Virus record (IMG/VR): IMGVR_UViG_3300033148_005434
Coordinates: 1 to 24,953 of that record
Direction: 5' to 3' (one strand)
Length of the DNA stretch: 24,953 nucleotides
Source of the DNA: a virus
Translations under genes and position numbers: made by a program
Shown: piece after piece, positions 1 through 24,953 of the stretch
Layout of the letters: every line of letters starts with the position of its first letter
Numbering within the stretch: position 1 is the stretch's first letter
Notes under the pieces: model-generated
Databases searched by the model: none
What the model saw: the letters and a program-made list of their open reading frames with translations, nothing else
What the model was told of the DNA's origin: nothing

Positions 1-615
1 GAAGGCCATATTGGGATGATGAAAAAAATTGCCCAGCAGTCTCAGGGTGAAATGGCTAAAACGATTGTGGATCTACAACAACAGCTTGCAGAAGTAAAAC
101 AAGGTGTCACAAAAGTTCGTGAGACCGTTGTGGTAAATACTGAACGTGATTTCTTTTCAGAGCTAACCCGTGCCGTGAAAGCAGCAACAGGCCGAGACTG
201 GAAGGATATTAACGATGAAGACGAGTTCCACAACTTCTTGGCAACAGAAGTCGCTTACACAGGTCGTGAACGGCAAGAATATCTTGCAGAAGCACGGGGA
301 AAACTTGATGTAGACGCAGCTGCACAATTCTTTATTGATTATGCAGGACCATCTTCCTCTAAAAAAGAACCTTCGCCATCAAATGATGTGCCGGAAGTTC
401 CCGAGGAATTGGTTACACCTGAAACTGCTTCTGGCGGAATGCCGCCAATAGAAGAAGAGAAAGTGTATACCACCGCAGAAGTGGATCAGTTTTATGCTGA
501 TAAACGGAAAGGGAAGTATAAGGACCCAATTGAGGCGAGGAAAATTGAACAAGACATCCTCACCGCAGGCCGCGAAGGCCGCATAGTAAGTCGCAGGCAA
601 CCAGCCTCCGCATAA
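1..615 (+). CDS. Capsid scaffold-like protein, 5' end outside the window
   Basis: The frame is open from base 1 and the first in-window methionines (16 and 19) have no convincing ribosome site, so the gene very probably begins upstream. The visible part is about 200 residues: a helical, charged N-terminal part, a Pro/Glu/Ser-rich linker (about residues 110-145) and a basic C-terminal helix pair containing DKRKGKYKDPIEARKIEQ and the ending AGREGRIV. An acidic, low-complexity helical protein directly before the coat gene, with a basic C-terminal helix-turn-helix, is the usual form of phage scaffolding proteins, whose basic tail binds coat subunits during procapsid assembly. The position 27 bp before the coat gene supports this. 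The assignment rests on layout and composition rather than a strict motif; no protease motif is visible. Confidence 0.7.
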   Translation, partial: EGHIGMMKKIAQQSQGEMAKTIVDLQQQLAEVKQGVTKVRETVVVNTERDFFSELTRAVKAATGRDWKDINDEDEFHNFLATEVAYTGRERQEYLAEARGKLDVDAAAQFFIDYAGPSSSKKEPSPSNDVPEVPEELVTPETASGGMPPIEEEKVYTTAEVDQFYADKRKGKYKDPIEARKIEQDILTAGREGRIVSRRQPASA

Positions 616-642
616 AAAAGGATGTCATAGCCTACAAGGAAT

Positions 643-1584
643 ATGACAATGAATGGTCCTACTCGCACAGCCGGTTATACAGACCTAAGCTCAACTAGCT
701 CAGGTAAGTTTATCCCCCAGATTTGGTCTGGAAAATTAGTAGAGAAATTCTACGACGCAACCGTCTTCGGAGAAATCGCTAACACCGATTACGAGGGCGA
801 AATTAAAAACCAAGGTGATACGGTTCATATTCGTACTACACCAACTTTAACAATCCGTGATTACGAGATTGGTGGTTCATTGAACTACGAGAATCCAACC
901 AACCCATCGGTTGAATTGCAGATTGATAAAGGCAAATACTTCGCGTTCCAAGTGGACGACGTTGATGAATACCAAGCTGATATCGACATCATGGACGATT
1001 GGGCTGGTGACGGTGGTGAACAAATGAAGATTGCGGTTGATACCGAAATCTTGGCTTACGTTCCGACCGGTGTATCTGCTGATAATGCAGGCGCTGCAGC
1101 TGGTGTAAAATCTGGCTCATATAACTTAGGCGCTTCTGGTGCTTGGGTTTCTTTAACCAAGGCTAATATCCTCGATTATTTAGTGGATTTAGGCTCTGTT
1201 TTAGATGAGCAAAACGTGCCTGAAACTGGTCGTTGGATTGTGTTACCGGCTTGGGCTTGTGGCATGATCAAGAAGTCTGACCTTAAAGATGCTTCTTTAG
1301 CTGGTGACAGCCAATCAATCATCCGTAACGGTCGTGTCGGCATGATCGACCGCTTCATGATTTATATGAGCAACAACCTTGATGTGACTCTCGACGGTTC
1401 TACCAACGTGACGAACGTGATCGCAGGCCACAAAGTTGGTTTAACTTTCGCGGCCCAGATGACTAAGATGGAAACATTGCCAAATCCTAACAGCTTCGGC
1501 CAGTTAGTTCGCGGCTTGAACATCTATGGACGCAAAGTGGTTGAAGGAAAATACCTAACGCATTTGTATGCGGCTAAAGGTTAA
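643..1584 (+). CDS. Major capsid (coat) protein
   Basis: A 313-residue protein, within the usual size range of HK97-fold phage coat proteins. It follows the scaffold-like gene and ends at a strong terminator, as highly expressed coat genes often do. The N-terminal part (TSSGKFIPQIWSGKLVEKFY, then GEIANTDYEGEIKNQGDTV) is typical of phage coat proteins of the family that begins with a Trp-Ser motif and a long acidic arm. The middle carries VDDVDEYQADIDIMDDWA and the C-terminal part NIYGRKVVEGKYL, also recurrent in these proteins. The start at 643 is preceded by AAGGA at 636-640; an in-frame ATG two codons later (649) is an alternative. It would form the icosahedral shell. The fold is inferred from pattern recall, not alignment. 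Confidence 0.85.
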   Translation: MTMNGPTRTAGYTDLSSTSSGKFIPQIWSGKLVEKFYDATVFGEIANTDYEGEIKNQGDTVHIRTTPTLTIRDYEIGGSLNYENPTNPSVELQIDKGKYFAFQVDDVDEYQADIDIMDDWAGDGGEQMKIAVDTEILAYVPTGVSADNAGAAAGVKSGSYNLGASGAWVSLTKANILDYLVDLGSVLDEQNVPETGRWIVLPAWACGMIKKSDLKDASLAGDSQSIIRNGRVGMIDRFMIYMSNNLDVTLDGSTNVTNVIAGHKVGLTFAAQMTKMETLPNPNSFGQLVRGLNIYGRKVVEGKYLTHLYAAKG

Positions 1585-1600
1585 TAGCCTATAGTATAGA

Positions 1601-1631
1601 AAGAGCCCTCGTTGTGGGGGCTCTTTTTTTT
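1601..1631 (+). terminator. Intrinsic terminator after the coat gene
   Basis: AAGAGCCC and GGGCTCTT form a strong stem with a short loop (TCGTTGTGG region), followed by a run of T. It lies 17 bp after the coat stop codon and before the ribosome site of the next gene. It probably reduces read-through from coat to downstream virion genes, giving coat the highest dose. Confidence 0.9.
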
Positions 1632-1652
1632 AATTTGAGAGAGGAATGAAAA

Positions 1653-2054
1653 ATGTCATTACGTGAAAAGCAAGAAGGTATTAAATCAAAGTATGTGAAG
1701 GCTCCAAATGGTCGTATTTTTTTAAATAATCCAAATTTGGCTAAGCTTTCTGACATGTCAGCTGTTGATGTTCAGGGTTTTGAAGATCCAGTACCAGAAA
1801 CGGTTGATCAGTTAAATGCTATGATTGCAGATGGCCTAAAGAAGCCTGCAAAACCTGACGTCGATTTAGATAAGGATATTTTTGATTTCTCTAAAGCAAC
1901 AAAGAAGCAAATCGCAAAAAAAGCGAAAGAAAACTTCGGTTTTGATGTTGAAGACATTGACAACAAAGACGTTGGCGATGTTCGTAAAGAGTATGAATTT
2001 TTATTAGCGACGGGCACAAATACTGATGACAATACTAGCTCAGGATCTGATTAA
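1653..2054 (+). CDS. Small hypothetical virion-module protein
   Basis: A 133-residue acidic protein of unknown function. The start is supported by GAGAGAGGAATG about 6-15 bp upstream. The N-terminal half contains a conserved-looking strand (KAPNGRIFLNNPNLAKL). The C-terminal half is a charged helical segment (KKQIAKKAKENFGFDVED) that resembles small HeH/LEM-like helix-extension-helix domains found at the ends of phage head proteins, followed by a polar Thr/Ser/Asp tail. Its place between coat and adaptor genes suggests a head-completion or head-associated role, but no function can be assigned. The end overlaps the next gene by 29 bp, implying translational coupling. Confidence 0.7.
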   Translation: MSLREKQEGIKSKYVKAPNGRIFLNNPNLAKLSDMSAVDVQGFEDPVPETVDQLNAMIADGLKKPAKPDVDLDKDIFDFSKATKKQIAKKAKENFGFDVEDIDNKDVGDVRKEYEFLLATGTNTDDNTSSGSD

Positions 2055-2697
2055 CGATATTGCCGATGAATTAAGTGATCCGCAACACGTCACTTGGTCA
2101 TCAGATGAGTTATTAGCATACCTAAATGCGGCTACATTGCGAGTCTGTTTGATACGCCCTGATGCCAGCTCATCTGTCGAATCAGTTAAGCTGGTCGCTG
2201 GAACAAAACAATCGCTTCCAGCGACCGCTCGACGCTTGCTTGAGATTGACCGGAATATGGGTGCCGATGGCGCCACTCCGGGAAAAGTCATTACTGCCAC
2301 CGATAAAAAGTCCATGGATTTATATAATCCAAATTGGCATAAAGATACAGCCAAAACCTCAGTCGATCACTTTATGTACGACGAGAAAACCCCGGACACT
2401 TTCTTTGTCACTCCACCGGTTCATGCAACAACTCAAGTTTGGGTTGAAATGAATTTAGCTAATAATCCAACAATGATTGAAGATGCAAGCGCTGAAAACG
2501 TCCAACTTAACGACGTTTATCGCCCAGCTCTGGAGCATTGGATGCTTTATAAGGCATACGAGAAAGAAACTGACTCAGCACACTCATCGGCAGAATCTAA
2601 ATTCCACTACCAAGCATTTAATCAATTGTTTGGCATAAAGACTAAGGTGGATGCCACGTATTCCCCTAGTCGTGAAACCAAAGAAGGTAAACTATGA
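2026..2697 (+). CDS. Head-tail adaptor-like protein (first of two)
   Basis: A 223-residue protein. It begins with an alpha-helical segment (AQDLINDIADELSDPQHVTW, then ELLAYLNAATLRVC) typical of phage adaptor proteins of the DUF6682 type, in which a helical core sits under the portal and beta inserts face the tail. A Pro/aromatic strand pair (FFVTPPVHATTQVWVEM) and a C-terminal helix with YRPALEHWMLYKAYEKET complete the pattern. It overlaps the preceding gene by 29 bp and the next gene by 4 bp, so it is translated within the cluster. The next protein shares the same layout (N-terminal helix, aromatic strand, C-terminal helix), consistent with two stacked adaptor rings. Family is assigned by recall. 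Confidence 0.75.
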   Translation: MTILAQDLINDIADELSDPQHVTWSSDELLAYLNAATLRVCLIRPDASSSVESVKLVAGTKQSLPATARRLLEIDRNMGADGATPGKVITATDKKSMDLYNPNWHKDTAKTSVDHFMYDEKTPDTFFVTPPVHATTQVWVEMNLANNPTMIEDASAENVQLNDVYRPALEHWMLYKAYEKETDSAHSSAESKFHYQAFNQLFGIKTKVDATYSPSRETKEGKL

Positions 2698-3350
2698 AAC
2701 ATTGGGATGACTTTCTTAGTGAAGTAATGCCATACGTGGAGAACTGCCCACTTCCCGTGGCAAAAAATCATATTAAAAATGCAGCTATTGAGTTTTGTCA
2801 GCGCACAGCGTTATGGCGCCTAGAAATGGACCGCCTTAATATTGCAGACACTATTTACACTTATGAGATAGCAACTGATCTTGAGCTAGATGAATCAATC
2901 TCGGCCATTGAGTTTGCTATGCTCATCGAAGATGGAACAACTACTCCACTTGGCATCACAACAGATGATTCAATGAACCAGAATTATCCCGGATGGCAAA
3001 CAGTCACTAGCGATAAACCGTCAGCTGTCATGCTAACCGACACCGAAAACCTCCGTGTTTATCCTATTCCCGAGCGAGACATTATTAATAGTCTTGTGAT
3101 TGGAGTAATACTCAAACCGTCACGTAACTCGGCAGGGCTGCCTGACTGGATCTTTGAGCAGTATGCGGAAGATATTGCTCATGGCGCCAAAGCGCGCTTA
3201 ATGGGCATGAAGGGCCGGTCTTGGTATTCTCCAGAAGAGGGTATCGATGAGCAAAATGATTTCGATTACGGTATAAAAAATGCCACAATACGAACAAATA
3301 AAGGTAACTCTCGTCAAAGTAATGGCGTGACAATGAGGCCGCTTGCATGA
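2694..3350 (+). CDS. Second adaptor/tail-completion-like protein
   Basis: A 218-residue protein starting in an ATGA overlap with the preceding stop. The N-terminal helical part (YVENCPLPVAKNHIKNAAIE) and the C-terminal part (WIFEQYAEDIAHGAKARLMG, then a YSPEEG turn and DYGIKNATIRTN) are typical of small phage neck proteins that follow the adaptor in podovirus-like clusters. The order coat, adaptor, this gene supports a role in joining head to tail. It may equal the tail tubular A-type position, but homology is not proven from sequence alone. Confidence 0.65.
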   Translation: MKHWDDFLSEVMPYVENCPLPVAKNHIKNAAIEFCQRTALWRLEMDRLNIADTIYTYEIATDLELDESISAIEFAMLIEDGTTTPLGITTDDSMNQNYPGWQTVTSDKPSAVMLTDTENLRVYPIPERDIINSLVIGVILKPSRNSAGLPDWIFEQYAEDIAHGAKARLMGMKGRSWYSPEEGIDEQNDFDYGIKNATIRTNKGNSRQSNGVTMRPLA

Positions 3351-3703
3351 GTGACACAATACAACTTGTTCAAAACGACACGCTCCCAGATTTAGCGATC
3401 ACCTTGCGTGACTCAAAGACTGGTGATTTATCTGATCCTGATAGCTGGGATCCGATTGACCTTTCAGCTGGAACCACTTCTGTTGCTGTTAAATTGCGCG
3501 AGCGTAATACAACAACGATTTTGTCGACGATTGCATGCACAAAGGTTGATGGCGGTAATACAGGTAAAATTTTGATGCCGTTTGGTACTTTTCTTGTTGA
3601 TAATGCAGCTGGATCATATGAAGGGGAGATTGAAATCACATTTGATGCTGATGTACAGTCAGTATATGACTTGTTGAAGTTCAAGGTTCGGGCAGACTTG
3701 TAA
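3347..3703 (+). CDS. Small beta-rich virion protein, BppU-N-like
   Basis: A 118-residue protein overlapping the previous stop by 4 bp. It starts with IQLVQNDTLPDLAITLRD, continues with a strand of the form SVAVKLRE, and closes with GSYEGEIEITFD and VYDLLKFKVRADL. This strand order and the NDT-P-L opening match the N-terminal beta-sandwich of baseplate-upper-protein (BppU) type proteins and many small phage tail proteins in which it anchors a fibre to the virion. Function is inferred: an attachment module for the appendage genes that follow. Confidence 0.55.
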   Translation: MSDTIQLVQNDTLPDLAITLRDSKTGDLSDPDSWDPIDLSAGTTSVAVKLRERNTTTILSTIACTKVDGGNTGKILMPFGTFLVDNAAGSYEGEIEITFDADVQSVYDLLKFKVRADL

Positions 3704-4215
3704 TGATTGGTTTTAGTCTCGACTACACCAGAGTAGCAGCTATTATTGAGCTGCAGGACGCTCAGGGCTGGCAGTCGATTAGCGAAACACCAAGATATCG
3801 AGCTCAGGTTGATTTCGTTGAAGTAAAAACGCTAGACGTGTATACGTTAATTGTCGACAAAATAGATTTAAGCGATGATGTTATTTATACAGAAAGCATG
3901 GTGTTCGATGTTGATAAAGTATTAATTGATAATGCTGTAACGATAGAATCAATAGAATTTGATGTGACAAAACCGTTTAGTGACGACGAAGAGGTCAGCG
4001 ATACAATAATATTTAATGTGGATAAGCTATTTAGCGATGACGTTACGCTCTCAGATCCGGCGTTATTTAAAGTGACTAAACCGCTTTCCGACAACGTAAC
4101 ACAAACAGACAGCGCTTCTTTCTTGATGGCAGAAGGTGGGTCTGGGGCAATAAATGGTGCCGGATTGAATGTAACTCCGATTGCACAACAAAAAGGTAGG
4201 GTATTTTCAGCATGA
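3703..4215 (+). CDS. Virion-module protein with five 18-residue repeats
   Basis: A 170-residue protein beginning at a TAATG overlap. Residues 48-137 are five consecutive 18-residue units, each roughly hydrophobic-x-F/V-x-V-D/T-K-x-x-S-D-D/N-x-V-x-x-S/T-D; examples are MVFDVDKVLIDNAVTIES and ALFKVTKPLSDNVTQTDS. The periodic Phe/Val and Asp/Ser positions suggest a repetitive beta solenoid or stalk. The repeats have diverged at DNA level, so they are old. The tail (residues 142-170) is Gly/Ala-rich. The setting among appendage genes suggests a fibre stalk or decoration protein. No enzymatic motif is seen. Confidence 0.75.
   Translation: MIGFSLDYTRVAAIIELQDAQGWQSISETPRYRAQVDFVEVKTLDVYTLIVDKIDLSDDVIYTESMVFDVDKVLIDNAVTIESIEFDVTKPFSDDEEVSDTIIFNVDKLFSDDVTLSDPALFKVTKPLSDNVTQTDSASFLMAEGGSGAINGAGLNVTPIAQQKGRVFSA
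3844..4113 (+). repeat. Five tandem 54-bp coding repeats (18 residues each)
   Basis: The units begin at residues 48, 66, 84, 102 and 120 of the host protein and keep exact 18-residue spacing without insertions. The identity is visible in protein (V-D/T-K, S-D-D/N and a closing S/T-D or similar), much less in DNA. Confidence 0.8.
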
Positions 4216-4661
4216 GCAACTTTATAGATAATCAAAAAGTAGTCGGCTTTCCAGAGTTTCGTCTTTATGACGAAAATATGAAATTAAAAGCCAAGTGGTC
4301 TGTTGGTAACTTAATTGTCACAACAGGGAAGATTTGGATTGCTGGGAAAATGGATGACACTGTTGATCCGGCCGCAATGTCTCATATGGCGATTGGCACC
4401 GGCTCAACTGCTGAGGTTGTTGGCGACACAGCGCTTGAAACAGAAAACGCTCGTGTCGGGCTAACAGATACCGTGAATGCAGGCGCTTCCGTTTTGTATA
4501 CAGCAACATTTGGGCCCGGGACTGGAACAGGCACCTTGCGTGAGGCCGGGATTTTAAATGCAGCATCAGCAGGAACGCTTCTTAACAGGACAACATTCGG
4601 CACACAAACAAAAAATTCTGGTGACACATTAACTGTCAGCTGGACTGTCAATATCACATAA
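4212..4661 (+). CDS. Phage tail appendage structural protein
   Basis: A 149-residue protein starting in an ATGA overlap. The core has HMAIGTGSTAEVVGDTALET, a glycine-rich strand TATFGPGTGTGTLREAGI and LNRTTFGTQTKNSGDTLTVS, a layout I recognise from small tail proteins found next to fibres in many tailed phages, where a beta domain forms part of the appendage base. No enzymatic residues are visible. The function beyond virion structure is inferred from family pattern and from neighbours (repeat protein before, collar protein two genes after). Confidence 0.7.
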   Translation: MSNFIDNQKVVGFPEFRLYDENMKLKAKWSVGNLIVTTGKIWIAGKMDDTVDPAAMSHMAIGTGSTAEVVGDTALETENARVGLTDTVNAGASVLYTATFGPGTGTGTLREAGILNAASAGTLLNRTTFGTQTKNSGDTLTVSWTVNIT

Positions 4662-4672
4662 GGTAAACCAAG

Positions 4673-5332
4673 ATGGCCACACAACAAAAGCGGTTATTTA
4701 CTAATAATGCATCAACAGTATTAGCATCCTCATTAACAAATGTAGCAACCACTGCATTTTTAAATACTGGCGATGGCGCATTATTCCCTGCTCCGGGAAC
4801 AAATGAGTTCTTCATGATTACATTTACTGACGCATCTGGAAATATTGAGATTTGTAAGTGCACGAGTAGGGCGACAGATACGCTAACAATTGAGCGAGCC
4901 CAAGAAGGAACAACGGGCTTACCATTTGTTGGTGGTGACGCAGCTGAGCTTCGTAACACAAAAGCCACTATGGAAAATTTCTCTCAACTGAATACACCTC
5001 AAGAGTATGAAAACGCCCATAATTTTAATGCAACAGAATTAACTGATGCTGCAACTATTGCGTGGAACTTAGACGAAAATCAAGTTGCTAAAGTTACGTT
5101 AGGTGCAAATCGCACGTTAGGCGCCCCAACAAACATGAAGGATGGTGGGACATATATTCTACGGATCATTCAAGACGCTACAGGCACAAGAACGCTGGCG
5201 TTTAATTCCGCGTTTAAGTTTCCTGACGGCTATTCGCCACCAATCAGTACGGCGGCAAATGCGATTGATATCATGTCCTGCATTAGCGACGGGACGAATA
5301 TGTACTGCTCGATGCAAAACGGATTCGCATAA
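4673..5332 (+). CDS. Phage tail protein, appendage component
   Basis: A 219-residue protein with AAGGT at 4661-4665 before the start. The N-terminal part (FFMITFTDASGNIEICKCTS, then TLTIERAQEGTT) is a motif common in phage tail fibre or spike base proteins: a strand pair followed by an ERAQ/ERGQEGT-type turn. The rest (VAKVTLGANRTLGAPTNMKD, YILRIIQDATGTRTLAF, FKFPDG) is the beta strand pattern of fibre shaft domains. The gene ends in a TAATG overlap with the collar protein gene, so the two are probably made together. Confidence 0.75.
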   Translation: MATQQKRLFTNNASTVLASSLTNVATTAFLNTGDGALFPAPGTNEFFMITFTDASGNIEICKCTSRATDTLTIERAQEGTTGLPFVGGDAAELRNTKATMENFSQLNTPQEYENAHNFNATELTDAATIAWNLDENQVAKVTLGANRTLGAPTNMKDGGTYILRIIQDATGTRTLAFNSAFKFPDGYSPPISTAANAIDIMSCISDGTNMYCSMQNGFA

Positions 5333-6396
5333 TGCCTTTATTTAACTGGGTCCCTCCTTTATTTGCAAAAACAAAGTTTCCTGCAGGGATTATTTTGCCG
5401 ATGCTTAGTGGTGCCGTTCCTGCTAATTGGAGCTCATTTACTGATGCTGATGGAAAATTCATTGTTGGAGCTGGAGGTTCTTATGGGGTTACAACAACCG
5501 GCGGAAGTAGTTCTGTCGCCATATCTGGATCTTTAGCTACCGGGGGAGCTCATACTGGATCATCTGTAAGCATCCCTCAAGAGAGTAGTGGCGGCACAAG
5601 AAGGAGGGGATCAACAACAAGGTCTCATTCACATGCTTTTTCTGACTCAGCAGTAGTTGAGGATGTCAATCGCTCATATAATTTAATTAAAGCTGATGTT
5701 GCTGTGGACGTCCTCCCCCCAGAGGTTGGTGTTTTCGGGCACGGAAACCTAATTCACCCGCTTAGTAATACACACGGTTCTGTTGACAGGTTTATGAAGG
5801 CTGGACCAACAGACGGGGTTTTAGCTGGATCAAACGTCCCCGTGTCCTCTGGTTACTCAAGCAGCAGTAACGGAGCGCATACTCATGGTTCAGTGACCGG
5901 CGGGTGTGATTTTTACTATAATGATGACTGCAAGCATTTAGACACGGTTAGTGGATCCCATGCACATACTGGAACAACTAAAACAACATTAAATACAAAG
6001 CATTTTTACTTGTCGCTATGGAAACATGCAACAGCTGGGTGTTTACATCAGAAAAACATGATAGGAATGTGGGAGGGTGCAACCGCCCCAGCTGGTTGGC
6101 GCTTATGTAATGGATTAGACGGAACCCCAGACCTTCGTGATTACTTTATTAGGATTGGTAGCACAGGCCAGCAAGGCGTGTTTGGCGGCACAAATAGTTC
6201 CACTTGGGTTAGTAACTCACAGTCATCTGCTGGTGGACACGCTCATGCTAGAATTGGAACCACCAGCGGGTCACTTTCCTCTAGTCAGGCGTGTTATCAC
6301 GAAAGTACAACTGGAGCACACTCAAACCACCCCATAAGTAGCGTGGCGACATACTTACCGCCATATTATGCGCTAAGCTTTATTATTAAAATTTAA
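5332..6396 (+). CDS. Tail-collar-type fibre protein with HxH motifs
   Basis: A 354-residue protein. The C-terminal part (residues 243-277) reads MIGMWEGATAPAGWRLCNG followed by GTPDLRDYFIRIG, a tail collar domain as in short tail fibre tips, and the protein ends with YLPPYYALSFIIKI, the usual last strand of such domains. A weaker N-terminal copy is seen at residues 20-48 (ILPMLSGAVPANW, DGKFIVGAG). HxH motifs lie at residues 99-101, 183-185, 210-212 and 303-305. In T4-type fibre tips such motifs hold a row of metal ions in the trimer, so a metal-threaded trimer is likely. Probable role: receptor contact at the host surface. Confidence 0.8.
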   Translation: MPLFNWVPPLFAKTKFPAGIILPMLSGAVPANWSSFTDADGKFIVGAGGSYGVTTTGGSSSVAISGSLATGGAHTGSSVSIPQESSGGTRRRGSTTRSHSHAFSDSAVVEDVNRSYNLIKADVAVDVLPPEVGVFGHGNLIHPLSNTHGSVDRFMKAGPTDGVLAGSNVPVSSGYSSSSNGAHTHGSVTGGCDFYYNDDCKHLDTVSGSHAHTGTTKTTLNTKHFYLSLWKHATAGCLHQKNMIGMWEGATAPAGWRLCNGLDGTPDLRDYFIRIGSTGQQGVFGGTNSSTWVSNSQSSAGGHAHARIGTTSGSLSSSQACYHESTTGAHSNHPISSVATYLPPYYALSFIIKI

Positions 6397-6405
6397 GGGA
6401 AAAGA

Positions 6406-6915
6406 ATGAATAACTGGCTAATAGAAAAATTAACAAACGGAAGCTTAAGTGAATTAAAAAAACTAAAAGCTTTAGAAGTTATTGGTGATACCCCGCTAAT
6501 AAACGAAGAGCAACTAGATGAATTTTTATCTCGGCCGCTGGAGCGGCTGTTTGGTAAAGAAAACGATAAAATAGGCGAAATGATTTTCTATGGCAACATT
6601 TGGTCTCGGCTTATGCATTACAAAAAGGCTGGGGATAAGTATGCTGGGCACACTCATCCACATGACCATATTACACTTCTTGCTTCTGGTGGCGTTATTG
6701 CTCAGGTCGACGGGTACGAGCCAGAAAAGTTTTTTGCCCCAGCTTGGATTGTGATACCAAAAAACCAAGAACATCAATTTATCGCCCTTGAAGACAACAC
6801 TTCTTGCTACTGCATTCACGCAAAAAGGGGAGAGTTTAACGAAGTCGATGAATTGTACGATATGACAAACGTGGTAAGCTTGACGCCATTAAATAACAGT
6901 GAAGCAACAAAGTAG
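6406..6915 (+). CDS. Cupin-domain protein
   Basis: A 169-residue protein preceded by AAGGGAAAAG. Residues 80-140 form a cupin barrel: AGHTHPHDHITLLASGGV supplies histidines 82, 84, 86 and 88, and WIVIPKNQEHQFIALED supplies His123. The His-rich first motif and the second His after a P-x-N-x-x-H turn are the metal ligands of the family. The N-terminal 60 residues are helical and unrecognised. Cupins include oxygenases, isomerases and plain binding proteins, so no substrate can be named. The gene lies in the tail cluster between a fibre gene and an oxygenase gene, which suggests work on virion components. Confidence 0.75.
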   Translation: MNNWLIEKLTNGSLSELKKLKALEVIGDTPLINEEQLDEFLSRPLERLFGKENDKIGEMIFYGNIWSRLMHYKKAGDKYAGHTHPHDHITLLASGGVIAQVDGYEPEKFFAPAWIVIPKNQEHQFIALEDNTSCYCIHAKRGEFNEVDELYDMTNVVSLTPLNNSEATK

Positions 6916-6925
6916 GAGATTTAAA

Positions 6926-7285
6926 ATGGGCGCATATACTTACACGCTACCAGAAGATGTTGTTGATGGGGGTAGCGCAGTTATTTTGCCTGCTGGCAAC
7001 TACCGCATTCAGGACTCTCAAATCACACTAATTGATGGGAAAGAGATTCATATTCTATTAACTCGCATCAACCTCGGGACATTTAGTGTCGACAATATTT
7101 CGTTTATTGTTAGCGCGAACGACCTAAAATCAATGTCGAACTCAATCACAACTGGGAAATCTTTTAGTGAAGAGTTAGATATTTTAATTTGGGGTTGGGT
7201 TTTCGCAAAAGAAAAGGCTGTAGCTCTACTTGGGCGTGAAGCCCTAGCTGACGAGGTTCTTCCAAGCACAACAAAGGTTACATAA
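6926..7285 (+). CDS. Small hypothetical protein, tail module
   Basis: A 119-residue protein. The ATG at 6926 is chosen over an in-frame ATG at 6899 because AGGAG lies at 6914-6918, and the earlier start would overlap the cupin gene. The N-terminal half is beta-rich (YTLPEDVVDGGSAVILPAGN, then EIHILLTRINLGTFSV) and the C-terminal half helical (FSEELDILIWGWVFAKEKAV). No known motif was recognised. Its stop overlaps the next start (TAATG), tying it to the oxygenase gene. A structural or accessory role is possible. Confidence 0.65.
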   Translation: MGAYTYTLPEDVVDGGSAVILPAGNYRIQDSQITLIDGKEIHILLTRINLGTFSVDNISFIVSANDLKSMSNSITTGKSFSEELDILIWGWVFAKEKAVALLGREALADEVLPSTTKVT

Positions 7286-7917
7286 TGCAAGCCCCACTCT
7301 TCATAAAAATCTGTGATGTTGATGTTAGTTTGGCTATCGATACGGTTTCCTCTTTTGGAGAAAAAGAGTGGGAAACGGGAATGATTCGCCAGCTTACTTT
7401 TATCAACCATAAAGATGCTCAAAGCGTTTTGTTGAAGTGGGGTTTTAGGGTTCAGCCTGAATTTAAAGACGTGAAGCAAGGGAAAGAATACTTTAAATAT
7501 GTCGTAAACACAGACACTGAAAACGAGTATTCTAAAATCTGGGATGACTATAAGCACGTATTCAAGCCTGTTATTGATGAGGTTTTGAAGAACATCACAC
7601 CAGAGAAAAGCAAAAACCCAAAAATAGCAAGAATACTAATTGCAAATCTGCAGGCAGGAGGATCAATTGGATCGCACACTGATGGTTGCGGTTCTATATC
7701 AGAATGTATGCGAATACACATCCCTTTAGTAACAAACGAAAAAGCAACACTAACAATAAAATCTCCGTCGACAGGCAAGACCGTCACTAAACATTTGACT
7801 GTTGGGCATGCTTTTGAAATAAATAATAAATGCGAGCACTCCGCAGAAAATTTAGGTTTAGAGGATGGGCTTCATATTATTTTAGACGTCTATGACGGAG
7901 ACAAAAAGTGGCTCTAA
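7285..7917 (+). CDS. Aspartyl/asparaginyl beta-hydroxylase-like 2OG-Fe(II) oxygenase
   Basis: A 210-residue protein matching the AspH-type double-stranded beta-helix. KIARILIANLQAGGSIGSHT leads into the iron motif HTD (His131, Asp133); RIHIPLVTN (143-151) is the family's substrate-side strand; GHAFEINNKCEH supplies the distal iron His185; and HIILDV ends the barrel. The family hydroxylates Asp or Asn side chains of proteins using 2-oxoglutarate, O2 and iron. The residue usually Arg, just before the last strand, looks replaced (GLHIILDV, His197), so co-substrate binding may differ. The gene lies within the tail cluster and overlaps the next gene by 10 bp. Substrate unknown; virion protein modification is an inference. 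Confidence 0.8.
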   Translation: MQAPLFIKICDVDVSLAIDTVSSFGEKEWETGMIRQLTFINHKDAQSVLLKWGFRVQPEFKDVKQGKEYFKYVVNTDTENEYSKIWDDYKHVFKPVIDEVLKNITPEKSKNPKIARILIANLQAGGSIGSHTDGCGSISECMRIHIPLVTNEKATLTIKSPSTGKTVTKHLTVGHAFEINNKCEHSAENLGLEDGLHIILDVYDGDKKWL

Positions 7918-9701
7918 TAGATATTAAAGGTGTCCACGGGATCCGCCCAAAGATTGACTCAAAGCTTTTAAAGATAAATGAGAGTCAGACTGCTGATAAT
8001 TGTAATTTGTCGTCAGGAGCAATTAAGCCGTGGCGTTCACCAAAAAATATTTCCCAACTTGCAAAATCCGGCGATATTAAAAGCATCTATTACTTTAACG
8101 ATTCTTTATGGTTTCATTGGACAGAAGATGTTGATGTTATTCGCGGCCCAGTTTCAGGCGATACAACTGAGCGCACATATTTCACTGGTGTCGCAGACGG
8201 GATGAGGGTTACAAACTATTCTCTTGCAGATACCGGTGGAAATAATGAGTTTCCAGAAGACTCGTATTTAGTAGGTGTTCCAGCACCAATAAACCCACCT
8301 ACTGCGGCGCTAAATGGGACTCACTCTTCGCCATCAGACACAGCTTATGCTTATACCTTTGTTAATATCTGGGGTGAAGAGAGTGCGCCAAGTCCAGCTT
8401 CAAACGTAATAGCTGCTGATTTTACAACCGGCTCCGTCGACCTTACAAATATGTCCCAAGATTTTACTGGTGACTATGCAACAGTAAGTAAGTGGCGAAT
8501 TTACCGAATTGCGACAGGGACAAATGGAGCGGAATATTTATTTGTTACAGAGATAACTCCAAACGCATCATCACCACAATATAACGACACAATACTTAGC
8601 TCCGATTTAGGCGAAGTGCTTCCAACTATTGGGTGGGCGTTGCCGCCAACAAACTTGCGCGGCTTGGTAATGATGGGGAACGGCATCATGGCTGGTTTTG
8701 ATGGCAGTGATCTTTACTTCTCTGAACCGTTTATTCCTTATGCTTGGCCAATAAAATATTCACTAACATCAGATTATGAGGTTGTTGGAATTGGCGCATA
8801 CGGTAACTCGCTTGTGGTTGCAACAAAACATTACCCGTACATCATTACTGGGATGCACCCAGATTCAATGTCTATGGAAAAAATAGCGCATAAGCAGCCT
8901 TGCGTGTCAAAACGTGGAATAGTTTCTGTTGTCGGTGGCGTAATTTACCCAACACCAACATGCCTTTTTTACATTGGTGATAGCGGGGCTGTTGACATAA
9001 CAAAAAATCATTATACAAGAGAGGAGTGGAACGCTTTAACTCCAAACTCATGTTTTTCATCTTTCTACGATAATAAATATATTGGACACATGCCAGCACT
9101 ATCAAAATCAATTTGTTTTGATAGTGTAACGGAAGAATTATCAACCTTTAGTCAGCAAATGAGCGCTTTATGGTCTGATCCACTTGAAGATAAATTATAT
9201 TTCGTTGGGCAAGAAGACAATAAGCTTTATGAATTTAATGCTGGTGGGCAAAAAACCGTTTTTGAGTTTAAGTCGAAAAAATTCTCCATGAAAAACAAGC
9301 TGTTAATGACGGCAGGAAAAATTATTGGGGATTTTAGCGCTCAACTAACAGATGCCGAGCAAGCAGCATTAGAGGATGAGCAAGCTGCCGTGATTGCGGC
9401 AAATGCGGCATCGATTGCAGCTGGGGAAGTATATGGTGCGCTAAACGCCACAACAATAAATGAAGTGGAAGTTAATGGAGACAAGCTACTGCCTGTACCA
9501 CGGTTACCAGAAACCTCTGATTTTATTTTTCAATTGCTCGGTGACGGAGAGCTTATTTTTGAAAGCGTCATATCTAGCGATAAACCGTTCAGGCTTCCGG
9601 GAAACAACAGGTATACAGATTACGAAATCATTATTTTTGGGCAATACCCAATACAAAGGGTATTATTAGCAAGCTCAATAAGAGAATTAAGTCATGGCTG
9701 A
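7908..9701 (+). CDS. Large tail protein, hub/nozzle-like
   Basis: A 597-residue protein starting with GTG at 7908, with GGAG at 7896-7899. The opening (IKGVHGIRPKIDSKLL, then ESQTADNCNLSSGAIKPWRS) is the form seen at the start of podovirus tail hub/nozzle and DNA-stabilisation-type proteins, which list DNA-exit tube components. Repeated aromatic, Gly-rich strands (for example YFNDSLWFHW, NGIMAGFDGSDLYFSEPF, KLYFVGQEDNKLYEFN) suggest a beta-propeller-like body. An alanine-rich helical insert lies at about residues 480-510. It probably forms the distal tail tube. This is inferred from size, position and strand pattern. Confidence 0.65.
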   Translation: MALIDIKGVHGIRPKIDSKLLKINESQTADNCNLSSGAIKPWRSPKNISQLAKSGDIKSIYYFNDSLWFHWTEDVDVIRGPVSGDTTERTYFTGVADGMRVTNYSLADTGGNNEFPEDSYLVGVPAPINPPTAALNGTHSSPSDTAYAYTFVNIWGEESAPSPASNVIAADFTTGSVDLTNMSQDFTGDYATVSKWRIYRIATGTNGAEYLFVTEITPNASSPQYNDTILSSDLGEVLPTIGWALPPTNLRGLVMMGNGIMAGFDGSDLYFSEPFIPYAWPIKYSLTSDYEVVGIGAYGNSLVVATKHYPYIITGMHPDSMSMEKIAHKQPCVSKRGIVSVVGGVIYPTPTCLFYIGDSGAVDITKNHYTREEWNALTPNSCFSSFYDNKYIGHMPALSKSICFDSVTEELSTFSQQMSALWSDPLEDKLYFVGQEDNKLYEFNAGGQKTVFEFKSKKFSMKNKLLMTAGKIIGDFSAQLTDAEQAALEDEQAAVIAANAASIAAGEVYGALNATTINEVEVNGDKLLPVPRLPETSDFIFQLLGDGELIFESVISSDKPFRLPGNNRYTDYEIIIFGQYPIQRVLLASSIRELSHG

Positions 9702-9906
9702 GAAAGGAAAAATTCCTAGTATCCCAAGCGTACATATGATTAGTGATGTACAATTAAAGTCAATTCTTGGGCCAGTAAAAGAAACTATCGAAATAAGAGA
9801 GGGGTTGCGTGGATCTATTGAAGATAGGCATGTAACCGTGCAGGATTTAATCGACCTCGGCCTTATAAGTAAAGGCGATATGGATAAAGTATTAAGGAAT
9901 CGGTGA
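9694..9906 (+). CDS. Small hypothetical protein
   Basis: A 70-residue protein overlapping the hub-like gene by 8 bp. The N-terminus is polar and Pro-rich (GKIPSIPSVHMISD). The C-terminal part (VTVQDLIDLGLISKGDMDKV) is a helical module common at the end of short phage proteins. No function can be named. Tight packing between the hub-like gene and the cupin-SET gene, with 1 bp to the next start, argues that it is translated. Confidence 0.6.
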   Translation: MAEKGKIPSIPSVHMISDVQLKSILGPVKETIEIREGLRGSIEDRHVTVQDLIDLGLISKGDMDKVLRNR

Positions 9907-9907
9907 C

Positions 9908-10798
9908 ATGGGTAAAGATTTAACTGCAGCTGTTAATTATGATGTAATCGGTAAAATTTCTCGTGAATTAGCTGATCCGTCAAAAATGCAGGAAGTTGAA
10001 AGCAAGATGATGGCTATGGAGCAAGCAGACTGCCCTGTAAAACATCATTTTGGCCCCGGAATTTATATCCGTGAGGTCCGTATTTCTGCTGGTGTATTCA
10101 GTATTGGTCATCACCAAAACCTTGAGCACCTAAATCATATGGTAGCTGGTCGAGTAATTATGCTGAACCCAGATGGAACAACATCAGAGCTTGCGGCTCC
10201 AGCAATCTTTACATCCCCGCCGGGCCGGAAGGTCGGGCTTATCGTTGAAGACATGGTATGGCTAAATATTTATGCAACTGATGAAACAGATATTGATAAA
10301 CTAGAAGAAACTTATTTAACAAAAAGCGATAGCTGGAAAGAAAATAACGACATCAAATTCAGCCTCGATTACTATACTTGTCACAACGACAGGCGTGACT
10401 ACGAAAAAATGCTTGGTGAGATAGGTGTTCCGCATGATATTGTGGTTGCTCAGTCAGAAAATGAAGATGATCAGATACCTTTTCCTCCATATATAAAGGA
10501 TTTACGGGTTACTGAATCACCAATTCAAGGTAAGGGGTTGTTTGCTTTAAGTGATATTAAGGCTGGGGAAATAATAGCTCCAGCGAGAATTAATGGCATG
10601 AGGACGCCAGCTGGTCGTTATACGAACCACGCTATAAATCCAAATGCAAAAATGGTACTGAAAGATGATGGCGACTTTGATTTGGTTGCCATGAAAGACA
10701 TTAGCGGGTGCAAAGGCGGTGACTCTGGAGAGGAAGTTACTATTGATTACAGGCTTGCTTTTAAGTTAAGTAGCGGGAGTAAATTATGTCTGGAATAG
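9908..10798 (+). CDS. Cupin-SET fusion, putative protein-lysine methyltransferase
   Basis: A 296-residue protein with AAGGAAT before the start. Residues 45-125 look like a cupin-type barrel (YIREVRISAGVFSIGHHQNL, His68, His69, His74, His77, then AGRVIML). Residues 198-285 show a short SET domain: GKGLFALSDIKAGEII (208-223), RYTNHAINPNA (238-247, matching the NHxxxPN site for S-adenosylmethionine) and GEEVTIDY (274-281, matching GEELTxDY with the catalytic Tyr281). The segment between the first and second motifs is unusually short, so the substrate insert is missing or minimal. SET enzymes methylate lysines of proteins. In a tail module the target may be a virion or host protein; that is inference. 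Confidence 0.7.
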   Translation: MGKDLTAAVNYDVIGKISRELADPSKMQEVESKMMAMEQADCPVKHHFGPGIYIREVRISAGVFSIGHHQNLEHLNHMVAGRVIMLNPDGTTSELAAPAIFTSPPGRKVGLIVEDMVWLNIYATDETDIDKLEETYLTKSDSWKENNDIKFSLDYYTCHNDRRDYEKMLGEIGVPHDIVVAQSENEDDQIPFPPYIKDLRVTESPIQGKGLFALSDIKAGEIIAPARINGMRTPAGRYTNHAINPNAKMVLKDDGDFDLVAMKDISGCKGGDSGEEVTIDYRLAFKLSSGSKLCLE

Positions 10799-11532
10799 CG
10801 TTAGCAACAGTAGTTGTAGGTGCGTACAGTGCCAACGAAGCAGCTGGGGCAGCAAGCGACGCCGCTGCTTCCCAAGAAAGGATGATGCAGCAAAAACTTG
10901 GTTTTGCAGAAAGTCAATTTGAAGAATATAAAACGAAGTATGGCGACATCGAGGCAGACATGATTGCTGATGTTGAAAACTTCACTATGCGTGATAATCT
11001 TGACCGTTATATGAGCGAGGGTGTTGTTGATGTTCGGACCGCTTTTGCAGGAAAAGAAAGGATGGCTGCGCGTGAAAAAGCTCGTTATGGATTAGATCCA
11101 AATGATCCACGCTTTCATGACCCAAGCTTAGGCTTAGAGGAAGCAAAGGCTGAGGTTTCAGTAAAAACTTCGGCTCGACGAAGAGCAGAAGAAGAAAAAA
11201 TTCAAGATGAAGACAAATTATTCTCTCGCCGTCTAGCAGTAGGCCAGTTTGGAAAACAAGCTGCTCCCGGCGCAGGTGCAGTTTCTGAGGCTATGGGTCA
11301 ATCAGCTGATTTATATGGTCAGCAAGCTGCAGGTTATGGAAAACAAGCTGCAGCTGGGTACGGAATGGTTGGCAAAGGAATTAGTATGGCAGGAAGTGTT
11401 GACTGGGGTGGTGGTGGAGACTCTGGTGGCTATGAATTGTTCCCGGGGGCTACTGGCAGCGATCTTGGTGAGGCTTCTTGGGAAGGAAGTAATTATGTTT
11501 CTAACGCCGATACCGGCGAGTTGGGGTGGTAA
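10786..11532 (+). CDS. Internal virion/ejection-type protein
   Basis: A 248-residue protein starting 13 bp inside the SET gene, with GGGAGT before its ATG. It begins with a small hydrophobic segment (IALATVVVGAYSANEAAGAA) followed by a long helix with Gln/Glu/Lys, as in T7 gp14-type and similar ejection proteins that leave the particle and enter the host envelope. The C-terminal third is Gly/Ala/Gln-rich with repeated GQQAAGYGKQAAAGYG-type turns. Together with the next two genes it forms the ejection set. Identification is by architecture, not by a strict motif. Confidence 0.65.
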   Translation: MSGIALATVVVGAYSANEAAGAASDAAASQERMMQQKLGFAESQFEEYKTKYGDIEADMIADVENFTMRDNLDRYMSEGVVDVRTAFAGKERMAAREKARYGLDPNDPRFHDPSLGLEEAKAEVSVKTSARRRAEEEKIQDEDKLFSRRLAVGQFGKQAAPGAGAVSEAMGQSADLYGQQAAGYGKQAAAGYGMVGKGISMAGSVDWGGGGDSGGYELFPGATGSDLGEASWEGSNYVSNADTGELGW

Positions 11533-11534
11533 TC

Positions 11535-12287
11535 ATGGGAAATCCTTATTACGGTTTAGCAAGTGCGGCTTCTGATGTTTATAAAGGTTATGAGCAAGAA
11601 GAAGGTCGTGTAGCAGAGCAAGCAAAAGGCACTCAGGATACTGAAAAACGTAAACTTGAGCTTGATAAAATGCGCTCACAAGCAAATACGGAACAATCTA
11701 AAGAGGCTATTAGTAAAATTCTCCAAGGTGATATGGAAGGAGCTACTGAGCTACTTGGCCAGTTTGGTATGGAAGATTTAGAGTTTGACTCTGAAACAAA
11801 GCTTGTTTCTTGGACGAAAGATGGTGAGGATCACGCTGTATTATTGCCTCACTTAATGACGTCTGTTGGCATGAAGCCGCAAGACCTCGATACCTCGGAA
11901 GAAAAACATGGCCGAGCGAAAGAGCTAATAACACACAAGGCTCAGGAAGCTAAAAAATACGGTATCAGTAAAGGCGGCAGCAAACCAACTGCGTATATTC
12001 AAAACCTCGAATATACTATGAAAAAATTAACTGGCGGCGATCCTAATAAGGCATTTAAATTAATGCAGCTATCTAAATCTGATCCACAGGCAGCTTACTC
12101 TCGAATATTAGTTGGTCTTCAAAAGCAAAACGCAGAAGCGTTTACTGATGAAAAAATGACCGATGAAGAAATGCGTAAAAAAGCTAAAGATAGCGTTACA
12201 AGCTTCCGCGATGATATGTTTGAAGGCTTGCTTGGCGGCGACAAACAAGATGCGGCAGGTAATAAGGATCCATTAGGTCTATTATAA
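11535..12287 (+). CDS. Second ejection-type virion protein
   Basis: A 250-residue protein from the ATG at 11535, which follows the ribosome-like GGGGTGG at 11523-11529 closely; a GTG at 11526 is an alternative that adds three residues. The body is a charged coiled coil (EQEEGRVAEQAKGTQDTEKR, continuing with Lys/Glu repeats), which is typical of internal virion proteins. A central segment of about 60 residues (QFGMEDLEFDSETKLVSW) looks beta-like. Its place between the gp14-like gene and the giant gene supports membership of the ejection complex. No enzymatic motif. Confidence 0.6.
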   Translation: MGNPYYGLASAASDVYKGYEQEEGRVAEQAKGTQDTEKRKLELDKMRSQANTEQSKEAISKILQGDMEGATELLGQFGMEDLEFDSETKLVSWTKDGEDHAVLLPHLMTSVGMKPQDLDTSEEKHGRAKELITHKAQEAKKYGISKGGSKPTAYIQNLEYTMKKLTGGDPNKAFKLMQLSKSDPQAAYSRILVGLQKQNAEAFTDEKMTDEEMRKKAKDSVTSFRDDMFEGLLGGDKQDAAGNKDPLGLL

Positions 12288-12302
12288 AATAAGGATACTC
12301 TG

Positions 12303-15300
12303 ATGCAGTTATCAGAATTTCGCACCAAATACCCTCAGTACGACGAGGTTTCAGATACGGATCTTGCTCAAAAGCTTCACGGCAAATATTATTCCAACAT
12401 GGAGTATGATGTATTCGCTGAGAAGTTTGGCGTCGGTACGACTGATCCCGCCCAAGAAAAACAACCAAAACAAGAAGAATTAGGCGTAATTCCTGCTGAA
12501 CCTGCTTATCAATATGATAAAGCGGAAGATATCAGTGGCAGCGCTATGCCAGAACAACAGAAACGTAGCGCAGCTGAGTACGGATTAGCCCCAGAGCAAG
12601 AAGCACAAGAAGTGGCTGGCGTCACTATTGAGCCAGAACAATTCCCAACAATCTCTCCAATGTCAGAAGAAGGTCTGCTTGAGCGTGCACAAACACGCGA
12701 AGACCCATTATGGCGCCAGAAAGGCATGATTGAAGAATATCCCGGCGAATATACTGGCCGTCAACCCGGCAAAACAATGGAGCCATTGGGTGAGCGTAAC
12801 AAAGTTGCTCAGATAATCGATAGCATTATTGGTGCCCCCGGCGAAAAAACTGACGAAGAAGCTGCTAAAGCAACAATCGAATGGCAAGCAAGACAGGAAG
12901 GTATGTCTAGCTCTGAATTTCGTGAGCGTTATGGTGCCCGTACTGGGTTGCTTGAGCGTGGCATAAAAGACGTTGGATCTGGCGCCATTACCACAGCAAG
13001 TGGTTTGATTGGTTATGCAGCAAGATTAGCGCCTGATGATATTGGTGCTGGTTTACGTGCAGCCCAAGGTAATATTAATCAAGCCGCTAAAGACTTAATG
13101 ACTTATGACCCAAATCTTGTCGATGAAATTTTGGCTGGCTTTGGCTCAACAACTACATTTTTTGTTCCCGGTTTAGGTATCGCTAAAGGTGTTCAGGCAA
13201 TTTCAAATGTAGCGCCAAGAATGGCTCTATGGCTTGGTTCTGGCGCTTCTGCTGGAATGGAAGCCTCTGTTGAAGCAGGTATGGTTTACGATGAAATGCT
13301 TGAGAAAACGGGCAGTAAGGCCGAAGCCGTGAAATCAGCAGACCAAGTTTTCTGGGGTAACGTACCTTTATTAGTTATTACTAATAAACTGGGCTTATTT
13401 GCTGATCGTGGCAACCAGATACAGCGCCGCACTATGGCTGCAGTCATGGAAGGCCCATTACAGGAAGGCCCTCAACAAATTATCAGTAATGTTGCGGCTG
13501 GCAACCCAGCAATGGATGGTTTTGGTAAGTCAGTATTAATTGGCTCTATTGTCGGCTTCACTTTAGGTGGAACCCAGCAACCAGATAAAGCTGAGCTCGA
13601 CCGCATTGAACAAATTAAAGCAGATAAAGAATTTTCCTCTATGTGGAAAGAGCTTGAGGATCTTGCTGCAGAAACAAAACGTATTCGCAGTGAAGAAAAA
13701 TCTGCCAATAAACAAAAAGCATATGAACAGTTAGTTCGTGAAAAAGCAGCTCAAATTGCAGATGCTTGGGAAGCCCGTGAAGGTGGGCTTGATGTTGCTA
13801 AGAAAGCTGATGAGGATAAAGCTTATGCAGAAATGCAGAAAACTACTGTTGTTCCCGCTGATCTTGAGCCTGCAGCTCCCACTGTTGCCGGACAAATTGA
13901 ACAAAGTCTTGAAGCTGAAAAGGCAGAGCGAGCTGTTTCCGATAAGCCTAAGTCAGCCATGGAAGCTGCGTTTGAAGCAGCCAAACCAAAAAAGAAATAC
14001 GGACTACCTATTGAGGAGGCGGCGACCCAAGTGGACACCGCACCTACCGAGGCCCAAAAAGAGGCAGGTAACTACAAGAAAGGGCATACGCAAGTTCAGG
14101 GAATGGACGTAGCCATTGAAAACCCAAAGGGGTCAGTGCGTGAAGGTGTTGATGAAGGCGGTCAGAAATGGTCTCAAAAAATGGATGCCCATTATGGGTA
14201 TATTAAGCGTACTCAAGGGGCTGACGGCGATCACGTGGATGTTTTCTTGGGTCCTGATGCTGAAACTGCTAATACTTTTTATGTTGTTAATCAAACTAAT
14301 CCTACTACTGGTAAGTTCGATGAACACAAAGTAATGATTGGGTATCCTGACGCTAACACTGCCAAAGTTGCATACATGAAAAATTATGCGAAAGGCTGGG
14401 GTGGGTTCGATTCAATTGTTCCACTAAATACCGAGCAATTTAAGCGCTTCGTTCATAGCAAAGCAAAAACAAGTAAAGCGTTGCCAGATTCAGCGACGAT
14501 TCTAATGTCTACCAGCAAAGAAAAAGTGATGCCAGTCCAGAAAAAGATGCCAACTCCAAACCTAATGGATATGGAGCGCGATCCTCAGTATCAAGCTGAG
14601 AAAAAAGGCCGCCAACTCACAAAAGAAACGATGACGCCGGACGAATACATGTCTCGTGTGGCTAAAGGTTTTGGTCGTACCGTCGAAGAAGTTACAGCTG
14701 ATACCGAACAAAAATTGGTTGATGAGTACGCCACAAAAATGAAAGCGGGGACTAAATTCCCAATATTAGAACTTGATTATACTGATGGGTTTAATCAAGA
14801 AGGCCGTCACCGTGCTCTTGCTGCAAAACAGGCTGGATTTACTCAGGTTCCTGTTGCTGTGGTCACAAAACCTACGGCAAAAAAGAAGCTGGCCCCTAAG
14901 AAAAAAGGCTTTGTTGCTGTTTCGCCAAATGATTGGGATGTTGAAATGTCATTTGATGAGGCTGCAGTCTCTATTCGCTCTGAAAAACACCAAACTTCAC
15001 ACGCTATTACAGATGATATTTTAGACTCATTTGGTTTAGAGCATACAACCAGCGATGCTCTTGGTGACTGGGCTGATGGTGCAGAAGACAGTCTTCTTGT
15101 TGAGGTTGAATCGCCAGAGTCAGTCGATCAGCTAAACTATATTGCATCATTAACCGGTAAATTCTTTAATCAGAAAGGAGCTTTATCGTTTATTGTTGAC
15201 GAAAACGGTGTTGATTCATTCTATAAAATTGATATCCCAATAGAAAGTGGTGATATTAACGCTATACGCTCAACACTTGATGAGTTAAAATTAGAGTTTC

Positions 15301-18300
15301 GCACACTGGTTCCCACTTCTACCGGAACCACGGTTGTAATTTATGATGAAGGCACTACCCTTAGTAGTAGTGTCGCTAAATTTGGTAAAAAACATGAAAC
15401 AAACATCGAAGCCTACAAAGGTCAAGGCGAACTCATCGGAAGTTGGGACTCAAGACAAGACGGTATCTCAGCCTACAACCGCCAAATCGGCGCGTGGGAA
15501 CGGAACAATAAAATACGTTACAGCCCCACAAGGGAAGGGCTTCGTGATTTCTGGGGCACCGGATATCAAGAGCAAGGAGCAGAAACAGAAGTCTCGAGTC
15601 GGACGGTTGCCGCACCAATATCCTTATCTCGATTAAATGCTGAGCCAATTCCTGATGTTTACGGGAAATTTGGCACGCTTGACGCTAAAAAAGACACCAC
15701 TGAAAACCTAAAATTCTACGAACTCGATAAGCTTATTGCAAATCCGAAGTTAGTTAGGGATATGGTTAAAAGTTTTGGTTTTGAGGTTAAATATTTCTCA
15801 TTCCACATCGATGAAGATGCTGGAGTTGAATTTGTAATTCCAAAACTTAAAAAACAAGGGTACAAAGATGGATATTTATGGATCTACGACCCGCGTGTTG
15901 CCCATGGCTCGTTTAAAGATACTGAATATACTCGTCAATGGCGTATTGTCCACGAACTCGGACATGCGATCACAGAAGATTTCATGCAAAAGCGTTATGG
16001 AGATAGTCGCCGCGAAGGCCGCTTGGGCCAATCGTGGATGGCTACTCGTGGACACCCAGATAAAAAGCAAGTCCAAGTCGAGCTTGACCCGCTAACTCTT
16101 AAAGAGGCTCAGCGCGCTGTTGAGTGGGAAGATGTAGCTTTCCGTGTGCAACGTGTCTTATTTGAGTCATTGGGCGTCACTGTTGACCCTGTTGGCTTCG
16201 CTCATGAATATAATACTAATGTTGGTGATGCTTCATACCGGGTGTTGACCGGAGATTTTGGTGACCCCGGTGAATATGGGTTTGTTCCACGTGGAACATT
16301 GCCAGAAGTTAAGTCAGTGTTGAAAATGTTTGAGAATACTGAAAATGCGATGGCCAGAGAGCAAGGCCGCAAGCCTACTAAGGGTATTAACCTCAATACT
16401 TATAAACGTATTCCATTATCAGACCTTAAAAAAGCAATTAAGGATGCTGGTGATAACCTTGAGTCTTTAGCTAAAGGTAAACATAAAGGCTCTAGTGCTG
16501 AGTATGTTGAGAAAGTAGCGAATATTATCAGTAAAAATTGGACAAACTCACCTGAAATTATTGTTGTTGCCACATCGGAAGGTTTGCCTGCAATAGTAAA
16601 AGAAGAGCAAAAGGAGCGAGGCGTATTTGGTCGTGCCAGCGGTGTCTACCGCACAAGCGTTGGCGAGGTATATCTTGTTGCTGATCTGCTTGACGGTAAA
16701 GAGGCTATATTTTCGGTGGTTATGCACGAAATTATGGGGCATCACGGTGTCCGTGGCTTGTTCGGCACTTCATTAGACGGATTTTTGGATGAGGTTTATA
16801 AGGCAAACAAAGAAGCGATACGCGATCACGCAAAATCAATCGGCTCACCATTAGACCCAAAGAACCGCTACCGCATGACGGAAGAATTTTTAGCTGTTGA
16901 AGCTGAAACAAACCCCCAGTCAACTTGGGTAACACGATTAATCTCTAAGGTTATGCAGTGGGCTCGCAACATTATGCCTTCACTTAAGCTCACAAAGTCT
17001 GAGGTTATTGAGGTTCTTGTTGGCATGCGCCAATATTCTTCTGGCACTGAAATTAGCCAGATTGCTCAAAATACCGTTCAACAGATACAGAACAATATCG
17101 ACAGGGTTGATGGTGTTTACAGTGATACTGCTGGTCCAATTAAAAAGTTCAGGAAGCGCTTCTTTACAAAAGAGGGTGGTTTACCAGATGAGGGTTTTGA
17201 GGCAAAAATCAAAGCTGACTCGCTGAAAAAAGCTGGCGAAGAGGATGTTTCTTTTGTTGTTCATAGGTTTGAAGAGACAATGAAGAAATTTTTCAAAGCT
17301 AAAAGCTATATTTCTATTCCGGCGGCAGATTTAGAAACCATAAATAATTACCTTCATGGCAAGGATGCCAAGGTACCCACTGAGCTAAAGGAAGTCTTGG
17401 ATGGTATGCGTGCCTACATTGATCGCCTGTCTGCCGGAATGCAAAAAGCCATGGAAGACATGATGGCCATTGAATATGGAAAGCTAACCACTGAGCAGCA
17501 AGCGTCATTTGATGCCTTCCTTAAGGGTGAGCCAGAAGGAAGTATTCCAGCAGCAATTCAAAGCCATTACGAAATGCACAAAACAATATCTGATAATATG
17601 GGTACTTACATGAATCGCTCATATGAGGCTTTTGATAATAAAAAATGGAAAAACAAAGCGCTCAAAAACAAAGATTTAATTAAGCGTGCTGAGGCATATA
17701 TTGCCAACCTAAACCCAGACTTTTTGCCAGAAGAGGTCCATGGCGCTGTTCGCGGGATCCTGCAGTCAGCACAAGATAGCGGTAACTTTTTCTCATTCTT
17801 GTCGCAGGGGTCAAAATATGGGAAAAAAGATGTATCAATGCTAACCAAGCGCAAAGATGTTCCAGATATTATTCGTGAACTGCTGGGTGAATATACAGAC
17901 CCGCGTGTTAATTTTGTTCGCACCAGCACAAATATGTACAACTATTTAGCAAACCATGAATTTTTAATGCAGTTACGCTCAAAAGGTCTTGGCGTATTCT
18001 TATTTGAACGCAAAATCGGTGGCTTTGATAAACAGATTGCAGCAAAAGGGTCTAAGTCAATGAACCCTATTGATGGCCTGTATACAACAAGCGACTTTAT
18101 TCTGGCTTTGGAAGACACTCGTGACCCTATTGAGGGCGGTAAGTTAATGCGTGGGTTTATTCGCCTTAACTCAGCTATTAAGTACGGCAAAACGATTCTT
18201 GCCCCAACCACTCAAGCGCGTAACTTTATGTCTGCAGCGATGTTCTCCGTGATGAATGGTCACTTTAACTGGTCGCACGGAAAGAAGGCGTTTAGTGCTG

Positions 18301-19796
18301 CGCGATCAGATTTATGGACGAAGGACGAAACATGGCGCAAATACCTTAGCAATCTAATAACTTTGGGTGTGTTGCATGACAACCCGCGAGCAGAAGAGCT
18401 TCGGCACGCCCTTGAAGACTTTATGAAGATTGATATTTACACTAAGGGATCAACCCAGTCATTACGCCGTTTCTTGAATTTCGCGCAGAAGCTATATCAG
18501 GTTGGTGATGATTTTTGGAAGATTATCGGTTTTGAAAACGAGGTTAGTCTGCAAATGAAAACAGGGAAATCTCGCAAAGAAGTTGAGGAAAAAGCTGCCT
18601 ACCGTATTCGTAACGGGTATCCAACATATTCTATGGTGCCAAAAGCTATAAGAATGTTGCGTCGCACACCGCTAATTGGAACATTTGTTTCTTTTCCATA
18701 TGAAATTATCAGGACCTCATCAAATCAGGTTCGCTTCTTAGCAGAAGATGTCATGGAAGGGAATAAAGAGCTGGCGGCTAGGCGTGCTCTAGGTATGGCC
18801 ATGGCTACATCAATATCAGCGTCGCTATCTTATATGAGTATGCTACTGATGGGGCTCGACAAAGACGATGACGAGGCTGTGCGCAAAATTGATGCTCCAT
18901 GGGTCCGTAACTCTCAACTTATTTATCTTGGTTATGATGAGAATGGGTATCCAAAATATTATGATTTTTCATACTATGATCCGTATACCTATCTAAAGAA
19001 ACCAATTACAGCCCTCATGAACAACAATAATGAAGGTTTAGATAAAAAAATTATGGATGCCATGCTTGAATTTGGCGCTCCATTCTTTAGTCCAGACATT
19101 GCGGCTGGAGCAATAGGAGAGGTTGTCTTTAATAAAAAGCTAAGTACCGGTGGGCCAGTATGGAACCCGCAAGACAATATTAGTAAAATTGCTTTTGATA
19201 TGACAAACCACTTCCGTAAGGCAGCACAGCCCGGATCGTTTTCTAATGCTGAAAGCTTTATTAAAGCACAGCAGGGGTATACCTCACCGGGCGGCAAGGA
19301 ATATAAAACAGATGACGAACTATTTGCTTTAGTTGGTTTCCGCATGGGGACATTAAATATTCCAAAAGCCATGTCATATAAGGCTCTCGACTTCAATTAT
19401 GCAAAAAGGGGGGCTTCAAGCATTCTTAGTAAGGCTGTTAGTAGCGGATCGGACGTTACAAAAAAAGAAATTAAAACCGCATTTAATGGGATGATCAGGG
19501 CTAGGGAAAGCAGTTTTAACGAAATGATTAAGATGGTTAAAGCAGCAGAAAAATTACAGGTTAAAAAATCTACCATTTACAGGATCATTCTTGCTGGTGG
19601 TATAAGCAAGAAGAATGCTAAGTATATTATGGCTGGACGTGTTCCACGCTGGCGTATGTCATCTTCGTTTATGGATTCTGCACAAACTAGAGCTATAGCA
19701 ACCGCAAAGAAAGATAAGCGTCATAGTATTCGTAAAGAATTTTATGAGCGTAAGAAATACGTCCATGAATTAATGAGCAAACAAACTACTAACTAA
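12303..19796 (+). CDS. Giant polyvalent virion protein (2,497 aa): pyrophosphatase-like, ParB-like and two zinc-peptidase domains
   Basis: The start has AAGGA upstream. The N-terminus (FRTKYPQYDEVSDTDLAQKL) is a short module common at the head of phage polyvalent proteins. Hydrophobic Gly/Ala helices lie at about residues 220-330 and 408-425. Residues 585-722 form an inorganic pyrophosphatase-like domain (HYGYIKRTQGADGDHVDVFL). About 775-852 is ParB-like (NQEGRHRALAAKQAGF). HELGHA, with His1217, Glu1218 and His1221, is one metallopeptidase motif; HEIMGHHGVRGL, with His1475, Glu1476 and His1479, is another, with TEEFLAVEAE (1526-1535) after it. About residues 1117-1335 and 1377-1585 are the surrounding domains. 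The last 900 residues are helical, with a membrane-like helix near 2162-2187. Such proteins are delivered with DNA and act on host defence or envelope. Domain names are by recall. Confidence 0.75.
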   Translation: MQLSEFRTKYPQYDEVSDTDLAQKLHGKYYSNMEYDVFAEKFGVGTTDPAQEKQPKQEELGVIPAEPAYQYDKAEDISGSAMPEQQKRSAAEYGLAPEQEAQEVAGVTIEPEQFPTISPMSEEGLLERAQTREDPLWRQKGMIEEYPGEYTGRQPGKTMEPLGERNKVAQIIDSIIGAPGEKTDEEAAKATIEWQARQEGMSSSEFRERYGARTGLLERGIKDVGSGAITTASGLIGYAARLAPDDIGAGLRAAQGNINQAAKDLMTYDPNLVDEILAGFGSTTTFFVPGLGIAKGVQAISNVAPRMALWLGSGASAGMEASVEAGMVYDEMLEKTGSKAEAVKSADQVFWGNVPLLVITNKLGLFADRGNQIQRRTMAAVMEGPLQEGPQQIISNVAAGNPAMDGFGKSVLIGSIVGFTLGGTQQPDKAELDRIEQIKADKEFSSMWKELEDLAAETKRIRSEEKSANKQKAYEQLVREKAAQIADAWEAREGGLDVAKKADEDKAYAEMQKTTVVPADLEPAAPTVAGQIEQSLEAEKAERAVSDKPKSAMEAAFEAAKPKKKYGLPIEEAATQVDTAPTEAQKEAGNYKKGHTQVQGMDVAIENPKGSVREGVDEGGQKWSQKMDAHYGYIKRTQGADGDHVDVFLGPDAETANTFYVVNQTNPTTGKFDEHKVMIGYPDANTAKVAYMKNYAKGWGGFDSIVPLNTEQFKRFVHSKAKTSKALPDSATILMSTSKEKVMPVQKKMPTPNLMDMERDPQYQAEKKGRQLTKETMTPDEYMSRVAKGFGRTVEEVTADTEQKLVDEYATKMKAGTKFPILELDYTDGFNQEGRHRALAAKQAGFTQVPVAVVTKPTAKKKLAPKKKGFVAVSPNDWDVEMSFDEAAVSIRSEKHQTSHAITDDILDSFGLEHTTSDALGDWADGAEDSLLVEVESPESVDQLNYIASLTGKFFNQKGALSFIVDENGVDSFYKIDIPIESGDINAIRSTLDELKLEFRTLVPTSTGTTVVIYDEGTTLSSSVAKFGKKHETNIEAYKGQGELIGSWDSRQDGISAYNRQIGAWERNNKIRYSPTREGLRDFWGTGYQEQGAETEVSSRTVAAPISLSRLNAEPIPDVYGKFGTLDAKKDTTENLKFYELDKLIANPKLVRDMVKSFGFEVKYFSFHIDEDAGVEFVIPKLKKQGYKDGYLWIYDPRVAHGSFKDTEYTRQWRIVHELGHAITEDFMQKRYGDSRREGRLGQSWMATRGHPDKKQVQVELDPLTLKEAQRAVEWEDVAFRVQRVLFESLGVTVDPVGFAHEYNTNVGDASYRVLTGDFGDPGEYGFVPRGTLPEVKSVLKMFENTENAMAREQGRKPTKGINLNTYKRIPLSDLKKAIKDAGDNLESLAKGKHKGSSAEYVEKVANIISKNWTNSPEIIVVATSEGLPAIVKEEQKERGVFGRASGVYRTSVGEVYLVADLLDGKEAIFSVVMHEIMGHHGVRGLFGTSLDGFLDEVYKANKEAIRDHAKSIGSPLDPKNRYRMTEEFLAVEAETNPQSTWVTRLISKVMQWARNIMPSLKLTKSEVIEVLVGMRQYSSGTEISQIAQNTVQQIQNNIDRVDGVYSDTAGPIKKFRKRFFTKEGGLPDEGFEAKIKADSLKKAGEEDVSFVVHRFEETMKKFFKAKSYISIPAADLETINNYLHGKDAKVPTELKEVLDGMRAYIDRLSAGMQKAMEDMMAIEYGKLTTEQQASFDAFLKGEPEGSIPAAIQSHYEMHKTISDNMGTYMNRSYEAFDNKKWKNKALKNKDLIKRAEAYIANLNPDFLPEEVHGAVRGILQSAQDSGNFFSFLSQGSKYGKKDVSMLTKRKDVPDIIRELLGEYTDPRVNFVRTSTNMYNYLANHEFLMQLRSKGLGVFLFERKIGGFDKQIAAKGSKSMNPIDGLYTTSDFILALEDTRDPIEGGKLMRGFIRLNSAIKYGKTILAPTTQARNFMSAAMFSVMNGHFNWSHGKKAFSAARSDLWTKDETWRKYLSNLITLGVLHDNPRAEELRHALEDFMKIDIYTKGSTQSLRRFLNFAQKLYQVGDDFWKIIGFENEVSLQMKTGKSRKEVEEKAAYRIRNGYPTYSMVPKAIRMLRRTPLIGTFVSFPYEIIRTSSNQVRFLAEDVMEGNKELAARRALGMAMATSISASLSYMSMLLMGLDKDDDEAVRKIDAPWVRNSQLIYLGYDENGYPKYYDFSYYDPYTYLKKPITALMNNNNEGLDKKIMDAMLEFGAPFFSPDIAAGAIGEVVFNKKLSTGGPVWNPQDNISKIAFDMTNHFRKAAQPGSFSNAESFIKAQQGYTSPGGKEYKTDDELFALVGFRMGTLNIPKAMSYKALDFNYAKRGASSILSKAVSSGSDVTKKEIKTAFNGMIRARESSFNEMIKMVKAAEKLQVKKSTIYRIILAGGISKKNAKYIMAGRVPRWRMSSSFMDSAQTRAIATAKKDKRHSIRKEFYERKKYVHELMSKQTTN

Positions 19797-19967
19797 GTAA
19801 ACCGACATAAAAAAAGCGGCTATGGTGATAATCCAGCAGCCGCTTTTTGGTAACTTACCTTCTGTATACTGGTGAGCCATCGCGCCAAGATAAAATGGAG
19901 CAAAGCCAGCGGCTAAACCGCCAATTATTACGATAAAAGGTAGAAATAGCATAATAATAATATCCAT
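19770..19967 (-). CDS. Possible small two-helix membrane protein
   Basis: A 65-residue frame with two hydrophobic stretches (MLFLPFIVIIGGLAAGFAPF, then WIITIAAFFMSVYLVSSLF), plausibly an inner-membrane protein with a short loop between. It is the only hydrophobic small ORF in this module. Against it: the ribosome site (AAGG one base before ATG) is badly spaced, and a strong bidirectional terminator lies inside the frame. It overlaps the giant gene's end by 27 bp on the opposite strand. A holin-like role is possible but unsupported. A different start at 19989 gives an unconvincing 44-residue frame that ends before the hairpin. Confidence 0.4.
   Translation of the reverse strand: MDIIIMLFLPFIVIIGGLAAGFAPFYLGAMAHQYTEGKLPKSGCWIITIAAFFMSVYLVSSLFAH
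19811..19848. terminator. Bidirectional intrinsic terminator between convergent modules
   Basis: AAAAAGCGGCT at 19811-19821 pairs with AGCCGCTTTTT at 19838-19848 around a 16-nt loop. The A run on the left and the T run on the right allow it to end transcripts from both sides: the giant gene from the left and the leftward module from the right. On the minus strand it would end transcription inside the small membrane-protein reading frame. Confidence 0.85.
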
Positions 19968-19998
19968 GCCTTGAGTATAGCATGGTCATAAGTTTTAT

Positions 19999-20202
19999 TT
20001 ATCCGGTGTTACTTTCTTTTATAATCCAATCGAAATATTTTTCTTCATCTATCAAAACACGCCGACCAACCCTTACAAGGCACCCAGCCTCATTCATCCC
20101 ATTTTCTTCGGCTTTAAATATTTGCTGGCGCACACCTCCATTGCAGAAAGCTTGGTGCTTCTCGATAAATTGCTTAACTGTTAATAAGTTTGGTATTGGC
20201 AT
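19999..20202 (-). CDS. Excisionase-like helix-turn-helix DNA-binding protein
   Basis: A 67-residue protein with a strong ribosome site (GAGAGGAGAG) before its ATG. The sequence LLTVKQFIEKHQAFCNGGVR, a helix-turn-helix, and the following RVGRRVLIDEEKYFDWI match the winged-helix excisionase/AlpA-type small proteins found in phages and genomic islands. Such proteins bend DNA for excision or act as transcription regulators. No integrase lies in the window, so an excision role cannot be claimed; a regulatory role for the leftward genes is equally possible. It lies 27 bp downstream of the nuclease gene on the same strand. Confidence 0.7.
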   Translation of the reverse strand: MPIPNLLTVKQFIEKHQAFCNGGVRQQIFKAEENGMNEAGCLVRVGRRVLIDEEKYFDWIIKESNTG

Positions 20203-20229
20203 TCTTCTCTCCTCTCTCGATTAAAATAT

Positions 20230-20670
20230 TTATCCGCTAGTACACCAGATTTTATCACGCTCAGTATACCAATGAGCATTGCCTGATTTAACCATAAGCT
20301 CGCTAACCTCACCCTTATCAATGATTACTGAGGCCAGAACCCTACCAAAACTGTCGTATTTAAGGTTATCAAGCACCACAAACTTAGAGTTTTCCAGTAA
20401 GTGTATTAAATATTCTCTTGATTTTTCAGCTAGGGCTTTCTCGCAATCTGGGGATCCACGTTTCTCAGGAGCATCGATACCACGAATCCTGACCCGAACA
20501 AAGGTTGTCTGGTAAATGTAATTTGATACCCAACCCTCAAATGAATCACCATCGAGATACCGGTCAACTTGAGTCATTTTATATGGCCCATACTTATCAA
20601 CGACGTAATCACCAGCGATTGGTTCAGATGCCCCAATAACAAAGAGTATAAATAAAATTAATGGCTTCAT
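20230..20670 (-). CDS. Secreted staphylococcal-nuclease-like (thermonuclease) protein
   Basis: A 146-residue protein. Residues 1-20 are a signal peptide (Lys2, hydrophobic ILFILFVIGA, cleavage near Ala19/Gly20), so it acts in the periplasm or outside the cell. LDGDSF with Asp42, VRIRGIDAPEK with Arg61, Asp66 and Glu69, and YDSFGRVLA with Arg110 are the calcium-binding and catalytic residues of the SNase fold in the right order. Cys76 and Cys143 could form a disulfide. The family cuts DNA and RNA using calcium. The ribosome site AAGGAAAA is within the element shared with the repressor gene. A role in destroying competing phage DNA or recycling host nucleic acids is inference. Confidence 0.85.
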   Translation of the reverse strand: MKPLILFILFVIGASEPIAGDYVVDKYGPYKMTQVDRYLDGDSFEGWVSNYIYQTTFVRVRIRGIDAPEKRGSPDCEKALAEKSREYLIHLLENSKFVVLDNLKYDSFGRVLASVIIDKGEVSELMVKSGNAHWYTERDKIWCTSG

Positions 20671-20682
20671 AAGTTTTCCTTA

Positions 20683-20961
20683 TTAATTGCTTCTCGCTGT
20701 GCAGTGGGCAAACATGGAAAATTCTTTGCTTTTTTTATTTGCTTTGTTTATTTCTCGATTTACCGATCCGGCAGAATGAGTGCCAATTTTACGCCTTGGC
20801 TCGGCTGGTGTTTTTAGGGCTTTATGGATATCCCACCCATTCCTTAGCCTGTCGCTAAGCGTATGTCTTGAAACAGAAGAAAACCCCATAAGCTCGGTAA
20901 TGGTCAGCATTAGGTCGTAATACTCGTATCTTAATTTTGCTTTTGGTCCAGTTCTAGCCAT
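20683..20961 (-). CDS. Small NUMOD-like DNA-binding protein
   Basis: A 92-residue basic protein. The core VSRHTLSDRLRNGWDIHKAL followed by KTPAEPRR resembles the NUMOD/HTH repeat found beside HNH and GIY-YIG homing endonucleases (G-x-S-x-x-T-x-x-x-R-hydrophobic-x-x-G-W-x-hydrophobic-x-x-A). No nuclease motif is present, so the protein has the DNA-binding part only. The start has only a weak purine stretch upstream. It ends 12 bp before the nuclease gene. It could be a transcription factor or the remnant of a homing endonuclease. Confidence 0.55.
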   Translation of the reverse strand: MARTGPKAKLRYEYYDLMLTITELMGFSSVSRHTLSDRLRNGWDIHKALKTPAEPRRKIGTHSAGSVNREINKANKKSKEFSMFAHCTARSN

Positions 20962-21003
20962 GCTTCATATTCTCGACTATCTCATCAAAATGCAAATCAA
21001 ATA

Positions 21004-21023
21004 TTCTTATGGCCGCATAAGAA
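21004..21023. promoter_or_regulatory. 20-bp perfect palindrome, possible operator
   Basis: TTCTTATG, four bases GCCG, then CATAAGAA: perfect 8-bp arms. It lies 43-62 bp upstream of the NUMOD-like gene's start and next to the leftward terminator. This is the right place for a regulator binding near its promoter. A short RNA hairpin is the alternative. No other copy was seen in the window. Confidence 0.35.
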
Positions 21024-21035
21024 ATTTAGATCCCT

Positions 21036-21079
21036 AGAAAAGAAAAAACCCCATTGAGTTTTTATATTCAATGAGGTTT
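21036..21079 (-). terminator. Leftward intrinsic terminator
   Basis: On the minus strand AAACCTCATTGA pairs with TCAATGGGGTTT (12 positions, one mismatch) around a 10-nt loop and is followed by a run of U (TTTTTTCTTTT). It ends transcripts coming from the right, that is, from the repressor gene or from an RNA in the gap 21080-21484. No protein-coding gene lies directly before it, which makes that gap interesting. Confidence 0.75.
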
Positions 21080-21484
21080 AATCAGTTCGTCAAGTTTTGC
21101 CGACCAGACAGGAAGATTATATCTAATTTTCTATCAATGTCTACTTTTCGGTGCTTATCTGCACCAAAATCTCACATAAACTTGACCGCTACGGGTAAAC
21201 CAACGGTTGCGATAAACGAAGAAAGTTACATAACGCGCTTGAGACCGGCGCGACTAAGTGATCACCGAACAATTCAGGTGATGGCGTTAAAACACTCGAA
21301 TAACTGCATGACCGCCATGGAATGGCAAAAGGTGGGCCAGCACCGATAGGACTTAGAACATCCTCAATTCTGGTGAGTGATAATTAGTTATGTGATTAGA
21401 GACAAAAATTAGACTTCTTTTGTATCCATGCAGAACGGTCTAAAATGACAACTGTGGTTTAATTTTTCTGTCCTTGGAGTTTTT
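21080..21484 (-). other. Gene-free interval with small hairpins; possible leftward RNA
   Basis: No convincing coding gene is seen in either direction. Small hairpins are frequent: AACC-AAC-GGTT near 21199, GGTGC-TTATCT-GCACC near 21151, CACC-GAA-CAA-TTC-A-GGTG near 21264, and on the minus strand GCCAT-TCC-ATGGC near 21315. A weak minus-strand promoter-like pair TTGTCT-N17-TATCAC lies near 21375-21403, and the interval ends at the leftward terminator. It may be a small RNA of about 330 nt or simply the long 3' untranslated end of the repressor message. Confidence 0.3.
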
Positions 21485-21751
21485 TTATTTGCGCCATGGA
21501 ATATCTGGCCTAATTTCCTCTCTCGGGATTGATGATAAATCTTCAAACATTTCAATAAACATAATTGGAATGCCACTTTTGTCGCGGTGCATCCAGCTCC
21601 ATATTGAGCCAATTCGTATCGGTTTGGCGTCGGGGCTCTCTTCTCGGATTTTTACCGTTAATTTCCGTGCGACTTCTGCTGGGCCACCCATAAGCTCAAC
21701 CACCATGCATGCTGCAGCTTGGTTGGCTTCTGTTGTTTCTGTTGGGGTCAT
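21485..21751 (-). CDS. YdaS/Cro-like helix-turn-helix repressor
   Basis: An 88-residue protein from the ATG at 21751, chosen over one 12 codons earlier because AGGAAAACTTATG places a ribosome site correctly. The segment ELMGGPAEVARKLT followed by IGSIWSWMHRDKSGIP is a helix-turn-helix of Cro/YdaS type, and the C-terminal REEIRPDIPW matches the conserved R-x-E-L/I-R-P-D-I/L-W end of that group. Such proteins repress phage promoters. The gene sits downstream of one of two overlapping divergent promoters, the usual place for a switch regulator, and is likely to control both. Confidence 0.75.
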   Translation of the reverse strand: MTPTETTEANQAAACMVVELMGGPAEVARKLTVKIREESPDAKPIRIGSIWSWMHRDKSGIPIMFIEMFEDLSSIPREEIRPDIPWRK

Positions 21752-21791
21752 AAGTTTTCCTAATGTATAGATAAATATAATAATCAAAATG

Positions 21792-21820
21792 AGTATAGTT
21801 TATTATTGACAGGTAATCAA
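21792..21820 (-). promoter_or_regulatory. Leftward sigma70 promoter for the repressor gene
   Basis: On the minus strand TTGATT (21815-21820) and TATACT (21792-21797) are separated by 17 bp, 41 bp before the repressor ATG. It overlaps the -35 region of the rightward promoter, so both cannot be used at once. Confidence 0.6.
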
Positions 21821-21834
21821 TCGATGAGTAATAT
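21806..21834 (+). promoter_or_regulatory. Rightward sigma70 promoter with operator-like repeat
   Basis: TTGACA (21806-21811), 17 bp, TAATAT (21829-21834): a perfect -35 and a fair -10. Start of transcription is expected near 21841. The inverted repeat ATTGA-N7-TCAAT (21805-21821) covers the -35 boxes of both divergent promoters and is a natural site for the neighbouring repressor. It drives the long structured RNA region. Confidence 0.75.
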
Positions 21835-21940
21835 GCTTCCACTCGCTCAGAGAGATAAACCGAGGTAACTCGGGGAAAGGGGTAAGTCCTACACGACCCC
21901 CACCATTTATGGCAATTCTGAGCAAGCCGAAGTGACGTAC

Positions 21941-21978
21941 ATAGCTACGGATTCAGTTCTTGACTGGATATAGCTACG
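21941..21978 (+). repeat. Direct repeat ATAGCTACG flanking a hairpin
   Basis: Nine identical bases occur at 21941-21949 and 21970-21978, on each side of the ATTCAGT/ACTGGAT hairpin in the 5' part of the structured RNA. It suggests a symmetric internal element such as paired docking segments, but chance is possible at this length. Confidence 0.5.
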
Positions 21979-22226
21979 AGTTATTAAGACTGTATTGGGG
22001 GATAACCATGCTCCTTGGGCCGCTGTGAGGTGGTTCGCAGTAACAAAGCGAGTAGTGATCACTAAAGGGTAGAACATTAAGTCAGAGCGGGTACGCAAAG
22101 GCGTGTGTTCAATGATTTAACACGGACGGGGCTGGGAGGTCCAAAGTTCGTCATGATTAGTTGAGTAGCCGACAGGTTAAAGACAGAGGGTGTGTTGTAT
22201 TTTGATTTTTAACGAGATTGAAGCAA

Positions 22227-22376
22227 CTGAACAGCGCACATCTTCGTAGGTTGCAGATAGTATAGCTCAGCTGGTTAGAGCGTAACCCTTATAAGGTTGT
22301 TGTCGGAGGTTCAAATCCTTCTACCATCACATGCAAACGACTTGAAATCGTTTAAAAATGCAAAGACGCTGTTCAG
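22227..22376 (+). repeat. 10-bp inverted repeat enclosing the tRNA
   Basis: CTGAACAGCG at 22227-22236 is the exact reverse complement of CGCTGTTCAG at 22367-22376. In RNA this makes a closing stem around a 130-nt domain that contains the tRNA. It is the clearest sign that the tRNA is a built-in part of the surrounding RNA rather than a neighbour. Confidence 0.75.
22256..22329 (+). tRNA. tRNA-Ile(UAU), reads AUA
   Basis: A full cloverleaf can be drawn: acceptor GATAGTA/TACCATC (one A-C mismatch at the fourth pair), D stem GCTC/GAGC with the loop AGCTGGTTA, anticodon stem TAACC/GGTTG with loop CTTATAA (anticodon TAT at 22290-22292), a 5-nt variable loop, T stem GGAGG/CCTTC with loop TTCAAAT, then discriminator A. 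CCA is not encoded. UAU reads the AUA isoleucine codon, which bacteria usually read with a lysidine-modified CAU tRNA; AUA codons are frequent in this phage's genes, for example in the oxygenase gene. It lies within the structured RNA, so processing by RNase P and 3' enzymes would have to cut the larger RNA. Confidence 0.9.
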
Positions 22377-22689
22377 CGTAAGGTGAAAGTAACTTAAATC
22401 TACAGCCTTCGGGTAATGTAGAGCTCCTAAAGATGCAATCTGATGGAGTTTTGTCGAGGAGAGCACTCTGGGCGTTTAGCGGCGTTGAGGGGAATTGAGA
22501 TGGCAGAATAGCTTTGCGGAATAGGTCTACCGCCAGACCTTTATAACTAAACGGCAGTTATGTGGTTCTACTTTTGCGCGAGGGTTTCCGAGGCTTGAGT
22601 GGACAGAGGGGCAAGGTCAGCTGCAAACTGGCTCGTAATCCCCCTAAAGGAGCCGCACGATCCCTGTAGTCTCAGGGGATTAAAACACT

Positions 22690-22835
22690 AAAGTTTTTAT
22701 AAAAGAGCACGGGCAGTAAAAAAAGTAACTCTGCACCCATCACCGAAAGCCCGGACGGCGGGATGTGCGGCAACGGAGCATCGCAAGATGGAGCGAAGTC
22801 GGAACAAGCAGGTTGTGCTCTTTTATAAAAACTTT
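22690..22835. repeat. 21-bp perfect inverted repeat around a structured 104-nt core
   Basis: The left arm at 22690-22710 and the right arm at 22815-22835 are exact reverse complements for 21 bp (AAAGTTTTTATAAAAGAGCA plus C on the left). The core is GC-richer and has GGGCAG/CTG-CA-CCC (22711-22738) and CATC-GCAA-GATG (22779-22790, GNRA loop). In RNA it forms a long stem closing a folded domain. No transposase or target duplication is seen. It ends 9 bp before the ribosome site of the next gene (AAGGAGAG at 22844-22851). It is either the 3' domain of the giant RNA, a processing site for RNase III, or a separate RNA element. Confidence 0.85.
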
Positions 22836-22856
22836 TAATCGTTGAAGGAGAGAGCA

Positions 22857-23111
22857 ATGATCTTACAGTTGAACATCGAAGATAATCACAAAATAATCCT
22901 ATCAAGAGATGCTGGCAAAGCGTTGCTGCAGGACAACCCTGTTGTATTCAAAGGAAAAGCAAAAAACCTCACCAAAGCACTTAAAAAAGCATCTAATGGA
23001 AGCTATTGGTTAAGTGTTGTTGATATAAAAGAGAAAATGGAGCTTCTTCTCACGGTTAAAATCAAAAACAAAAAACTAGAGTTGTCGTGGCCTAAAAGGG
23101 AACAGATATAA
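22857..23111 (+). CDS. Small hypothetical protein after the structured RNA
   Basis: An 84-residue protein; ATG at 22857 is preceded by AAGGAGAG at 22844-22851, so a TTG start five codons earlier, which lies in that site, is rejected. The protein is basic, with a strand-rich layout (LQLNIEDNHKIILSRDAGKA, then YWLSVVDIKEKMELLLTVKI). No family was recognised. It lies directly after the long inverted repeat and could be translated from the same transcript as the structured RNA. No role can be given. Confidence 0.7.
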   Translation: MILQLNIEDNHKIILSRDAGKALLQDNPVVFKGKAKNLTKALKKASNGSYWLSVVDIKEKMELLLTVKIKNKKLELSWPKREQI

Positions 23112-23143
23112 GTTTTACTTATGCCCATATCAATATATTTTCG

Positions 23144-23172
23144 TAGACAATCATCAATCGCTTAGCTATTAT
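23144..23172 (+). promoter_or_regulatory. Sigma70 promoter for the recombination genes
   Basis: TAGACA (23144-23149) and TATTAT (23167-23172) are separated by exactly 17 bp, each one base off consensus. Start is expected near 23179, about 40 bp before the RecT ATG. It lets the recombination genes be expressed independently of the upstream RNA. Confidence 0.65.
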
Positions 23173-23217
23173 CTGTACACATTCAAAGCACATAACGCAT
23201 ACAGAGAGAGCATAGCG

Positions 23218-24147
23218 ATGACACAACAGAATAAAATGATTAGTATCCGTCAGGCCGTTGGCCACGGAAAAAAGCATTTTGAGAAAATAGCTCAAGCAGA
23301 AAACAACGGCATGGTTTGGGCTAAAGAGAGCGGTTTCGCTATGCAGGTCATCGAAGCCAGCGACTACCTTCAAAAATGCCCAGTCGAATCATTCCGCAAA
23401 GCCATCATAAATGTAGCCTCAATCGGCCTATCATTAAATCCAGCAGAAAAATTAGCTTATCTCGTACCCCGTGATGGCAAAGCCTGTCTGGATATTTCAT
23501 ATCGCGGCCTTGTTAAAATCGCCACTGACTCAGGTTCAATTATCTGGGCAAAAGCAATGCTTGTTCACAAAGAAGATGAGTTTGAATTTACCGGCGTCGA
23601 TACAAAGCCAGTCCACACTTTCTCCCCATTTGCCAGCGTAGAGGATCGAGGCCCAATCGTTGGTGGTTATTCAATAGCTAAGCTCCATAATGGTGATTAT
23701 TTAGTAGATGCGATGTCTCTTTCAGAAATCGAAGAAGTTAAAAAAACATCAAAAGCACAAAATGGCCCATGGAAAACGTGGCCAGAAGAAATGATGAAAA
23801 AGACATTGCTTCGTCGCGGATCTAAGTCATGGCCGACAACTAAGCGTTTTATGGAAGCCGAGGCTCTTCTTAATGAGCATCAAGGCTTAATCTCAACATC
23901 AATCGATAGCTCATCTGGTGAGCCAGCAGTCGTGGTAATAAGCGACGAGCAAATTAAAGAATTAAACAAACTAGCTGTCGACTCCCATGTGAACGTGCAA
24001 AAAATTTACACAGCCTTTGAAATCGAATCCATTGATCAGCTGCCAGTTGCGAAATTCGCGGCTTGCAAGAAGCGTTTGGAAAAAGCACTTGAGGCTCACA
24101 AGAAAAAAGTCGGTACAAAGAAAAACGAACAAAAGCAGAAAGGTTAA
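23218..24147 (+). CDS. recT: RecT-family single-strand annealing protein
   Basis: A 309-residue protein with GAGAGAGC before the ATG. It carries the RecT core: SIGLSLNPAEKLAYLVPR (68-85), a DISYRGLVKIA strand-helix (92-102), and the signature GPWKTWPEEMMKKTLLRRGS (183-202). RecT coats single-stranded DNA and promotes annealing and strand invasion in phage recombination and concatemer formation. The 3' end is a Lys-rich tail. It is followed after 3 bp by the exonuclease gene, forming the classic exonuclease-annealing pair. Length matches the family. Confidence 0.95.
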   Translation: MTQQNKMISIRQAVGHGKKHFEKIAQAENNGMVWAKESGFAMQVIEASDYLQKCPVESFRKAIINVASIGLSLNPAEKLAYLVPRDGKACLDISYRGLVKIATDSGSIIWAKAMLVHKEDEFEFTGVDTKPVHTFSPFASVEDRGPIVGGYSIAKLHNGDYLVDAMSLSEIEEVKKTSKAQNGPWKTWPEEMMKKTLLRRGSKSWPTTKRFMEAEALLNEHQGLISTSIDSSSGEPAVVVISDEQIKELNKLAVDSHVNVQKIYTAFEIESIDQLPVAKFAACKKRLEKALEAHKKKVGTKKNEQKQKG

Positions 24148-24150
24148 AAA

Positions 24151-24774
24151 ATGCTGACAGCGGAACAGAAAAGTAAGCGCTTAGGTAGGATTACCGGCTC
24201 CATAATGAGCACTATTATGGATGGTGGACCAAAAGCTTGGTGCACTTTGCTTGATCAGAAGAAGCTTGAGATTGAGCAGCCAGATATTGCTATTGGTAGT
24301 GAGATTTACGCTCCATCACTTGACTGGGGCAACCGAAATGAGCCAATAGCAATCGCTAATTACGAAATTGAAAACGCGGTTGATGTATATGTGCCTAAAT
24401 TTTCAGTTGTTCATCCGAAGTACGATTATATTGCTGTTCTACCAGACGGGATTACAGACGAAGCTGTTCAGGAAGTAAAGTGCCCGTTTAATGAAGAAAT
24501 TCATAAGATGACAGTAATTTATGGTCTCGGTGCTGAAACCTATAAGGCTCAAATCCAATCAGAAATCTGGTGTACCGAAAAAGAAGTGTGTCATTTTATT
24601 AGTTTTGACCCTCGGTACAAAGATCCAGAGAAACAACTAATCGTTCTCGAAATTGAACGCGATAACGAGTATTTAGAGCAAATGGAAGAGAAGTGCACTA
24701 AGTTTTATGAGTTCCTAATTACTGATACTCGCCCAGAAATTGGGTTTACTACTGAAATACCAATTTTATTTTAA
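24151..24774 (+). CDS. YqaJ-type (lambda exonuclease-like) viral exonuclease
   Basis: A 207-residue protein beginning 3 bp after the RecT stop. The YqaJ motifs are in order: RITGS (13-17), WGNRNEPIA (59-67), PDG with Asp99, EVK with Glu108 and Lys110 (QEVKCPF), and YKAQIQSEIW (131-140) with Gln134. Asp99, Glu108 and Lys110 correspond to the metal and catalytic residues of lambda exonuclease. The enzyme resects 5' strands of double-stranded ends, giving 3' tails for RecT. The length is usual for this family. The pairing strongly supports a Red/RecET-like system. Confidence 0.93.
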   Translation: MLTAEQKSKRLGRITGSIMSTIMDGGPKAWCTLLDQKKLEIEQPDIAIGSEIYAPSLDWGNRNEPIAIANYEIENAVDVYVPKFSVVHPKYDYIAVLPDGITDEAVQEVKCPFNEEIHKMTVIYGLGAETYKAQIQSEIWCTEKEVCHFISFDPRYKDPEKQLIVLEIERDNEYLEQMEEKCTKFYEFLITDTRPEIGFTTEIPILF

Positions 24775-24789
24775 AAGAGGATAAAAAAA

Positions 24790-24953
24790 ATGAAAAACAC
24801 AGTAATGTTATTGGTGATTGCACTTCTTGTAGGTTGTTCTGACGCAGAAGTTGCCTCCCGAAACCTATCAACAGCCGCTGATAATTTTGAGTTAAATCGC
24901 CGTATTGTTTTCTATAACACATGGAAAGGTGAATACCTTCTTTCAGTCGAAGG
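24790..24953 (+). CDS. Lipoprotein, 3' end outside the window
   Basis: The first 54 residues are visible. AGAGGA precedes the ATG at 24790. Residues 1-16 are a lipoprotein signal peptide (KNTVMLLVIALLVGC) with the lipobox LVGC, so Cys16 would carry the lipid. The following EVASRNLSTAADNFELNRRI and FYNTWKGEYLLSVEG match small phage beta-sandwich lipoproteins that I recall from other phages, function unclear. The gene runs off the window edge. Superinfection exclusion is a common guess for lipoproteins of phages but nothing in the sequence shows it. Confidence 0.8.
   Translation, partial: MKNTVMLLVIALLVGCSDAEVASRNLSTAADNFELNRRIVFYNTWKGEYLLSVE

Follow-up and report, generated by a model that had tools for sequence, protein, structure and literature searches.

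The window analysed here, a stretch of 24,953 nucleotides from the virus record IMGVR_UViG_3300033148_005434, carries a phage gene for a divergent GOLLD RNA, in whose linker lies a tRNA-Ile(UAU)-like module (coordinates below are on the + strand unless stated otherwise). Considering this locus together with other GOLLD genes, we think it likely that most of the modules found in such linkers are tRNA-like domains which are not excised, the window's own copy being a recent capture, and that this divergent GOLLD would assemble into a cage as published members do.

Using the Rfam GOLLD model (RF02032) in E-value mode, we found a full-length match (model positions 1-416 of 416) to 22185-22678, the conserved 3' domain with the tRNA-like module in its linker, at 122.2 bits and E=3.3e-33 (E=1.0e-35 when the search was repeated on the single record). 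The gathering score of RF02032 is 150 bits, a curators' cut-off and not a structural feature; since 122.2 bits falls below it, a default Rfam scan at the gathering score found the tRNA alone and missed GOLLD. A covariance model of our own, built from 19 other GOLLDs over their last 134 positions, with the window and its nearest relative (L021) left out, matched the window at 22538-22678 (E=2.6e-7) and L021 (E=3.5e-8), in both cases at the GOLLD places only. Among the closest relatives, RF02032 scores were 128 bits for L021 and 132 bits for L392, while further relatives with the same linker architecture reached 150-208 bits and the cultured phages MD18, DSS3_MAL1, Cp1R7A-A1, Karma, BL57 and Phosso, with the same linker type, 160-194 bits. 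The sequence-only reading had proposed a GOLLD-type RNA, possibly of a divergent family, and had suggested searching with the GOLLD and ROOL models; both of its suspicions were borne out, the locus belonging to a sublineage that scores under the Rfam gathering score. ROOL is likewise a large ornate RNA of phages and prophages, and its cage has the linker in the lumen (PMC12286853), but its model gave no match in the window at E up to 10. When the whole region was compared with phage DNA by similarity, the matches listed were to the tRNA only. As tRNAs are already known to be present in some GOLLD linkers (PMC12286853), we regard the locus as a new and divergent example of an already known type.

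The gene is preceded by a sigma-70-like promoter (TTGACA-N17-TAATAT, 21806-21834, 10 of 12 matches), a promoter-like element noted in the initial description and near-identical in L021. Between 21835 and 22840 no credible gene was present, in agreement with the approximately 1 kb without a coding gene first noted: only two open reading frames reached 60 amino acids (63 and 77), both on the minus strand. The less-conserved 5' domain of the RNA (21840-22184, start approximate) fills the interval between the promoter and the Rfam match; the L021 alignment (80.7% identity) spans from the promoter through the GOLLD RNA, 5' half included, and a GCAAGCC block at about -260 to -317, common to 37 of 102 relatives, supports this domain. 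The locus probably uses its own promoter to make a single RNA of about 840 nt, with ends predicted from sequence; from the promoter to the 3' end near 22680 this RNA exceeds the 800 nt expected of GOLLD RNAs. Its location is that of a phage gene, with genes for a major head protein, an internal virion protein, RecT and a RecE-like protein within the window. Whole-region folding energy (z = -1.9) is too weak to decide, so that the structural evidence consists of the family match and covariation.

Compared with the Rfam family and its member env-38, the window shares a full-length 3' domain, a divergent 5' half, a length of about 840 nt, a phage location and a variable linker which is flanked by a covarying helix and holds a tRNA-like element, whereas it differs in its score (122 bits), in its setting, beside recT/recE-like genes and in a window that contains no tRNA array, and in having a tRNA-Ile(UAU) module with a near-complete acceptor.

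The RNA had initially been placed at 21841-22835 and described as ending in a long inverted repeat. A GOLLD RNA gene is present there, but GOLLD proper stops near 22680, and the repeat, which is perfect over 21 bp (22690-22710 with 22815-22835), forms a separate hairpin beyond that end (22690-22835, structured loop, fold z = -4.9). Its stem was kept in L021 with one compensatory change, it was absent from L392 and L393, and no close copy was found in phage records; it is possibly a MITE-like or small-RNA element. Next to the GOLLD RNA, 22857-23111 encodes a small protein of 84 amino acids with no family matches; by eye, a similar open reading frame follows GOLLD in L392, and the stretch is missing from L021. 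On the other side, about 400 bases at 21070-21470 look non-coding and may be a second structured RNA (76% conservation with L021 over 20985-21500, fold z about -1.8, nine compensatory pairs when the two sequences are folded together, whichever the strand), and 21485-21787 on the minus strand holds a divergent gene whose YdaS-like match stays below threshold (27.7 bits against a cut-off of 30).

As in other GOLLDs, a variable linker separates the first hairpin of the 3' domain from the AAAGC(A)AAAG motif. This linker is enclosed by a perfect 10-bp helix (22227-22236 with 22367-22376) that covaries in relatives and that the sequence-only reading had correctly seen around the tRNA-Ile(UAU). When 37 linkers were aligned, 98.4% of the cells were paired, double changes numbered 253, compared with 63 in shuffles and no more than 49 with the structure slid, and covariation was 0.578 against at most 0.122 when slid; covarying stems in related phages, proposed beforehand as a check, were thus found around the linker. 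In the predicted fold of 22242-22345, the acceptor stem of the window's module runs straight on into a scaffold stem, formed by UUGCA (22251-22255), which extends its 5' side, and UGCAA (22332-22336), three bases past it. Equivalent scaffold pairings (e.g. UUCGC/GCGAA and UUGCA/UGCAA) were read by eye in the subset of linkers with GTAGGTTnGCA. Whether such a helix surrounds the module in all GOLLDs was considered too; it was clear in this subset and not in the wider set, and we do not claim it family-wide because the search pattern fixed part of one strand. A pairing of the module's 3' end with an upstream ATCAAAG stretch was also rejected, as it fitted L051 and not its relatives.

The module itself (22256-22330) was called a tRNA-Ile(UAU) by both ARAGORN and Rfam (65 bits). 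Its anticodon loop, CUUAUAA (22288-22294), has U33, the anticodon UAU (22290-22292), A37 and A38; six of the seven acceptor pairs are formed, with a mismatch at 4:69, and the module ends in ACA with no encoded CCA. Without its acceptor ends, the body is about 80-86% identical to phage tRNA-Ile genes and to unannotated places in plasmids.

Module and locus were variable among close relatives. L021 is syntenic and 81% identical across the RNA; three more relatives (L391, L392 and L393) were found by a RecT protein search. The GOLLD lies at the same place beside RecT in L021 and L392, and at the same place in L393. In the linker, L392 and L393 have a Lys(UUU) module with a full acceptor stem next to a CCA-like end, and L021 a module of Lys(CUU) type in which three acceptor pairs form. 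L391, whose RecT is 83% identical, gave no GOLLD match in Rfam, and in the 470 bases downstream of the same promoter region an HNH-endonuclease-like gene (5398-5883 of L391) replaces the GOLLD. Given this missing GOLLD and the differing modules, the RNA seems dispensable in this lineage, and the linker module seems to turn over.

We then compared modules across the family. A 3'-end motif survey of viral contigs yielded at least 117 loci, and pattern scans together with cultured phages gave 114 distinct linkers, 88 of which had a recognisable tRNA-like core; a linker-motif scan of genome contigs added none to the set. With a pattern anchored on the neighbouring hairpin only, the core was present in 63 of 74 distinct linkers. 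By eye, three linkers that start with GTAGGTT (L015, L308 and L316) form two hairpins with no recognisable tRNA core. In six others (L255, L269, L270, L303, L311 and L325) the D-loop GG is lost and the T loop changed while the other arms remain, reflecting either further decay or a different fold.

Across linkers, covariation maintained the stems of the D, anticodon and T arms and, in the acceptor, the four inner pairs. Acceptor statistics were taken from the 56 modules that did not match the acceptor-touching pattern and are thus free of its bias; like those for U36 below, they count related sequences and not independent events. The inner pairs 7:66, 6:67, 5:68 and 4:69 were formed in 98, 98, 96 and 93% of these modules, above all 500 shuffles, whereas the outer pairs 3:70, 2:71 and 1:72 were formed in 36, 34 and 46%, no higher than in shuffled sequences. 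This contrast survived redundancy filtering in a less sharp form (sets of 36, 22 and 11 modules: 91-95% for the inner three pairs, 73-78% for 4:69, 36-68% for the outer pairs). Free-standing tRNAs from the same contigs were 89-96% paired at all seven acceptor positions, and 797 of 837 had an encoded CCA, against 1 of the 88 modules; this control is somewhat flattering, since the program that called the free tRNAs, ARAGORN, is biased towards paired acceptors and perhaps also towards CCA.

Several anticodon-loop bases were also kept. In 76 seven-base loops, U33 was present in 70, U36 in 69, A37 in 66 and A38 in 66. The frequency of U36 (69 of 76 modules) compares with 264 of 806 free tRNAs (33%; p=7e-24, a value inflated by shared ancestry), and U36 was kept in 26 of 30 modules of a set filtered at 85% identity. 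The anticodons are mostly GUU, UCU, CUU and UUU, which correspond to ANN codons.

Because the outer acceptor is at chance, CCA is encoded once in 88 modules and U36 is present in 69 of 76, the linker 'tRNAs' look, from their sequences, like tRNA-like domains of the GOLLD RNA misannotated as tRNA genes. ARAGORN called 75 of the 88 modules tRNA genes, which explains the tRNA-Arg, -Lys, -Leu and -Gly annotations in cultured phages; in the Caulobacter crescentus phages Karma and Ccr5, the GOLLD module is of the Lys type and has a short acceptor. The original description of a whole tRNA built into the RNA holds for the window, where two programs call tRNA-Ile(UAU), but the family mostly has a short-acceptor module without CCA. 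The window's module is one of 6 in 88 with all three outer acceptor pairs formed; it is probably a more recent capture of a tRNA in a pre-existing slot, and it could still be processable as a tRNA.

Indeed, the strongest alternative is that the linker element is a working tRNA-Ile(UAU), released from the GOLLD transcript through RNase P cleavage and 3' processing to read AUA codons. Acceptance by both programs (Rfam at 65 bits), the six of seven acceptor pairs with the outer three among them, the complete acceptors in L392 and L393, and the frequency of AUA in the window's main genes, at 71 of 362 isoleucine codons (20%), all agree with it. We nevertheless hold it to be rather unlikely, as CCA is not encoded, pair 4:69 is mismatched and the acceptor merges into the UUGCA/UGCAA scaffold stem; moreover, the same slot in the 81%-identical L021 has another module with only three acceptor pairs, and the outer acceptor is unselected across the family. 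Less probable still is that the modules are passive, i.e. functionless tRNA sequences decaying in a tolerant linker near tRNA arrays. GOLLDs do lie near tRNA arrays in many relatives, close relatives carry differing modules, and in some linkers the module is degenerate or absent; however, covariation extends over the four inner acceptor pairs and the stems of the D, anticodon and T arms, with 96-100% of cells paired, which counts against this explanation because decay would not give such pairing, and U33, U36, A37 and A38 are kept in the anticodon loop. Finally, a new family of large RNAs merely resembling GOLLD is a very improbable reading of the region: its score is under the Rfam cut-off, but it has a full-length match at E=3e-33 and an independent model match, relatives sharing its linker architecture exceed the cut-off, and published searches with the same model took a cut-off of 1e-5 (PMC12286853).

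The tRNA-like-domain reading has a precedent in the Mycobacterium aubagnense GOLLD, in which an internal pseudo-tRNA was predicted and gave no detectable product (PMC6582537). The two cases share a tRNA-like sequence within a GOLLD gene; the mycobacterial one is a single observation, described as a pseudogene, whereas here the short-acceptor element is recurrent, although an earlier general statement of such degeneracy may exist. Viral and cellular tRNA-like structures and tmRNA use the tRNA elbow fold outside the ordinary role of tRNA. GOLLD modules differ from these in that the acceptor is shortened and held within a larger RNA, which would make the usual charging impossible. Several phages have a match to a tmRNA-type Rfam model (alpha_tmRNA and/or permuted tmRNA) no more than about 2 kb away from the GOLLD (L244 at 2257-2672, L245 at 2100-2516, and also L247, L252, L248, L249 and L259), and the DSS3_MAL1 record annotates ssrA near its GOLLD.

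To our knowledge, the cage structure of GOLLD RNAs has been solved and no function is known for them. The GOLLD env-38 forms a closed 14-mer by cryo-EM, with the linker inside; for other GOLLD members, published work describes expression in lytic growth as well as 14-mer cages, and pull-downs have recovered ribosomes together with GOLLD (PMC12286853). By analogy, the window RNA would form a cage similar to that of env-38, closed by about 14 copies, and with the linker inside, the module would be inside too. In most members, the module would be a permanent tRNA-like domain, neither excised nor charged nor active in translation. The cage could then display or hide tRNA-like baits with ANN-type anticodon loops, which would bind a tRNA-handling host factor (the ribosome, a modification enzyme or a defence tRNase) during lytic growth. 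Such a bait or decoy role is our leading idea of function, speculative and rather doubtful as it stands. Extended to a large phage clade, the proposal is tentative: GOLLD RNAs would carry a tRNA-like domain with an acceptor of about four pairs locked into the scaffold and an anticodon loop that is mostly U33-N-N-U36-A37-A38, and the about 14 mimics of each cage might bait or hide a factor.

If the linker tRNAs are conserved mimics, the tRNA annotations in Caulobacter Karma and Ccr5 relatives, Phaeobacter MD18 and Mesorhizobium Cp1R7A-A1 are incorrect. Asking what the cage contains would then mean asking which protein or ribosome binds a tRNA mimic with a short acceptor and U36-A37, and a mimic-bearing cage would give GOLLD RNAs a testable function.

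Follow-up and report, generated by a model that had tools for sequence, protein, structure and literature searches.

To our knowledge, no function is known for GOLLD RNAs. An 833-nt GOLLD RNA was solved by cryo-EM as a 14-mer RNA nanocage with an unresolved linker that points inward, and the authors of that structure mention that tRNAs sometimes occur in this linker (PMC12286853). A tRNA in a mycobacterial GOLLD was called a pseudo-tRNA, and its expression was undetectable by Northern blot (PMC6582537). Here, we analyzed a stretch of 24,953 nt (hereafter the window) of the IMG/VR record IMGVR_UViG_3300033148_005434, a virus fragment with genes for a major head protein, an internal virion protein, RecT and a RecE-like protein. 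One open frame (12303-19796; 2,497 aa) takes up about 30% of the record.

An earlier note on this DNA had described a tRNA-Ile(UAU) enclosed by a perfect closing stem, with an A-C mismatch in the acceptor and no encoded CCA, and all of these descriptions proved to be accurate. The strands CTGAACAGCG (22227-22236) and CGCTGTTCAG (22367-22376) are exact and form a perfect 10-bp complement that encloses 130 nt (all window features are given on the plus strand). Screening of the whole window by ARAGORN returned a single tRNA, Ile(TAT), at 22256-22330, and the Rfam tRNA model (RF00005) scored the tRNA-Ile(UAU)-like module at 22256-22329 with 65 bits. Its D (4/4), anticodon (5/5), and T (5/5) stems are fully paired, as in the cloverleaf of a functional tRNA-Ile(UAU), and there is a G-C pair at 1:72. 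The acceptor has six of seven pairs, the sole mismatch being A22259-C22325. The discriminator A22329 is followed by CAT, so that CCA is not encoded, an arrangement compatible with CCA addition by the host. The parts of the tRNA stand in the normal order and not in the permuted order of YrlA RNA and permuted tmRNA. In 50 first-order simulations at the composition of the window, perfect 10-bp inverted repeats with a loop of ≤130 nt arose 4.2 times per window on average (maximum 12). Since about four such repeats are expected by chance, the stem alone proves nothing, and comparative evidence is needed.

Positions 22185-22678 match the entire GOLLD model of Rfam (RF02032, positions 1-416) with 122.2 bits and an E-value of 2.1e-33, a result that was repeated in a separate search, and represent the conserved 3' domain of a GOLLD RNA. 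The gathering score of the family (150) was not reached. A gathering score in Rfam is a curation threshold and no biological feature; the lower value here is probably due to the long insert together with divergence, and GOLLD relatives with other inserts scored from 89 to 333 bits. The model had zero matches among 14 control genomes. The domain begins with a hairpin (22185-22245; Rfam consensus structure and RNAfold) that carries the 5' strand of the stem in its internal loop, followed by the variable linker (22246-22366), into which the tRNA falls in the Rfam alignment. As judged from this alignment, the tRNA that the earlier note had portrayed as caged is a tRNA-shaped insert in a GOLLD linker, and GOLLD RNA with a linker tRNA is an already known kind.

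The 1.07-kb noncoding region was compared with a phage collection by DNA similarity, which returned tRNA pieces only, and the RecT/RecE region gave no match in that collection. As no wider DNA similarity was found, relatives were taken from sequence patterns in IMG/VR and from a RecT search. The latter led to locus L196 (82% identical RecT protein) and loci L198 and L199 (71%), each of which has a GOLLD at the same place. A further relative, L197 (RecT 83%), has no GOLLD at this site; an HNH-type frame, read by eye, lies there (about 4411-4880 of that record). Two endonuclease-like frames are present at 20230-20961 of the window.

Upstream of the RNA, a promoter-like site (TTGACA-17-TAATAT, 21806-21834) agrees with the consensus at 10 of 12 positions, a consensus match only, and is retained in L196 with TAGTAT as the -10 element. 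With the start placed by this site, positions 21840-22184 would represent the 5' domain of the GOLLD RNA, which is less conserved and outside the Rfam model; this segment is partly alignable to L196 and L199, and its length fits the published two-domain architecture. The approximately 840 nt from the promoter-like site to 22678 contain no convincing ORF and are partly alignable to relatives, and the length of this noncoding stretch is close to that of the 833-nt GOLLD solved by cryo-EM. The earlier note had missed that the stem and the tRNA would belong to a single RNA roughly 850 nt in length. Between the tRNA and the 3' strand of the stem, a small hairpin (AAACGA/TCGTTT, 22334-22355, paired by eye) recurs with altered pairs in the alignment with L196 and L199. 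A separate, strongly structured element (z -5.1), closed by a perfect stem of some 21 bp, lies just 3' of the GOLLD, at 22687-22838; it is present with altered pairs in L196, is absent in L199, and has no Rfam match.

A pattern for the GOLLD 3' end was found at no fewer than 119 loci in IMG/VR, and about 107 of those listed match RF02032. Most of the distinct sequences have a helix of 7-13 bp between a strand located just before the CAC(A/G)TC of the outer hairpin and one located just after GCAAA(A)G. Among 65 distinct strand pairs, several Watson-Crick types occur at each of seven helix positions, and 99.3% of the cells are paired, compared with 51% when partners are shuffled (maximum 59% in 2,000 shuffles), a percentage inflated by the restriction to records with a helix of ≥5 bp at the expected register. 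In unselected comparisons, the score was 21.2 with own partners and 15.1 with swapped ones for tRNA-bearing GOLLDs, and 18.0 and 13.9, respectively, for other GOLLDs. The same helix, between the internal loop of the hairpin and the segment after the linker, has 10 bp in the window and 10 bp, including one G-U, in L196. Its median length is 9 bp in tRNA-bearing GOLLDs and 7 bp in others, a difference confounded with lineage.

Because its 5' strand lies inside the internal loop of the hairpin at 22185-22245 and its 3' strand follows the linker, the helix is a predicted pseudoknot, and by family comparison the closing stem of the window is this conserved GOLLD helix. The earlier idea of the tRNA as a module of a larger RNA therefore stands, with the GOLLD linker as its place, while a free-standing 130-nt domain closed by its own stem does not, since the helix belongs to the GOLLD pseudoknot. 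The alternative of an ordinary tRNA that happens to be flanked by an inverted repeat, as the number of repeats expected per window might have suggested, can scarcely be entertained in view of covariation that is locked in position across the family and in L196, L198, and L199. The structure displayed by Rfam leaves the bases of the pseudoknot strands unpaired. Minimum free energy folds of the whole region and of the isolated domain did not yield the cloverleaf and the GOLLD hairpin together; such folding cannot handle a pseudoknot, and these folds were therefore not used as evidence.

Comparison with the close relatives bears on what the tRNA is for. The flanks of the linker tRNA are nearly identical in the window and L196, whereas the tRNA itself is Ile(UAU) with 6/7 acceptor pairs in the former and Lys(CUU) with 3/7 in the latter; L198 and L199 carry Lys(UUU) with 7/7. 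By this comparison, close relatives have retained the slot while exchanging the tRNA in it. The linker tRNA is the only tRNA found in the window and in the records of L196 (8.3 kb), L198 (8.2 kb), and L199 (46.7 kb), and no tRNA was found in the 62-kb record of L197. The possibility, raised in the earlier note, that the tRNA serves AUA decoding is weakened by the Lys anticodons in the same slot of close relatives and by codon usage, as AUA accounts for 83 of the 429 Ile codons in the main ORFs of the window and is neither rare nor strikingly enriched.

To examine linker tRNAs as a class, we searched with patterns in which a T arm is followed by the GOLLD segment that comes after the linker. 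Viral sequences contributed 58 new loci, the majority of which were confirmed as GOLLD, and bacterial genomes contributed five. Cloverleaves were parsed by a script that ignores the acceptor, and 39 clean linker tRNAs were compared with the other tRNAs of these viral loci (n = 226). Linker tRNAs have 4.8 of seven acceptor pairs versus 6.5 in the controls, of which 173 of 226 have all seven; in the best of three registers the values are 5.0 and 6.6 (p = 4e-21), and the difference persists after clustering at 70% identity (p = 6e-11). Counted from the open end, the seven pairs are formed in 51, 36, 59, 79, 85, 77, and 92% of linker tRNAs, compared with 86-96% in the controls. When any register was allowed, acceptor pairs came to 5.1 in linker tRNAs, hardly more than the 4.7 with swapped flanks, a baseline raised by the relatedness of the flanks. 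CCA is encoded in 3 of 39 linker tRNAs versus 154 of 226 controls; its absence from the remaining 72 controls makes an unencoded CCA common in real phage tRNAs. Improbable anticodons, which should not exist or read stop codons, were found in 7/39 linker tRNAs versus 5/226 controls. Examples are UUA (stop), AUA, and AUG in the linkers of L142, L067, and L138, respectively, all improbable for working tRNAs. The linkers of L055 and L132 hold tRNA-Lys-like sequences with perfect D, anticodon, and T arms in which the acceptor is gone and the T arm runs into the conserved GCAAAAG.

The anticodon stem is complete (5/5) in 42 of 43 linker tRNAs, representing 31 different sequences, and none of the 14 with ≤4 acceptor pairs is an exception. 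The set was found by the T-arm pattern and chosen for a clear core, a filter that favors intact anticodon stems. Several other linker tRNAs combine a perfect anticodon stem with a loop of 6 or 8 nt. The suspicion in the earlier note that the tRNA might not be charged thus receives support from the family statistics, namely the decay of acceptors, the 3/39 with CCA, and the retained anticodon stems. As a class, linker tRNAs do not look like decoding tRNAs in these comparisons; the copy in the window is among the better preserved, and doubt at the level of the class does not settle its charging.

On these data, the possibility of a working phage tRNA gene can be weighed. In this case, RNase P and a 3' nuclease would excise the tRNA, the host CCA-adding enzyme would complete it, and it would be charged for AUA, with the pseudoknot holding the cut GOLLD together. 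The good cloverleaf with its 65 bits and 6/7 acceptor, the 83 AUA codons in the main ORFs, and 58-nt stretches that match phage and bacterial tRNA-Ile genes at 84-86% are what would be expected; the family-wide decay of acceptors and lack of CCA, the Lys anticodons of close relatives along with an AUA usage that is not strikingly enriched, and the mycobacterial case, in which no mature product was seen (PMC6582537), argue the other way, and we regard this explanation as unlikely. Quite unlikely, in our view, is a harmless remnant, in which the linker tolerates inserts and tRNA genes from tRNA islands drop in, decay, and have no role. Acceptors do decay, many GOLLDs are located close to tRNA genes, and a tRNA lies in the linker of about 5 of the approximately 107 GOLLDs found regardless of linker, among the matches listed. 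However, anticodon stems that stay paired in 31 sequences despite loss of the acceptor are unlike neutral decay, even though the core filter favors this result, and close relatives show a refilled slot between flanks that are almost unchanged.

We favor a reading in which the GOLLD linker carries a tethered, mostly uncharged tRNA mimic that acts as a docking or decoy element, over that of a decoding tRNA for AUA, and assign it a probability of roughly 0.62. Transcription of the GOLLD RNA would start near 21840 and extend to 22678 or beyond, and the pseudoknot helix would anchor the linker at its two ends to the body of the RNA. By analogy with the solved GOLLD, the tRNA-Ile(UAU)-like fold of the linker might then be exposed on the inside of a cage assembled from several RNA chains, where it would remain attached, neither cut out nor charged for AUA, and its anticodon arm and elbow may contact some tRNA-recognizing partner. 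Several features of the window count against such a mimic, including the 6/7 acceptor with G-C at 1:72, the score of 65 bits, and the perfect remaining stems, as do the 7/7 acceptors of L198 and L199, the frequency of unencoded CCA in the controls, and the help that the core filter gives to the anticodon-stem result.

A more specific role would be that of a decoy for host defense nucleases that cut tRNA anticodon loops, with the cage offering many uncharged anticodon arms. Phage tRNAs that counter such nucleases have been described (PMC10264068, PMC11555353), and the retention of the anticodon arm with loss of the acceptor would suit this role. Lys anticodons (10/39 versus 17/226 in controls, p = 0.002) and NUU anticodons (15/39 versus 19/226, p = 6e-6) are also over-represented in linkers, by statistics that ignore phylogeny, as would suit a bait for defenses that cut tRNA-Lys. 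On the other hand, the anticodon of the window is UAU (Ile), and several anticodon loops have 6 or 8 nt. This role appears distinctly improbable for the tRNA studied here.

Four distinct GOLLD linkers hold a tRNA of another build, with permuted parts: L110 (13514-13662, minus strand, with a RF02032 match), L204 (4772-4900) with its duplicate L209, L205 (7622-7750), and L235 (3723-3847, minus strand). The order in these modules is T arm, 3' strand of the acceptor, discriminator and CCA (CCT in L235), a spacer of about 4 to 26 nt, 5' strand of the acceptor, D arm, and anticodon arm. All of them have a perfect 7-bp acceptor and are joined to GOLLD via the variable region, and minimum free energy folds (RNAfold) of three of them contain the T arm, the acceptor, an anticodon-type hairpin, and parts of the D arm. 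GOLLD linkers would thus accept two builds of the tRNA shape. No published description of a permuted tRNA in GOLLD was found in a limited literature search over a partial collection. YrlA-like matches elsewhere in phage tRNA islands show this order as well, but lack the anticodon arm. Since YrlA and permuted tmRNA, both matched in such islands, share the topology of the permuted modules, the notion that the latter constitute an entirely new gene type was dropped. In L204, a permuted tmRNA (8209-8581; RF04321, 123.8 bits; ARAGORN tmRNA*) lies in a tRNA island near the GOLLD with the permuted tRNA. In a phage tRNA island of L260 (2305-2605, minus strand), the model for bacterial class A RNase P RNA scored 52 bits, below its gathering score of 100.

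With permuted modules in four linkers, it becomes more plausible that the shape of the tRNA matters and not translation. As a tentative and somewhat unlikely extension, GOLLD linkers might form a dedicated slot for tRNA mimics, in which conventional modules keep the anticodon arm and lose the charging end, permuted modules keep a perfect acceptor and attach to GOLLD by their variable loop, and the cage shows many look-alikes to one class of target (tRNA-cutting defense nucleases, PNPase, or ribosomes), with the anticodon set by the target and not by codon demand. In any case, a vague remark on linker tRNAs can now be turned into testable statements, that is, they are probably no carriers of amino acids, their anticodon arm is kept, and their identity is exchanged among close relatives, and the search for what GOLLD cages hold or capture is narrowed.

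Compared with known systems, the RNA of the window resembles the GOLLD of the cryo-EM study in its full-length match to the 3' domain, linker position, predicted size, phage origin, and the presence of tRNAs in the linker, but it scores below the gathering cut-off and is divergent from the solved sequence, the GOLLD for which a cage is known (PMC12286853). With the mycobacterial pseudo-tRNA it shares a tRNA-like sequence inside a GOLLD gene that is doubtful as a tRNA, whereas the mycobacterial one, compared here by its published description, is located in a bacterial tRNA cluster (PMC6582537). YrlA RNA and permuted tmRNA (RF02553, RF04321) likewise mimic tRNA by a module within a larger RNA, and their permuted order of parts is that of the linkers of L110, L204, L205, and L235; the tRNA of the window, however, has the normal order, the YrlA-like copies are without an anticodon arm, and the modules reside in different RNAs. 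Ordinary phage tRNA genes have in common with the window tRNA the cloverleaf, the T loop, and an anticodon flanked by U33 and A37, but the latter is embedded in another RNA, with an acceptor mismatch and without CCA, and as a class linker tRNAs differ strongly from the 226 controls, which are phage tRNAs encoded at these loci.
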